57,102 nt of DNA, from contig CAJXWJ010000014.1 of assembly GCA_913062925.1 (NCBI GenBank), forward strand, positions 1 to 57,102, given 5' to 3'. Source of the DNA: an uncultured Pseudorhodobacter sp. Lineage in GTDB: Bacteria; Pseudomonadota; Alphaproteobacteria; Rhodobacterales; Rhodobacteraceae. Below, in pieces: positions 1 through 57,102 of the stretch (position 1 is its first letter; each line of letters opens with the position of its first letter). Below the pieces are notes generated by a model, which was not told the DNA's origin, did no database searches, and saw only the letters and a list, made by a program, of their open reading frames with translations. The position numbers and the translations under genes were made by a program.

Positions 1-614
1 ACATATTGGTTGCCGGGGCCGACGAGGATATCGGCTTTGGGCAGGCCAAACAGGCCGTTCGCCATCGCAGCCACGCCTTGCACCCCGCCCATGTTCAAAA
101 TCACATCCGCGCCGCAAAGATCCATCGCGTAAAGGATCGCGGGCGGAATGCCCTGACCCGCGCGCGGTGGCGAACAGGCCGCAATATGCGGCACGCCTGC
201 GACTTTGGCGGTGGTGATGGTCATGATGGCGCTGGCAACATGGCTATAGCGCCCGCCCGGCACATAGCATCCGGCCGCCGAAACCGGGATCTGCTTTTGC
301 CCCGCCATCAATCCGGGCAGAATTTCCACTGCGCAATCGGTCACGGTGGCGCGCTGGGCTTCGGCAAAGCGGCGGATGTTGTCATGGGCAAAGCGGATAT
401 CAGCTTTCAGCTGATCGGGCACCAAATCGGCGGCAGCCGCGCGCGTGGCTTGCGATACGACAATATCGCCGCTCCAATGATCCAAATCGGCAGTGAAGGC
501 CCGTGCCGCATCTTCGCCGCCACTGGCGATTTGCGCCAAGATGCTTTCCACGGTCGCGCGCACATCTTGCTGATCCGCAGGCGCGGGTGGGGTGGCTTTT
601 TTCATATATATCAT
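1..614 (-). CDS. hpsN: HisD-family sulfopropanediol 3-dehydrogenase-like protein (partial, C-terminus beyond window)
   Basis: The reading frame begins at the ATG at 614 and runs off the left edge, so only the N-terminal ~204 residues are visible. A second in-frame ATG lies at 605. The protein belongs to the histidinol dehydrogenase family, but the stretch GCYVPGGRYSH and the later SPPRAG and GGVQGVA segments look like the subgroup of HpsN, which oxidises (R)-2,3-dihydroxypropane-1-sulfonate to (R)-sulfolactate with NAD+. No other his genes are near. It lies 16 bases after the ABC permease stop as the last visible gene of an operon that begins with cuyA, which supports a sulfonate role over histidine synthesis. 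The family is certain; the substrate is inferred from similarity and context. Confidence 0.7.
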   Translation of the reverse strand, partial: MIYMKKATPPAPADQQDVRATVESILAQIASGGEDAARAFTADLDHWSGDIVVSQATRAAAADLVPDQLKADIRFAHDNIRRFAEAQRATVTDCAVEILPGLMAGQKQIPVSAAGCYVPGGRYSHVASAIMTITTAKVAGVPHIAACSPPRAGQGIPPAILYAMDLCGADVILNMGGVQGVAAMANGLFGLPKADILVGPGNQY

Positions 615-630
615 GGGTTTGTCTTTCGGA

Positions 631-1485
631 TTACATTCTGCCCTTCCAAGGCACGAGCCTGCGCTCGACAAAACGCATCAACAGATCAAAAGCAAAAGCG
701 ATGATGGCGATGACGAAAATACCCATGATCACCACAGGGGTTTGCAAAAACTGGCTGGCTGAAAGCACCATATAGCCAAGGCCTTTGGTGGCCGCGACCA
801 TCTCGGCGGCGACAAGCGTGGTCCAGCCAAAGCCGATGCCGATGCGCATCGCGGTCAGGATCTCGGGCAGGGCCGAGGGCATGATGACATAGCGCATCAC
901 CTGCCAACGCGAGGCGCCAAAGGAATAGGCGGCGTGGATCTGTTCAATGGCTGCCGATTTCACGCCCGAGCGTGCGCCCAAGACCACCGGCGCAAAGACC
1001 GACAGAAAGATCAGCAGGATTTTCGAGGTCTCGCCAATGCCAAACCAGATGATCATCAGCGGCAGATAGGCCAGCGGCGGGATCGGGCGGTAAAACTCGA
1101 TCGGGGGATCAAACAGGCCACGCATCAGCGGGCTCATCCCCATGGCAAGCCCGAGCGGCAGGCCGATGACGCAGGCCAGTAAAAACGCACCAAACACCCG
1201 CAGCGTCGAGACGCCAAGGTGCTCTAAAAACGGCGTGCCGGTAAAGCCATCGTTCCAGATCGCAATGAACTTGCCAAAAACCGCCTGAGGCGAGGGCACG
1301 AACAAGGGTTTGACCCAACCCATCGCGGTGACCAGCCACCAGATAAAGAAGAACGTTGCAACCGAGCAGGCCGAAAGCCAAAGCGTGTTGCCTTGGCCGG
1401 GCACGCCGTAGATCTCGCCGGGTTTGGTGGGGCGCGCGCGCGACAGGCGGGCGATCAGCCCTGTGGGTTTGGATGGTTTGCTCAT
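631..1485 (-). CDS. tauC: Taurine/sulfonate-type ABC transporter permease
   Basis: A 284-residue inner-membrane permease of the BPD_transp_1 (TauC/SsuC) family. After a hydrophilic N-terminus of about 35 residues it has a membrane segment near residues 40-56 and several more between 95 and 275. The cytoplasmic coupling loop (EAA-like, around [16 protein letters not shown]) contacts the ATPase. Its start overlaps the end of the ATPase gene by 4 bases, so the two are probably translationally coupled. With the binding protein and ATPase it forms an importer. The neighbouring cuyA suggests cysteate, taurine or dihydroxypropanesulfonate as cargo, but sequence does not fix the substrate. TauC is used as the closest family name. 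Confidence 0.85.
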
Positions 1486-2270
1486 GCTGCGGCCTCTTCA
1501 TCGGCAAAGATGATGGTCAGAATCTCTTCGCGCAGGCGGATAAATTCGGGCGAGGCTTTCACCTGCCGCGCCGAGGCTCCGGCCAGGAATTGCCGCGAAA
1601 ACGGCAGGTCAAACAGATGGGTGATGCGACCAGGGCGCGGCGACATCACCACCAGCTTGGTGCCCATGAACAGCGCCTCTTCGACGCTATGGGTGATGAA
1701 GAACACCGATTTTTGCGTCTCGTGCCAGATGTTCAGGATCAATTCCTGCGCCTTTTCGCGGGTCAGCGCATCCAGCGCGCCCAAGGGTTCGTCCATCAGC
1801 AGAACCTTTGGGTCACAGGTCAGCGCGCGGGCAATGCCCACCCTTTGCTGCATGCCGCCCGAAAGCTTGTAGACGGGCGAGGCTTGAAAGCCATCCAGCC
1901 CCAAAAGCCCTACGAATTTATTCGCCATCTCGTAGCGCTGGGCTTTCGAGATGCCTTGAATTTGCAAGCCAAAGGCGACGTTGTCCAAAACGTTCAGCCA
2001 AGGCAAAAGCGCGTGCTTTTGAAACACCACCGCGCGGTCCGCTCCGGGGCCAGAGACCGGCACGCCGTCCAGCAACAGATCCCCCGACGAGGGCGACAAA
2101 AACCCCGCGATCAGGTTCAACAGCGTAGACTTGCCACAGCCAGAAGCCCCCAGCGCCACCACAAATTCGCCCCTGTCGATGGTCAGGTCGATCTTGCTGA
2201 GCGCTTCGACAGGCGGGCGGCGGTCGGCGGCGGGATATACCACTGATACTTGGTCGATTGTCAGTCCCAT
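1482..2270 (-). CDS. tauB: Taurine/sulfonate-type ABC transporter ATP-binding protein
   Basis: A 262-residue ABC ATPase starting at the ATG at 2270, which is preceded by AGAGGACTT. An upstream in-frame start at 2303 lacks such a site and would fall inside the intercistronic hairpin. The Walker [10 protein letters not shown], the Q-loop region [10 protein letters not shown], the signature LSGGMQQR, the Walker B VLLMDEP and the switch H in FITHS are all intact. LLPW after the Q-loop is typical of the nitrate/sulfonate/taurine subfamily. It energises import through the adjacent permease, with which it overlaps by 4 bases. Confidence 0.88.
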
Positions 2271-2292
2271 AAGTCCTCTCAGGCGGGAAGGG

Positions 2293-2325
2293 GGGCTGCC
2301 CAAGCAGGTGGCGCTTGGGCAGCCC
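2293..2325 (-). other. Intercistronic hairpin between binding-protein and ATPase genes
   Basis: A perfect 13-bp stem with a 7-base loop: GGGCTGCCCAAGC at 2293-2305 pairs with 2313-2325. It lies just after the binding-protein stop, and no T-run follows on the minus strand. In binding-protein-dependent importers such hairpins often protect the upstream message and give more binding protein than membrane subunits. The structure is read directly; its function is inferred. Confidence 0.7.
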
Positions 2326-2333
2326 GACTGGGC

Positions 2334-3323
2334 TTATTTTGCAGCTTCTGCGGCAAACTCTGGGTTCACAAAGCCTGCGTAATCATCGCCAACGCTGTCG
2401 ATCCGGCCTGCTTCTTTCAGGAAGTCAGCCGTGCCTTTGATGGTTTTAGCAGCGCCGCCAAGCCAGGTGTCGGTGATCTGGGTCGCCATCGGCAAAAAGC
2501 CAAAACCTTCCAGAATTCCGGGCACTTGTGCAGCATCCGCCCCGGTGCCGCTGGCAAGGGTTTTCACCTCGGCAGAATCGGCAGTCCAAGCCGCTGGGTT
2601 GCTAAGGTAAGAGGCGTTTGCCTTGTCGATTTCCTTCAGGAAAGCCACCACTTCGGCCTTATGCGCTTGGCCGAATTCGCGGTTCACCACCCAGCCGTCA
2701 AAGGTTGGAAAGCCCCATTCCGCAACCTGATCCGCGCCAAGGATCAGCGTGCCCGATTTCAGCAGTTCCGATTGCACCGGCTGCCAGATCCAGGCCGCGT
2801 CGATCACGCCTTGTTCCCACGAGGCCGCGATCTGGTCGGGCTTCATGCCGATGATGGTGACATCGCCCACCGCAATGCCTTCGTGCTGCAAGGCCCCCAT
2901 CAGCGAGAAATGCGCGGTCGACCCGATTGGCACCGCGATGCGCTTGCCCTTCAGATCGGCGACGCTGGCAATGCCGCTGTCGTTATGAGCGATCAGCGAT
3001 TCCGCTTTGCCGATGATGTCGGAAAAGGCGATCAGCTGTAGATCAACGCCTTGGCTGGCGGCAATCGCCAGCGGCGAAGACCCCAGCTCTGACAAGACCA
3101 CATCGCCCGAGGCCATTGCCGCGATCACATCGGTGCCCGAGTCAAACTTGCGCCACTCGATATCCCAGCCGGTGTCATTTTTCAGCGCATCCGAAGCTGC
3201 AAGCAGCTGCATCGGTGTAGGGTTGCCGAAGTGGCCGATGATGATTTTATCAGCCAAGGCCGAGGTCGCAAGAAGGCTCGAGGCCGCGACGCCGATCAGA
3301 AATCTTTTAATGCTAAGGTTCAT
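2334..3323 (-). CDS. tauA: Taurine/sulfonate ABC transporter substrate-binding protein
   Basis: A 329-residue periplasmic solute-binding protein. An N-terminal signal peptide (KR, then a hydrophobic run ending ATSALA, cleavage near residue 24) is followed by a TauA/SsuA-type fold beginning DKIIIGHFGNPTPMQ. The EWRKFDSGTDVIAAMASGDV region is typical of taurine-binding proteins. A strong AAGGAGA site precedes the ATG. It lies 41 bases after the racemase gene, and a strong hairpin separates it from its ATPase gene. It captures the sulfonate for import. Taurine binding is the family assignment; cysteate or dihydroxypropanesulfonate are possible given cuyA. Confidence 0.85.
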   Translation of the reverse strand: MNLSIKRFLIGVAASSLLATSALADKIIIGHFGNPTPMQLLAASDALKNDTGWDIEWRKFDSGTDVIAAMASGDVVLSELGSSPLAIAASQGVDLQLIAFSDIIGKAESLIAHNDSGIASVADLKGKRIAVPIGSTAHFSLMGALQHEGIAVGDVTIIGMKPDQIAASWEQGVIDAAWIWQPVQSELLKSGTLILGADQVAEWGFPTFDGWVVNREFGQAHKAEVVAFLKEIDKANASYLSNPAAWTADSAEVKTLASGTGADAAQVPGILEGFGFLPMATQITDTWLGGAAKTIKGTADFLKEAGRIDSVGDDYAGFVNPEFAAEAAK

Positions 3324-3364
3324 TTTGGGTCTCTCCTTGTCGTTGTGGGTTTTACGTCAGGCAA

Positions 3365-4084
3365 TCACGATGCTGCCTGTTCTTCCTCCGCGCCATTGGT
3401 CTGCGCGAATTTCACGATAGCAGTGACAAGCAGGTCCAGCGTGTCAAATGCCACAATATCTGTCGCAACCGCCTCAGCGATCAGCGAAAATTCGGTGCAG
3501 GCGATCATCTGCACCAAGGCGCCGCGCGCGCGCAGCTCTTGCGAGGCATCGCGCAGGGCTTGCCGCGCTGCCGCGCTTGGCCCCTGCGCCTTGATCTGGC
3601 GAATGGCTGCCAGCATTGCCTCGGGCGTGCTTGGATAAAACGCGGTCAGCCCTTCTTTGGCAAGGGCTGCATCAAACAGCCCCACCTTTTGCACCGCAGG
3701 CGAGGCGAGGATGCCGATTGCGCTTTGCCCCTGTGGCACCAGCGCGCGTGCATGGCGCACCGAAAGCGCGATCATATCCAGAAAAGGCACGGTGACGGCG
3801 GCGCGAATGGCGGGGGCATAATGATGTGCGGTGTTGCAGGGCATCGCCAAAGCCTCGGCCCCGCCAGCCACCAAACGCCGCGCCATTTCGGCCAGCACGG
3901 GGGCGGGGTCTGGCCCGCTGCCTTCCAAAAGATGCCGAATGCGCGAGGGGACTTGCGGGTTTTGATCAACGATAACAGGGATATGGTCGGCGTCATCTTG
4001 GGCAGGCACCGCCGCCAGCAGCTTTTGCAGGATCAGAACCGTCGCCTCTGGCCCCATGCCGCCAAGAATGCCAACCCGTCTCAT
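3365..4084 (-). CDS. Aspartate/glutamate racemase family protein
   Basis: A 239-residue cofactor-independent racemase. The start at 4084 gives MRRVGILGGMGPEAT, the usual N-terminus of the family (GGMGPEAT), and is preceded by a purine-rich GGGGCAAGAC. The two catalytic cysteine regions are visible: AMPCNTAHHY near residue 80 and MIACTEFSLI near residue 195. These enzymes interconvert D- and L-aspartate or glutamate. Here it sits between cuyA and a sulfonate importer. Because L-cysteate is the sulfonate analogue of aspartate, a cysteate racemase role is plausible, but this is inference. A 270-base gap separates it from cuyA. Confidence 0.82.
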   Translation of the reverse strand: MRRVGILGGMGPEATVLILQKLLAAVPAQDDADHIPVIVDQNPQVPSRIRHLLEGSGPDPAPVLAEMARRLVAGGAEALAMPCNTAHHYAPAIRAAVTVPFLDMIALSVRHARALVPQGQSAIGILASPAVQKVGLFDAALAKEGLTAFYPSTPEAMLAAIRQIKAQGPSAAARQALRDASQELRARGALVQMIACTEFSLIAEAVATDIVAFDTLDLLVTAIVKFAQTNGAEEEQAAS

Positions 4085-4273
4085 GTCTTGCCCCGCTGCC
4101 GATTTAGGGCGCCACCCTTTGCGCAAGGCTGGCCGATCAGCGCCGTGCTGCCAAGCGGGCGCGCCCCAATCAGGCACGGCCTGCGCCATCTGCTGAAACA
4201 ATCAGCCCTTTGCCGCTGCGCTTGCCCGATCTTCGGGCGGTTCAGGGCCTGTGCGTCTGTCTTGCTGTAATCT

Positions 4274-4329
4274 CGCGCCAAAACCAGCCGCCGCGCCCGA
4301 ATGCGGGGCGGCTGAAGGGTTTTGGCGCG
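4274..4329. other. Long hairpin in cuyA-racemase gap
   Basis: CGCGCCAAAACC at 4274-4285 is a perfect complement of 4318-4329, and an inner CAGCCGCC (4285-4292) pairs with GGCGGCTG (4307-4314). Together they give one long stem with a small asymmetric bulge. There is no T-run on either side. The 270 bases between the racemase start and the cuyA stop contain no convincing gene. The element may stabilise or end the cuyA message, or be a REP-like palindrome. Confidence 0.65.
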
Positions 4330-4354
4330 GATCAGAGCGTGGCGCATCGGCGGA

Positions 4355-5374
4355 TCAGACCCGAAGTGTGGCGTTATGCTCGGCAAAAGCGGCGTCATAG
4401 CCAAACAGCGCCGCCGAGCCGCCGGTGTGCAAGAACACCACCCGCTCGCCCTTTTTGAACCGGCCCTTGCGGCAATAGTCGATCAGGCCCGCCGCCGCCT
4501 TGCCGGAATAGACCGGATCAAGCAAAATCGCCTCTAGCTCGGCAAACATCCGAATGGCCTCCAGCGTATCGGCGCGCGGAATGCCGTAGCCTGCGCCGAC
4601 ATAGCTGGTGTCGGCAATCACATCGCCGCGTTTCACCACATCAGGGCAGCCCAGCTTTTCGGCGGTTTTCAGCGCCAGATTGAACACGTTTTCCTCTTGC
4701 TTGTCCTTGGGCGCCCGTACGCCCATGCCCAGCAGCGGAATGCCCGCATTGATGGCTTTCAGACCGGTGATCAGGCCGGCTTGGGTGCCCGCGCTGCCTG
4801 TTGCGGTGACCAGATGGTCAATCACCAAGCCGCGATCATTGGCTTGCGAGACCAGCTCGAAGGCGCAATTGACATAGCCAAGCGCGCCGGTGGCATTCGA
4901 CCCACCGCCCGGAATGATGTAAACCTTGCGCCCCTGCGCGCGCAGATCGGCCGCGACAGCCTCCATCTCGGCGGCCATATCAGCCCCGCCAGCACGTTTC
5001 GAGGTGGTCGCGCCATGCAGATGATCCAGCAGCACATTGCCGTTGCCGTTGTAATTGGCGTCGTTTGATCCGGTGCGGTCTTCCAACAGAATATGGCAGC
5101 CCATGCCGAGTTTTGCTGCAAAAGCCGCGGTTTGGCGCGCGTGGTTGGATTGAGTAGCCCCTTGGGTCATCACCGTATCCGCGCCCATCGCCTGCGCTTC
5201 GGCCATCAGAAACTCCAGCTTGCGGGTCTTGTTGCCGCCTGTCGAAAGCCCGGTGCAATCGTCGCGCTTGATCCAGATTTCCGGCCCGCCCAACTCTTTT
5301 GACAGCCGGTCCAGCTTTTCCAAGGGCGTCGGCAGATGCGCTAAGAAAACACGAGGGAAACGAGCGAGATGCAT
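4355..5374 (-). CDS. cuyA: L-cysteate sulfo-lyase (PLP enzyme)
   Basis: A 339-residue PLP-dependent enzyme of the ACC deaminase/D-cysteine desulfhydrase family. The start at 5374 gives [17 protein letters not shown] and has AAGGACG upstream. The PLP lysine is K49 in [11 protein letters not shown], and [14 protein letters not shown] and [10 protein letters not shown] are conserved ligand loops. The sequence is close to what is known of CuyA of Ruegeria (Silicibacter) pomeroyi, which converts L-cysteate to pyruvate, ammonium and sulfite. It is divergent from a LysR gene, as in known cuy loci, and upstream of racemase, importer and HpsN-like genes. D-cysteine desulfhydrase activity is the main alternative. 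Confidence 0.85.
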
Positions 5375-5395
5375 TGGCGACGTCCTTCTGATAAC

Positions 5396-5408
5396 TTGCA
5401 TCCCGCAA
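5396..5408. promoter_or_regulatory. Secondary inverted repeat near cuyA start
   Basis: TTGC-N5-GCAA lies directly upstream of the cuyA ribosome-binding site. It resembles the stronger TTGCA-N5-TGCAA palindrome at 5458-5472 but has shorter arms. It may be a second, weaker regulator contact. This is a pattern observation only. Confidence 0.3.
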
Positions 5409-5457
5409 CTATTGATCCACATCGACTTGTTTACAAATGCGAAATAGTTGAACCATA

Positions 5458-5472
5458 TTGCATAAAATGCAA
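5458..5472. promoter_or_regulatory. Candidate LysR operator in the cuyR-cuyA divergent region
   Basis: TTGCATAAAATGCAA is a perfect palindrome with 6-base arms and a 3-base centre. It also fits the T-N11-A rule for LysR-family sites. It lies 16 bases upstream of the regulator start and about 85 bases upstream of cuyA, the usual position for an autoregulating divergent LysR site. Confidence 0.55.
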
Positions 5473-5488
5473 GTTAACGGGGGATGCG

Positions 5489-6397
5489 ATGCGGTTGGAA
5501 TGGCTGGAAGATATTCTTGCGATTGCCGAAACCGGCTCTTTCAGCGGTGCGGCGGAACGCAGGCGGCTGACGCAATCGGCGTTCTCACGCCGCGTGCACC
5601 ATATCGAGGAGTTTATCGGCGTCGAGCTGTTTGATCGTAGCCATAAGCCAGTGCAACTGCGCCCCACCACCTTGGCGCAAAGCGGGCAGATCGAGCATAT
5701 CGCCGCGGCGTTGCGGCAATTGATTGTCGATCTGCGGCGCGGCGACCGCATTGCCAGCAATCGCATTGTGATCGCCAGCCAGCATTCGCTGACAACCTCG
5801 CTCACGCCGCAGATCATTCAGAATATGAGCAAGCAGGATGGCGATGTGCATGTGCGGCTGCGCTCGGCCAATCGCGATGAATGCCTGACGCTGTTGCTGT
5901 CGCGGCAGGCCGACATTGCGATTTTGTACCGGCTGCTGGATGAGGCCAACGAGCTTTCGGGCGATTTTATCGAAACCATCGAGTTTGGCTCTGATCAGCT
6001 GATCCCGGTTTTTGCCGAGGATCTGACCCAGCGCTTTGCCTTGGCCCCGCCGTCAGAGCTGCTGTATATCGCCTATCCCGCCGATGTGTTTCTGGGCGAA
6101 GTGATGGCGCGCAAAATCCTGCCGCTGCTGGAACCGGTGACGCTGGCCTCGGCCAAAGCAGAAACCGCGTTAACGCTTGCAGCACTGGAAATGGCCGCCG
6201 TGGGGGTGGGGGTGGCATGGGTGCCAAAATCGCTGGCGCAAGACAGGTTACAGACAGGGCGGCTTTTCGATCTGTCCAAGCTCTTGCCCAGTTGCGAATT
6301 GCAAGTGCGCGCGGTGCGCATTCAGGGCAAGGCCAGCACCGCAGAAGCTGCCCTCTGGGCGCAGCTGTTGGCCTTGGGATCCACACGTTTGCCCTAA
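5489..6397 (+). CDS. cuyR: LysR-family transcriptional regulator of the cysteate operon
   Basis: A 302-residue LysR-type regulator. The ATG at 5489 opens the helix-turn-helix domain directly (MRLEWLEDILAIAETGSF...AAERRRLTQSAFSRRVHHIE). The longer frame from 5369 would run through the cuyA promoter. A substrate-binding domain follows from about residue 90, with TLLLSRQADIAIL near residue 130. It is divergent from cuyA and convergent with the S41 peptidase gene. Regulators in this position in known cuy loci are called CuyR; the name is given by position and family. The inducer is probably a sulfonate, which is inferred. Confidence 0.78.
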   Translation: MRLEWLEDILAIAETGSFSGAAERRRLTQSAFSRRVHHIEEFIGVELFDRSHKPVQLRPTTLAQSGQIEHIAAALRQLIVDLRRGDRIASNRIVIASQHSLTTSLTPQIIQNMSKQDGDVHVRLRSANRDECLTLLLSRQADIAILYRLLDEANELSGDFIETIEFGSDQLIPVFAEDLTQRFALAPPSELLYIAYPADVFLGEVMARKILPLLEPVTLASAKAETALTLAALEMAAVGVGVAWVPKSLAQDRLQTGRLFDLSKLLPSCELQVRAVRIQGKASTAEAALWAQLLALGSTRLP

Positions 6398-6408
6398 GCA
6401 AGGCGGCC

Positions 6409-8061
6409 TTAAACAGACGCTGGGCGCTGGAGTAGGTTGACGGCGGCCATCAGCATGTCTTCGTTCATGCCCAAGATGTCGCGTCGTGTTGGAAAGTAGC
6501 GCTGATCTGCCATCGCGCCCAGCCCCTCAAGCGGCAGACCACGGTTCGGCCCTGCCCTCAATGCGCGGCGCACAGCAACACGGCAATCCATGCCAACTGG
6601 CAAAAGCGGGATTTCGGGTAAGCCTGCCTCTGCTGCAAATCCCGATATTTGCGACAGGCTCCAGACATTGGCGCCACCCGCGCCTGTGGTCGGATCGAGC
6701 CCCAAGATATTCCCCAGACGATTGTCTTCAAACCCAGCAACGAAATAATCTGTCGTTGAGTAGCTGAGTGCGTCAATGATCACCACCACTGGCCCACGAT
6801 AGCTGTGTTCAAGCCCCGCATAGTCTGCCGGATCTGAAAGCTCAAAGCCCTGCGAGAAATCCTGCCCTGTTTCGTAGACAAGATCGAGCGAGCGTTGCCA
6901 GCGCTGAAAAAACGGAATTGTACCTGCCATGGCGCGAAGTGGGCGGCTTGCGCGAAAGACATTGCGCGTTGGCTCGATCGCGCGATCGGTTATCAGATGC
7001 AGCAAAGCTTCGCCTGCGGGGATGGTCCCGCCCGGATTGCCGCGTACATCTATAATCAGGCCCGCTGGCGGCATCTGTCGCAGCAAGGCGGCCATGTCTT
7101 CGGCAAAGCGGCGCACATCTTGAACCGAAAACGAAAACAGGCGCAAATAGCCATAGTTGCGCCCATCATCCAAGGTCAGCGTCGAGGCCGATAGCAGATT
7201 TTCAAGACCTGCTGAACCAGACAAGGGCTCGGACAATAAAGCACCATGACGCTGGCCACTTTTGCGAATGACACTGGCGCGGCGTGGTTTAGAGAACAGT
7301 GTCTTTAGCCCGCTGTTGACGATCGCGGTGCCTTCATCCAGACCTAACATGGCGGCAAGGGGGGCGGCCATCGCTGTTCCCGACATCACAGCTCCAGGTG
7401 TCGAGCCTCCCTCTGGTGCGATTGCGACCCGCCAGTTCAAACTGACATGCCGACGCTCGCCTTTCAAAGAGATGTAGCTGAGCGTCACCCAATCCTCTGG
7501 TGGCATTTGCATATAGCCTAAGGCGCGCAATGTCAGGCTGCGCTGGGCCAAAGCAATGCGTGCATAGGGGTTTGATCCGGGCGTGCTCCAAGACAAGTCA
7601 TTGATCAGCTGGGCCACTGGAGTGCCGTTCCAATGCGTGACCTCGACGCCGACTTGCAGCTGATCATCGGGGATTTCGCCAGCGATGCGGCTGACAATAA
7701 GCAATCTGCGGCCCGCTTCATAACAGCTTTCCAGTACAACTGGCAGAAAGGCAATCATGCGGTTCAGGGGCTCGGGCATCCGCAGCGCTGTGTGACGATC
7801 GCGCAGTTTTGTGATAACGGCGTTCAGACGATTTAGAAATGCCAAGTTATTGTAGTAAAGTGGTGCGTCATCGGCCAGAAGTTCCAACTCGCGACTGGGG
7901 TTGATGGCCATTGCCCCTACTTTTTGGGGAAGATGAACGTAATAATCGCCAAGCAATTCGCGCAGGCGGATTGCCGTTTCGCGCCGATCGTCGCTGGTCA
8001 TTGAAACGTCAAAGTCACGCAAGGACCACAGGTCGAATTCCTGAAAATCGGGCTTGGGCAT
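6409..8061 (-). CDS. S41-family peptidase of the TOMM cluster
   Basis: A 550-residue serine peptidase of family S41 (C-terminal-processing/tricorn-like). The catalytic half is clear: NYGYLRLFSF near 303-311, LIIDVRGNPGG near 335-345, and VVVIIDALSYSTTDYFVAGF near 425-445 with the nucleophile probably S435. No signal peptide or membrane segment is seen, so it is expected in the cytosol, unlike Ctp proteases. It starts 10 bases after the SagB gene with AAGGAGATCGCC upstream, so it is the last gene of the precursor-YcaO-SagB-S41 operon. A role in cutting the leader or linkers of the modified precursor is inferred from context. A cleaned PDZ domain is not obvious. Confidence 0.85.
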   Translation of the reverse strand: MPKPDFQEFDLWSLRDFDVSMTSDDRRETAIRLRELLGDYYVHLPQKVGAMAINPSRELELLADDAPLYYNNLAFLNRLNAVITKLRDRHTALRMPEPLNRMIAFLPVVLESCYEAGRRLLIVSRIAGEIPDDQLQVGVEVTHWNGTPVAQLINDLSWSTPGSNPYARIALAQRSLTLRALGYMQMPPEDWVTLSYISLKGERRHVSLNWRVAIAPEGGSTPGAVMSGTAMAAPLAAMLGLDEGTAIVNSGLKTLFSKPRRASVIRKSGQRHGALLSEPLSGSAGLENLLSASTLTLDDGRNYGYLRLFSFSVQDVRRFAEDMAALLRQMPPAGLIIDVRGNPGGTIPAGEALLHLITDRAIEPTRNVFRASRPLRAMAGTIPFFQRWQRSLDLVYETGQDFSQGFELSDPADYAGLEHSYRGPVVVIIDALSYSTTDYFVAGFEDNRLGNILGLDPTTGAGGANVWSLSQISGFAAEAGLPEIPLLPVGMDCRVAVRRALRAGPNRGLPLEGLGAMADQRYFPTRRDILGMNEDMLMAAVNLLQRPASV

Positions 8062-8071
8062 GGCGATCTCC

Positions 8072-9538
8072 TTATGCTCCTATGGGTGGGCCACTCAGCG
8101 CGAATTCCCCGATGGAGCCTTCGACCTCGATCCGCGAACCCGTAAGGCGACGAAACGTCTCGATTGACCCTAAACCAAGCCCGCAAGGTGACAGGCCCAT
8201 AGCCGTGGCCGCCATGTAGAAGGCCATGTAAATCGCACCCGTGTTCTTAAGCTGGGTTGCATAGGCCATGCCGGAATATTTCCAGCTTACACGCTGAAAC
8301 CTTGCGCCCAGCGTCAGAACCGCATCGGGAATGGTGGTCTCGGCCATCGCGGTCACGGCCTGCGCGATTAACGCTTCACAATCGGTATTCCACGGCCTGA
8401 CCAGCAATAATTCATGCGTGGCGGCAGCGTAAAAGTAGAAGCCCGGCATCAGGCCGACAACCTCGCGTGCAGTGATCCAGACGTCTTGTTCATAGCTGCC
8501 CCCGCCGGATGGATAGGGGCGGGCGGTAAACTCACCTATTCCACCGTCAAAGATGCGGGTGATCCTTGCGGTGCGCCAAAGAAAAAGACCTAACTCTTGC
8601 AAATTAAGCGGCCGGCGTGCCCCAGGCCTGACCGAAACGCGCGCCTCAATGGTCTGCGACAGGGTTGGATCATTGGCTGCCATCGCCATCTCGTCCGGCC
8701 TTGCCAGCTGAAGTCGGGCCAGATGCTTTGGCTCGGGGCGAAGCGCCGGAACCGGGTCGATGATATTCTTGAACCGAAAATCGCCGCCAATGCGCTGATC
8801 GTGCCGCCCCAAGCGTGACCGCAGATGGAAGGCCAGATCATGGACATCCCATTGCCGCAGGGTCGGATCTTGGTCTTCGTCACTCAGACCGCTCGCGTCT
8901 AGCGGTCTGATCAACCCTGCCGCAGAAAGCAAGCTTAGCAGCGGTTCACAATCGGCTTCGGGGATGTCTGCGCGGCGCAAGTCTTCAAGCGCAGCTCCAG
9001 ACCCCAGCAGAGCCAAGGCCTGCATTGCGGTTGTGCTGCGGCTAAGTGGGTTGATATGGCAGCGAAATGGTGACAGCGGGCTTTCAAGGATCAACCCCGC
9101 ATTATGCGGCAGTTGCCCGGGCACATGGCCGGCCTCATCCATCCGAATCTGTGCAAAGCGTGACAGCCGGTAGGTCACGCCGGCCTTAGCAGATGTCGCG
9201 GTTAAGGCAGGTGCAGGGGCGACAGGAGCCAGCCGAAACAGGGATTCGGTTTCGTCTGCTGCGGTGGCATAGGCCAGCATACGCAATTCGCCCAGTTGGT
9301 CCATCACTTGGCTTGCCACAACAGCTGCCAATGGCTCACCCCCCTGCATCGCTGCAATCAAGAGAGCATCGACTTGGCTGCGGGCAACGGGTCTTCGCAA
9401 CAGATCAGCAAGCGCAACCGCCGTATGTGGCGCCGACATCCCCAAGCTGGCCAGCATCTCATCCAAAACGCCGAGTGGGTCGGTTTTGGTCCGCGGACCA
9501 CGATGCTGTCCGGGTGGCTGGCAGAGGCTTAGGTACAT
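8072..9538 (-). CDS. SagB-type azoline dehydrogenase (ThcOx family)
   Basis: A 488-residue FMN-dependent oxidoreductase. It starts at the ATG at 9538 behind GAGGAGGCTGAG, 10 bases after the YcaO stop. An N-terminal extension of about 115 residues is followed by the ThcOx-type N-terminal module (YRLSRFAQIRMDEAG near 123) and then the nitroreductase fold: RRPLNLQELGLFLW near 309, ARPYPSGGGSYEQDVWI near 339, VSWKYSGMAYATQLKNTG near 425 and AMGLSPCGLGLGS near 450. Enzymes of this type oxidise azolines made by a YcaO cyclodehydratase into thiazoles or oxazoles, using FMN. The extra N-terminus is longer than usual and unassigned. Confidence 0.88.
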   Translation of the reverse strand: MYLSLCQPPGQHRGPRTKTDPLGVLDEMLASLGMSAPHTAVALADLLRRPVARSQVDALLIAAMQGGEPLAAVVASQVMDQLGELRMLAYATAADETESLFRLAPVAPAPALTATSAKAGVTYRLSRFAQIRMDEAGHVPGQLPHNAGLILESPLSPFRCHINPLSRSTTAMQALALLGSGAALEDLRRADIPEADCEPLLSLLSAAGLIRPLDASGLSDEDQDPTLRQWDVHDLAFHLRSRLGRHDQRIGGDFRFKNIIDPVPALRPEPKHLARLQLARPDEMAMAANDPTLSQTIEARVSVRPGARRPLNLQELGLFLWRTARITRIFDGGIGEFTARPYPSGGGSYEQDVWITAREVVGLMPGFYFYAAATHELLLVRPWNTDCEALIAQAVTAMAETTIPDAVLTLGARFQRVSWKYSGMAYATQLKNTGAIYMAFYMAATAMGLSPCGLGLGSIETFRRLTGSRIEVEGSIGEFALSGPPIGA

Positions 9539-9548
9539 CTCAGCCTCC

Positions 9549-11804
9549 TCACAGGAACATCGCGATCGGATTAAGCGCGGTTTCGGGCAGGGGCGCTGTA
9601 ACATCGCCCATGGTGAGCGGCACCTCAAACAGCCGCCCCGGCGCATAGCGTGCCCAGAAGTGGCGCAGTCCGGGTGCCATGACCTTCACAACCGGCAAGC
9701 CAACATCCGCACGGGTCTGATCGAGTATCAGCACCTCGTGTCCGGCCTTTTCGATGGCTGCAATAGCCTCGTCCAACAGATCGGAAATCGCACCACCCTG
9801 CCGCCGCTGGGCTTTGCTTGGGTCAGAGAGAATATCGCTTTTCGGTTGGATATAGGGCTGGTTTTCGAGAGTGGCTGTGCGCCACCAATGCAGGCATTCG
9901 GGGTCGTCAAAGGCGTAATGCGTCACGCCATCGCTGCCCACATCCAAAACCGCTGGCATAAACTGGTTCATTTCGGTGATGGCCCGCAAGATGCCAGTGC
10001 GTGCGTCCAGATGGGCCCCAAAACCCATCACGATATCCTCGGTCGGCCCATAAGTGCGACGGTTTAGGCACACATAAGATGGGATCCCAAGATCTGTTGT
10101 AAGGTCAAGCACCCAAAACTCGCGCCCCATCTGCGCGAACCAAGCCTGCATGTTACTGATGAATGGATCATCCAAAGCGGTAAGATCAACCCGAGGCCGC
10201 TGCACGCGATTATACCACCAGATCGCGACGCTATCACGCTCGACCAGTTCAAAAAGACCCTGTAACACGGCGTCTTCATAAGAGGCGCCCGCGGCACAAC
10301 CGTTGCTGTCTGCCCAGCTGGTGAACCTTGGGCCCTGAGCGGGGTAGCTGTAAAACAGCAGACTGGCAGGCAGATATTTGATGCGCTTTTCACTGTGTGA
10401 CCAGACCGGAGTCCAATCTGTGATCTCGGTCTCTTCCAGCCAATAGGGCACAACCTGAAACTGGCTGCCGCGCGCGTTCCAAGTGTCACGTTCGCGGTAT
10501 TGTTTTTCGGAATAAAGCATCAGCTTATTGGGGTGAATTCCTGCATCGCCAAATTGACGCAGGCTTCCTCGCAGGGTGATTTCCTCACCTCGATATTTGC
10601 CGCTGTAGCGTTCCAGCGCCTCGCAAAGCGCCGATGTGCGGGCCTGTTGATCACTACGTCCCTTGCCAGAAGAGTAGCTGCGCAGATTCTGCTTCAATCC
10701 TGAAAGCGCCATCGGGGCCACCGCCAAATTATTTCCTGCGCTGTAAGACAGCAACGGGGTATGGCCATTCCACTTGCTGGGGATCAACTCTTTCACGATG
10801 CCAGTTATCGGACCAATCAGATGGCTGTAGCGTGATAGCGTTTGGGCGGCACTGGCGCTGCGTTCACCGTTCTCGACACCTTTCACGCCGCTAAACGCGC
10901 GAAATTCCGTAGGCGCCCCGCCGATCCTGCCCACCGCAGGGTCGCCGCAGCACCCGCATTGGGGGCGTCGTGCCAGCGGATGCTGGCGGCGCGCAAAGCC
11001 GAGGGGATCCAACTCTTGTATTCGGCCTTCCAAATCGACGTTGCGTCCTGATTGGACAAGCCGCGCCAATTGGACCGCCGCCACACTGAGCGTTTGCGCG
11101 ACAAAAGCCTGCGGGCGTGGCACGGGGCGTTCGGGTGGGCCGGCCACACCCAAACGGCGCGAGAGCAGCAGCTCGACCTCGCGGTTTTCTACAAGCCTTG
11201 TTCGAAGACATTCCCAGCACCCTGTCGTGCCGGGGACAAACAGCGGCCCTACCAAGGGCTTTAGCCCAGCCGCTCTGACCAACAGCCAAGCCATCCGCTT
11301 TGTCTGAAAGTGTCGGTTGAGCGGTTCTAGCTGCGGATCGAGATAATCATCGGCCAAGACAAGCGCCACGGCACCTTCGGTCCCTTGTGGGGCGATCTGC
11401 AAGCCCATCGAGCCCAACCAACTTGCGGCAATTTCAGGATTGGTCTTGCCCAAGCCAATCACGCTGATCGGATAGGCCGCGGCGCGGTCGCGTGCGCTGC
11501 GGGTGTCGATGCCAAGGCTTGACCAGAACAGTGCCTCTTCTGGAGCAGCCTGCGCATCCGCTTCGCGCAGATGTCCCATTTGCGCAAGGTAATCTAGTGT
11601 GTGCGAGACATCTTCGGCGGGAACTTGACCGGCCAAACTGGCAACAATTTCCGCCCGGGTCCGCTTGCCATCGATCATCGACAGCACGGGCGTGATGGCG
11701 CCACCTTCAAGCGCAAAACTTTCGGTGTCCGACAACAGGATGTTGCCTTCGCCATGCAAATGATACACGGCAAAATCTTCCCGCAAAACAGGCCTTGCGA
11801 TCAT
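9549..11804 (-). CDS. Fused TOMM leader-binding protein and YcaO cyclodehydratase
   Basis: A 751-residue fusion. The N-terminal part (about 1-290) is the TOMM leader-peptide-binding/E1-like (C) domain, with a nucleotide-fold-like ISVIGLG near 113 and a cysteine set C196-x2-C199 and C283-x-C285-C286 that would bind zinc. The C-terminal part (about 325-751) is YcaO, with SSGKGRSDQQART at 378-390, ALCEALERYSGKYRGEE, and LFELVERDSVAIWWYNR near 518-533 for ATP and Mg binding. It would cyclise Ser, Thr or Cys of the precursor into azolines. AAAAGGAGATCAGAG precedes the ATG. The C-terminus ends LNPIAMFL, so the usual PxPxP tail is degenerate. Confidence 0.9.
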   Translation of the reverse strand: MIARPVLREDFAVYHLHGEGNILLSDTESFALEGGAITPVLSMIDGKRTRAEIVASLAGQVPAEDVSHTLDYLAQMGHLREADAQAAPEEALFWSSLGIDTRSARDRAAAYPISVIGLGKTNPEIAASWLGSMGLQIAPQGTEGAVALVLADDYLDPQLEPLNRHFQTKRMAWLLVRAAGLKPLVGPLFVPGTTGCWECLRTRLVENREVELLLSRRLGVAGPPERPVPRPQAFVAQTLSVAAVQLARLVQSGRNVDLEGRIQELDPLGFARRQHPLARRPQCGCCGDPAVGRIGGAPTEFRAFSGVKGVENGERSASAAQTLSRYSHLIGPITGIVKELIPSKWNGHTPLLSYSAGNNLAVAPMALSGLKQNLRSYSSGKGRSDQQARTSALCEALERYSGKYRGEEITLRGSLRQFGDAGIHPNKLMLYSEKQYRERDTWNARGSQFQVVPYWLEETEITDWTPVWSHSEKRIKYLPASLLFYSYPAQGPRFTSWADSNGCAAGASYEDAVLQGLFELVERDSVAIWWYNRVQRPRVDLTALDDPFISNMQAWFAQMGREFWVLDLTTDLGIPSYVCLNRRTYGPTEDIVMGFGAHLDARTGILRAITEMNQFMPAVLDVGSDGVTHYAFDDPECLHWWRTATLENQPYIQPKSDILSDPSKAQRRQGGAISDLLDEAIAAIEKAGHEVLILDQTRADVGLPVVKVMAPGLRHFWARYAPGRLFEVPLTMGDVTAPLPETALNPIAMFL

Positions 11805-11833
11805 CTCTGATCTCCTTTTGGGTGGCGCAGTGA

Positions 11834-11860
11834 CAGGCGGCCCCTACTGGCTGCCGCCTG
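11834..11860 (-). other. Hairpin between precursor and YcaO genes
   Basis: CAGGCGGC at 11834-11841 pairs perfectly with GCCGCCTG at 11853-11860 across an 11-base loop. No T-run follows on the minus strand. The position right after the precursor stop suggests a leaky attenuator or 3'-end protector that would make more precursor message than enzyme message. The structure is read directly; its function is inferred. Confidence 0.55.
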
Positions 11861-11869
11861 CCAAGTTGA

Positions 11870-13642
11870 TCACCAGCCGTAGCAGCCGCTGTAACCCATG
11901 TTCGGCATCCGCTGTTGTGCAAGGTTGAGCGCAGGCATCATACGCGTTGCCGAAATTGCCATGCCCGGGCGCTGCATCTGCATGGCCTTCAAGTCGCTTG
12001 AACCGCCACTGCCATAGGTTCCAGCTGACCCCACCGACCCCGCGCAGCCACCGAAGGTGCCCGCACTGCCGAAAGTCCCAGCAGAGCCCCAGCAATCGCC
12101 GCTCACTGGATCGGCTGACATGCTCTGACCATCATCCCCGACGCAGCCACAATAGGTTGCAAAGCTGCCCAGCGTGGCGCCCGACAGGCGGGTAGAAGAG
12201 GGCATCTGAGCGCTGGATGTCGCCATCATGGCCGATCCCTGTGTTGCCATCATCTGGCAGGGCATCGCCTGTTGTTGCGGCATCGCTTTCATCTGAACGC
12301 GCCCCCCAGCACAGCCATAGGTGCCGGCAGTGGCAAATGTGCCCGCGGTTCCGCCAACCGATCCAATCGAACCTGCCGATCCGACGGACCCCACGCAATC
12401 GCCCGAAACAGGTGCATTCATCGTCGGCACTTGGTTTTGACGAAGCGTGGCTTGGGTGCCCTGCGTCATCACGGAACCCATTGTCGGCGTCAGGCAGAAA
12501 TCAGGTGTTTTCATTTTAAGTTCGTTAGATCCCCCGCTTCCGTAGGTGCCTGCTGTGCCGACCGAGCCTGCGCAGCCGCCGAAGGTGCCGGCGCTGCCAA
12601 AGCTGCCTGCTGATCCCCAGCAATCGCCTGACATCTGCCCCGTGTAGTCACCGCCCGAAAGGCGGGTCGAACTGATCGGGCCCGGGTTGGTAAGCATGCT
12701 GCCAGTGGTGACCTGCGTGGCCAATGTCGGGACAGGAGTTGAAAGGCAGGATTGGGTCAGTTGCGTTGCCGTGGTGAAATTGCAAGGCTTGATTGACGCC
12801 ACAGTAAAGTCGCATTGCCGGATCGAGGCCTGTGTCAATTCACATTGCCGGATCGAAGCCACGGTTGGCTTGATAGAGGCTTGGGTCATCGGGGTGGATT
12901 CACAAAGCGCCTGAGCGCCCGCGCAGCCATAGGTTCCAGCTGTGGCGAAGCTGCCAGCGGTGCCGCCAACTGATCCGATTGAGCCCGCACTCCCGAAAGA
13001 TCCGACGCAATCGCCGCCAAGAGTGGAAGAAGTTCCTGAACTTTGCATATTCATACCTTTCGTTGCCAATGATTGTGTCGTTGCAAATGAGTAAGCCGCC
13101 GTCATCCCCATTGATCCGGCGCTCGCTGTGGTGTCCACGCTTTGCTCTGCCGTTCCTGCCGACGCATCAGGCTCGGCTGGGGTAGGCTGTTGCGGCTCAG
13201 GCACGGGCATCCACCAGCAGCCAGACGTAAAGCCGCTGGCAACCGAGCCTTGGGCCGTTGCCGCGCAGGCGCATCCGCTTGAAGCTGTGGTGATATCGTC
13301 GCCGACGGGATTTGGCTTTGCCTGACCTGGCATCAAACCGCTTGCTGCGGCGGGTGGATGTGCCGCAGCTCCAATCATTTCAAGCGCGGCAGAATAGCTT
13401 GGTATCAAATCTTGTTCTGGGTCGATATCCCCAAGGCCAGAGACCCCGAATACTGCAAAGGCTTCGGCAAGGTTATCGCGCAAGACGGCCGCGAAATCGC
13501 TGTCTGATGCTGCCCGCGAGATGACCCTGGCCCAGACCAACTGAACCTCTGGTGAAACCTTCGGTCGGCTGGTGTCGCCAGGGCCTGATTTTGGGTTTTC
13601 AGTTGCGTCGGCTGTTGCGCGCGCGGATGTCTTTTTCGCCAT
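11870..13642 (-). CDS. Giant multi-cassette TOMM precursor with NHLP-like leader
   Basis: A 590-residue protein that is probably the substrate of the neighbouring YcaO/SagB enzymes. Residues 30-70 (WARVISRAASDSDFAAVLRDN... then FGV) look like the nitrile-hydratase-like leader of some TOMM precursors, an assignment made by eye. From about 120 on it is low-complexity and rich in Gly, Ser, Thr, Ala and 21 Cys. Four 35-residue cassettes occur at 209-243, 338-372, 413-447 and 514-548, alternating types starting GDCVGS and GDCWGS. Residues 253-299 carry pentapeptide-like repeats. The ends hold SGCWW (140-144) and GYSGCYGW (583-590). No signal peptide or membrane segment is seen. GAGAGTGAC precedes the ATG. 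Known precursors are mostly far shorter, so an unmodified structural protein is the main alternative. Confidence 0.8.
   Translation of the reverse strand: MAKKTSARATADATENPKSGPGDTSRPKVSPEVQLVWARVISRAASDSDFAAVLRDNLAEAFAVFGVSGLGDIDPEQDLIPSYSAALEMIGAAAHPPAAASGLMPGQAKPNPVGDDITTASSGCACAATAQGSVASGFTSGCWWMPVPEPQQPTPAEPDASAGTAEQSVDTTASAGSMGMTAAYSFATTQSLATKGMNMQSSGTSSTLGGDCVGSFGSAGSIGSVGGTAGSFATAGTYGCAGAQALCESTPMTQASIKPTVASIRQCELTQASIRQCDFTVASIKPCNFTTATQLTQSCLSTPVPTLATQVTTGSMLTNPGPISSTRLSGGDYTGQMSGDCWGSAGSFGSAGTFGGCAGSVGTAGTYGSGGSNELKMKTPDFCLTPTMGSVMTQGTQATLRQNQVPTMNAPVSGDCVGSVGSAGSIGSVGGTAGTFATAGTYGCAGGRVQMKAMPQQQAMPCQMMATQGSAMMATSSAQMPSSTRLSGATLGSFATYCGCVGDDGQSMSADPVSGDCWGSAGTFGSAGTFGGCAGSVGSAGTYGSGGSSDLKAMQMQRPGMAISATRMMPALNLAQQRMPNMGYSGCYGW
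11999..12103 (-). repeat. Precursor cassette W2 (residues 514-548)
   Basis: A 35-residue unit starting SGDCWGSAGTFGS and ending TYGSGGS. It differs from cassette W1 at only two positions (SF to TF, GT to GS). It consists of Gly-[Ser/Thr/Gly]-X triplets with two Cys. It follows an SSTRLSG motif and is followed by DLKAM, as W1 is followed by ELKMK. Confidence 0.85.
12302..12406 (-). repeat. Precursor cassette V2 (residues 413-447)
   Basis: A 35-residue unit starting SGDCVGSVGSAGS and ending TYGCAGG. It is nearly identical to cassette V1 and has Cys at relative positions 4 and 32. Gly-Ser and Gly-Thr pairs recur about every third residue. Confidence 0.85.
12527..12631 (-). repeat. Precursor cassette W1 (residues 338-372)
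   Basis: A 35-residue unit starting SGDCWGSAGSFGS and ending TYGSGGS, with Cys at relative positions 4 and 20. Ser or Thr after Gly recurs every three residues, so up to about ten Gly-Ser/Thr/Cys pairs could be cyclised. Confidence 0.85.
12746..12886 (-). repeat. Pentapeptide-like repeat block in the precursor (residues 253-299)
   Basis: The segment reads in fives as ASIRQ, CELTQ, ASIRQ, CDFTV, ASIKP, CNFTT. The centre of each is I, L or F, with A or C two places before and small polar residues elsewhere, as in the pentapeptide-repeat family ([A/C][D/N/S][L/F/I]xx). About eight units are present, too few for a stable right-handed helix alone. Confidence 0.65.
12914..13018 (-). repeat. Precursor cassette V1 (residues 209-243)
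   Basis: The first of four 35-residue cassettes, starting GGDCVGSFGSAGS and ending TYGCAGA. It is paired with V2 at 12302-12406; the two differ at only a few residues. Confidence 0.85.
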
Positions 13643-14000
13643 AGAATGTCACTCTCAAATACACATGCTTTCAGAGGAAAAGCCCCGTATTTTTCGCGGC
13701 CTTGCACCTCTTGCAATAAAGTAGATTTGAATAAAATTTTAATACAACCCTGAGAATCAGTCTGCACGCAAAGATGTTATCTGTAAACTGAATTGTTTAA
13801 ATTCGGCGGGGTGGTTGGTATCCTGTCTCGCGCTGGGGTTGACACTACGGGGGCGGAAAAATCTGAAATCCCTGCGACAAACCGTCTTGACGAGGTTCTG
13901 GGCAAAGCGCGAGCGGCTTGCTATGGTCGCACCTGATTTGACGACATTGGCTTGCCAGGTTCTCGCGTCACCTCGGAATTTTGGCCTAAAAGGAAACAGC
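13643..14000. promoter_or_regulatory. Divergent control region of the TOMM precursor and MBL-fold genes
   Basis: A gene-free stretch of 358 bases. The part nearest the precursor (about 13690-13800) is markedly A+T rich compared with its surroundings. A TTGACA at 13839-13844 points toward the MBL gene but has no good -10 partner. GAGAGTGAC on the minus strand serves the precursor start, and AAAAGGAAACAGC precedes the ATG at 14001. An inverted repeat at 13702-13716 is listed separately. No RNA gene was recognised. Confidence 0.5.
13702..13716. promoter_or_regulatory. TTGCA-N5-TGCAA inverted repeat upstream of the precursor
   Basis: TTGCACCTCTTGCAA has 5-base perfect arms and a T-N11-A outline. 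The arms and spacing match the palindrome in the cuyR-cuyA gap at 5458-5472. It lies 60 bases upstream of the precursor ATG, where an operator would be expected. Confidence 0.45.
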
Positions 14001-14909
14001 ATGCGCATCACCCGACGCAATCTTCTTACCTCTGCCTTGGCAGCCAGTGTTGTGCCAAAGATGCTTTGGGCCAGCACGCAGGTCACGTTGGGTGCGATGG
14101 AGATTTCGTCTTTGTCGGATGGCAATTTGATGCTGCCGGGGGCGTTTATTCTGGGTGGGATGCCGGCGGATGAGGTTGCGACACTTCTTGCCAAATATAA
14201 CCTCTCGACAGAGACGCTCGAGCCGTCGTGCAACGTGACGCTGCTGCGTTCTGGAGGGCGGAATGTGTTGTTTGATGTGGGGGCTGGGCCTGATTTTCAG
14301 CCAACTGCGGGCAAGCTTGGTTTGGCGCTCGAGGCGCTGGGGCTCACGGCTGAAGACATTACCGATGTTGTCTTTACCCATGGCCACCCCGATCATCTCT
14401 GGGGGCTGCTTGACGAATTTGACGAACCGGTTTTTGCCAAGGCAACGCATCATTTTGCGCAGGGCGAATTCGACTATTGGACCGATGAGAATACCCTTAG
14501 CAGCATTGGGGCCGAGCGTACGACCTTTGCCGTGGGCGCTGCGCGTCGGCTGAATGCCATTGCCGATCAGCTGCGCTTTTTTAACGACGGCGAGGAAATC
14601 TTGCCCGGTGTCGCGGCGCGGGCGACCATTGGCCATACCCCAAGTCACATGTCCTTCGAGCTGCGCGATGGGTCAGAGTCGATGCTGGTGGTCGGGGATG
14701 CCTTGGGCAATCACCATGTTGCTTTTGAGCGTCCGGCTTGGGCTTCGAACTCTGATCAGGATGCCGCTTTGGCGGCCCAGACACGGCTGGGTTTGCTGGA
14801 TCAACTGGCCTCTGAGCAGATGCTTTTGCTTGGCTATCATCTGCCCAATGGCGGCCTTGGCCGCGCCGAGCGGTCGGGCGACACCTATCGCTTTGTGCCC
14901 GCCACTTAG
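14001..14909 (+). CDS. Tat-exported MBL-fold metallohydrolase
   Basis: A 302-residue metallo-beta-lactamase-fold protein. The start at 14001 gives a twin-arginine signal (MRITRRNLLTSALAAS, cleavage near residue 25) and has AAAAGGAAACAGC upstream. The metal motif THGHPDH is at 126-132 (H127, H129, D131, H132), with later ligands in GHTPSH and VVGDALGNHH. The fold hydrolyses esters, lactones or thioesters with two metal ions, here outside the cytoplasm. It is divergent from the TOMM precursor. It may be a resistance or tailoring enzyme of that cluster, or an unrelated neighbour. Confidence 0.85.
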   Translation: MRITRRNLLTSALAASVVPKMLWASTQVTLGAMEISSLSDGNLMLPGAFILGGMPADEVATLLAKYNLSTETLEPSCNVTLLRSGGRNVLFDVGAGPDFQPTAGKLGLALEALGLTAEDITDVVFTHGHPDHLWGLLDEFDEPVFAKATHHFAQGEFDYWTDENTLSSIGAERTTFAVGAARRLNAIADQLRFFNDGEEILPGVAARATIGHTPSHMSFELRDGSESMLVVGDALGNHHVAFERPAWASNSDQDAALAAQTRLGLLDQLASEQMLLLGYHLPNGGLGRAERSGDTYRFVPAT

Positions 14910-14916
14910 GCCCGCG

Positions 14917-15237
14917 TCAGAGGTCTTTGACAGAGCGGACCGATAGGCCGGTGCCGTTTGCTTGGGTGCAACTGCATCCTTTGTCCAAAGGCATCCACGA
15001 TTTCAAGCGACCGCCTTTCGCCAGATCTTCTACCGCAGTCCGCACGATATGCGTTTGCGGCATCTGTTCGCGATCAAAGCCATCAATGCCCAAAGACATG
15101 ATCTGCGCCTGCTTATAGGCCAAGCGCGCCTTCTCTGGTGCCGGATCGACAGAGTCCGCCGGATAAGGCCAACTGGCGCTTGGCGCGGCGGAACAGGTGT
15201 TTTGCGGTTTCGCAAACGGCCCCGCCCGAGCCCGCAA
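14917..15237 (-). CDS. Hypothetical protein (106 residues)
   Basis: A small open frame that fills the gap between the MBL-fold gene (stop 14909, convergent) and the TPR-sulfotransferase gene (stop 15244). It starts 6 bases after the latter. Codon choice looks coding. The middle (LAYKQAQIMSLGIDGFDREQMPQ) reads like a soluble helical protein, and a CSC pair lies near the C-terminus. No family was recognised, and the start is unsure because the first 15 or so residues look atypical. Confidence 0.45.
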   Translation of the reverse strand: MRARAGPFAKPQNTCSAAPSASWPYPADSVDPAPEKARLAYKQAQIMSLGIDGFDREQMPQTHIVRTAVEDLAKGGRLKSWMPLDKGCSCTQANGTGLSVRSVKDL

Positions 15238-15243
15238 TGGGCC

Positions 15244-17040
15244 TTAGGCGAAATGCGCGATCAGTTCGGCCAAATGCGGCTCGAACTTACGCCATTTGCC
15301 GCTGCTGCCTTGATAAATCCCCGAACGCACCTGCCGCACCGAGGCTGTTCGCACCGCGCGTTGGTTGTCTTGAGGAGAGAGGCAGGCAGCGTCAAAGGGC
15401 AGGCCGCAATAGTCCAGCATCTGCCGGATGGCGGGCTCTGGATTGCGGGTCAGCGAGTCGTAATCGACATCCATAAAGCCGTCAGGATAGGCCGCGCGCC
15501 ATTGCTGCATCATCTGGGTATACAGATCGTAATAGCCGATGGTATCGGACAAAGAGTTGTCATAGCCGATGCCCAGATTGGTGAAAAAGGTCTTATAGAT
15601 CGACCAGCACACCGCCACCGGATCGCGGCGCATGTGCAAAATCCGCGCTTCGGGCAGGGCTTTGCGGATCAGGCCGATCAGCCGAAAGTTCGCAGGCAAC
15701 TTATCGACCACATAGCGCGCATCGCCCGCGCCTTGATCAATCGCTGCCAGATAGGCGCTGCGAATCCGCTCTAGGGTCTGGGTGTCAAAGCTGCCGGAGG
15801 TCTGCGCGGTCTCGGCCATCACCAAACGTGGCAGCACCTCTAACTCGCCCGCGCCATGCACCAGCGGATGCGCCGACAGGATCTGTTCGGTCAAACTGGT
15901 GCCCGAGCGCATCATCCCCAACACAAAGATCGGGGTGCGCGCGGCGGGTGGCGGCGTCAGGGCCGGCGCGGCAGGCGAGAACCGTTGCACATAGTCGGCA
16001 AACAAGGCGCGGTCGGTGGCAAGGCTATAAGGTGACTGTGACGCGCGCAGGGCATTGGCCTGTTGCAGATGCGCAAAGCTGGCGTCCGCCTCGCCGATAT
16101 CTTCATAGGCCTTTGCAAGGCCAAAGTGCAGCGGCACACGGTCTTCAAATGGCAGACCACTGTCAGCGGTCATTGCTTGCATCTGCGCGATCAGTGGATC
16201 TTCTGCGGTAAAATCACGCGCGCGGCCCAGATTGAAAAACGCGATGGCCGATCGGGGATTGATCGTCAGAGCCCGTTCAAACAGCTCTTGCGCCTTGGGT
16301 AGATCGCCTTCTGACAAGGCCAGATTGCCCAGATTGCCCAAGGCGGCGGCATTCTTTGGGTCGGCTTGCAGCACGCTTTCCAACAGCTGCCGCGTCGCAA
16401 ACAAATCGCCGCTGGTGGTCAGGCAAGAGGCAAGGCCGATCTTGGCTTCCAGATCAGCGGGGTGGCGCGCGCTATAGGCTTGAAAGGCCGCAATCGCCTC
16501 GGCGTCGCGCTGCGACAGCGCCAGAACTTGCGCGCGCTTTAATTGCGCCAAGGCGAAATTCGGGTCTTGCTTTAACACATGATCAAGGCTGATCAGGGCC
16601 TGCGGCAATTGTCCGGCTTGCTGCTGCGCGGCGGCAAGGTTCATGCCTGCCTCGAGGAAGCGCGGGTCCAGTTTCAGCGCGATGCCAAGGTATTTGATCG
16701 CGGCGGGCAGCAGGCCGGCCTCCATCAAGGCACCGCCCAGAATGCTGTTGGGCCAAGGATGCTGTGGGTTCAGCCGCACCGCTGCGGCCATTTCTTCGAT
16801 GGCGGCGTCAAGCCCGATACGGTCGCGCACCGCAAGGAAATGCTGCAGATGATGCGGGCCAAAGGGGCGGGCGGGCAGGCCGGTTGCGGCCTGCTGCACC
16901 TCGGCCAGTGCCGTCAAAAGCCGCGCATTGGCAGGAAATTTTTCCAGCGCCATCAAGACCTCGCCGCGCACCTGCGCCGCACGACCCGCTCGGATCTCGG
17001 TCTTGGCGTTGCGCAGCACTTTGTCGATGTTGACGCTCAT
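15244..17040 (-). CDS. TPR-repeat sulfotransferase
   Basis: A 598-residue protein. Residues ~1-330 hold tandem tetratricopeptide repeats (for example the LAPA-like helices PNSILGGALMEAGLLPAAIKY and AALGNLGNLALSEGDLPKA). Residues ~370-598 form a sulfotransferase domain with the 5'-phosphosulfate loop VLGMMRSGTSLTEQIL and the 3'-phosphate loop HMRRDPVAVCWS. It would transfer sulfonate from PAPS to an unknown acceptor in the cytosol, with the TPR part binding a protein partner. It is divergent from the yggS gene. It is common in Rhodobacteraceae and need not belong to the TOMM cluster. Confidence 0.88.
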   Translation of the reverse strand: MSVNIDKVLRNAKTEIRAGRAAQVRGEVLMALEKFPANARLLTALAEVQQAATGLPARPFGPHHLQHFLAVRDRIGLDAAIEEMAAAVRLNPQHPWPNSILGGALMEAGLLPAAIKYLGIALKLDPRFLEAGMNLAAAQQQAGQLPQALISLDHVLKQDPNFALAQLKRAQVLALSQRDAEAIAAFQAYSARHPADLEAKIGLASCLTTSGDLFATRQLLESVLQADPKNAAALGNLGNLALSEGDLPKAQELFERALTINPRSAIAFFNLGRARDFTAEDPLIAQMQAMTADSGLPFEDRVPLHFGLAKAYEDIGEADASFAHLQQANALRASQSPYSLATDRALFADYVQRFSPAAPALTPPPAARTPIFVLGMMRSGTSLTEQILSAHPLVHGAGELEVLPRLVMAETAQTSGSFDTQTLERIRSAYLAAIDQGAGDARYVVDKLPANFRLIGLIRKALPEARILHMRRDPVAVCWSIYKTFFTNLGIGYDNSLSDTIGYYDLYTQMMQQWRAAYPDGFMDVDYDSLTRNPEPAIRQMLDYCGLPFDAACLSPQDNQRAVRTASVRQVRSGIYQGSSGKWRKFEPHLAELIAHFA

Positions 17041-17155
17041 ATCGGCCTCTGGATGACGTTTGTTCTAGATTAGGCCGCGCGGGTGCAGACATCAACCATC
17101 GCCCGACTTTCCTTTCAAGGCAAAATATGGGCAGATGGCCAAAACAGGAGCCCAC

Positions 17156-17809
17156 ATGTCTTTGCACCTTATCACCCAACGTATTCGCGACGCCGAGGCC
17201 AAAGCCGGCCGTCTGGCAGGGTCGGTGCAGCTGATCGCTGTCAGTAAAGTGCAGCCCAATGCGCGGGTCCGCGAGGTTTTGGCCGCAGGACATTTGGTCT
17301 TTGGCGAGAATTATGTGCAGGAAGCGCAAGGAAAATGGCCGGATTTTCGCGCTGAATTTCCAAGCGTTTCGGTGCATATGATCGGGCCTTTGCAGACCAA
17401 TAAGGCCAAGGTCGCGGTCGAGCTGTTTGACGCCATCCACACGCTGGACCGCCCCTCGCTGGCCGATAAGCTGGCAAAACTGGCACAGGCGCGCGGCGCT
17501 TGCCCAGAGCTTTTCGTGCAGGTCAACACCGGTGCCGAGCCGCAAAAGGCCGGCGTCTTGCCGGACGATCTGGACGGATTTATCGCCACCGCCCGCGCGA
17601 TGGATCTGCCGCTGTCGGGGCTGATGTGCATCCCGCCCGAGGATCAAGACGCCACCCCGCATTTCGCGATGCTGGCAGAGATGGCGGCGCGCAACGGGCT
17701 AAAGGGCCTCTCAATGGGGATGAGCGGCGATTTCGTGGCTGCCATCGCCGCAGGGGCCACGCATGTGCGGGTGGGGTCTGCGATTTTCGGCGCGCGCAGC
17801 TATGCCTAG
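17156..17809 (+). CDS. yggS: YggS-family pyridoxal phosphate homeostasis protein
   Basis: A 217-residue PLP-binding protein (PLPBP/PROSC). The ATG at 17156 is chosen over one at 17135 because CAGGAG lies 5 bases upstream. The PLP lysine is in LIAVSKVQP near residue 30, FGENYVQEA follows, and GMSGDFVAAIAAGATHVRVGSAIFG near the C-terminus is the phosphate-binding end. The protein carries PLP and affects amino-acid balance rather than acting as an enzyme. It is convergent with the L,D-transpeptidase gene; their stops overlap. Confidence 0.93.
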   Translation: MSLHLITQRIRDAEAKAGRLAGSVQLIAVSKVQPNARVREVLAAGHLVFGENYVQEAQGKWPDFRAEFPSVSVHMIGPLQTNKAKVAVELFDAIHTLDRPSLADKLAKLAQARGACPELFVQVNTGAEPQKAGVLPDDLDGFIATARAMDLPLSGLMCIPPEDQDATPHFAMLAEMAARNGLKGLSMGMSGDFVAAIAAGATHVRVGSAIFGARSYA

Positions 17810-18309
17810 CCGCGGGTGATCAGCCGCGATTGCGGTTGCAGCCGATTGGCGATCCACAACAGATCGGCGGGGGCAAAGCCCACGCAGCCGGCGGTGGGGT
17901 GGCAGGGTTTGCGCCAGCGGTGCAAAAAGATCGCCGACCCGCGCCCGGCGGTGGCATAGGGCCAGTTCCAATCGGTGATCAGGATCAAATCATACAGCGG
18001 ATCGGCGCGGCGCAGCGATTCGTGACTGTAAGGGTGCGGCGCGGAGACCATGGTGTTGTAATCGGGATCATTGCTGTCATCTGACCACAGATCGCCCATT
18101 CGGATTGGCAAGGCCCAATCGGGCAGGGCGCTCGCCGCAATCCGGTCCGCGCGATAGAGCATGCCGACAATCTTATGCACCCCGCGTGGGGTTGCCCCGT
18201 CGCCCTCGCGTTTGGCATCCGTCATGCCGCCGCGCCCAATGGTGCAGGCAAAGCGGCGGTTCATGAACTGCGCTCCTGTGGGGCTGACAAAAAGATCTAG
18301 GCGGCTCAT
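17806..18309 (-). CDS. L,D-transpeptidase family protein (YkuD domain)
   Basis: A 167-residue protein consisting almost wholly of a YkuD domain. GDGATPRGVHKI is the start of the fold, and IFLHRWRKPCHPTAGCVGF carries the catalytic His and Cys. These enzymes attack peptidoglycan stem peptides through the Cys. No signal peptide is visible, which is common for annotated short forms in this family and leaves export unexplained. It is divergent from cenR. Confidence 0.88.
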   Translation of the reverse strand: MSRLDLFVSPTGAQFMNRRFACTIGRGGMTDAKREGDGATPRGVHKIVGMLYRADRIAASALPDWALPIRMGDLWSDDSNDPDYNTMVSAPHPYSHESLRRADPLYDLILITDWNWPYATAGRGSAIFLHRWRKPCHPTAGCVGFAPADLLWIANRLQPQSRLITRG

Positions 18310-18512
18310 TATTGCTCCTTCGGTCGGGGTTTGGGGGCGCGCGTCTTGGGGCGTAGATAGGTCAAATCATACGAAAGTGAAACAATTGCCTATCTGTCGA
18401 CACGACCGCGTGAGCAAATTGAAGCATATCTTGTTGTGCCACGGATCAGAGCGCATCTGTAACCCACAGGGCGAGCCCGCCCAAAGGTATTCCCCGTGAG
18501 ATGGAGGCCAAG

Positions 18513-19199
18513 ATGGCAACGCTACGGAAGATTCTGCTGGTTGATGACGACGACGATCTGCGCGAGGCGCTGAGCGAGCAATTGGTGATGACCGAAGATT
18601 TCGACGTCTTCGAGGCCGCCACCGGTGCCGAGGGCATGGAGAAGGCCAAGGCCGGTCTCTATGATCTGGTAATCCTGGATGTCGGTCTGCCTGACACCGA
18701 TGGCCGCGAATTGTGCCGCCGGATGCGCAAAACTGGCGTCAAATGCCCGATCATGATGCTAACGGGCCATGACACCGACAGCGACACCATCTTGGGCCTT
18801 GATTCGGGCGCCAATGATTATGTCACCAAGCCGTTCAAGTTTCCGGTGCTGCTGGCCCGCATTCGCGCGCAATTGCGCACGCATGAGCAATCCGAAGATG
18901 CAGTGTTCCAGATGGGGCAATACACCTTTAAGCCTGCGCAAAAGTTGCTTGTCGATGCCAAGGATAAAAAGGTGCGGTTGACCGAAAAGGAAACCAACAT
19001 CTTGAAATTCCTATATCGCGCGCAACAAGGCGTGGTGGCCCGCGATGTGCTGCTGCACGAGGTTTGGGGCTATAATGCTGGTGTGACGACCCATACGTTG
19101 GAAACCCATATCTACCGTTTGCGGCAGAAAATCGAGACCGATCCCGCCAATGCGCGGCTGCTGGTCACCGAAAACGGCGGCTACAAACTGGTGGCTTAA
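18513..19199 (+). CDS. cenR: OmpR-family response regulator CenR
   Basis: A 228-residue response regulator. The start at 18513 is chosen over 18501 because the first ATG is part of the ribosome-binding stretch GGAGGCCAAG. The receiver domain has the acidic run VDDDDDL and phospho-acceptor D56 in LVILDVGLP; K in VTKPF follows. The winged-helix output ends LETHIYRLRQKIETD. The match to CenR of alphaproteobacteria, the essential cell-envelope regulator, is strong by recall. Its kinase CenK is not in this window. Confidence 0.9.
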   Translation: MATLRKILLVDDDDDLREALSEQLVMTEDFDVFEAATGAEGMEKAKAGLYDLVILDVGLPDTDGRELCRRMRKTGVKCPIMMLTGHDTDSDTILGLDSGANDYVTKPFKFPVLLARIRAQLRTHEQSEDAVFQMGQYTFKPAQKLLVDAKDKKVRLTEKETNILKFLYRAQQGVVARDVLLHEVWGYNAGVTTHTLETHIYRLRQKIETDPANARLLVTENGGYKLVA

Positions 19200-19209
19200 G
19201 TTAACGGTT

Positions 19210-19238
19210 TTGTCACCCTTTGGTCTTATTATTATCCA
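19210..19238 (+). promoter_or_regulatory. Possible sigma-70 promoter for small RNA A
   Basis: TTGTCA at 19210-19215 and TATCCA at 19233-19238 are separated by 17 bases, directly after the cenR stop. Transcription would start near 19245 and end at the terminator at 19333-19359. Confidence 0.4.
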
Positions 19239-19244
19239 AATGGA

Positions 19245-19359
19245 TAGGTAAAACCTATTTGTGGTGCGAAAGACGATCTTTGTTCCCCTTGCTGTGTCGG
19301 GGTTATGGCACAGCTTTCCTCCCTGTTGGACTGGCCGGGCTTTGCGCCCGGCCTTTTTT
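19245..19359 (+). ncRNA. Putative small RNA A between cenR and xthA
   Basis: An apparent transcript of about 115 bases with no coding content, ending in a strong terminator. It carries CTCCCTGTTGGAC at 19319-19331 just before the terminator stem, a pyrimidine-rich segment that could bind ribosome-binding sites. The same 13 bases precede the next terminator. The 5' end rests on the proposed promoter only. The layout recalls tandem Hfq-dependent small RNAs of alphaproteobacteria such as AbcR, without a proven match. Confidence 0.5.
19333..19359 (+). terminator. Rho-independent terminator A
   Basis: Stem GGCCGGGC/GCCCGGCC (19333-19340 and 19346-19353) with a 5-base loop and six T. Confidence 0.9.
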
Positions 19360-19362
19360 ATC

Positions 19363-19509
19363 TGTGCTCTGCCGCTCCATTGGGGCGTGGCGAAAGTGCC
19401 ATAACCCCGCAGATTGTTTCCAGAACCCGCGCAATGGCTTAAAACTGTGCTACCTTTGATCATTATCTCCCTGTTGGACCTCCCCGGCCATTTTGGCCGG
19501 GATTTTTTT
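19363..19509 (+). ncRNA. Putative small RNA B between cenR and xthA
   Basis: A second non-coding unit with the same motif CTCCCTGTTGGAC (19467-19479) followed by its own terminator. GTGCCATAACCCCG at 19396-19409 is a perfect 14-base complement of 19298-19311 in RNA A. No clear promoter was found, so the 5' end is uncertain and the unit could also be a read-through extension of A. Confidence 0.4.
19483..19509 (+). terminator. Rho-independent terminator B
   Basis: Stem CCCGGCCA/TGGCCGGG (19483-19490 and 19494-19501) followed by A and seven T. Confidence 0.9.
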
Positions 19510-19613
19510 GCCCAAAGCCGGTTGATCCCCTTCCCCCCAAAACCTTGGCCGCTTGCGGCTTGAGAACCGCCGCCGCAGGGCTTAGGCTTGGCCAACACCA
19601 GCTGGAGCGCGCT

Positions 19614-20402
19614 ATGAGTTTTACCCTTGCCACTTGGAACATCAATTCCGTACGTCTGCGCGAAGATTTGGTGGCGCGGCTGATGGCCGAACAGCAGCCC
19701 GATATCCTGTGCTTGCAAGAATGCAAAAGCCCGGTCGATAAAATCCCGCTCGAGCAATTTCAGGCGCTTGGATACCATCACATCGTGGCGCGTGGGCAAA
19801 AAGGCTATAACGGCGTGGCGATTTTGTCGAAGCGTCCGATCACCGATGCGGGCGAGAAGGATTTCGCCACCATGGGCCATGCGCGCCATGTGGCGGCACG
19901 GCTGGAAAACGGCGTGACGATCCACAACTGCTATGTGCCTGCGGGCGGCGATATTCCTGATCGTGCGCAGAATGAAAAATTCGGCCAAAAGCTGGATTTC
20001 CTGACCGACATGCGGGATTATTTTCGCTCTGAAAAGCCAGAGCGCGCGATTTTGGTCGGCGATCTGAACATCGCCCCGCGCGAAGATGACGTTTGGGATC
20101 ACAAGAAACTGCTGAAGATCGTCAGCCACACCCCGATCGAGGTCGAGCATTTCAATCAGGTGATGGAGGCAGGCGATTGGGCGGATGTGACCCGCAACGA
20201 CCTGCCGCAAGGCAAGCTTTACAGCTGGTGGAGCTATCGCGCCGCCGATTGGGACACCGCAGACAAGGGCCGCCGCTTGGATCACATCTGGGCCAGCCGC
20301 GATATTGCGGCCGCAGCGCATGGCAGCCACATTCTGCGCGAGACCCGAGGCTGGACCCAACCCAGCGATCATGTGCCGGTCTTTGCGACGTTTGATCTTT
20401 AG
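19614..20402 (+). CDS. xthA: Exodeoxyribonuclease III
   Basis: A 262-residue endonuclease/exonuclease/phosphatase-fold enzyme. The start at 19614 gives MSFTLATWNINSVRLR, with GCTGGAG upstream. Metal and catalytic motifs are present: LCLQECK near 33, GDLNIAPREDDVWD near 150, RRLDHIWAS near 228 and PSDHVPV at the end. It nicks DNA 5' of abasic sites and degrades 3' ends in base-excision repair. It has its own promoter region behind terminator B. Confidence 0.93.
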   Translation: MSFTLATWNINSVRLREDLVARLMAEQQPDILCLQECKSPVDKIPLEQFQALGYHHIVARGQKGYNGVAILSKRPITDAGEKDFATMGHARHVAARLENGVTIHNCYVPAGGDIPDRAQNEKFGQKLDFLTDMRDYFRSEKPERAILVGDLNIAPREDDVWDHKKLLKIVSHTPIEVEHFNQVMEAGDWADVTRNDLPQGKLYSWWSYRAADWDTADKGRRLDHIWASRDIAAAAHGSHILRETRGWTQPSDHVPVFATFDL

Positions 20403-20479
20403 GTTAGCCCCGCTTTCCCCCCTTTTGCTTGCAGCCAATTCTGTTAGGTCTGTGGCTGAACGATCACAGGAGCCGCTGC

Positions 20480-20716
20480 TTGTTCACCCTGTTTTTGACC
20501 CAAACCAGCCGCCAGCGGGATCGCTATTACCGCGTCGAAGTTGCCTACAATTTGTTTGGCGAATATTCGGTCATGCGCGAATGGGGGCCAAAGGGGCGGC
20601 AGGGGCGGCATTTGTTGGTCTGGTTTTCCAACCTGCGCGACGCCTGCCTTGCTGCCGAACGGTGGCACCGCCGTGCGATGCGGCGCGGCTATAGCACAGA
20701 AGGATTTCGTCGATGA
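20480..20716 (+). CDS. Small WGR-domain protein
   Basis: A protein of about 78 residues consisting of a WGR domain (YYRVEVAYNLFGEYSVMREWG, then GRQGR). The TTG at 20480 is chosen because ACAGGAG lies just upstream; a longer frame from a TTG at 20429 lacks such a site. WGR domains bind nucleic acids and occur as stand-alone small proteins in alphaproteobacteria. Its stop overlaps the start of the saccharopine dehydrogenase gene by 4 bases, so the two are co-translated. No link to lysine breakdown is known. Confidence 0.8.
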   Translation: MFTLFLTQTSRQRDRYYRVEVAYNLFGEYSVMREWGPKGRQGRHLLVWFSNLRDACLAAERWHRRAMRRGYSTEGFRR

Positions 20717-21762
20717 CTCACCTCTGGGTGCGCGCTGAACAGCGCCCGAACGAAGAACGCGTTGGCCTGACCCCCGAGGGTGCGGCGGCGCTGATCAAGG
20801 CGGGCATTCGGGTGACGGTTGAACACAGCTCGGTGCGCGCGATTGGCATTGAGGGCTATATCGCGGCGGGCTGCGAGATTGCGGCGGAAAACCTATGGCC
20901 AGAGGCCCCCGCCGATGCGATCATTTTTGGCCTGAAAGAGCTGCCCGAAGACGGCACGCCGCTGACCCATCGCCATATCATGTTTGGGCATGCCTATAAG
21001 GGCCAGCCTGCGGGGCGCGTGCTGTTGCAGCGGTTCAAGGCGGGGGGTGGCAGTCTTTATGATCTGGAATATCTGGTCAATGAAGACGGGCGTCGGGTTG
21101 CGGCCTTTGGCTATTGGGCGGGCTATGCGGGGGCGGCGATCAGCCTGAAATGCTGGGCCGCGCAACAGCGTGGCGGCATTGCGGGCCCTGTGGCGAAATA
21201 TCCGGGCAAGACCGCGCTTTTGGCCGATTTGGCTGCCGAGATGGCGGGCATGACCCCGCCGCGCGCGATTGTGATCGGGGCGCTGGGGCGGGTTGGCACC
21301 GGGGCTTCGGACCTTTGCGAAGCCTTGGGGGTTGCGGTGACGAAATGGGACATCGCCGAGACCGCAAGCGGTGGTCCGTTTCCGCAGATTTTGCAGCACG
21401 AGATTTTCCTGAACTGCATTCTGGCGCGGCCCGGTTGCCCGGTGTTTGTGCCTGCAAGCGCCAAGACCGACGCGCGCGCGCTGACGGTGATTGGCGATAT
21501 CGCCTGCGATCCGACCTCGGATTTCTCGCCGATCAAGGTCTATGACCGGGTGACGGAATGGGATGCGCCGGCGTTGCGGGTGGCGGATGCGCCGCCGCTG
21601 GATGTGACTGCGATTGATAATTTGCCGTCCTTGCTGCCTGTCGAAAGCAGCATGGATTATGCAGCGCAACTGTTGCCCTCGCTGGCGACTTTGGGCGCGT
21701 TGGAAACAGGTGTCTGGGGGCGGGCTATGGCGGAATTTACCCGCCACAGCGCCGATCTGTAA
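20713..21762 (+). CDS. Saccharopine dehydrogenase (NAD+, L-lysine-forming type)
   Basis: A 349-residue enzyme of the Lys1/alanine-dehydrogenase-like fold. RAEQRPNEERVGLTPEG at the N-terminus and KAGIRVTVEHS match the family. FGHAYKGQ and the nucleotide fold IVIGALGRVGTGASDLCEALG near 195 are clear. It interconverts saccharopine with lysine and 2-oxoglutarate. With the next gene it makes a bacterial saccharopine route that breaks lysine down to aminoadipate semialdehyde, as described in Ruegeria (Silicibacter) pomeroyi. Direction of flow is inferred. Confidence 0.88.
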   Translation: MTHLWVRAEQRPNEERVGLTPEGAAALIKAGIRVTVEHSSVRAIGIEGYIAAGCEIAAENLWPEAPADAIIFGLKELPEDGTPLTHRHIMFGHAYKGQPAGRVLLQRFKAGGGSLYDLEYLVNEDGRRVAAFGYWAGYAGAAISLKCWAAQQRGGIAGPVAKYPGKTALLADLAAEMAGMTPPRAIVIGALGRVGTGASDLCEALGVAVTKWDIAETASGGPFPQILQHEIFLNCILARPGCPVFVPASAKTDARALTVIGDIACDPTSDFSPIKVYDRVTEWDAPALRVADAPPLDVTAIDNLPSLLPVESSMDYAAQLLPSLATLGALETGVWGRAMAEFTRHSADL

Positions 21763-21773
21763 GGGAGAGCAAG

Positions 21774-22910
21774 ATGACAATTCATTGGTGTGGCACAGGG
21801 CTGTCTTCGGCTCCGGGTTTGCGGCGGTTGATCGAGGCCGGTCATAAGGTTGTGGTCTGGAACCGCACTGTTGAAAAGGCGCGCGAGGCGGTGGGCGATC
21901 TGACCCAAGACATTCGCCCCTATGCGCTGGCCGATCTGACTGCGGCTTTGCAGCCCGGAGATGTGGCGATTTCGATGCTGACGGCCGATCACCATGTGCC
22001 GATTGCCACCGCCTGCTTGGCCAAGGGCGCGCATTTTGTGTCCTCGTCCTATATCGCGCCCGAGATGAAAGCCTTGGATCAGGCGTTTCGCGACGCGGGG
22101 CTGGTCTCGATCAACGAAGTCGGGCTGGATCCGGGCATTGACCATCTGATGGCGCATGATCTGGTGGCGCGCTATCGCGCCTCCAAGGCCTATGACGCGG
22201 AAAACACCCTAAGCTTTGTCAGCTATTGCGGCGGGATCCCGAAGATTCCGAACCCGTTCCGCTATAAATTCTCTTGGGCGCCGGTGGGGGTGCTGAAAGC
22301 GCTGCGCTCGCCGTCGCGCTCGGTGAAGAATTTCGCCGAACTGCGGGTGGCGCGGCCTTGGGATGCGATCACCAGCTATGAAGCGCCGCTGCCGCAAGCG
22401 GAAAGCTTTGAGGTCTATCCAAACCGCGACAGCTATCCCTTTATCGAAGAATACCGCTTTGATCCGGCGTGGAAGGTCAAGGATTTCGTGCGCGGCACCA
22501 TCCGTCTGGGCGGCTGGGCCGAGGCTTGGGCGCCGGTGTTCCGCGAGATTGAAACGCTGGAAGGCCCGGCAGGCGATGCGCGCTTGGCCGAGATGGCGGC
22601 AGAGTTCCTGAAGGAAAACGCCTATGCGCCGGGCGAGCCTGACCGCGTGGTGCTGTTTGTCAGCCTGAAGGCCGAGCGCGACGGGCGTGTGGTGTTCCAT
22701 GAGACCTGGGCGATGGATGCTTGGGGTGATGCGCGCGGCTCGGCGATGGCGCGGCTGGTGTCGATGCCCGTGTCCTTTGCGGTTGAATCGGTGCTGAACC
22801 ACGAGATCACGGCGGGGGTTCACGCAGCCCCACATGAGCCGAAGCTGTTGAAAAGCTGGCTGGATCAGGTGCGCGGGCTTGCGCAATATATGGACCGCGT
22901 TCAGCACTAA
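21774..22910 (+). CDS. Saccharopine reductase-type dehydrogenase (glutamate-forming)
   Basis: A 378-residue protein of the saccharopine dehydrogenase C-terminal family (Lys9/LKR-SDH type). It has an N-terminal Rossmann part (VWNRTVEKARE near 27, VAISMLTADHHVPIA near 63) and the conserved NEVGLDPGIDHLMAH near 118. It follows the previous gene by 11 bases with a GAGAG site. It oxidises saccharopine to aminoadipate semialdehyde and glutamate, or the reverse. The N-terminal GxGxxG is atypical (CGTGLSSAPG). Confidence 0.88.
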   Translation: MTIHWCGTGLSSAPGLRRLIEAGHKVVVWNRTVEKAREAVGDLTQDIRPYALADLTAALQPGDVAISMLTADHHVPIATACLAKGAHFVSSSYIAPEMKALDQAFRDAGLVSINEVGLDPGIDHLMAHDLVARYRASKAYDAENTLSFVSYCGGIPKIPNPFRYKFSWAPVGVLKALRSPSRSVKNFAELRVARPWDAITSYEAPLPQAESFEVYPNRDSYPFIEEYRFDPAWKVKDFVRGTIRLGGWAEAWAPVFREIETLEGPAGDARLAEMAAEFLKENAYAPGEPDRVVLFVSLKAERDGRVVFHETWAMDAWGDARGSAMARLVSMPVSFAVESVLNHEITAGVHAAPHEPKLLKSWLDQVRGLAQYMDRVQH

Positions 22911-23107
22911 GCGCGATCTTTGCGCAAAACCCAGCGCCGCCGCGCGGGCCATCGAGGCCCCCACGGCGGCTTTGGTGTGCGACCTTGGCCGCAGTTTGGA
23001 TTTTTAACCGCGTAGCTGGCATGTGCGGGTGACACATCTGCGCCGTCGCGCTAGAATTGCTGCAACGATCTGCCTCGGGCGGGCCGAGAGGCAAATGCAG
23101 GACAAGC

Positions 23108-24838
23108 ATGCAGCGCAGCTTAGGAAGTGGAAGCCTTGGGAATAGGCTGGCGATGTGGCGCGCAAGGCGGGCTGCGCCTGCGCGCGGCTTTGTCTCGCAG
23201 CCCGAGCCGCGCAGCATGGGGCTTTACGCGCGCGGGCGGCAGCTGGTTGCGGGCAATTTCAACTTTGCAGGCCAAGTGATCGAGGCCCCAGACACCGCAA
23301 TCTGGGATATCGGGCTGGAGGATTTGGCCGCCGCCGAAGAGATGCATGGCTTTGACTGGCTGGATGATCTGGCCGCTTTGGGTGATGCGGGGGCGCGAGC
23401 GCGCGCGCAGGATTGGACTTGGGGCTGGATGGCGCGGTTTGGCGCGGGCAAGGGGCCAGGCTGGTCGCCAGATCTGACCGGACGGCGGTTGATCCGTTGG
23501 ATTAACCATGCGCTTTTGCTGCTCTCGGGGCGCGATCGCGTGCAATCGGATGCGTTTTATCGCAGCCTTTCGGCGCAGGTGGTATTTTTGTCGCGGCGTT
23601 GGCCGCATGCCGCAGCGGGTCTGCCCCGGTTTGAGGCGCTGACGGGGCTGATCTATGCGGGGCTTGCGTTGACGGGGATGGAGGCACGGGTTTTGCCGGC
23701 CGTTTCCGCCCTGGCCGAGGAATGCAGCCGCGAGGTCGATGCGCTTGGCGGCATTCCCACCCGAAATCCTGAAGAATTGTTGGAAGTCTTCACGCTGCTG
23801 ACCTGGGCCGAACTTGCACTTGCCGAATCGGGGCATCGCCCGCCCTTGGCTTTGGTGGAAGCGCTGGAGCGGATGGCGCCCTGCCTGCGGGCGCTGCGGC
23901 ATGCCGATGGCGGCTTGGCGCGGTTTCATGGTGGCGGTCGCGGTGCGGAAGGCAGGCTGGATCAAGCGCTGGCTGTGACGGGGGTGCGGCCGGCCTCGCC
24001 CAAGGCAATGCCGGCGCTTGCCATGGGATTTGCCCGTCTTGGTGAGGGGCGCACCACGGTGATCGTTGACGCGGCACAGCCCCCCGATGCGCGCGCGGGT
24101 CTTTCGGCGCATGCCTCTACGGCGGCTTTCGAGCTGACTTCGGGGCGGCGCCCCTTAATTGTGAACTGTGGTTCAGGAAAAACCTTTGGCAGCGAGTGGC
24201 GTCGTGCAGGGCGGGCGACGCCTTCGCATTCGACACTGGCGATTGACGGCTATTCTTCGTCGCGGCTGCGGGCGGGTGAGGGGCGCGAGGTCTTGGTTGA
24301 CCGCGCCGAGGTCACCGGCTTGCAGCAAGGCCAATTGCCCGAAGGCACCCAGATCTCTATCGCGCATTCGGGTTGGTCTGCGACGCATGGTCTGACCCAT
24401 GGCCGCGATCTGTTGCTGTCGCCAGACGGGCGCAAGCTGACGGGGTTTGAGACGCTGCTGGCGCAAAGCTCTGCCGAGCAAGAGCGGTTTGAACATTTGC
24501 TGACCGAAGGCCGGATGGAGGGCGTGGGCTTTACCCTGCGGTTTCATCTGCATCCTGATGTTGAACCAAGCCTTGATCTGGGTGGCACCGCGATTTCGTT
24601 GGCGCTGAAAAGTGGCGAGATTTGGGTTTTTCGCCACGATGGCAGCACGAAACTGTCGCTTGATGCTTCGGTCTATCTGGAAAAAGGCCGGCTTAAGCCG
24701 CGTCCAACCCAGCAAATCGTGCTTTCTGGCCGTGCAAGGCAAGTCCAGACGCGGATCGGCTGGACCTTGGCGAAAGCACAGGATACTCCGCTCGCCATCC
24801 GGGATCTGGACCGCGACGATATGCCGGTTCCGATCTGA
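23108..24838 (+). CDS. Heparinase II/III family protein
   Basis: A protein of about 576 residues, starting at the ATG at 23108 behind AGGAC. The N-terminal alpha-helical part ([21 protein letters not shown] to about residue 270) and the C-terminal beta-sandwich (from [27 protein letters not shown]) match heparinase II/III-like proteins. In Rhodobacteraceae such genes often stand upstream of purH, as here. Family members are polysaccharide lyases, but the substrate in these bacteria is unknown. No signal peptide is evident. Confidence 0.85.
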
Positions 24839-24876
24839 CCGGTGCCGATCTGGTTTTTAACGAAGGGTCCAACGCC

Positions 24877-26463
24877 ATGACCAACCTCGTCCCCATTGGC
24901 CGCGCGCTGATTTCTGTCTCTGATAAGTCCGGCCTGCTGGAGCTTGCCCGCGGTCTTGCTGCCCAAGGAGTCGAGCTGATCTCGACCGGCGGCACCGCTG
25001 GCATGCTGCGCAACGCAGGGCTTGCGGTGCGCGATGTCGCTGACGTCACTGGCTTTCCTGAAATGATGGATGGCCGTGTGAAGACCCTGCATCCGAATGT
25101 GCATGGCGGTTTGCTGGCGCTGCGCGATGATGATGAACACCTGCTGGCAATGGCCGCGCATGGGATCGAGCCGATCGATCTGCTGATCGTCAACCTTTAC
25201 CCCTTTGAAGAAACCGTCGCCAAAGGCGCCGACCACGAGACCTGCATCGAGAATATCGACATTGGCGGGCCTGCGATGATTCGGGCGGCGTCAAAGAACC
25301 ACCGCTTTGTGACCGTGCTGACCGATCCTGCGGATTATCAGGCGCTGATCGACCAGATGCGCGCCAATGATGGCGCGACCACGCTGGCCTTCCGGCAAAA
25401 GCTGGCGCTGACAGCCTATGCGCGCACCGCGGCCTATGACACGGCGGTTTCGGCTTGGCTTTCGGGCGCATTAAACCAGCCCTTTACCCGCAGCAAATCC
25501 TTCGCCGGCACTTTGGCGCAGGGGTTGCGCTATGGCGAGAACCCGCATCAGGCGGCGGCGTTCTACACCGACGGCACTGGCCGCGCAGGGGTGGCCACGG
25601 CCAAGCAATGGCAGGGCAAAGAGCTGTCTTACAACAACATCAACGACACCGATGCGGCCTTTGAATTGGTGGCGGAATTTGCCGGTGCGGGGCCTGCTTG
25701 TGCGATTATCAAACACGCAAACCCTTGTGGCGTCGGCAAGGCGGCCAGCCTGAAAGAGGCCTATCTGCGCGCCTATGCCTGCGATCAGACCTCGGCCTTT
25801 GGCGGCATTGTGGCGCTGAACCAGCCGCTGGATGCCGAAACCGCCGAAGAGATCGTTAAGATCTTTACCGAAGTGGTGATTGCGCCCGGCGCCTCGGATG
25901 AGGCCAAGGCGATCTTTGCCGCCAAGAAAAACCTGCGGCTGCTGACCACGCAAAGCCTGCCCGATCCTGCCGAGAAAAGCCTTGCTTTCAAGCAGGTTGC
26001 CGGTGGTTTTCTGGTGCAAGACCGCGATGTTGACAGCATTTCGGCCGCCGATCTGCGGGTGGTGACCAAACGCGCGCCGACCGAGGCGGAACTTGCCGAT
26101 CTGATGTTTGCTTGGAAAGTTGCCAAGCATGTCAAATCCAACGCCATCGTCTACGTCAAAGACGGTGCGACGGTTGGGGTAGGCGCTGGCCAGATGAGCC
26201 GGATCGACTCGACCCGCATCGCCGCGCGCAAGGCGGGCGATATGGCCGAGGCGTTGGGGCTAACGCAAAGCCCGACGATCGGTTCGGTTGTGGCCTCTGA
26301 CGCGTTCTTTCCTTTTGCCGATGGTCTGATGGCCGCGGCCGAAGCAGGGGCGACGGCGATCATCCAGCCAGGTGGGTCGATGCGCGATGACGAGGTGATT
26401 GCGGCGGCAGATGCGGCGGGCCTTGCCATGGTCTTCACCGATCAGCGGCACTTCCGGCACTAG
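24877..26463 (+). CDS. purH: Bifunctional AICAR formyltransferase/IMP cyclohydrolase
   Basis: A 528-residue enzyme doing the last two steps of IMP synthesis. The cyclohydrolase domain (1-~200) starts with [13 protein letters not shown] and has ISTGGTAG and [16 protein letters not shown]. The transformylase domain has [20 protein letters not shown] and IKHANPCGV, and ends near DQRHFRH. The length is normal. It ends 1 base before the lspA start. Confidence 0.96.
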
Positions 26464-26464
26464 G

Positions 26465-26962
26465 ATGCGCGCGCTTTCCCTTACCACGCTGATTGTTTTT
26501 GTGCTGGACCAGCTGTCGAAATGGGCGGTGGTGCAGGGCATGAATCTGATAAACCTAGGAGAGCGGGATGTCTTCCCGCCCTACCTGAACTTTCGCATGG
26601 CATGGAATCGTGGCGTGAATTTTGGGCTGTTTTCGAATTCGGCCGATATCATGCGCTGGATTTTGATTGCTGTTGCTCTGGTGATTTCGGCTTGGGTGCT
26701 GCTTTGGCTTTACCGCGAAAAGGCGGGGCGGTGGTCGATGATCTCGGGCGGGCTGCTGATTGGTGGCGCGCTGGGTAATGTGGTGGATCGTGTTATCTAT
26801 GGCGCTGTCGCCGATTTTATCACCATGTCCTGCTGTGGCTTTGACAATCCGTATTCCTTCAATGTCGCAGATATTGCGATCTTTGCCGGCGCCTTTGGTT
26901 TGGTGCTGTTCACGGGGCGGGGAACGGCCAAGCCAGCGCCGAAACGGCGAAAGACCCCGTGA
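26465..26962 (+). CDS. lspA: Lipoprotein signal peptidase II
   Basis: A 165-residue inner-membrane aspartic peptidase with four membrane segments (about 7-24, 62-80, 92-110, 133-153). The catalytic Asp pair is D108 in GNVVDRV and D136 in FNVADIAIF; NRGVNFGLF near 48 is also conserved. It starts immediately after the purH stop. It cleaves lipoprotein signal peptides, and the next gene encodes a lipoprotein. Confidence 0.94.
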   Translation: MRALSLTTLIVFVLDQLSKWAVVQGMNLINLGERDVFPPYLNFRMAWNRGVNFGLFSNSADIMRWILIAVALVISAWVLLWLYREKAGRWSMISGGLLIGGALGNVVDRVIYGAVADFITMSCCGFDNPYSFNVADIAIFAGAFGLVLFTGRGTAKPAPKRRKTP

Positions 26963-27017
26963 CGAAAGCGGAACGATAGGCTAAGACAAAGGCATAGAGT
27001 CTGGTGGAGGCTACAAG

Positions 27018-27554
27018 ATGCGCTCAACACAGGGTGTTCTCGCGATCGCAATGTCGGCGCTTTTGGTGCTGACGGCCTGCGCACGCGGTGAGAAAACCCC
27101 GCAGTTGATGAACATCCGCTCGACCACCGAGGGGCCGGACGAATTCACCATTGTGCCGCCAAGGCCTTTGGCCATGCCAGAAAGCCTGACCGAGCTGCCA
27201 GAGCCAACACCGGGTGGTGCAAATCGCACCGACCAGAACCCCTTTGAAGATGCCATCACAGCGTTGGGCGGCAAGCCCAATGTTTCGGGCAAAATCGGAG
27301 CGGGGGATGCGGCTTTGGTCAGCTATGCCGCGCGGGCTGGTGTGGCTGAAGGCATTCGTGACACGCTGGCCAGTGAAGATCTTGACTATCGCCGCAACAA
27401 CAACGGCAAGTTGTTGGAAAGATTGTTCGATCAGAACGTCTATTTCAAAGCCTATCGCCCCTATGCCTTGGATCAGCAGGCCGAATTGGCACGTTGGCGT
27501 CAAGCGGGTGCGCGCACGCCTGCGGCCCCCCCGCCGCCTCCGGCTGCGAAATAA
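27018..27554 (+). CDS. DUF3035 lipoprotein
   Basis: A 178-residue protein with a lipoprotein signal peptide ending in the lipobox LTAC (Cys near residue 21). The rest is hydrophilic, with a proline-rich segment PPRPLAMP and a C-terminal run of prolines. It fits the DUF3035 family, which is found next to lspA in Rhodobacterales. The function is unknown. It probably sits in the outer membrane or periplasm. Confidence 0.8.
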   Translation: MRSTQGVLAIAMSALLVLTACARGEKTPQLMNIRSTTEGPDEFTIVPPRPLAMPESLTELPEPTPGGANRTDQNPFEDAITALGGKPNVSGKIGAGDAALVSYAARAGVAEGIRDTLASEDLDYRRNNNGKLLERLFDQNVYFKAYRPYALDQQAELARWRQAGARTPAAPPPPPAAK

Positions 27555-27649
27555 CCGCCAGTTCAGCTGCGATCACAAGGTCGTAACCGCGCTTGCACCC
27601 CCTCGCAAAGCGACTAGCTTGCAGATCAGGTTTCCAACGGAGGACCGCG

Positions 27650-28993
27650 ATGTTTCGCACCCTTGGCCGCAGGGCTTTTGGGCTGATTGCCCTGCTACCC
27701 CTCTCTTTGCCCGCGATGGCAGACACGGTAAGTCACTTCACGCTGAAAAACGGCATGGAGGTGGTGGTGATCGAAGACCATCGCGCGCCCGTGGTCACGC
27801 AGATGGTCTGGTATAAGATCGGTCGCGCCGATGAGGCCGCTGGCCATTCTGGCATCGCGCATTTCTTTGAACATCTGATGTTCAAGGGCACCAAAGAGAT
27901 TGGCCCGAACGAATTTTCCGCCATTGTCGAAAAGCAGGGTGGCGATGACAACGCCTTTACCACCCAGGATTACACCGCCTACTTTCAGCGGGTTGCGGCA
28001 GATCGGCTTGATCTGATGATGAAGCTGGAGGCCGACCGTATGGTGAACCTCAACATGTCCGAAGAAGACGTTGCCACCGAGCGCCAAGTGATCTTGGAAG
28101 AGCGCGGCCAGCGCGTTGACAGCGATCCGGGATCTTTGCTGCAAGAACAGATGGGGGCGGCGCAGTTTCTGAACCACCCCTACGGCATTCCGGTGATCGG
28201 CTGGCGTCAAGAGATTGCCGCCCTGACCCATGACGACGCGATGGCGTTTTACAAAGCCTATTACGCGCCCAACAACGCCATTCTGGTGGTGGCAGGCGAT
28301 GTCGATCCGCAGGCCGTGCTGGCGATGGCTGAAACCCATTATGGCCCTCTGCCGCCGTCTGATAAAATCAAACCCCGCCTGCGCCCTGCCGAGCCGCCGC
28401 AGCTGTCAGAGCGGCGTTTGGTGCTGCGCGATGAACGCGTGGCCCAACCTTATGTTGCGCGCAGCTACCTTGCGCCGCAGCGCAAATCCGGCGACCAGAA
28501 AGAAGCCGCAGCGCTTTCCGTGCTGGCCGAGCTGTTGGGCGGGGCCGGCACCACATCGGTGCTGACCCGGGCTTTGCAGTTTGACAGTCAGACGGCGGTT
28601 TATGCCTCGGCGTTTTACTCGGATGTCTCGCTTGACCCCGACACCTTTTCGCTGGTCGTTGTGCCCGCAGGCGGTGTCAGCCTTGGCGATGCCGAAGCGG
28701 CGATGGATGCTGTGATCGCAAAATTCCTGCAAGACGGCCCCAAGCCCGAGGATTTCGCCCGCATCAAAACCCAGATCCGCGCCTCTGAAATCTATGCCCG
28801 CGATTCCGCAGGTGGGCTGGCGCGCAGCTATGGCGCGGCGCTTGCCTCGGGTCTGACGGTGCAGGATGTGCAGGATTGGCCCAGCATTCTGCAATCGGTC
28901 ACCCCCGAAGATGTGATGGTGGCAGCACGCAAGGTTCTGAACAAAAACAACGCCGTAACGGGCTGGTTGGCAACGCTGGAGGCTGCAAAATGA
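27650..28993 (+). CDS. M16 zinc peptidase, catalytic subunit
   Basis: A 447-residue periplasmic M16B peptidase. The start at 27650 behind CGGAGGACC gives a signal peptide (to about residue 24, PAMA). The inverted zinc motif is HFFEH (H71, E74, H75), with the distal Glu in the ATERQVILEER region near 145. The downstream partner lacks this motif, so the two probably form a heterodimer. The substrate is unknown; related PqqL-type pairs act in protein turnover. Confidence 0.92.
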   Translation: MFRTLGRRAFGLIALLPLSLPAMADTVSHFTLKNGMEVVVIEDHRAPVVTQMVWYKIGRADEAAGHSGIAHFFEHLMFKGTKEIGPNEFSAIVEKQGGDDNAFTTQDYTAYFQRVAADRLDLMMKLEADRMVNLNMSEEDVATERQVILEERGQRVDSDPGSLLQEQMGAAQFLNHPYGIPVIGWRQEIAALTHDDAMAFYKAYYAPNNAILVVAGDVDPQAVLAMAETHYGPLPPSDKIKPRLRPAEPPQLSERRLVLRDERVAQPYVARSYLAPQRKSGDQKEAAALSVLAELLGGAGTTSVLTRALQFDSQTAVYASAFYSDVSLDPDTFSLVVVPAGGVSLGDAEAAMDAVIAKFLQDGPKPEDFARIKTQIRASEIYARDSAGGLARSYGAALASGLTVQDVQDWPSILQSVTPEDVMVAARKVLNKNNAVTGWLATLEAAK

Positions 28994-30294
28994 AGCTGCG
29001 CATCGCATTTTTCCTGCTGGCCCTTGCCTCGCCTTTACAAGCAGAGGTGGCTATTCAAGAAGTCACCTCGCCCAAGGGGATCAAGGCTTGGCTGGTGGAA
29101 GATCATGGTATTCCCTTCACCTCGCTGAGCCTTGATTTCAAGGGCGGCACCTCTTTGGATGCGGCGGGCAAGCGCGGCGCGGTCAATCTGATGACCTCGC
29201 TGATCGAAGAAGGCTCTGGCGATTTGGATGCGCAGGGATTTGCTGCGGCGCGCGATGCCTTGGCGGCGGATTTCAGCTTTTCCTCGGGCGAGGATTCGGT
29301 TTCAGTCTCGGCGCGGTTTCTAAGTGAAAACCGCGAGCAGGCGATGGCTTTGTTGCATCAGGCACTGGTCAACCCGCTGTTTGACCAAGCCTCGGTCGAG
29401 CGGGTGCGCGCGCAAATTCTGTCGGGCCTGAGGTCAGATCTGAAAGACGCTTCAGCGATTGCTGCCAATCTGGACCGCGCCCGCAGCTTTGGCGATCATC
29501 CTTACGGCAGCGATGGCTCGGGCACGGTTGACAGTGTCACCGCCCTGACGCGCGACGATATTCTGGCAGCACATCAGGGCGCGCTGGCGCTGGACCGCAT
29601 CACCGTGGGGGCGGCAGGGGACATCACGGCGGCAGAGCTGGGCCAGTTGGTTGATGCCTTGGTTGCGGGCCTGCCCGCCACGGGCGCGCCGCAGCCTGCC
29701 GATGTGACGCCACAGCAAAAGGGCGGCATCACGGTGCAAGACTTTCCTGGGCCGCAGTCGGTTGTGCTGTTTGGTCAGGGTGGCATCGGCTTTGACGACC
29801 CAGATTACTATGCGGCTTCGGTGTTGAACGAGATCATCGGCGGTGGCCGCTTTACCGCGCGGCTGATGACCGAGGTGCGCGAAAAGCGCGGCCTCACCTA
29901 TGGCATCGGCACTGCACTGGCCAATTACGATCACGCCGCGATGCTGTCGGGCCAGTTTCAAGCCAGCAACGACAAGGTCGCCGAGGCGATCAGTGTGATC
30001 CGTGCGCAATGGGCCTTGATTGCCGCCGAGGGGGTCAGCCAGCAGGAGTTGGACGATGCGAAAACCTATATGACCGGGGCCTATCCGCTGCGGTTTGATG
30101 GCAACCGCCGTATCGCCAACATTCTTGTCGGCATGCAGACGCTGGGCCTGTCGTCTGATTACCCCAAGACCCGCAACGCGCGGATCGAGGCGGTGACGCT
30201 TGCCGATGTCAAACGCGTGGCGGCCAAGCTGTTGCAGCCACAAGATCTGCATTTCACCGTGGTGGGCCAGCCCACAGGCGTGGTCAGCGAATAA
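28990..30294 (+). CDS. M16 peptidase-like protein, non-catalytic subunit
   Basis: A 434-residue signal-peptide protein (cleavage near LQA, residue 18) of the M16 family. The HxxEH zinc motif is replaced by LMTSLIEEGSG, so it should not bind zinc. The C-terminal R/Y-type region (RFTARLMTEVREKRGLTYGIG near 292) is intact, as in the partner subunits that complete the active site. It overlaps the catalytic gene by 4 bases (ATGA), which supports a 1:1 pair. Confidence 0.9.
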   Translation: MKLRIAFFLLALASPLQAEVAIQEVTSPKGIKAWLVEDHGIPFTSLSLDFKGGTSLDAAGKRGAVNLMTSLIEEGSGDLDAQGFAAARDALAADFSFSSGEDSVSVSARFLSENREQAMALLHQALVNPLFDQASVERVRAQILSGLRSDLKDASAIAANLDRARSFGDHPYGSDGSGTVDSVTALTRDDILAAHQGALALDRITVGAAGDITAAELGQLVDALVAGLPATGAPQPADVTPQQKGGITVQDFPGPQSVVLFGQGGIGFDDPDYYAASVLNEIIGGGRFTARLMTEVREKRGLTYGIGTALANYDHAAMLSGQFQASNDKVAEAISVIRAQWALIAAEGVSQQELDDAKTYMTGAYPLRFDGNRRIANILVGMQTLGLSSDYPKTRNARIEAVTLADVKRVAAKLLQPQDLHFTVVGQPTGVVSE

Positions 30295-30339
30295 CCGAAT
30301 CTATGGCCCCGCGCCGGTGAAGCTGCTAGGATTGGGGGT

Positions 30340-32151
30340 ATGACAGTTCATGCCCCCAATATACGCCCCATTATTCGCCCGCTGGACGAATCTGCGATCA
30401 ACCGCATTGCGGCGGGTGAGGTGGTTGAACGGCCTGCCTCTGCGGTCAAGGAACTGGTTGAAAACGCGCTGGATGCGGGGGCGCGGCGCATCTCGGTCGA
30501 GTATACGGCCGGCGGCAAGGTGCTGATCCGCGTCACGGACGATGGCTGCGGCATGACGCCCGAAGATCTGCCCTTGGCCATGGCGCGGCATGCGACCTCG
30601 AAGATCGACGGCTCTGATCTGTTGAACATCCGCTCTTTCGGTTTTCGCGGCGAGGCTTTGGCCAGTCTGGGTGCCGTGGGGCGGCTGACGCTGACCTCGC
30701 GCGCCGAGGGGCACGAGGGCGCCAGCCTGACGGTTGCGGGTGGGCGGATGTCGCCACTGCGGCCCGCGGCGGCGGTGCGCGGCACGGTGATCGAGCTGCG
30801 CGATCTGTTTTATGCCACGCCGGCGCGGCTGAAATTCTTGCGCACCGACCGCGCCGAAGCCCAAGCGATTGCTGATGTGATCAAGCGGCTGGCGATGGCG
30901 GAACCGCAGGTTGGCTTTAGCTTGACCGAGGTTGCGGACGGCGAGGCTCCAAGGCTGATCTTTCGCGCCGATCCGTTGTCGGGCGATTTCTTCGAGGCGC
31001 TGCACGGGCGTTTGGCCAGCGTTTTGGGCCGTGATTTTATCGACAACGCGCTGAAGATCGACATCGAGCGCGATGGCCTGCGCCTGACCGGCTATGCGGC
31101 CTTGCCGACCTATTCGCGCGGGTCTTCGGTGCAGCAGTTTGTCTGCGTCAATGGCCGCCCTGTGCTGGACCGCACGCTTTTGGGGGCGCTGCGGGTGGCC
31201 TATTTCGATTTTCTGTCGCGCGATCGTCACCCTGCCGCCGTGCTGAACCTGATCTGCGACCCCGAGCGGGTGGATGTGAACGTGCATCCGGCGAAATCCG
31301 AGGTGCGCTTTCGTGAACCCGAAGCCGCGCGCAGCCTGATCATCACCGGCCTGCGCACAGCGCTGTCAGGCGCGGGCCACCGCGCCAGCAGCACCGTGGC
31401 CGATGCCACCCTTGCCGCCATGCGCCCAGAAGCGCCGCGCGTCTACCAGATGGAGCGGCCAAGCCAAAGCAGCCTGCGCCAAAGCTATGCCTATCAGGCC
31501 CCCGAAAGCCTGACGGGCTTTGCCGAGGCCCCCGCCGCGCGGGTCGAGCCAGAGCTGCCGCAAGCCCCCGATCTGCCCTTGGGCGCGGCGCGGGCGCAGG
31601 TGCATGAAAACTACATCATCGCCCAGACCGCCACCGGCATGGTGATTGTCGATCAACACGCCGCGCATGAACGGCTGGTTTACGAACGGCTTAAACGGCA
31701 AATGGCCGAAACTGGTATCAAGGCGCAGGCGCTGTTGATCCCTGAAATCGTTGATCTTTCTGCCAGCGATGCCAGCAGGCTTTTGGCCTTGGCTGATGAT
31801 CTGGCCCAGCTTGGCCTGACCATCGAGGCCTTTGGCGGCACCGCGATTGCGGTGCGCGAAACGCCTGCGATTTTGGGCAATGTCTCGGCGAAACAACTGC
31901 TGGAAGATGTCTTGGACGAGCTGTCTGACCTTGGTCAAAGCCAATCCTTGCAGGCCAAGATGGAAGCGATCCTCAGCCGGATGGCCTGCCATGGCTCGAT
32001 CCGCTCGGGGCGGCAGATGCGCGCCGAAGAGATGAATGCGCTGCTGCGCGAGATGGAGGCGACGCCGCATTCGGGGCAATGCAACCACGGCCGCCCAACC
32101 TATGTTGAACTGAAACTTCACGATATCGAAAGGCTGTTTGGTCGCAGATGA
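30340..32151 (+). CDS. mutL: DNA mismatch repair protein MutL
   Basis: A 603-residue MutL. The GHKL ATPase has E38 in [16 protein letters not shown] and RGEALAS; the transducer ends near residue 330. The C-terminal endonuclease motif [12 protein letters not shown] (D438) and a CNHGRP motif are present, so this is a nicking MutL as in organisms without MutH. Its stop overlaps the rmuC start by 4 bases. Confidence 0.96.
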
Positions 32152-33308
32152 TAACGCTTTTCGGACAAAGCTATGCTTGGACCTCGCCCGAGGTGCTGAC
32201 GATTGGGGCCGCCGTTTTGGTGATTTTGGCGCTCTTGGTGCTGATCTTGCGGGCAGCAGGACGCTCGGCCACGATGGCAGCGCCTTTGATGCGCGAAATG
32301 GGCTGGCTGGGCCAGCGGGTGCAAGCGCTGGGCGAGGGGCAGGAGCGGCTTGCGGGCGGTCTGCACCATGTCAGCGAAAATCAGGCGCACAGCCAAACCG
32401 CGATGCTGCAACTGATGGAAAAGCGCTTGGCCGAGGTGCAGCGCGCCATGGGCGAAAGCCTGAACGGCACGGCAACGCGCACCGCCCACAGCCTTGGTGA
32501 ATTGCAGCAACGGCTGATGACGATTGATAAGGCGCAGGCCAATATCGAAAAGCTGTCGGGCAATGTTCTGAACTTGCAGGATATTTTGGCCAACAAACAG
32601 GCGCGTGGGGCTTTTGGCGAAATTCAGCTGAACGATATCGTGCAAAAGGCGCTGCCCTCGGATGCCTATACCATGCAGGCGACGCTTTCGAACGGCAAGC
32701 GCGCGGATTGTCTGATCCATCTGCCCAATCCGCCCGGCCCGATTGTGATTGACGCGAAATTCCCGCTTGAGGCCTATGAGGCGCTGCGCCGCGCTGACAA
32801 TCCGCGGGCAGTGACAGAGGCGCAGGCACAGCTGCGCGCTGCGGTGCGGGTGCATATCAAGGCGATTTCAGAGAAATATATTCTAGACGGCGAAACCGCC
32901 GATGGGGCCTTGATGTTCCTGCCCTCCGAGGCCGTCTATGCCGAGTTGCACGCCAATTTCCCCGAGGTGGTGCGCGATGGCTTTACCGCGCGGGTCTGGA
33001 TCGTGTCGCCCACCACCTGCATGGCCACGCTGAACACCATGCGCGCGGTGCTGAAAGATGCGCGGATGCGCGAACAGGCCGGCGCCATTCGCACCACCTT
33101 GCGGCAATTGCACCGCGACGTTGAATTGGTGGTCGAGCGGGTGGAAAAGCTTTCGACCCATTTCAACCAAGCCCGCGCCGATCTGGACGGTATCTCGACC
33201 GCCGCCGAGCGGGCTGGCAAGCGTGCGGCGCGGCTGGATAACTTTGATTTCGAAGAGCTGTCGCCGAATGATCCCACGCCCTTGCTTGGGCCGCAGGCTG
33301 CCGAATGA
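32148..33308 (+). CDS. rmuC: RmuC-family DNA recombination protein
   Basis: A 386-residue protein with one N-terminal membrane segment (~15-36), a coiled-coil (~60-130), and the RmuC nuclease-like domain ([15 protein letters not shown] near 150, [14 protein letters not shown] near 205, [15 protein letters not shown] near 258). RmuC limits chromosomal inversions. Translational overlap with mutL on one side and hutD on the other (4 bases each) makes a tight operon. Confidence 0.92.
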
Positions 33309-33847
33309 TCCGCCATCTGACCCCTGCCGATTACCGCCAGATGGCTTGGGCCAATGGCAAAGGCGTCACGGTCGAGATGCTGCGGATCGAGACGGATGCC
33401 GGGCTACAATACCGCATTTCGCGCGCCAGTGTGGTCGAGGCGGGCGATTTCTCGATCTTTCCGCAGATCGAGCGCAATCTGACGGTGATCTCGGGTCCCG
33501 GATTTGATCTGCGGGGCAAGGGGGTGGCCATGCAAGCGCGGCCGCTGCAACCGATTGCTTTTGCAGGCGATCTGCCGCTTAGGGCCGAGGCTGTCACCGC
33601 CCCCAGCGATGATTTTAACGTGATGTCGGCCCGCGCCTTGCCGCCCCCCGAGGTGACAGTGCATGCAGCCCCTGAAACCCTGCCCGAGGGGGGTATTCTG
33701 GCTATATATGCGCTTGGCGTGGGTGTGGTGAATGATCTGTCGGTTGGCCTGTATGATCTGATCCTGACAGATCAGGCGGCGCGCATTGACGGCCACTTTA
33801 TCCTTGCTCGTTTGCAGCAGGCTGTTTGGGCCGATCTTGCGCGCTAA
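33305..33847 (+). CDS. hutD: HutD family protein
   Basis: A 180-residue cupin-like protein of the HutD/Ves family. WANGKGVTVEML near residue 15 and the VEAGDFSIFPQIERNLTVISG core are typical. It is thought to tune histidine-use genes or to bind formylglutamate, but the activity is not settled. No hut genes are nearby. It overlaps the rmuC stop and is convergent with chrR. Confidence 0.85.
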   Translation: MIRHLTPADYRQMAWANGKGVTVEMLRIETDAGLQYRISRASVVEAGDFSIFPQIERNLTVISGPGFDLRGKGVAMQARPLQPIAFAGDLPLRAEAVTAPSDDFNVMSARALPPPEVTVHAAPETLPEGGILAIYALGVGVVNDLSVGLYDLILTDQAARIDGHFILARLQQAVWADLAR

Positions 33848-34476
33848 ATCCGGAACAGCGGCTGCATCAACCTTGGGATCAGCCCGCTAAAGCGCAAAGG
33901 CGCATCGGTGGCCGCAAGACAGATGCAGGGCAGGCCCGCCTCGGCGACGGGTGTGTGTTCCATCGCCTCGGAGGCGATTTCGACATCGCCTGCGGCAAAG
34001 CGATCACTGGCGTCGCGGAACGCGCCTTGCAGAACCAGCGTCAGCTCGATGCCGCGATGGCCGTGGTCGGGGACGGCCTGACCGGCGGGAATATACAAAA
34101 GACGCGCCGAAGCGCGCTTGCTTGTTGGCAAAATCGCCTGACGCACCCCCATGCCAATACTTTTCCATTTCACATCAGCCAGATCACCGCCGACATAGCC
34201 CAAAAGCGGCGCAGGCAGCACGCCAGCTTTGCGCGGGGTTGGAGCGGCTTCACGGGGCTCTAGCCGCGCCAGTGTTGCTGCCAGCGCGCCCTCAGACATG
34301 GCGACGCTTTCGGCTTGCATCACGGCCCCGCCCACCGCCTCGAAGGTGGCAAGCTGGGCGCGGCAGTCGTCGCACATCGAAACATGGGTTGCGACCACAA
34401 GGCCAAAGGCTTCGGGCAAACTGCCCGTGGCATAGGCCATAAGCAACTGATCGGAGAGGTGGTGGCGAATGGTCAT
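33844..34476 (-). CDS. chrR: Anti-sigma factor ChrR
   Basis: A 210-residue zinc-binding anti-sigma factor. The N-terminal zinc set is H6, H31, C35 and C38, the same layout as Rhodobacter sphaeroides ChrR. The C-terminal cupin has ligands H137, H139, E143 and H173. ChrR holds RpoE until singlet oxygen triggers its loss. It follows rpoE by 7 bases in the same operon. Confidence 0.93.
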   Translation of the reverse strand: MTIRHHLSDQLLMAYATGSLPEAFGLVVATHVSMCDDCRAQLATFEAVGGAVMQAESVAMSEGALAATLARLEPREAAPTPRKAGVLPAPLLGYVGGDLADVKWKSIGMGVRQAILPTSKRASARLLYIPAGQAVPDHGHRGIELTLVLQGAFRDASDRFAAGDVEIASEAMEHTPVAEAGLPCICLAATDAPLRFSGLIPRLMQPLFRI

Positions 34477-34483
34477 AGTGTCC

Positions 34484-35029
34484 TCAGCTCATTTTCTGAC
34501 GCAGGCGGTCCAGCGCCAGCCGGATCCGCGACTTGATCGTGCCCAAGGGCAGCCCCGTCTCGGCGGCGATTTCAGAATGGGACAGATCGCCGTAAAAGGC
34601 GCGCTGAACCAATAGTCTTTGCTTTTCAGGCAGGTCTGCAAGCGCCTCTGCCAGACGTTTGTTGTCTTGCGCGGCCTCGTAAACATCGGCCTGATCGGGT
34701 TCGTCTTCGTTGCCCCAAGGCAGATCTTCGGGTTCTGGTCTGCGATCGCGCCGCGCGATGTCGATTCGGCGGTTGCGGGCAATGGTAAAGATCCATGTCG
34801 CCACCGAAGCCCGCGTCGGGTCAAATTGCCCGGCTTTGCGCCAGACCGTTGCCATCACATCCTGCGCGCAATCTTCGGCGGTGCCAGCATCGCTGCCCGC
34901 CTTCATCAAAAAGCCTTTGATCCGTGGGGCGAAATGCGCAAATAAAGCTGCAAAAGCCGCCTTGTCCTGATGGTCGCGCACAGCAATCATATGCGCCGTC
35001 CAATCGGGGTCTTCTTGTTTAGCCGTCAC
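34484..35029 (-). CDS. rpoE: ECF sigma factor RpoE (singlet-oxygen response)
   Basis: A 181-residue ECF sigma factor of the RpoE-ChrR (ECF11) group. The GTG at 35029 is chosen because it gives an N-terminus alike in length and pattern to R. sphaeroides RpoE, and because an ATG at 35134 would lie only about 5 bases from the proposed -10. Region 2 (VWRKAGQFDPTRASVATWIFTIARNRRID) and region 4 (GLPLGTIKSRIRLALDRLRQ) are clear. It directs transcription of the singlet-oxygen operon opposite. Confidence 0.92.
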   Translation of the reverse strand: MTAKQEDPDWTAHMIAVRDHQDKAAFAALFAHFAPRIKGFLMKAGSDAGTAEDCAQDVMATVWRKAGQFDPTRASVATWIFTIARNRRIDIARRDRRPEPEDLPWGNEDEPDQADVYEAAQDNKRLAEALADLPEKQRLLVQRAFYGDLSHSEIAAETGLPLGTIKSRIRLALDRLRQKMS

Positions 35030-35138
35030 GCCTGTTTGTCCCTTGCCAGCCAACAAGCTGCGCACAATGGCACGCGCTGCAGGCGGATATCCTGCATCAT
35101 AGGGCCGATAGAGAGGGGCAAGGTCAAGTAGCATAGAG

Positions 35139-35168
35139 GTGTTACGCAGCGCAAAGCAGGTTGGATCA
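35139..35168 (-). promoter_or_regulatory. RpoE-type promoter of rpoE-chrR
   Basis: On the minus strand TGATCC (35168-35163) and TAACAC (35144-35139) are 18 bases apart, matching the RpoE promoter known from R. sphaeroides (TGATCC, then a TAAGA-like -10). It implies autoregulation and a 5' leader of about 100 bases before the GTG start. Confidence 0.75.
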
Positions 35169-35180
35169 CTTTTGCCGATG

Positions 35181-35210
35181 TGATCCAACCATGTTACTAA
35201 CCCGTATCTC
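35181..35210 (+). promoter_or_regulatory. RpoE-type promoter of the flavin oxidoreductase operon
   Basis: TGATCC at 35181-35186 and TATCTC at 35205-35210 are 18 bases apart. The -10 is weaker than on the other strand. Together the two -35 boxes form a perfect 9-bp inverted repeat, TTGGATCAC/GTGATCCAA (35161-35169 and 35180-35188). Confidence 0.7.
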
Positions 35211-35235
35211 TTCAAATTGTTACACCGAGGATGCC

Positions 35236-36531
35236 ATGGCTTTTGATAAACCAACCGCTGCCCCCCGCCGCATTGCCGTGGTCGGAGGCGGCATCTCGGG
35301 CATGGCGGCCGCGCATCTTCTGGCACAAGAGCATCACGTTACCCTGTTTGAGGCCGAACCCCGTCTGGGCGGCCACGCCCGCACCGTGCTGGCCGGCAAG
35401 CGTGGCGATCAGCCGGTCGATACCGGCTTTATCGTGTTCAACCGCGTGAACTATCCCAATCTTGTGGCGCTGTTTGAAAAGCTGGAGGTGCCGGTTGTCG
35501 AAAGCGACATGAGCTTTGGCGCCTCGATCGGTGGTGGGCGGGTGGAATATGCGCTGAAAACCTTGGACAGCCTGTTTGCGCAGCGCCGCAATCTGCTGAA
35601 TCCGTCGTTTCTGCGGATGTGCCGCGACATTGTGCATTTCAACAAAAACGCCGGAGCTTTGGCGCGCGACCCTGCGCTGACCATTGGCGGTTTGCTGGCG
35701 GCTTTGGGCACGGGGGATTATTTCCGCGACTATTACCTGTTGCCGCTGTCGGGCGCGATTTGGTCAACCCCGAGCCAAGGCATTCTGGACTTTCCTGCGC
35801 AGGCCTTGGTGCAGTTTTTCCAAAACCACGCGCTGATGCAGCTGTCGGATCAGCATCAATGGTACACGGTCAAAGGGGGATCGGTGCAATATGTTGCCCG
35901 GCTCGAGGCAGAGTTGCAGCGCCAAGGTGTTGCGCTGCGCTTGGGCGCTTCGATTGCGGGCGTGCGGCGGGATGCGGGGGCCGTGGCGGTGCGGGTGCAG
36001 GGCGACGAATGGGAAAGCTTTGACGATGTGGTGATGGCCACCCATTCCGACGACACGCTGGCGCTGCTGTCAGATGCCACGCCTGCCGAAACCGCAGCCC
36101 TTTCTGCCGTGCGCTATCAGCCCAACAGCGCGGTCCTGCATGCCGACGAAAGCCTGATGCCGCGTCTGCGCAAATGCTGGAGCTCTTGGGTCTATGTCGA
36201 ACCCGCAGGTCCGCGGCCCGAGCGGATTGATCTGACCTATTGGATGAACTCGCTGCAACCCATTCCGCACGACGATCCGATGTTTGTGACGCTGAACTCG
36301 AACCGCCCGATCCGGCAAGAGCTGATTTATGACGAGGTGACCTTCCGCCATCCGGTCTATGATCTGGCAGCGATCACCGCTCAGGGGCAGATACGGGCGA
36401 TGAATGGGGCGCATAACACCTGGTTCTGTGGCGCTTGGATGGCCAGCGGCTTTCACGAAGACGGCTTTGCCTCGGCTGTTGCGGCAGTTACGGCGCTGCG
36501 GCAAGCTTATGCTGTGCAGCAATCGGCATGA
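35236..36531 (+). CDS. FAD-dependent amine-oxidase-like protein (UfaD/RSP_1091-like)
   Basis: A 431-residue flavoprotein. The start at 35236 follows ACCGAGG. GGGISGMAAAHLLAQ near residue 15 binds FAD and ARLGGHAR follows; the C-terminus ends with the usual GAWMASGFHEDGFASA flavin contact. It is the first gene of a five-gene operon in the same order as RSP_1091-1087 of R. sphaeroides, an RpoE target set. RSP_1091 is recalled as a desaturase in furan fatty acid synthesis; that function is carried over with caution. Confidence 0.85.
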   Translation: MAFDKPTAAPRRIAVVGGGISGMAAAHLLAQEHHVTLFEAEPRLGGHARTVLAGKRGDQPVDTGFIVFNRVNYPNLVALFEKLEVPVVESDMSFGASIGGGRVEYALKTLDSLFAQRRNLLNPSFLRMCRDIVHFNKNAGALARDPALTIGGLLAALGTGDYFRDYYLLPLSGAIWSTPSQGILDFPAQALVQFFQNHALMQLSDQHQWYTVKGGSVQYVARLEAELQRQGVALRLGASIAGVRRDAGAVAVRVQGDEWESFDDVVMATHSDDTLALLSDATPAETAALSAVRYQPNSAVLHADESLMPRLRKCWSSWVYVEPAGPRPERIDLTYWMNSLQPIPHDDPMFVTLNSNRPIRQELIYDEVTFRHPVYDLAAITAQGQIRAMNGAHNTWFCGAWMASGFHEDGFASAVAAVTALRQAYAVQQSA

Positions 36532-37277
36532 GCCTGCCGCAGCATATAAGCGGCACCACCTATCATGGGCGGCGCGGGGCGGTGAGCAATGGCTTTCGCT
36601 ATGGCGTCGATTATCTGCTGATCGATCCCGAATCGACGGCTGGTCCGGCGCTGTTTTCGCGCAATCGGGGCAATCTGACCTCGCTTTGGGACGTAGACCA
36701 CGGCGGTGCGCCAAAACAGGGCCGCGGTGTGGTTTGGTGCCGCGAGGTTTTGGCCGAACACGGGCTGCCGCAACCGGACCGGATCGAGCTTTTGGCGCAG
36801 CCGCGCGTGCTGGGGCATGTGTTTAATCCGGTGTCGTTTTGGCTGTGCTGGTCGGGGGATGGCCTGCAAGTGGTGGTGGCCGAGGTCAGCAATACCTATG
36901 GCGACCGTCACAGCTATCTGTGCCACCGCGACGATCTGGCCCCGATGCGCGCCGATGATACCGTGACCGCGCGCAAGGTGTTCTACGTCTCGCCGTTTCA
37001 GCCGGTCGAGGGGCAATATGCCTTTCGCTTTGACATCACGGCCGCGCATATTGGCATCTGGATTGACTATACTCACGCCAAGGGCAGCTTGATCGCGACG
37101 CTGACGGGCAAGCGTAAGCCGTTGACCAATCGCGCCATTTTGGGTGCCTGCCTGCGTAGGCCTTTTGGCTCGCGGCGGGTGCTGGGGCTGATCCATTGGC
37201 AGGCACTGCGGCTGTGGCTGAAGGGGGCGGGCTTTTTGCGTCACCCCAAGCCGCCAGCCGATGAGGTGTCGCGGTGA
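36528..37277 (+). CDS. DUF1365 family protein
   Basis: A protein of about 249 residues starting MSLPQHISGTTYHGRRG, overlapping the previous stop (ATGA). LAQPRVLGHVFNPVSFWLCW near 100 and VFYVSPFQPVEGQYAF near 155 are the typical DUF1365 blocks. These proteins accompany the amine-oxidase-like protein and often a cyclopropane-fatty-acid synthase homologue, which suggests lipid modification. The activity is unknown. It corresponds by position to RSP_1090. Confidence 0.88.
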   Translation: MSLPQHISGTTYHGRRGAVSNGFRYGVDYLLIDPESTAGPALFSRNRGNLTSLWDVDHGGAPKQGRGVVWCREVLAEHGLPQPDRIELLAQPRVLGHVFNPVSFWLCWSGDGLQVVVAEVSNTYGDRHSYLCHRDDLAPMRADDTVTARKVFYVSPFQPVEGQYAFRFDITAAHIGIWIDYTHAKGSLIATLTGKRKPLTNRAILGACLRRPFGSRRVLGLIHWQALRLWLKGAGFLRHPKPPADEVSR

Positions 37278-38500
37278 CAGACAGGCTTTGGCCTTGGTCG
37301 CTGTTCGCGGCGCTGATCGCGGCGGCGGGGCTGCCGATCTATATCAATGCGCCAAAGGTTTATGTCGATGACTATGGCGTCAGCCTTGCCAGCCTTGGCG
37401 TGGTCTTGGGTCTGCTGCGGCTGGTCGATGTGGTGCAGGATCCGTTCTTTGGCGGGCTGGTCGATCGCTTGGGTGCGTGGCGCGAGGCGGCGGTCGGCGT
37501 GGCGGCGGCGATTTTGGCGCTGTCGATGCTGGGGCTGTTTGCGGTGACGCCGCCGCTGGCACCGCTGGCGTGGTTTGCGCTGATGATGCTGCCGCTGTTT
37601 TCGGCCTATTCCTTTCTGTCGATTGCCTTTTATGCCCAAGGTGTGGCCCGCGCGCAAAGCGTGGCTTCGGGGCATATCGGTTTGGCGGGCTGGCGCGAAA
37701 CCGGCAGTTTGATCGGCGTTTGCCTTGCCGCCGTGGCACCCGTGGCGCTGGCAGGCACCGGCGCGCCGTTTCCGATTTTTGCCGCAGGCTTTGCCACATT
37801 GGCGGTTCTGGCGGTGCTGGCGATGCGCGGCCAGTGGCGCGGCAGTTTACTGCCGCAAGCGCTGCCGTTTCGCGCGGCGCTGCGGCAGGTGACCCGCGAT
37901 GCGCCTGCGCGGCGGTTGCTGGTGCTGGCGCTGATCAATGCGGCCCCTGTTGCGGTGACCTCGACCCTGTTTTTGTTCTACGTCGAAAGCGTTTTGCAGC
38001 GCGCAGATGCGGCTGGGCCGTTGCTGCTGTTGTTCTTTTTGTCTGCCGCAGTCAGCGCGCCGATCTTTAGCAACCTTGGCCAGCGCTTTGGCGAGCGGCC
38101 GGTTTTGCTGGCGGCCATGGCCTTGGCGGTGGCAAGCTTTGTCTGGGCCTATAGCCTTGGCGCGGGGCAGATCTTTGGCTTTGCGCTGATCACTGCGGCC
38201 TCGGGGGCGGCGCTTGGTGCGGATATGGTGCTGCTGCCGGCGCTGTTTGCGCGGCGCTTGGCGCAGATTGGCGGCGAGGGTGCGGGCTTTGGCCTTTGGG
38301 CCTTTGCCTCGAAACTGTCGCTGGCCTTGGCGGCGGCGGTGTTGCTGCCGCTGTTGCAAGCGGGGGGCTTTGCCTCGGGCGTGCAAAACACGCCGCAGGC
38401 CTTGGCGCTGCTGACACTGCTATATGCAGGGGTTCCCTGTGGTTTGAAACTTGTGGCGATGGCGCTTTTGGCGCGGATGCCGATGGAAAAGGAGCTGTGA
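37274..38500 (+). CDS. MFS transporter (GPH/MFS_2 type)
   Basis: A 408-residue membrane protein with about 12 segments. Early signatures DVVQDPFFGGLVDRLG near 55 and the central loop of basic residues near 190 fit the sugar:cation-type MFS_2 family. It overlaps its upstream neighbour by 4 bases and touches the next gene, in the RpoE-type operon. The substrate is unknown; lipid or lipid-derived cargo is a guess from context. Confidence 0.88.
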   Translation: MTDRLWPWSLFAALIAAAGLPIYINAPKVYVDDYGVSLASLGVVLGLLRLVDVVQDPFFGGLVDRLGAWREAAVGVAAAILALSMLGLFAVTPPLAPLAWFALMMLPLFSAYSFLSIAFYAQGVARAQSVASGHIGLAGWRETGSLIGVCLAAVAPVALAGTGAPFPIFAAGFATLAVLAVLAMRGQWRGSLLPQALPFRAALRQVTRDAPARRLLVLALINAAPVAVTSTLFLFYVESVLQRADAAGPLLLLFFLSAAVSAPIFSNLGQRFGERPVLLAAMALAVASFVWAYSLGAGQIFGFALITAASGAALGADMVLLPALFARRLAQIGGEGAGFGLWAFASKLSLALAAAVLLPLLQAGGFASGVQNTPQALALLTLLYAGVPCGLKLVAMALLARMPMEKEL

Positions 38501-39057
38501 TGTCGATGCTTTGGAGCCTGATATTTCTGCTTGGGGTCATCCTCTCGCTGGCGATTGTGCCGCGCTATTTTGGCTTTGCCAGCCAGCGCCCCGCCGATTG
38601 GAAAGGGAAGGGTCCAGCCTTTGACCCGCAGCGCGATCTGGCCGGCGCGATTGTCTGCGAAGGCGTGATCTATGGCCCCTTTGGCCGTGTCACCTCGCGC
38701 TTTGTGGCCGAGATGCAGGGCGACTGGCAGGGCAACCGCGGCGTGCTGCGCGAAAGCTTTCGCTATGACAACGGCGAGGTGCAGCTGCGCGAATGGCAAT
38801 TGCTGATCCGCGAAGATGGCACGCTCGAGGCCAAGGCCGCCGATGTGCCGGGCACCGGGCGGGGCTGTATTTCGGGGCCAACTGTGCAGATGCTTTACGA
38901 CATCCGCCTGCCCGAAAGCGCGGGCGGCCATGTGCTGAGTGTGGTCGATTGGATGTATCTGGCCGAGAATGGCACCATCATCAACCGCAGCCAATTCCGC
39001 AAATTCGGCATCAAAGTGGCCGAGCTGGTCGCCACCATGCGGCGGGTGCCGGCATGA
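38500..39057 (+). CDS. DUF3833 family protein
   Basis: A 185-residue protein with an N-terminal membrane segment (~3-22) and a domain like DUF3833 (FEGVIYGPFGRV-type start, RESFRYDNGEVQLREWQL near 88). It starts one base before the end of the MFS gene. Its function is unknown. Gene order matches RSP_1088 of R. sphaeroides. Confidence 0.82.
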   Translation: MSMLWSLIFLLGVILSLAIVPRYFGFASQRPADWKGKGPAFDPQRDLAGAIVCEGVIYGPFGRVTSRFVAEMQGDWQGNRGVLRESFRYDNGEVQLREWQLLIREDGTLEAKAADVPGTGRGCISGPTVQMLYDIRLPESAGGHVLSVVDWMYLAENGTIINRSQFRKFGIKVAELVATMRRVPA

Positions 39058-39785
39058 GCTTTGCTGGAAAAAGATATTGGCTGGTGGGGGCAAGCGAGGG
39101 CTTGGGCCTTGCGCTGGCCAAGGCTTTACAGGCTGAGGGCGCAGAGGTGATCGTTTCGGCGCGCTCGCCGCAAGGTTTGGCTGCGGCGTCACAGGCCTTG
39201 GGTGGGGTGCAGACCTTGGCGCTGGATGTGGCTGATGGGGCGGCGGTTGATCAAGCCGTGGCGCAGTTGGGGCAGATTGACGGCATGGTGTTTCTGGCAG
39301 GGGTCTATTGGCCGATGCCCGCCCAAGCCATCGACGCCGCAAAACTGATCGCGATGTGTGATGTGAACTTTACCGGCTGCGCGCGGGTGGTGGCGGCGGT
39401 TCTGCCCGCCATGGTGGCGCGTGGGACTGGGCATTTGGTGATCACAGGCTCGCTTTCAGGCTTTCGCGGCCTGCCCGGCGCGATGGGCTATGCCGCCAGC
39501 AAGGCGGGGGTGATGGCGCTTGCAGAATGTCTTTATGCCGATCTGCGTGGCAGTGGTGTCAAGGTGCAGCTGGGCAACCCCGGTTTTATTGCCACAAGGC
39601 TGACGGCGAAGAACGATTTTGCCATGCCGTTCTTGATGCAACCCGAAGAGGCTGCGGGCCATATGCTGCGGCTGATGAAAAGCAATCGCTTTAAGGCAAG
39701 CTTTCCAACCCTGTTTTCATGGCTGTTTCGCGGCGGGAATTTCCTGCCGGATTGGCTGTATTACCGGATTTTTGCGCCGAAATAG
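39054..39785 (+). CDS. Short-chain dehydrogenase/reductase
   Basis: A 243-residue SDR. The cofactor site is GASEGLGLALAKA near 13, followed by a catalytic YAASK near 142 and S in ITGSLSG near 130. It overlaps the previous gene by 4 bases and ends the RpoE-type operon. The substrate is unknown; context suggests an oxidised lipid. It is convergent with rsmB. Confidence 0.9.
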   Translation: MSFAGKRYWLVGASEGLGLALAKALQAEGAEVIVSARSPQGLAAASQALGGVQTLALDVADGAAVDQAVAQLGQIDGMVFLAGVYWPMPAQAIDAAKLIAMCDVNFTGCARVVAAVLPAMVARGTGHLVITGSLSGFRGLPGAMGYAASKAGVMALAECLYADLRGSGVKVQLGNPGFIATRLTAKNDFAMPFLMQPEEAAGHMLRLMKSNRFKASFPTLFSWLFRGGNFLPDWLYYRIFAPK

Positions 39786-39788
39786 CGG

Positions 39789-41045
39789 CTAGTCCTTGCG
39801 CAGGCAGACCATAAAGAAGCCGTCCATGCCGCCCAGATCGGCCCAATAGTCGGGCCGCAGCCGCAAGCCGCCCTCTGGCGTGATCCAGCCAGGCTCAATC
39901 CCGGCCAGATCGGGCCGGATCACCGACAGGCCTTTGTGGCGGGCCAGCACGGCTGTCAGCTGCGCTTCGCCCTCTTCGGGCAAAAGCGAGCAGGTGCAAT
40001 AGACCAGCCGCCCGCCCGGTTTCAGCCAGCCAAGCGCGCGATCCAGCAGGGCTGCTTGCAGCGCTGTCAGCTCGGCCAATTCGCTGCCGTCTTTCAAGAA
40101 CGGCAGTTCGGGGTGGCGGCGGATGGTGCCGGTGGCAGAGCAGGGCGCATCCAGCAAGATCGCGTCATAGGCGGCCTCGGGCTGCCAATGCAGCGCATCG
40201 GCGACGATGATTTTTGCGACAAGGCCGGTGCGGGCAAGGTTTTCTTGCAGCCGTTCCAAGCGTGGGCCCGAGATATCCAGCGCTGTGACATCGGCGCCGG
40301 TGGCGGCCAATTGCAAACATTTGCCACCGGGGGCGGCGCAAAGGTCAAGCACGGCTTCGCCCTTTTGTGCGGCCAAGAGCGGGGCTGCAAGGGCTGCGGC
40401 GGCGTCTTGCACCCACCATGCGCCCTCGGCAAAGCCTGCAAGGGTCGAGATTTGCGAAGGTTCCGACAGGCGCAGCGAGCCGGTGGGCAGCGGCTGGCCC
40501 TTTGGCAGATCCGCGCCATGCGGGGTGATATCAAGCGGTGGGGCCTTGGCTTGCAGCTCTTCGATGGCCGCGACCACCTCGCGGCCATAGGCATGCACCA
40601 TCGGCTGGCGCAGCCAACGCGGCAGGCGCTGGGCGGGGCCTGGCAAGGGTGCGCCTTCGGGCAGTTTGCGCAGAACTGCGTTGATCAGCCCTGCCATGGG
40701 CGTGGTGCGTTTGGATTTGCGCGCAAGTTCCACGGCGGCATTGACCACGCCGTGCGGGGCTGCGCCCTCGTGCAATTCGGTGGTGGCAAGGCGCAGGATG
40801 TTCATCACGGCCAAGGGCGGGTTTTTGCGCAGATGCGGTTCCAGCATCCGGTCCACCGGTTCAAGCAGGCGGATAACCTGCAAAGCAAGCCGCTGCGCGC
40901 GGGCGCGGTCTTGCGGGGCGACCGATTTCAGCGGCCCGTTCGGGGCGGCAAGGACTTGGGCCATGGTTTGACCCTCTTCCATAATTGCGGTGAGCAGGGC
41001 GAGTGCCGCTGCGCGTGCTGCCAAGCCTGCCTGAGCCTCTGCCAT
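39789..41045 (-). CDS. rsmB: 16S rRNA m5C methyltransferase RsmB family
   Basis: A 418-residue RsmB/NOP protein. An N-terminal NusB-like helical domain (1-~140) is followed by the SAM-dependent methyltransferase: LDLCAAPGGKCLQLA near 233, DAPCSATGTIRRHP near 299 and YCTCSLLPEEGE near 350 with the two catalytic cysteines. It methylates C967 of 16S rRNA in E. coli. It is divergent from the DUF1674 gene. Confidence 0.92.
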   Translation of the reverse strand: MAEAQAGLAARAAALALLTAIMEEGQTMAQVLAAPNGPLKSVAPQDRARAQRLALQVIRLLEPVDRMLEPHLRKNPPLAVMNILRLATTELHEGAAPHGVVNAAVELARKSKRTTPMAGLINAVLRKLPEGAPLPGPAQRLPRWLRQPMVHAYGREVVAAIEELQAKAPPLDITPHGADLPKGQPLPTGSLRLSEPSQISTLAGFAEGAWWVQDAAAALAAPLLAAQKGEAVLDLCAAPGGKCLQLAATGADVTALDISGPRLERLQENLARTGLVAKIIVADALHWQPEAAYDAILLDAPCSATGTIRRHPELPFLKDGSELAELTALQAALLDRALGWLKPGGRLVYCTCSLLPEEGEAQLTAVLARHKGLSVIRPDLAGIEPGWITPEGGLRLRPDYWADLGGMDGFFMVCLRKD

Positions 41046-41112
41046 TTTGTCGCCCTTGTTCCTGTGTGGGATCGCCGTATATCAAAGGGCAGAGCCCTGC
41101 AAGGAATGCCAG

Positions 41113-41289
41113 ATGTCTGAAACACCCCAAGATTTGCCCGAAGCGGCCCAACGCGCGCTTGCCGAGGCGGCCGAGCGCCGGCTTAAGGCCAAAGCAATTG
41201 ACTTGCCCGTGGAGTTGGGTGGGCGCAAGGGACCAGAGCCGGTGCGCTTTGGCGATTGGGAGAAAAAGGGCATCGCGGTGGATTTTTGA
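41113..41289 (+). CDS. DUF1674 protein, SDHAF4-like succinate dehydrogenase assembly factor
   Basis: A 58-residue protein from the ATG at 41113 behind AAGGAATG. The C-terminus RFGDWEKKGIAVDF is the hallmark of DUF1674, the family of mitochondrial SDHAF4 which helps flavinylated SdhA join complex II. Earlier residues are charged and helical, as usual. The bacterial role is carried over by family. Confidence 0.88.
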   Translation: MSETPQDLPEAAQRALAEAAERRLKAKAIDLPVELGGRKGPEPVRFGDWEKKGIAVDF

Positions 41290-41297
41290 CACCGCGC

Positions 41298-41338
41298 ATG
41301 GGGGTTTCACACCCCCATTGCCTTTGCTGCGCAAAGGC
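41298..41338. terminator. Double hairpin after the DUF1674 gene
   Basis: ATGGGGGT/ACCCCCAT (41298-41305 and 41311-41318) and GCCTTTGC/GCAAAGGC (41320-41327 and 41331-41338) are adjacent perfect 8-bp stems. A short T-run follows within GATATTTTT at 41350-41358. It may end transcription from either side. Confidence 0.55.
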
Positions 41339-41345
41339 TGCCCCC

Positions 41346-41371
41346 GTGGGATATTTTTAGACAGATGAAGG
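41346..41371. repeat. Dispersed element GTGGGATATTTTT...AGATGAAGG, copy 1
   Basis: It shares GGGATATTTTT and AGATGAA with the element at 44399-44425. Both lie after GC-rich hairpins between genes. A similar sequence is recalled as common between genes in Rhodobacteraceae. Confidence 0.55.
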
Positions 41372-41397
41372 CAAATTTTAGATAAATTGTTTCGGGC

Positions 41398-42207
41398 CTA
41401 GAGGCCCAAGACATCCATCATGTCGTAGCGGCCAGCCTTTTGGCTTTGGCCCCAAAGTGCGGCTTTCAGCGCACCACGGGCGAAGATGGCGCGATCGGTG
41501 GCGATATGGCGCAGCACGATACGCTCGCCTGCACTGGCGAAAAGCACATCATGTTCGCCGACAATGTCGCCGCCGCGGATGGCGGAAAAACCGATGGCGC
41601 CGGGACTACGTGCCCCGGTGATGCCGTCGCGACCTGAGTCGGTGTGGTCTGCAAGGGCGATGCCCCGGCCTGCGGCGGCGGCCTCGCCCAGCATCAGGGC
41701 GGTGCCGGAGGGGGCGTCGACCTTGCGGTTGTGATGGGCCTCGATGATCTCGATATCCCAATCGGCGTCGAGGGCGGCTGCGACCTTTTGCGTCAGGCGG
41801 GTCAGCAGGTTGACGCCAAGGCTCATGTTGCCGGCTTGGATGATCACGGCGTGATGGGCGGCGGCATCGAGTTTGGCGTGATGCGCGGGGTCTAGCCCGG
41901 TGGTGCCGATGACATGCACGGCGCGGGCTTGGGCGGCGAGGGCGGCAAATTCAACCGTTGCCGCAGGCGCGGTGAAGTCGATCACGGCTTGGCTTTGCGC
42001 GAAGGCCTCGAGCGGGTCGTCGGTGACCAAGACCCCAAGCGCTGCGCCGCCCATGCACAGGCCGATGTCTTGGCCGATCCAAGCATGGCCGGGGCGTTCG
42101 ATGCAGCCGATCAGGCGGGCGGCTGGATGGGCGGTGATCGCGGTGATCAGCATTTGCCCCATGCGGCCAGAGGCGCCGGTGACGGTGATTGCAGGGGTTT
42201 GGGTCAT
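41398..42207 (-). CDS. dapB: 4-hydroxy-tetrahydrodipicolinate reductase
   Basis: A 269-residue DapB of lysine/diaminopimelate synthesis. The NAD(P) site is [10 protein letters not shown] near 10. GTTGLD near 103 and the catalytic [17 protein letters not shown] near 153 are intact. It is divergent from rbfA, a usual arrangement in Rhodobacteraceae. Note that the window also encodes lysine breakdown via saccharopine. Confidence 0.95.
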
Positions 42208-42300
42208 GGCTGCCTCCGATTTTGGCAGGGTTTAGCGGTTTTGACGCGGCGGCGAAAGCCCGCCGTTGCAAGCCCGCGCGAATCCGCATAGGAGCAGGGC

Positions 42301-42723
42301 ATGGCAAACACACGTTCCTATTCGGCCAAAGGGCCTTCGCAGCGTCAACTTCGGGTTGGCGAGATGATCCGGCGCACGCTGTCAGAGATTCTGGCGCGGG
42401 GTGAGGTGCATGATGTTGCACTGCAAGACATGTCGATCACCGTGGGCGAGGTTTCGGTCTCGGTCGATTTGCGGGTGGCGACGGTCTATGTGATGCCCTT
42501 GATGGGCGGCGCCAGTGTTGAGGCGGCGATTGCGGCCTTGGCCAAGAATGCCTGGGAATTGCGCAAGCGGGTCTCGGCCGAGATGACCTTGAAGCATTCG
42601 CCAGAGCTGCGGTTCCGTCCCGATGACACCTATAATCGGTTGGAAGAGGCGCGGCGGCTGTTTGCCGATCCGCAGGTGCAGCGCGATATTGCCGCCAAAG
42701 ATCTGCCAGAGGCCGAGGAATAA
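42301..42723 (+). CDS. rbfA: Ribosome-binding factor A
   Basis: A 140-residue RbfA. RVGEMIRRTLSEIL near 20, the KH-like core and KHSPELRFRPDDTYN near 98 are typical. It helps mature the 5' end of 16S rRNA. It leads a short plus-strand operon with the DUF2233 gene and truB. Confidence 0.93.
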   Translation: MANTRSYSAKGPSQRQLRVGEMIRRTLSEILARGEVHDVALQDMSITVGEVSVSVDLRVATVYVMPLMGGASVEAAIAALAKNAWELRKRVSAEMTLKHSPELRFRPDDTYNRLEEARRLFADPQVQRDIAAKDLPEAEE

Positions 42724-42724
42724 C

Positions 42725-43447
42725 ATGCTGCGGCTGGCGCTGGTGCTGGCGCTGCTGCCTTTTGCGGCGGCGGCGGGCTGTCGGGATATGGTGTTTGATG
42801 GCACGTCGTATACGGTCTGTGATGTGGGCGCAGGGCAGGATTTGCGGCTGTTTGATGCCGGAGCCGATGGGGCTTATGGCAGTTTCAACGCGGTAGAGGC
42901 AGAGCTTGCCGCGCAAGGCGAGACGCTGGGATTTGCGATGAATGCCGGGATGTATCATCCTGATCTGTCGCCGGTTGGGCTTTATATCGAGGATTATCAG
43001 CAGAAAAAGCCTTTGGTCACGCGGGCGGGGCCGGGGAATTTTGGGCTGTTGCCGAATGGGGTGTTCTGCTTTGGCGATGGCCTGCTGCGGGTGGTGGAAA
43101 GCCTGCGCTTTAAGGCCGAGGCGCCGCGCTGTCGCTATGCGACGCAATCGGGGCCAATGTTGGTGATCGAGGGCAGTTTGCATCCGATGTTTCGCGCGGG
43201 GTCAGAGTCGCGGCAGATCCGCAATGGCGTTGGTGCCTCGGCGGATGGGCAGCGCGCCTATTTCGCGATTTCAAACCAAGCGGTGAACTTTTATGATTTT
43301 GCGCGCTTGTTTCGCGACAAATTGGGCGTGAGCAACGCGCTTTATTTCGATGGCAAGATTTCGCGTCTGCTTGCGCCAGATTTGGCGCGGATGGACGCGG
43401 GGTTTCCGATGGGGCCGATGTTGGGGCTGGTGGTTCCACGTGGATAG
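42725..43447 (+). CDS. DUF2233/phosphodiester glycosidase family protein
   Basis: A 240-residue secreted protein with a signal peptide (to about AAAAG, residue 18) and the DUF2233 fold: [15 protein letters not shown] near 75, [11 protein letters not shown] near 105, [14 protein letters not shown] near 168 and LYFDGKIS near 205. The family includes the mannose-6-phosphate uncovering enzyme fold (NAGPA). Its bacterial role is unknown. It starts 1 base after rbfA. Confidence 0.87.
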
Positions 43448-43461
43448 GCAAGGAGACGGCA

Positions 43462-44364
43462 ATGGCGCGCGCTAAAAAAGGCAGAGCGATTTCGGGCTGG
43501 CTGGTGGTGGATAAGCCTGCGGGCATCACCTCGACCGCTTTGGTCAATAAGGTGAAATGGGCGATGGATGCGCAAAAGGCCGGCCATGCTGGCACGCTTG
43601 ACCCCGCAGCCACCGGGGTTTTGGCAATTGCGCTGGGCGAGGCCACCAAGACCGTGCCCTATATCACCGATGCGCTGAAGTGCTATCGCTTTGTGGTCAA
43701 TCTGGGCGCTGCGACGACGACCGATGATGCCGAGGGCGAGGTGATTGCGCGTGAGGCTGCGCGGCCAAGCGATGCGCAGATCGAGGCGGCTTTGGTGGGC
43801 TTTCGCGGCGATATCGAGCAGGTGCCGCCGCAGTTTTCTGCGGTGAAGGTCGAAGGCGAGCGCGCCTATGATTTGGCGCGCGAGGGCGAGGCGATGATTT
43901 TGGCGGCGCGGCCCTTGTGGGTGGAGCGGTTGCAGCTGATTGCGCGGCCCTCGGTGGATCAGGTCGAGCTGGAGATGGTCTGCGGCAAGGGCGGCTATGT
44001 GCGCTCGATCGCGCGGGATCTGGGCGAGGTTTTGGGCTGTCTGGGCCATGTGGCTTGGCTGCGGCGGGAATGGTCGGGGCCTTTTACCGCAGGCGAGGGG
44101 ATTTCGATTGAGGAGATTGATCGGCTTGCCAAGACCGGGGAGTTGGATGCTTGGCTGAAACCCTTGGAGCTGGGGCTGGCGGATTTGCCGGAGCTGCCCT
44201 GCACGCCCGAAGGGGCAGTGCGGTTGAAGAACGGCAATCCCGGGATGGTTTTGACTTCGAGCGCCAGCTATGGCGATGAGGCTTGGGCGAGTTATCAGGG
44301 GCGCGCGGTGGCGGTTGGGGTTTATAAGGCCGGTGAATTGCATCCGAGCAGGGTGTTTAATTAG
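43462..44364 (+). CDS. truB: tRNA pseudouridine(55) synthase
   Basis: A 300-residue TruB with catalytic D47 in [22 protein letters not shown] and [15 protein letters not shown]. It makes pseudouridine 55 in tRNA. It lies in the rbfA block, as is common. Confidence 0.95.
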
Positions 44365-44398
44365 GGGCGGAGTGCTGGCGGGGCTGTTGACGCTCCGC

Positions 44399-44425
44399 GG
44401 GGGATATTTTTGCCAAGATGAAAGG
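44399..44425. repeat. Dispersed element GGGGGATATTTTT...AGATGAAAGG, copy 2
   Basis: It matches the element at 41346-41371 in the GGGATATTTTT core and AGATGAA end. A GCGGAG/CTCCGC stem (44367-44372 and 44394-44399) precedes it and may end truB transcription. Its ATG is also the proposed start of the next gene. Confidence 0.55.
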
Positions 44426-44939
44426 GCAGCGGGTGATTACACGGCGGCATCTGAAGGGGGATGCGGAAAGTGTGGCGGTCTATTCGCCCTGTGAGGCCTA
44501 TCGCTATGCTTTGACGCGGGTCTGGGATCCGGCGGCGGTGCGGCTGGTGTTTGTGATGCTGAACCCCTCGACTGCCACAGAGGTGCAGAATGATCCGACG
44601 GTGGAGCGCTGCGAGCGGCGGGCGCGGGCGCTGGGCGCGGGCGGGTTTCGGGTGGTGAATATCTTTGCCTATCGCGCCACTGATCCGCGGTTGATGCGGG
44701 CGCAGCAGGATCCGGTGGGGCCTGACAATGATGCAGCGATTGTTGACGCGGCGGGTTGGGGGCAGCGTCTTGTCTGTGCCTGGGGCAGCCATGGCGCGCA
44801 TCTGGGGCGTGGTTTGGCGGTTGAGGCGCTGTTGCGGCGGCTGGGGCAGCCGCTGTTTCATCTGGGGCTGACGCAGGCGGGCGCGCCGAAGCATCCGCTT
44901 TATATCAGCTATGCGGTGCAGCCGCAGCTTTGGACCTAG
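44418..44939 (+). CDS. DUF1643 family protein
   Basis: A 173-residue DUF1643 protein. [21 protein letters not shown] near 45 and [15 protein letters not shown] near 76 are the family signature, with LYISY near the end. The function is unknown. The start lies inside a dispersed repeat, so a GTG shortly downstream (before ITRRHLKGD) is a fair alternative. Its stop overlaps that of the RTX gene on the other strand. Confidence 0.85.
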
Positions 44940-45964
44940 GCTGCGCGCAGTTCGACCGTGCTGAGGTCTAGGCCTGTGGCGCCTTGCAGGTCGGCCACGC
45001 CGATGCCGTCGAGCAGAAGTGTGGTTCCGGTGCTGTTGATCTGCGTCGAGAGCTGTGGGTCTGGGTGCTGCGCGGGATCGTAAAGCAGGATCAGGTGGTC
45101 TTCGGCGGGATTGTAATCGACGATTTGCGGTGTGGGGTCGTTCGGGCCGATGTCATGCAATTCGAACTGATCTGCACCTTCGCCACCATTGCCGTAATCA
45201 CCCGCGCCAAGGTGCAAAATATCATTACCACCGCCGCCATTCAGGAAATCGAGCGTGCCGTCATCGCCTGTGGCGTCTTGGCCCCAAATCTCGTCATTGC
45301 CATTCAGACCATCGAGCGTATCGCTGCCGCTGCCGCCCATGAGCCTGTCGTAGTCATTGCCGCCGATCAGCGCGTCTTGGCCAGCGCCGCCTTGCAGCAG
45401 ATCATTGCCGCCACCGCCGATCAGCACATCGTCGCCGGCGCCGCCCAAAAGGGTGTCATTGCCCTCGCAGGCTTCGAGCCGGTCATTACCGGCGCCGCCG
45501 TCGAGCAGATCGTCGCCGTCATCGCCATGCAGCAGGTCATGGCCGGCACCGCCGAACAGCTGATCATCGCCCGCGCCGCCATTCAGCGCATCATCGCCTG
45601 CGCCGCCGTCAAGCAGATCGGCGCCATCACGGCCGGTAAGCATGTCAGTGCCATCGCCGCCCCAGATGCTGTCTGCGCCACCATCGCCTGACAGAATATC
45701 ATCCTGCGCGGTGCCGGAGAGGGACAGATCAACCGCCGGCTGTGGTGGCGCATCCGAGGAGTTGAGGATGCCGTCCGTCTCTTCTGCGTCGAGGAAACCA
45801 GAGCTATGCGAGGTGTCAACGTGCGGATAACCCTCTGCAAAGGGGTCAGCCGCGCCAGAGGTGTCTGCCGGATCCGCCTGATCTTCGGGCTGGTTTGCGC
45901 TGCTGAAAGCATCTGCCACAACACCAGCAAATAAGGCGCTAAGGAGTCCGATAAGCCCGAGCAT
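44936..45964 (-). CDS. RTX-type calcium-binding repeat protein
   Basis: A 342-residue protein from the ATG at 45964. A hydrophobic N-terminus (~1-20) is followed by an acidic region and roughly a dozen GGxGxDxLx nonapeptides (for example [19 protein letters not shown]) from about 95 to 260, which would form a calcium-loaded beta-roll. A C-terminal domain with [16 protein letters not shown] follows. Proteins of this type are usually exported by a type I system, but no such genes are nearby. Its target is unknown. Confidence 0.85.
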
Positions 45965-46263
45965 CTGTGATCTTTCTACCCCGCGGGACGGGGGCGAATG
46001 GGAAGGGTGAAATAAATTTGCTATAAGAACATTTTGGCAATCTGCCTGACCAACTTTAGCAGAATCAGGCCTTGGCTTCAAAAAGAATGCAGTTGTTTTT
46101 CAGGGAATCTGGGGGATTGGTTAACAAAGCTTGCGCCGAGCAGGGGGCTTCCCTTTTGCCGTGAAATCTTTTATACGCCCGCATCCGCTGGTGACAGTGG
46201 TGTTATTGGCCCTGCTGGACGACATCCCGGCTTGTGCCGCAACCCTCTTTATAGGAGATCCCG
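45965..46263. promoter_or_regulatory. Divergent region of RTX gene and rpsO
   Basis: Almost 300 bases without a gene. The last 10 bases before rpsO hold TAGGAGAT, a good ribosome-binding site. No clear promoter pair, tRNA or hairpin stood out. Confidence 0.4.
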
Positions 46264-46533
46264 ATGTCGATCACTGCAGACCACAAAGCTCATCTGATCA
46301 AAGAATACGCAACCAAAGAAGGCGACACCGGTTCGCCCGAAGTTCAGGTTGCGATCTTGTCGTCGCGCATCGCGACGCTGACCGAGCACTTTAAAACCCA
46401 CAAGAAAGACAACCACTCGCGCCGCGGTCTGCTGATGCAGGTTGCTCAGCGTCGTAAGCTGTTGGACTATCTGAAGTCGAAAGACGAAGCCCGTTATGCC
46501 TCGCTGATCGCACGCCTCGGCCTGCGTCGCTAA
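46264..46533 (+). CDS. rpsO: 30S ribosomal protein S15
   Basis: An 89-residue S15 of the usual length. [13 protein letters not shown] near 21, [21 protein letters not shown] near 48 and the C-terminal LIARLGLR are typical. It binds 16S rRNA. It has its own terminator before pnp. Confidence 0.97.
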
Positions 46534-46557
46534 GCTTTCGCTTTGGTCTATCTTAAT

Positions 46558-46584
46558 GCCCGTGGCGAAAGCCGCGGGCGTTTT
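46558..46584 (+). terminator. rpsO terminator
   Basis: A 9-bp stem with one G-U pair, GCCCGTGGC/GCCGCGGGC (46558-46566 and 46571-46579), with a GAAA tetraloop and TTTT. Confidence 0.85.
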
Positions 46585-46684
46585 GCTTTTTGCAGCCCCC
46601 TTCCCAAACGCCCGTTTTTCCTGTATGCGCGCGACATCTGCGATATGAGGCCATGCCCCCGGCCGCATGCAAAGGATAGGGGGC

Positions 46685-46732
46685 GGCGGCAATGGGGCCG
46701 CCATGCAAACGGGAGCCACGGCAGGGGCCGTG
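46685..46732 (+). promoter_or_regulatory. pnp leader hairpins
   Basis: Two stems precede pnp: GGCGGC/GCCGCC (46685-46690 and 46697-46702) and CACGGC/GCCGTG (46717-46722 and 46727-46732). In E. coli the pnp leader stem is cut by RNase III and PNPase then lowers its own synthesis. A like role here is inferred. Confidence 0.5.
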
Positions 46733-46756
46733 ACGCTCTCATATAGGGAACGATCA

Positions 46757-48898
46757 ATGTTCAACGTTACGAAAAAGTCGATCCAGTGGGGCAATGACAC
46801 CCTGACGCTGGAATCGGGTAAAGTCGCACGTCAGGCTGACGGCACGGTTATTGCCACCTATGGCGAGACCAGCGTTATGGCCAACGTGACTTATGCACGC
46901 GCACCAAAGCCAGGTCAGGATTTCTTTCCGCTGACCGTGCATTACCAAGAGAAATACTATGCCGCTGGCAAGATCCCAGGCGGCTTCTTCAAGCGCGAAG
47001 CGCGCCCTTCGGAAAAAGAGACGCTGACCTCGCGTCTGATCGACCGTCCGTGCCGCCCGCTGTTCGTCGAAGGCTTCAAGAACGAAGTTCTCGTGATGGC
47101 CACCGTGCTGAGCCATGATCTGGAAAATGATCCTGATATCGTCGCGATGATCGCGGTTTCGGCGGCGCTGACGATTTCGGGCGTGCCTTTCATGGGCCCA
47201 ATCGGTGCGGCGCGCGTTGGCTTCTCGGGTGGTGAATACCAATTGAACCCTTGCGTCGACGACATGCAGAACCTGCGCAACAACCCGGATCAGCGGCTTG
47301 ATCTGGTCATCGCCGGCACCAAAGACGCCGTGATGATGGTTGAATCCGAAGCCTATGAGCTGACCGAAGACGAGATGCTGGGCGCGGTCAAATTTGGCCA
47401 TGATGCGATGCAGCCTGTGATCGACATGATCATCGACTTTGCTGAAGATTGCGCCAAAGAGCCCTTCGATTTCCAAGCGCCTGACTACGCTGACCTTTAT
47501 GCGCGCGTCAAAACCGCTGGCGAAACCCAGATGCGGGCGGCTTTCGCCATTCGCGACAAGCAAGAGCGCACTGCTGCGATTTCGGCGGCTGTCTCGGCGA
47601 TCAAGGGCGCGTTGAACGAGGCCGATCTGGCTGACATCAACCTTGGCTCGGCGATCAAAAAGCTGGAAGCCTCGATCCTGCGTGGCGACATCATCAACGG
47701 TGGCGCGCGGATTGATGGCCGTGACAACAAAACCGTGCGTCCGATCGTGTCGGAAACCGGTATTTTGCCACGCACCCATGGCTCGGCCCTGTTCACCCGT
47801 GGCGAGACTCAAGGCTTGGTTGTCACCACTTTGGGCACCGGCGAAGACGAGCAGATCATCGACGCTTTGCATGGCAACAGCCGTTCGAACTTCTTGTTGC
47901 ACTACAACTTCCCTCCCTATTCGGTGGGTGAAGTGGGTCGCGTAGGTTCGCCCGGTCGTCGTGAAATCGGCCATGGTAAACTGGCTTGGCGCGCGTTGCA
48001 GGCTGTTCTGCCTGCGGCAACCGACTTCCCTTACACCGTGCGCGTGGTCTCCGAGATCACCGAATCCAACGGCTCGTCGTCGATGGCCTCGGTCTGCGGC
48101 GGTTCGCTGTCGATGATGGATGCGGGCGTTCCGCTGAAGGCTCCGGTCGCGGGTGTGGCCATGGGTCTGATCCTGGAAGAAGACGGCCGCTTTGCGGTTC
48201 TGACCGACATCTTGGGCGATGAAGATCACTTGGGCGACATGGACTTTAAGGTTGCAGGCACCGCCAACGGCATCACCACGATGCAGATGGACATCAAGGT
48301 TGCAGGCATCACCCCAGAGATCATGGCGCAGGCTTTGGCGCAGGCCAAAGACGGTCGTTTGCACATCTTGGGCGAGATGAACAAAGCGCTTTCCGCGCCG
48401 CAGGGCTTCTCGGAATATGCGCCGAAGATCGAAACCATGCAGATTCCAACCGATAAGATCCGCGAAGTCATCGGTTCGGGCGGCAAGGTGATCCGCGAGA
48501 TCGTGGAGCTTTCGGGCGCCAAGGTTGACATCAATGACGAAGGCATCATCAAGATCGCCTCGTCGGATGCGGCTTCGATCAAAAAGGCCTATGACATGAT
48601 CTGGTCGATCGTGGCAGAGCCAGAAGAAGGCATGATCTACACCGGCAAAGTCGTCAAACTGGTCGATTTCGGTGCATTTGTGAACTTCTTTGGCAAGCGC
48701 GACGGTCTGGTCCACGTTAGCCAGATCGCCAACAAGCGTCTGAACCACCCGAACGAGATCCTGAAAGAGGGTCAAGAAGTGAAGGTCAAGCTGTTGGGCT
48801 TTGACGATCGCGGCAAGGTTCGTCTGGGCATGAAGATGGTCGATCAGGAAACTGGTGCCGAGATCACCGAAGCCAAAGAAGAAGCTTCCGAGGCGTAA
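46757..48898 (+). CDS. pnp: Polynucleotide phosphorylase
   Basis: A 713-residue PNPase from the ATG at 46757 with AGGGA upstream. Two RNase PH domains ([29 protein letters not shown] near 55 and [10 protein letters not shown] near 350, with [15 protein letters not shown] near 485), a KH domain ([15 protein letters not shown] near 567) and an S1 domain ([16 protein letters not shown] near 630) are present. It degrades RNA 3' to 5' with phosphate. It ends in a strong terminator. Confidence 0.97.
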
Positions 48899-48918
48899 GC
48901 CTTTCGCAATAAAAGAAA

Positions 48919-48943
48919 GGCCCCGGAATTTCCGGGGCCTTTT
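48919..48943. terminator. pnp terminator, likely bidirectional
   Basis: Stem GGCCCCGGA/TCCGGGGCC (48919-48927 and 48931-48939) with TTTT on the plus side and an A-rich run (T-rich on the minus strand) on the other. It can serve pnp and the convergent peroxiredoxin gene. Confidence 0.88.
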
Positions 48944-48946
48944 GCG

Positions 48947-49603
48947 TTACTTGGGCGCCTTGGCAAAGCGCAGGTAGGGCAGTTTGATGTCCAGCGCGCC
49001 GAACCGCTCGGTGGCCTGTTCGTTGTTCAGGCTTAGGGCGACGATCACATCTTGGCCGGGCTGCCAGTTGGCTGGTGTTGCCAAAGGCACGCCGTCGGTG
49101 GCCTGCACTGCGTCAAGCGCGCGCAGAATCTCGGCAAAGTTGCGGCCGACGCTCATCGGATAGGTCATGGTCAGGCGGACTTTTTTGTCCGGCCCGATGA
49201 TATAGACCGAACGCACCGTCGCGGTATTGGCGGGGGTGCGGTTGGCTTCGGGCAGGTAGAACTCTGCGGGCAGCATGTCGAAGGCTTTCGACACGGTCAG
49301 GCTGGTGTCGTCGATGATCGGGAAATCGGCGGCAGCGCCACCAAAAGCCTCGATGTCATGCTTCCATTTCACATGCTCTGCCACCGAATCGACCGACACG
49401 CCGATGACCTTGGTGTTGCGCTTGCTCCATTCGGCGGCCAGCTGGGCCACGGCGCCAAATTCAGTGGTGCAAACCGGGGTGAAATCGCGCGGGTGGCTGA
49501 AGATGATCGCATAGCTGTCGGCCAGCCATTCGTGGAAATGGATGGTGCCTGCGGTGGACTCTGCGGTGAAGTCGGGGGCGGTGTCATTGATGCGGATCGA
49601 CAT
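48947..49603 (-). CDS. 1-Cys peroxiredoxin (Prx6 type)
   Basis: A 218-residue peroxiredoxin. The peroxidatic cysteine is C45 in DFTPVCTTE. The C-terminal extension with YPMSVGRNFAEILRALDA marks the Prx6 group. No second resolving cysteine is seen. It reduces peroxides in the cytosol and is divergent from the aldehyde dehydrogenase gene. Confidence 0.93.
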   Translation of the reverse strand: MSIRINDTAPDFTAESTAGTIHFHEWLADSYAIIFSHPRDFTPVCTTEFGAVAQLAAEWSKRNTKVIGVSVDSVAEHVKWKHDIEAFGGAAADFPIIDDTSLTVSKAFDMLPAEFYLPEANRTPANTATVRSVYIIGPDKKVRLTMTYPMSVGRNFAEILRALDAVQATDGVPLATPANWQPGQDVIVALSLNNEQATERFGALDIKLPYLRFAKAPK

Positions 49604-49819
49604 GATGTCTCCTGTTGTCTGTGATGGGTTCTATCTAACCATTCCGAAACGAAGTTCCAGTGATGCGTGCGGATATGCCGCAAGAAAGGAAATCGGCCTG
49701 TCTTTGGGTTTTATCAGGGAATATCCGCCCAAAGCCGGCTTCGCGACATGGCATGTCGTTGCAAACCTTGCGAGAGGTCTTACCTGCTGTCATGATATGA
49801 TCAAATTAAGGAGCCTGCT

Positions 49820-51265
49820 ATGATCACCAAGCGCGAATTCTATATTAATGGCGAATGGGTAGCCCCGGTAACCCCGCAAGATTATGCGGTGATTGATCCT
49901 TCCACCGAAGAGCCTTGCGCGATCATCTCGCTTGGGTCCGAGGCCGATACCAATGCAGCCGTCGCCGCCGCCAAGGCGGCTTTTCCGGCTTGGGCAGCAA
50001 CCCCGCCCGCGGTGCGCCGCGAAGCCGTGGTGAAAATCCTGCAGCAATACGAGTTGCGCTTGGAAGAATTGGCCCATGCCATCGCGATTGAAATGGGGGC
50101 GCCGATTGACATGGCGCGCGACGATCAAGCGCCTTGCCTGCCCTGGCATGCCACCAATTTCCTGACCGCCTTTGACGCGATGCAATGGATCCGCCCGCTT
50201 GGTCCGCATGCGCCAAACGACCGGATCGCGCTGGAGCCGATTGGCGTCGTTGGGCTGATCACGCCGTGGAATTGGCCGATGAACCAGATCGCGCTCAAGG
50301 CTATTCCGGCGATCCTTGCGGGCTGCACCTGTGTGCTGAAACCCTCCGAGGAAAGCCCCTTGGATGCGATGCTGTTTGCCGAATTCTGCCATGACGCGGG
50401 CCTGCCTGCGGGGGTGTTCAACCTTGTTAACGGCGATGGCGCGGGCGTGGGTTCGGTGCTTTCGGCGCATCCTGATGTCGAGATGATCTCCTTTACCGGA
50501 TCAACCCGCGCGGGGCGGGCGATTTCCAAAGCCGCCGCTGAAACCCTGAAACGGGTGACGCTGGAACTGGGCGGCAAGGGTGCAAATGTGATCTTTGCCG
50601 ATGCCGATGACCGCGCCGTTGAACGCGGCGTGCGCCATATGATGAACAACACCGGCCAGTCCTGCAATGCGCCCAGCCGCATGCTGGTGCAGCGCCCGAT
50701 CTATGACCAAGCGGTCGAAACTGCGGCGCGGATCGCTGATAGCATCAAGGTCGGCTCTGCCCATGACGCGGGCGGGCATATCGGGCCGGTGGTGAACAAA
50801 CGCCAATGGGATCAAATCCAAGGCTATATCCAAAAAGGCATCGACGAAGGCGCGCGTCTGGTCGCCGGCGGCCCTGGCCTGCCCGAGGGCTTTAACCGCG
50901 GCTTTTACGTCAAGCCGACGGTTTTCGCCGATGTGGTGCCCGGCATGACCATCGAGCGCGAGGAGATCTTTGGCCCGGTTTTGTCGATCATCCCCTTTGA
51001 CACCGAAGCCGACGCGGTGCGTATCGCCAATGACACGCCCTATGGTTTGACCAATTATGTGCAGACCCAAGACGGCGCACTGCGCAATCGGATGGCGCGG
51101 CAGTTGAAATCCGGCATGGTCGAGATGAACGGCAAGTCGCGCGGCGCGGGTGCGCCCTTTGGCGGGGTGAAATCCTCGGGTCGGGCACGCGAAGGCGGGC
51201 ATTGGGGGTTGGAAGAATTCCTTGAGGTCAAGGCGATTTCGGGTTGGGATTCCGCCGCAGAATAA
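49820..51265 (+). CDS. NAD(P)-dependent aldehyde dehydrogenase
   Basis: A 481-residue ALDH. Key residues are N151 in ITPWNWP, E249 in LELGGKG, C282 in NTGQSCNAP and EEIFGPVL. The QSCNAPSR context is found in a group of uncharacterised bacterial ALDHs. AAGGAG precedes the ATG. The substrate is unknown. It ends in a strong terminator. Confidence 0.93.
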   Translation: MITKREFYINGEWVAPVTPQDYAVIDPSTEEPCAIISLGSEADTNAAVAAAKAAFPAWAATPPAVRREAVVKILQQYELRLEELAHAIAIEMGAPIDMARDDQAPCLPWHATNFLTAFDAMQWIRPLGPHAPNDRIALEPIGVVGLITPWNWPMNQIALKAIPAILAGCTCVLKPSEESPLDAMLFAEFCHDAGLPAGVFNLVNGDGAGVGSVLSAHPDVEMISFTGSTRAGRAISKAAAETLKRVTLELGGKGANVIFADADDRAVERGVRHMMNNTGQSCNAPSRMLVQRPIYDQAVETAARIADSIKVGSAHDAGGHIGPVVNKRQWDQIQGYIQKGIDEGARLVAGGPGLPEGFNRGFYVKPTVFADVVPGMTIEREEIFGPVLSIIPFDTEADAVRIANDTPYGLTNYVQTQDGALRNRMARQLKSGMVEMNGKSRGAGAPFGGVKSSGRAREGGHWGLEEFLEVKAISGWDSAAE

Positions 51266-51271
51266 GCCAAA

Positions 51272-51297
51272 GGCCCCGAGAGATCGGGGCCTTTTTT
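51272..51297 (+). terminator. Aldehyde dehydrogenase gene terminator
   Basis: Stem GGCCCCGA/TCGGGGCC (51272-51279 and 51284-51291), GAGA loop, six T. Confidence 0.92.
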
Positions 51298-51319
51298 ATC
51301 GGTTTAGTCGGTCTGCGCC

Positions 51320-52987
51320 TTAGCCTTGGCGCGCAAAACTTGTGGCAGATGACAGCGCCCAAGCCTCGCGGAACAGCGGCGCGGATTGCGCGTCATCAAG
51401 CAATTGGCCGGTGGTCAACTGTTCATATTGTTTTGCAAAAGAGATCACTTGGTCAGACGAACTGCGGCGCTGAAAGTGGTGTGGTCGCAGGTCTGCGGGA
51501 TGCGCAAGACCCGCCGCGGCCACCAATTCCGCCAAGGCGTGCAGGGTGTTGTGATGGAAATTTGCGACGCGTTCGGCCTTGTCGGGCACCACAATCGCGC
51601 GCTGGCGCAGCGGGTCTTGCGAAGTGACGCCCGTGGGGCAGCGCCCGGTGTGACAAGACTGTGCCTGAATGCAGCCCACAGCAAACATAAAGCCGCGCGC
51701 AGCATTGGCCCAATCGGCGCCCAAAGCCATGAGGCGGGCGATGTCAAAGGCCGAGGTGACCTTGCCGGCAGCGCCGATTTTGACCCTGTCGCGCAGATTG
51801 CAGCCGATCAGCGCGTTATGGGCAAAGCTAAGGCCATCACGCAGCGGCATGCCGACATGGTCCATAAATTCCAAGGGGGCCGCGCCTGTGCCGCCTTCCT
51901 TGCCATCTATGACCAAAAAGTCCGGTGTGATTCCGGTTTCAACCATGGCTTTGCAAATCGCCATAAACTCCCATTTATGACCCAAACAGAGCTTAATCCC
52001 CGTCGGTTTGCCGCCTGAAAGCGCGCGCATCTGGGCGACAAATTCCAACAGCCCAATCGGGGTGGAAAATTCAGAATGGCTGGCGGGCGAGACGCAGTCT
52101 TGCCCCATCGGAATGCCGCGAATCGCCGCGATTTCGGGCGTGATTTTCGCCGCAGGCAGCACGCCACCATGCCCGGGTTTTGCGCCCTGACTGAGCTTCA
52201 GTTCCAGCATCTTAATCTGGGGATCTTGTGCGGCCGCCGCAAACAGCTGCGGATCAAAACCGCCATCGGCCCGCCTTGCGCCAAAATAGCCCGAGGCCAA
52301 TTGCCAGACCAGATCGCCGCCAAATTCGCGGTGATAGGGCGAGATGCCGCCTTCCCCAGTATCATGGTAAAAACCACCGTTGCGTGCGCCTTTGTTCAGC
52401 GCGCGAATGGCATTGGCCGAAAGCGCGCCAAAGCTCATCGCCGAGATGTTCAGCAAAGAGGCCGAATAGGCCTGCGGCCCTTGGCCAATGGTCAAGCGCA
52501 TATCTTCGACGCGGGGCAGCGGGGCGGGCGACATCGAATGATGCAGCCATTCATATTGATCCTGATAGACGTTCAACAAGGTGCCAAAGGGGCGTTTATC
52601 AAGGTCTTTTTTGGCGCGCTGATAGACAATCGCGCGTTTGTCGCGGGGGAAGGGCAGGCCGTCTTTTTCCCCCTCGAAGAAATATTGCCGCATTTCGGGG
52701 CGGATGGTTTCCAGCAGAAACCGCAGATGCGCTGTGATCGGGTAGTTGCGCAAAATTGCGTGGCGGGTTTGAAACAGATCGTAAACGCCCAAAACGGTCA
52801 CTGCCGCTGCAATCAGCGCCAGCGTGTCAAAGGCAACCACAGAATAGGGCCAAAGTCGCCCCAGCCCATAAAACACCGCCATCAGCACCGCGCTTGCGGT
52901 CAGCGGCAGATAGCGGGCTTGAAAAAACGTGCGGATCAAAGGGCGCGTCCTTGAATAGCTCTGCACCTGATTTAGGCGCAAATACAT
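51320..52987 (-). CDS. FMN-binding glutamate synthase family protein
   Basis: A 555-residue membrane-anchored protein with two segments near 28-45 and 50-68 and then the GltB-like FMN barrel (ISAMSFGALSANAI near 182, VIDGKEGGTGAAP near 358). GCIQAQSCHTGRCPTG near 448 has three Cys for a 3Fe-4S cluster. Stand-alone proteins of this kind lack the glutaminase domain; their reaction is unsettled. A TTG at 52939 with AAGGA upstream is an alternative start. It follows rluA by 36 bases. Confidence 0.9.
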   Translation of the reverse strand: MYLRLNQVQSYSRTRPLIRTFFQARYLPLTASAVLMAVFYGLGRLWPYSVVAFDTLALIAAAVTVLGVYDLFQTRHAILRNYPITAHLRFLLETIRPEMRQYFFEGEKDGLPFPRDKRAIVYQRAKKDLDKRPFGTLLNVYQDQYEWLHHSMSPAPLPRVEDMRLTIGQGPQAYSASLLNISAMSFGALSANAIRALNKGARNGGFYHDTGEGGISPYHREFGGDLVWQLASGYFGARRADGGFDPQLFAAAAQDPQIKMLELKLSQGAKPGHGGVLPAAKITPEIAAIRGIPMGQDCVSPASHSEFSTPIGLLEFVAQMRALSGGKPTGIKLCLGHKWEFMAICKAMVETGITPDFLVIDGKEGGTGAAPLEFMDHVGMPLRDGLSFAHNALIGCNLRDRVKIGAAGKVTSAFDIARLMALGADWANAARGFMFAVGCIQAQSCHTGRCPTGVTSQDPLRQRAIVVPDKAERVANFHHNTLHALAELVAAAGLAHPADLRPHHFQRRSSSDQVISFAKQYEQLTTGQLLDDAQSAPLFREAWALSSATSFARQG

Positions 52988-53023
52988 TAAAGCAATGTGA
53001 AGCCGATTGCGGCCTCTGTCACT

Positions 53024-53677
53024 TTAAAAGGCACAGGGCGCGGTAAAACTGACCATTTCGCCAGAGGTCGGGTGGTGCAGCGACAGGGTTTCGGCATGCA
53101 GCATCAGGCGGGGAAAGGCCAAAGCCTCGCCCTTGGCATAGATCGGATCGCCCAAAATCGGACAGCCCTGCGCCAGCATATGCACCCGCAACTGATGGCT
53201 GCGCCCGGTCAGCGGGAACAGCCGCACGCGGGTGGTTGTGGCATCGCGCGCGATCACTTGCCAATCGGTCTGCGCCGGCCGGCCGTTGTCAAAATCGACC
53301 ATCTGGCGCGGGCGGTTGGGCCAATCGGTGCAAAGCGGCAGGTCGATATGGCCTTCGTCGGGGGTCAGCTGCCCCCAGACCCGCGCGACATAGGTCTTTT
53401 TCGCGCGCCGCTTTTCAAACTCTTGCCCCAGAAACCCCTGTGCCTGTTTGGTGCGCGCAAAGATCATCACGCCCGAGGTGTCGCAATCCAGCCGATGCAC
53501 CAAAAGCGTATCCCAAAGCTCGGCTTGCAATCGCGAGACCAAGCAATCGGACCGCCCCGCAAGCTTGCCCGGCACCGACAAAAGCCCAGCGGGTTTGTTC
53601 ACCACGATGATCTGGTCGTCCTGATACAGAATGTCCAAAGGCACGTCGGGCGGGTTGTAGACAAAGTCCGGGATCAT
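53024..53677 (-). CDS. RluA-family pseudouridine synthase
   Basis: A 217-residue enzyme with catalytic D64 in HRLDCDTSGVM and an N-terminal NKPAGLLSVPG; it lacks an S4 domain. The start at 53677 overlaps the methyltransferase stop by 4 bases. The target (23S rRNA or tRNA) cannot be told; RluA itself is closest in size. Confidence 0.92.
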   Translation of the reverse strand: MIPDFVYNPPDVPLDILYQDDQIIVVNKPAGLLSVPGKLAGRSDCLVSRLQAELWDTLLVHRLDCDTSGVMIFARTKQAQGFLGQEFEKRRAKKTYVARVWGQLTPDEGHIDLPLCTDWPNRPRQMVDFDNGRPAQTDWQVIARDATTTRVRLFPLTGRSHQLRVHMLAQGCPILGDPIYAKGEALAFPRLMLHAETLSLHHPTSGEMVSFTAPCAF

Positions 53678-54570
53678 GCGATGTCGTGGCCCGCAGCGCG
53701 CAGGGCGGCTGCCAGATGGCGGATATGGGCGGGGCCAACCTCGCAACAGCCGCCGACGATGCTGGCGCCCAGATCAATCCATTGCATCACAAAGGCGGTG
53801 TATCTCTCGGGTGTCAGATCGTGGCGGTGGGTATAGTCGGGGGCAGCCACCGCGTCGGGCAGCGGCAGGCTTGAAATCTCGGAAAAGCCGTTGGCATAGG
53901 CGCCAAAGGGCAGGCCAATTGGCGCAAGCGCGCGCATCGCCTCGGCCATCGCTTCGGGCATCGAGCAATTGGCCAGAACGGCGGCGGTTGGATAGGCGGC
54001 CACCAGATCGCGCAGCGCCGAGACAGGCTCGCCCGAGCGCAATTTGCTGCCGTCGCGGTCATGCACCGAAACCGAAAGCCAGACAGGCTTGCCCGCCGCC
54101 TGCGCGCCCTTTAGCGCGCCTTCGGCCAGCCCGAGCGAGGACATGGTTTCCAGCAGGATCACATCGACATGCGACGCCAAAATCCGCGCCTTTTCAGCAT
54201 AGATCGGCGCGGAAACCGCAACATCTGGCGTCAGATCGGGGCGATAGCTTTCGCCCAAGGGCCCCATCGAACCTGCAATCAGGCCGCGTCCAGCGCGCGC
54301 GCGGGCCTCATGTGCTTCGGCCAGCGCGCGCAGGTGCAGCGCGTGAAACAGCGCGTCAAGGCCGACGCCTTCCAGCCGATCGTGCAGAATATTATAGGTG
54401 TTGGTGGTCGCAACCGAAGCGCCTGCGTCGAAATAATCGTCGTGGATCGCTTTGACCAAACCGGGATGATCAATCATCACGCGCGTCGCCCAAAGCGGCG
54501 TTGGCGCATCGCCCGAGCGCGCGACCAGCTCTTGACCCATGCCGCCGTCCAAAAGGGTGATCCTGGCCAT
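53674..54570 (-). CDS. Homocysteine S-methyltransferase family protein
   Basis: A 298-residue protein. LLDGGMGQELVAR at the N-terminus and the zinc cysteines in ANCSMPE near 203 and GGCCEVGP near 280 mark the family. It transfers methyl from S-methylmethionine or a like donor to homocysteine. It sits between lysE-like and rluA genes in a minus-strand operon that also has a methionine sulfoxide reductase. Confidence 0.9.
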   Translation of the reverse strand: MARITLLDGGMGQELVARSGDAPTPLWATRVMIDHPGLVKAIHDDYFDAGASVATTNTYNILHDRLEGVGLDALFHALHLRALAEAHEARARAGRGLIAGSMGPLGESYRPDLTPDVAVSAPIYAEKARILASHVDVILLETMSSLGLAEGALKGAQAAGKPVWLSVSVHDRDGSKLRSGEPVSALRDLVAAYPTAAVLANCSMPEAMAEAMRALAPIGLPFGAYANGFSEISSLPLPDAVAAPDYTHRHDLTPERYTAFVMQWIDLGASIVGGCCEVGPAHIRHLAAALRAAGHDIA

Positions 54571-54573
54571 CTG

Positions 54574-55200
54574 CTAATCCTCTAGAATAAGGCGGGCGGC
54601 AAGGCCCGCGAACAGCACTGCGGCGCCCTTGTTCAAAACGCCCATCCGTGCCCCGATAGCATGGCCAGCTCGCCCTGCCAAATAGCCATATCCGGCAGTG
54701 ATAAGGGTGCCGGTCAGACCAAAGGTCAGGCCCAACAGCAGAATCTGCTGCCAAGCGGGGCCAATCTGCGGCTGAATAAATTGCGGCAAAAACGCCAGCA
54801 TGAACAAAATCGGCTTGGGGTTCAGCGCATTGGTCAAAGCGCCTTTGCGCAGGGCATCCCAGCCCGAGGTGGCGGTTTTGCTGTGCCCCGCCGCGCCCGT
54901 ATCGTTCCAAGATTTCCAAGCGATATAAAGCAGATAGGCCGCCCCTGCGTATTTCAGCGCCAGCAGCGCGCCGGCATGGGCTGCAATCAAGGCCGACAAC
55001 CCAAGTGCCGCAAGCGCCACATGCCACAGCGCGCCCAAGCCCACGCCCAGCCCCGCCATCACCCCCGCCCGCGGCCCGCCTTTGACGCCCGAGGCAGTGG
55101 CAAACAGCACATCCTGCCCCGGTGTCAGGTTCAGCAAAATCCCCCCCGCCAGAAAGGCGAAATAGGGCTGGAGCGGGAAATGCGTCAGCGTTTGCCACAT
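54574..55200 (-). CDS. LysE/RhtB family amino-acid exporter
   Basis: A 208-residue membrane protein with about six segments. LTPGQDVLFATASGVKGGPRAG near 25 and FLTNALNPKP-like ALTNALNPKPILF near 120 are typical. Substrates of the family are amino acids such as lysine, threonine or cysteine. It stops 3 bases before the homocysteine methyltransferase start. Confidence 0.9.
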   Translation of the reverse strand: MWQTLTHFPLQPYFAFLAGGILLNLTPGQDVLFATASGVKGGPRAGVMAGLGVGLGALWHVALAALGLSALIAAHAGALLALKYAGAAYLLYIAWKSWNDTGAAGHSKTATSGWDALRKGALTNALNPKPILFMLAFLPQFIQPQIGPAWQQILLLGLTFGLTGTLITAGYGYLAGRAGHAIGARMGVLNKGAAVLFAGLAARLILED

Positions 55201-55221
55201 GTTAGGGCTTGACGGCGCAGG

Positions 55222-55668
55222 TCATTCCGCGTGCCGGAACACGTCGGCCAGCAGCGGCACCAGCCAATCCTCATCGGCCTTGGAAAAGGCGGCGGGGGTG
55301 TCGCTGTCGATGTCAAACACCGCCAACAGCCGCCCCGCGCCGTTGAAAACTGGCAGCACCAGCTCGGATCGTGTCGAGGAGGCGCAGGCGATATGGCCCG
55401 GAAAGGCATCGACATCGGGCACGTTCTGCACCGCACCCGTGCGTGCGCAGGCGCCACAAACCCCGCGTGAAAACGGGATGACAAGGCAGCCGTGGCCGCC
55501 TTGATAGGGGCCGATTTTCAACAGCTCGGGCGCGACGACGCGGTAAAACCCCGTCCAATCGGCCTGCGGCATGGCGTGATGCACTTCGCAGGCCACCGTC
55601 GCCATCAGCGCCACGCTGTCGGTTTCGCCTTCGGTCAGCGACCGGATTGCCTTGACGATGTCTTGCAT
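55222..55668 (-). CDS. Free methionine-(R)-sulfoxide reductase (GAF domain)
   Basis: A 148-residue GAF-domain enzyme of the fRMsr (YebR/MsrC) family. The cysteines in SRGVCGACARTG near 72 and GHIACASSTRSELVLPV near 94 match the active-site and resolving positions, and DIDSDTPAAFSKADE follows. It reduces free R-methionine sulfoxide. Its ATG directly follows the TGA of the transferase gene. Confidence 0.9.
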   Translation of the reverse strand: MQDIVKAIRSLTEGETDSVALMATVACEVHHAMPQADWTGFYRVVAPELLKIGPYQGGHGCLVIPFSRGVCGACARTGAVQNVPDVDAFPGHIACASSTRSELVLPVFNGAGRLLAVFDIDSDTPAAFSKADEDWLVPLLADVFRHAE

Positions 55669-57102
55669 TCAATACCCCAAAGCGCAGCCGTCTTTGCGCG
55701 GATCAGAGGCCCCAATAAGCACACCTGTGTCGTCAATCAAGATCGCTTGCGCGCCGCCAATCGGGTCTGGCGCGGATTGCGCCTCGTGGCCCATCGCCGC
55801 AAGTTCGGCCAGAACCTGCGGCGTATAGCCGGTTTCCACAAGCATGCCCTCGGCGCCAGAAAAGCTGCGCGGTGCGTCGATCGCGGCCTGCGCGTCCAGC
55901 CCAAAATCGACCATATTGCTGACAAAGCGCGCGTGGCCATTGGGCTGATAGGCCCCGCCCATCACGCCAAAGGGCATGATAACCTTACCATTTTTGCGCA
56001 GCATGCCGGGAATGATCGTATGCATTGGGCGTTTGCCGCCGCCAAGCTCGTTGGGGTGGCCTTCCAGCAGGGTAAAGCCTGCGCCACGGTTTTGAAAGTT
56101 TATGCCAAACTTGCGCGAAGCCGTGCCGGCGCCAAAGCCCCAAAAGATCGAATAGATCAGCGAAACCGCCATGCGGTCGCGGTCCACCACGGTGATATAG
56201 ATGGTGTCTTTATGCACCGCTTCGGTCAGCGGCGCGGCCGAGCCCATCGCGCGTTTCGGGTCGATCAGGGCTGCGAGTTTCGCGGCCGTGTCGGGCGACA
56301 ACATATGGTCGATCCGCGGCGCGGTTTCGGCCAAAAAGCGGTTGCGCGCGTCATAGGCAAGCTTGGCCGCCTCGGCTTCGATATGGGCGCGCTGGCTGCC
56401 GAAGGGGTCCATCGCGGCGATGTCGAAATGCGACAGGATGTTCAGCATCAAAATCGCGGTCGCACCTTGGCCATTTGGCGGATGCTCGACCAGCTCGATG
56501 CCCTTATAGGGGCCAGAGATTGGGTCGGTATAGGTGGCAGAGGTGGCGGCGAAATCGGCCAAAGTGTGTTTGCCGCCAAGCGCTTGCAGCGAGCTGACCA
56601 TATCTTCGGCCACCTCGCCCTCGTAAAAACCGGCGCGGCCTTGGGCGGCGATGCGGCGCAGCACTTCGGCCTGACCGGGGGCGCGAAAGATTTGGCCCGC
56701 GCGCGGCACTTGCCCATCCAGCAGATAGAATTTGCGCGCATCGCCGATCAGGTCCTTGGCGTCTTCGGCCCAGTCATAGGCGACACGCGGTGCCACGGGC
56801 ACACCCTCTTCGGCATAGCGAATCGCGGGGGCAAGGCAGCGGTCCAGCCCCAGTTTGCCCCAATCGTCAGACAGCCGACAAAAGGCATCGACCGCCCCCG
56901 GCACGGTGACAGGTTCAACCCCGCGCAGGGGGATCGCATTCAGCCCGCGCGCGCGCATCTCGGCAGCCGAGCTTGCGCTTGGCGCGCGGCCCGAGCCGTT
57001 CAGCGCCAGAATATTTTCCGTGCCCGCAGGTTTCAGCAGCACAAAGCAATCGCCACCGATGCCGGTCATCTGCGGTTCGCAAATCCCCAGCAGCACGGCG
57101 CC
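55669..57102 (-). CDS. Gamma-glutamyltransferase family protein (partial, N-terminus beyond window)
   Basis: The C-terminal ~477 residues of a protein that should be near 530 long. The first visible block GICEPQMTGIGGDCFVLL is the start region of the fold. The nucleophile is probably Thr in HKDTIYITVVD near 297, which replaces the usual TTH(L/F)S, followed by GGGKRPMHTIIPGM and a terminal SDPRKDGCALGY. Homologues split gamma-glutamyl compounds such as glutathione. The fRMsr gene follows at once. Confidence 0.88.
   Translation of the reverse strand, partial: GAVLLGICEPQMTGIGGDCFVLLKPAGTENILALNGSGRAPSASSAAEMRARGLNAIPLRGVEPVTVPGAVDAFCRLSDDWGKLGLDRCLAPAIRYAEEGVPVAPRVAYDWAEDAKDLIGDARKFYLLDGQVPRAGQIFRAPGQAEVLRRIAAQGRAGFYEGEVAEDMVSSLQALGGKHTLADFAATSATYTDPISGPYKGIELVEHPPNGQGATAILMLNILSHFDIAAMDPFGSQRAHIEAEAAKLAYDARNRFLAETAPRIDHMLSPDTAAKLAALIDPKRAMGSAAPLTEAVHKDTIYITVVDRDRMAVSLIYSIFWGFGAGTASRKFGINFQNRGAGFTLLEGHPNELGGGKRPMHTIIPGMLRKNGKVIMPFGVMGGAYQPNGHARFVSNMVDFGLDAQAAIDAPRSFSGAEGMLVETGYTPQVLAELAAMGHEAQSAPDPIGGAQAILIDDTGVLIGASDPRKDGCALGY

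Follow-up and report, generated by a model that had tools for sequence, protein, structure and literature searches.

A giant multi-cassette precursor with an NHLP-type leader, encoded beside YcaO, SagB and S41 peptidase genes in an uncultured Pseudorhodobacter sp. and at related loci

The window (the whole stretch of 57,102 nucleotides analyzed here, from an uncultured Pseudorhodobacter sp.) encodes a 590-residue protein which, with a probability of about 70%, is a polyprotein for azole-bearing peptides of the TOMM/LAP class, led by an NHLP-type leader, with a neighboring S41 peptidase probably cutting its linkers. We infer both the modification and the cutting from the encoded sequences. Giant multi-cassette precursors of this kind appear to form a conserved family, an NHLP-led TOMM variant that is apparently undescribed. 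The original prediction of a large multi-cassette TOMM-type precursor with one NHLP leader and adjoining enzymes was upheld, but the protein is not a one-off: uniqueness was rejected, with at least nine loci found, the window counted. The genes and the intergenic region concerned are as follows.

6409..8061, minus strand: CPAF-like S41 peptidase of 550 aa in which no signal peptide was seen by eye (PF03572, PF17816, NF033424)
8072..9646, minus strand: SagB-family azoline dehydrogenase (TIGR03605, E 7.1e-36)
9549..11804, minus strand: fused C-D protein (leader-binding/E1-like domain plus YcaO cyclodehydratase), 751 aa (TIGR03882, TIGR03604, PF02624)
11805..11869, minus strand: 65-nt gap from the precursor to the cyclodehydratase gene, with an 11-pair stem (predicted fold)
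11870..13642, minus strand: multi-cassette TOMM precursor, 590 aa, ATG start (ORF, cassettes and homologues at eight other loci)

The 590-residue ORF was recovered at exactly the predicted coordinates; it lies on the minus strand and has an ATG start. It is followed, after 65 nt, by the C-D gene, then by sagB and, 10 nt further on, by the S41 peptidase gene. Domain matches bore out the proposed fused leader-binding/YcaO enzyme with SagB downstream; the C-D protein is a full-length relative of LynD (E 4.4e-151) and TruD (E 6.5e-151). The sagB ORF overlaps the end of the C-D gene, and its start is probably over-long. The segment 11795-11885 folds with a z-score of -2.46 (2 of 200 shuffles fold equally well), and the predicted stem in the gap is possibly an attenuator that would set the precursor-to-enzyme ratio. 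No exporter was recognized among the six window proteins or the ten relatives' neighbors that were scanned, and the same six proteins included neither a peptidase-ABC exporter nor a Lan dehydratase.

Other genes surround the operon. About 3 kb beyond its S41 end, at 631-3323 (minus strand), an ABC-importer-like permease and a taurine-type binding protein were recognized by eye. Beside the operon lie a divergent AidB-like MBL-fold gene (13815-14909, plus strand) and a gene for a TPR-sulfotransferase protein (15244-17040, minus strand), neither of which had a match among the filtered ORFs of at least 140 aa at 12 related loci.

Residues 101-590 of the precursor contain 21 Cys, 64 Ser and 57 Thr among 490 positions, and these residues recur with a period of three (lag-3 autocorrelation 2.0, equalled in none of 500 shuffles). 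The four cassettes that had been proposed under a single leader were found, each 32 residues long.

12917..13012, minus strand: cassette 1, type A, residues 211-242 (73.7 bits, HMM seed member)
12530..12625, minus strand: cassette 2, type B (C-W-G), residues 340-371 (76.1 bits, HMM seed member)
12305..12400, minus strand: cassette 3, type A, residues 415-446 (73.2 bits, HMM seed member)
12002..12097, minus strand: cassette 4, type B, residues 516-547 (76.3 bits, HMM seed member)

The scores of 73-76 bits come from cassettes that themselves belong to the HMM seed. In the non-seed precursors (L055, L056, L057, L059 and L067), full cassettes scored 36-60 bits, while the best score among shuffled cores (n = 900) was 26.9 bits. 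Only bit scores were used, because 942 domains passed E <0.01 in the 900 shuffled proteins. Chance repeats were ruled out as the source of the pattern by the shuffles together with this HMM control. Within the window, the two A copies, like the two B copies, share 94% of their residues at only 75-77% DNA identity, so they are not recent copies.

The precursor was compared with the products of loci recovered by an enzyme-profile scan of one genome per species, which gave at least 589 stretches and at least 517 relatives, of which 79 loci were kept. Among the matches listed, multi-cassette precursors of 296-643 aa lie directly upstream of the enzyme at eight or more other loci.

Roseovarius atlanticus: 584 aa; enzyme 83% identical to that of the window
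Shimia: 643 aa
Salipiger bermudensis, two genomes: 365 aa; 389 aa with an N gap
Devosia, two precursors: 594 aa; 433 aa from the chosen start (longest ORF 463 aa)
Tenacibaculum (Bacteroidota): 296 aa
Bradyrhizobium Tv2a-2 (L058:1643-2701, plus strand): 352 aa, multi-cassette, zero Cys

The gene order precursor, C-D, SagB, S41 is the same in the window and in all eight of these relatives, in two phyla; the relatives were found via the enzyme, and the precursor-enzyme adjacency is therefore ascertained. The Bradyrhizobium cassettes reached at most 16 bits on the cassette HMM and so are, by sequence, another form; as this precursor lacks Cys, any rings in it would be oxazoles only. A Silicimonas contig with an S41 gene begins inside a cassette-bearing frame. 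At a further locus, in Sinorhizobium medicae (L066:7086-7640, plus strand), an NHLP-led precursor repeats QQTSGWSACIGLPVTAQLCFSGAG..., with SagB and S41 downstream and an N gap that hides the copy number. Its leader matches TIGR03793 (E 1.3e-9) and its repeated core is unrelated to the window cassettes; judged from these sequences, it is a multi-core TOMM with a different core.

The leader of the window precursor (13433..13561, minus strand; about residues 28-70; leader profile match and hhalign) was assigned to the NHLP type, as had been proposed, on the strength of a profile of eight aligned leaders. Against the PDB, this profile matched chains of nitrile hydratase (30.9 bits, E 2.2e-6); they occupy the first 25 of the 34 rows with E up to 1. 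Aligned by hhalign with eight short NHLP-type leaders it scored 49.1, the maximum of 100 column shuffles being 11.3; subset profiles also exceeded the shuffles (29.4 for the window with L053 and L054, 31.0 for L055, L057 and L058). The profile of the window, L053 and L054 leaders alone gave a weaker match, with an hhalign probability of 61. Taken singly, the window leader matched weakly (E 0.028 to NF038399), as did those of L053 (E 0.043) and Devosia 66-14 (E 0.011), with D. nitrariae at E 8.6e-5; the leaders of L054, L055, L057 and L058 had no NHLP model match at E 0.1. The L(X)4L motif has been reported for MprE/PatE. For the looser pattern [LIVM]X4[LIVM], residues 46-110 of the window leader contain only VLRDNL, at 53, and the relatives are variable.

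The original prediction had named homologues without YcaO/SagB neighbors as evidence against it; none were found among 376 alphaproteobacterial genomes or in the genomes of nine relatives. The precursor profile matched only the genome of origin among the 376 Alphaproteobacteria, as did the precursor search of 394 family genomes (in both, scoring was confined to the first 3-4 candidates of each genome), and plasmids gave no match. In eight of the nine relatives' genomes, which are those that built the profile, the match was at the TOMM locus only; the ninth, Sinorhizobium, had none.

Enzyme relatives at the family level were present in 28 of 394 genomes. Thirteen of their neighborhoods, including the nine with the longest enzyme matches, were inspected, and no cassette precursor was recognized by eye among the Gly/Ser/Thr-rich ORFs. 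At the class level, 12 of 385 genomes had an enzyme relative, the genome of origin included; the other eleven (L157-L167), some of whose stretches end at contig ends, showed no S41 gene and no cassette precursor, and SagB was found in L166 only.

Two plasmid loci are of a different make. In Thalassospira marina (L047:4926-15709, plus strand), LanM, a short NHLP precursor, a fused cyclodehydratase and an S53 peptidase are encoded together with a gene annotated as cytochrome P450 that matches SagB too. A Methylovirgula plasmid (L051:8281-8754, plus strand) carries a 157-aa Gly/Cys/His-rich ORF, a possible unusual precursor, directly upstream of a fused cyclodehydratase and SagB.

To describe the cassettes, a table of 21 was compiled from five genomes (the window, R. 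atlanticus, Shimia, Devosia 66-14 and D. nitrariae), the Salipiger, Tenacibaculum and Bradyrhizobium precursors being left out as carrying other cassette forms. The collecting pattern fixed Cys at column 2, Gly at column 4 and Ser/Thr at column 5; the cassette HMM, counting scores above the shuffle maximum, recovers an identical set of 21 in these genomes. Columns 2, 5, 8, 11, 14, 18, 21, 24, 27 and 30 hold Cys, Ser or Thr in all 21 cassettes, columns 2 and 5 by virtue of the pattern and the other eight freely. Exchange within the class is common (8 of the 10 columns in type A and 8 of 10 in type B), and no change to Ala or Gly occurs in any of the ten. Cys and Gly alternate at column 16, and type B shows free variation at column 32. 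Residue-neighbor counts, which omit L067 because of its N gap, give a 1.95-fold enrichment of Gly ahead of Cys/Ser/Thr. Types A (C-x-G) and B (C-W-G) alternate in only five of the nine giant precursors: as ABAB in the window, R. atlanticus and Shimia, ABABAB in Devosia 66-14 and BAB in D. nitrariae.

The cassettes of the window and of R. atlanticus retain the Cys/Ser/Thr class at 40 of 40 positions, with seven within-class exchanges, and Gly at 43 of 43; dN/dS is about 0.03, at a dS (about 1.8) that is near saturation. In the linkers, the class is kept at 71 of 94 positions and dN/dS is 0.24. Exchange within the class without loss to Ala or Gly would fit the formation of a thiazole or (methyl)oxazole at each site.

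The linkers contain a short recurrent motif.

12653..12670, minus strand: STRLSG, residues 325-330, candidate processing signal
12179..12196, minus strand: second STRLSG, residues 483-488, same S[ST][QR][LVA][SG]G pattern

The pattern S[ST][QR][LVA][SG]G is present in 2-6 copies per chain in all nine giant precursors, where shuffles average no more than 0.02, and is absent from the Sinorhizobium precursor fragment. Such SSTRLSG-like sequences are candidate processing or docking signals.

The fourth gene of the operon, for the S41 peptidase, had gone unmentioned in the original prediction. Its product matches the CPAF model NF033424 below the cut-off, and its best PDB match is CT_858 (E 1.4e-6), which we take to be CPAF. 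His90, Ser435 and Glu512 are invariant in 11 homologues and, going by CPAF positions, presumably represent the catalytic triad. Among the matches listed, an S41 gene adjoins the enzyme in 10 of the 94 loci with a good enzyme match, starting 1.4-1.7 kb past that match, and in none of the other 84 enzyme relatives, 74 of which have at least 3.3 kb of downstream sequence. Upstream of the enzyme, nine of the ten S41-linked loci carry an internally repeated ORF; the tenth ends 389 bases upstream, within an open cassette fragment.

Of the 84 S41-negative loci (78 with at least 1.5 kb upstream, 69 with both flanks sufficient), five had an upstream ORF flagged as repetitive (L039, L051, L080, L117 and L131). 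No cassettes were seen in these by eye, and they were retained as positives in the table, which gave a Fisher p of 1.8e-8 for the association of S41 with a repeated upstream ORF. Recomputing the S41 labels behind this table left them unchanged. The p value does not count independent events, because the S41 carriers are essentially one clade. In a quick tree of 93 enzymes, with SH-aLRT as the only support measure, 10 of the 11 S41 rows (window included) grouped in a single clade (SH-aLRT 99), next to the Sinorhizobium row; all eleven together had a support of 29. The association of S41 with cassettes is clear and is not made of many independent events.

The S41 profile had two matches at E 1e-40 in 385 alphaproteobacterial genomes, one in the genome of origin and one in L156 (355-2319, minus strand). 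The latter homologue, 34% identical, lies on a contig of 6.8 kb in which YcaO had no match; the gene just upstream of it looks patatin-like by eye.

The following course of events is proposed for the polyprotein. The leader would dock on the N-terminal domain of the C-D protein, the YcaO domain would cyclodehydrate the Cys/Ser/Thr residue of each Gly-[Cys/Ser/Thr]-X triad, and SagB would oxidize the rings, giving about 10 azoles per 32-residue cassette. The S41 peptidase would then cut the linkers, probably near the SSTRLSG-like motifs, and might release polyazole peptides of two kinds (A and B) in a fixed ratio from one chain. The more specific proposal, that the alternating cassettes yield deca-azole peptides and that a dedicated CPAF-like S41 peptidase excises a two-component product, convergently with fungal dikaritins, is put forward tentatively, at somewhat worse than even odds.

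The original prediction had left open whether such a chain yields one very long polyazole or several products; the co-occurrence of S41 with multi-cassette precursors favors the latter over the single polyazole. If the chain were instead modified throughout, with S41 only removing the leader or trimming, an intact azole-rich polymer of about 500 residues would be the functional form. This would suit the single leader common to all cassettes, the 102 of 142 Cys/Ser/Thr residues in positions 101-590 that fall outside the 40 cassette positions, and the linkers, which are themselves partly repetitive. However, the linkers evolve much faster than the cassettes, as spacers would, and S41 accompanies multi-cassette precursors even where, in one case, the core is unrelated. 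We regard a working polymer as unlikely.

YcaO domains also form thioamides, and against the McrA thioamidation model the C-D protein scores 124.7 bits, short of the 365-bit cut-off. Thioamidation, or rings at a few Cys residues only with Ser/Thr conserved for other reasons, nevertheless has little probability: the enzyme is homologous to LynD/TruD over its full length, has an E1-like domain and lies next to SagB, the Ser/Thr columns are as class-conserved as those bearing Cys, and one family member has no Cys at all.

The triplet pattern is reminiscent of silk, collagen-like and snow-flea antifreeze repeats, and one member has a weak match (E 0.014) to a collagen-like adhesin model, as would be expected of an unmodified Gly-rich structural protein that merely neighbors TOMM genes. 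This reading, very improbable beside an NHLP leader and the same neighbors at nine loci in two phyla (ascertained via the enzyme), was rejected: the ten constrained columns contain no change to Ala or Gly while column 16 alternates between Cys and Gly, and no copies were found away from TOMM loci in the 376 class genomes or the relatives' own genomes.

A thiopeptide precursor is what the NCBI name 'thiocillin family RiPP' points to, and NF033482 exceeds its cut-off on the precursor (48.2 bits against 25, E 9e-13, in four stretches) and also matches L053 and L054. Yet the best stretch spans only 28 of the 48 model positions and falls in a Gly/Ser-rich cassette, and the six locus proteins scanned include no Lan-type dehydratase or pyridine synthase, so that the label, which has hardly any probability, was rejected (a whole-genome PF04738 search without a match proves nothing alone, the controls likewise giving none).

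Multi-core RiPP precursors are already known from cyanobactins, microviridins and fungal dikaritins. Cyanobactins, whose cores are short, share the enzyme architecture of the polyprotein system proposed here (LynD, TruD, PatD). Repeated core cassettes are likewise described for their precursors (PMC6514808), but cyanobactins employ subtilisin-type PatA/PatG proteases and macrocyclization (partly per PMC10885120), whereas the protease here is of the S41 family and none of the six locus proteins matched an S8 (PatA/PatG-type) protease. Fungal dikaritins (ustiloxin, phomopsin) resemble the system described here in combining multi-core precursors with S41 peptidases, which are conserved in their clusters (PMC6514808). 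They differ in being eukaryotic, with a signal-peptide-like leader, KR/Kex2 sites and Tyr-based macrocycles instead of azoles (PMC6514808). In a review of RiPP leader proteases (PMC10885120), 'S41' does not appear as a whole word.

With the NHLP-type TOMMs and azole proteusins, the precursor shares a nitrile hydratase-like leader, a YcaO cyclodehydratase and, probably, azol(in)e chemistry. Haft 2010 defined NHLP leaders with short suffixes, the tabulated precursors having an 87-residue leader and a 27-residue suffix (PMC2887384). Instead of a single short core after the leader, the window precursor carries four cassettes over 490 residues, and the family comprises multi-cassette chains of 296-643 aa accompanied by an S41 peptidase. 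Docking of an NHLP leader on a YcaO enzyme has been described for MprE/MprC (PMC12455567). A triplet-based core is shared with nostatin A, the product of an NHLP/YcaO cluster, in which we read Ser/Thr/Cys triplets, each bearing an azole (PMC11583998). Among NHLP-Burk precursors, fusions of a tandem pair into a single polypeptide are described from Delftia and Acidovorax and taken to suggest a two-peptide product (PMC2887384); that is a fused pair, unlike the many cassettes behind one leader, with S41, found here.

The large TOMM genome-mining survey of Cox 2015 took precursors to be <150 aa (PMC4603692), so giant multi-cassette systems would be missed there. Its main text nowhere mentions Pelagibaca, Salipiger, Roseovarius, Shimia, Devosia or Alphaproteobacteria. 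The original prediction had known of no family with this layout, and no description of one appeared among the entries listed by full-text searches, several of which gave just the best 10-20, in a collection with few subscription papers.

If the polyprotein reading is right, these precursors would be among the most heavily azole-decorated ribosomal chains known, with about 40 rings in the window cassettes alone, and would show a single leader serving many cores in nature. They would also argue for a role of S41 peptidases in the maturation of bacterial RiPPs, and the alternation of A and B cassettes makes the two-component hypothesis directly testable.
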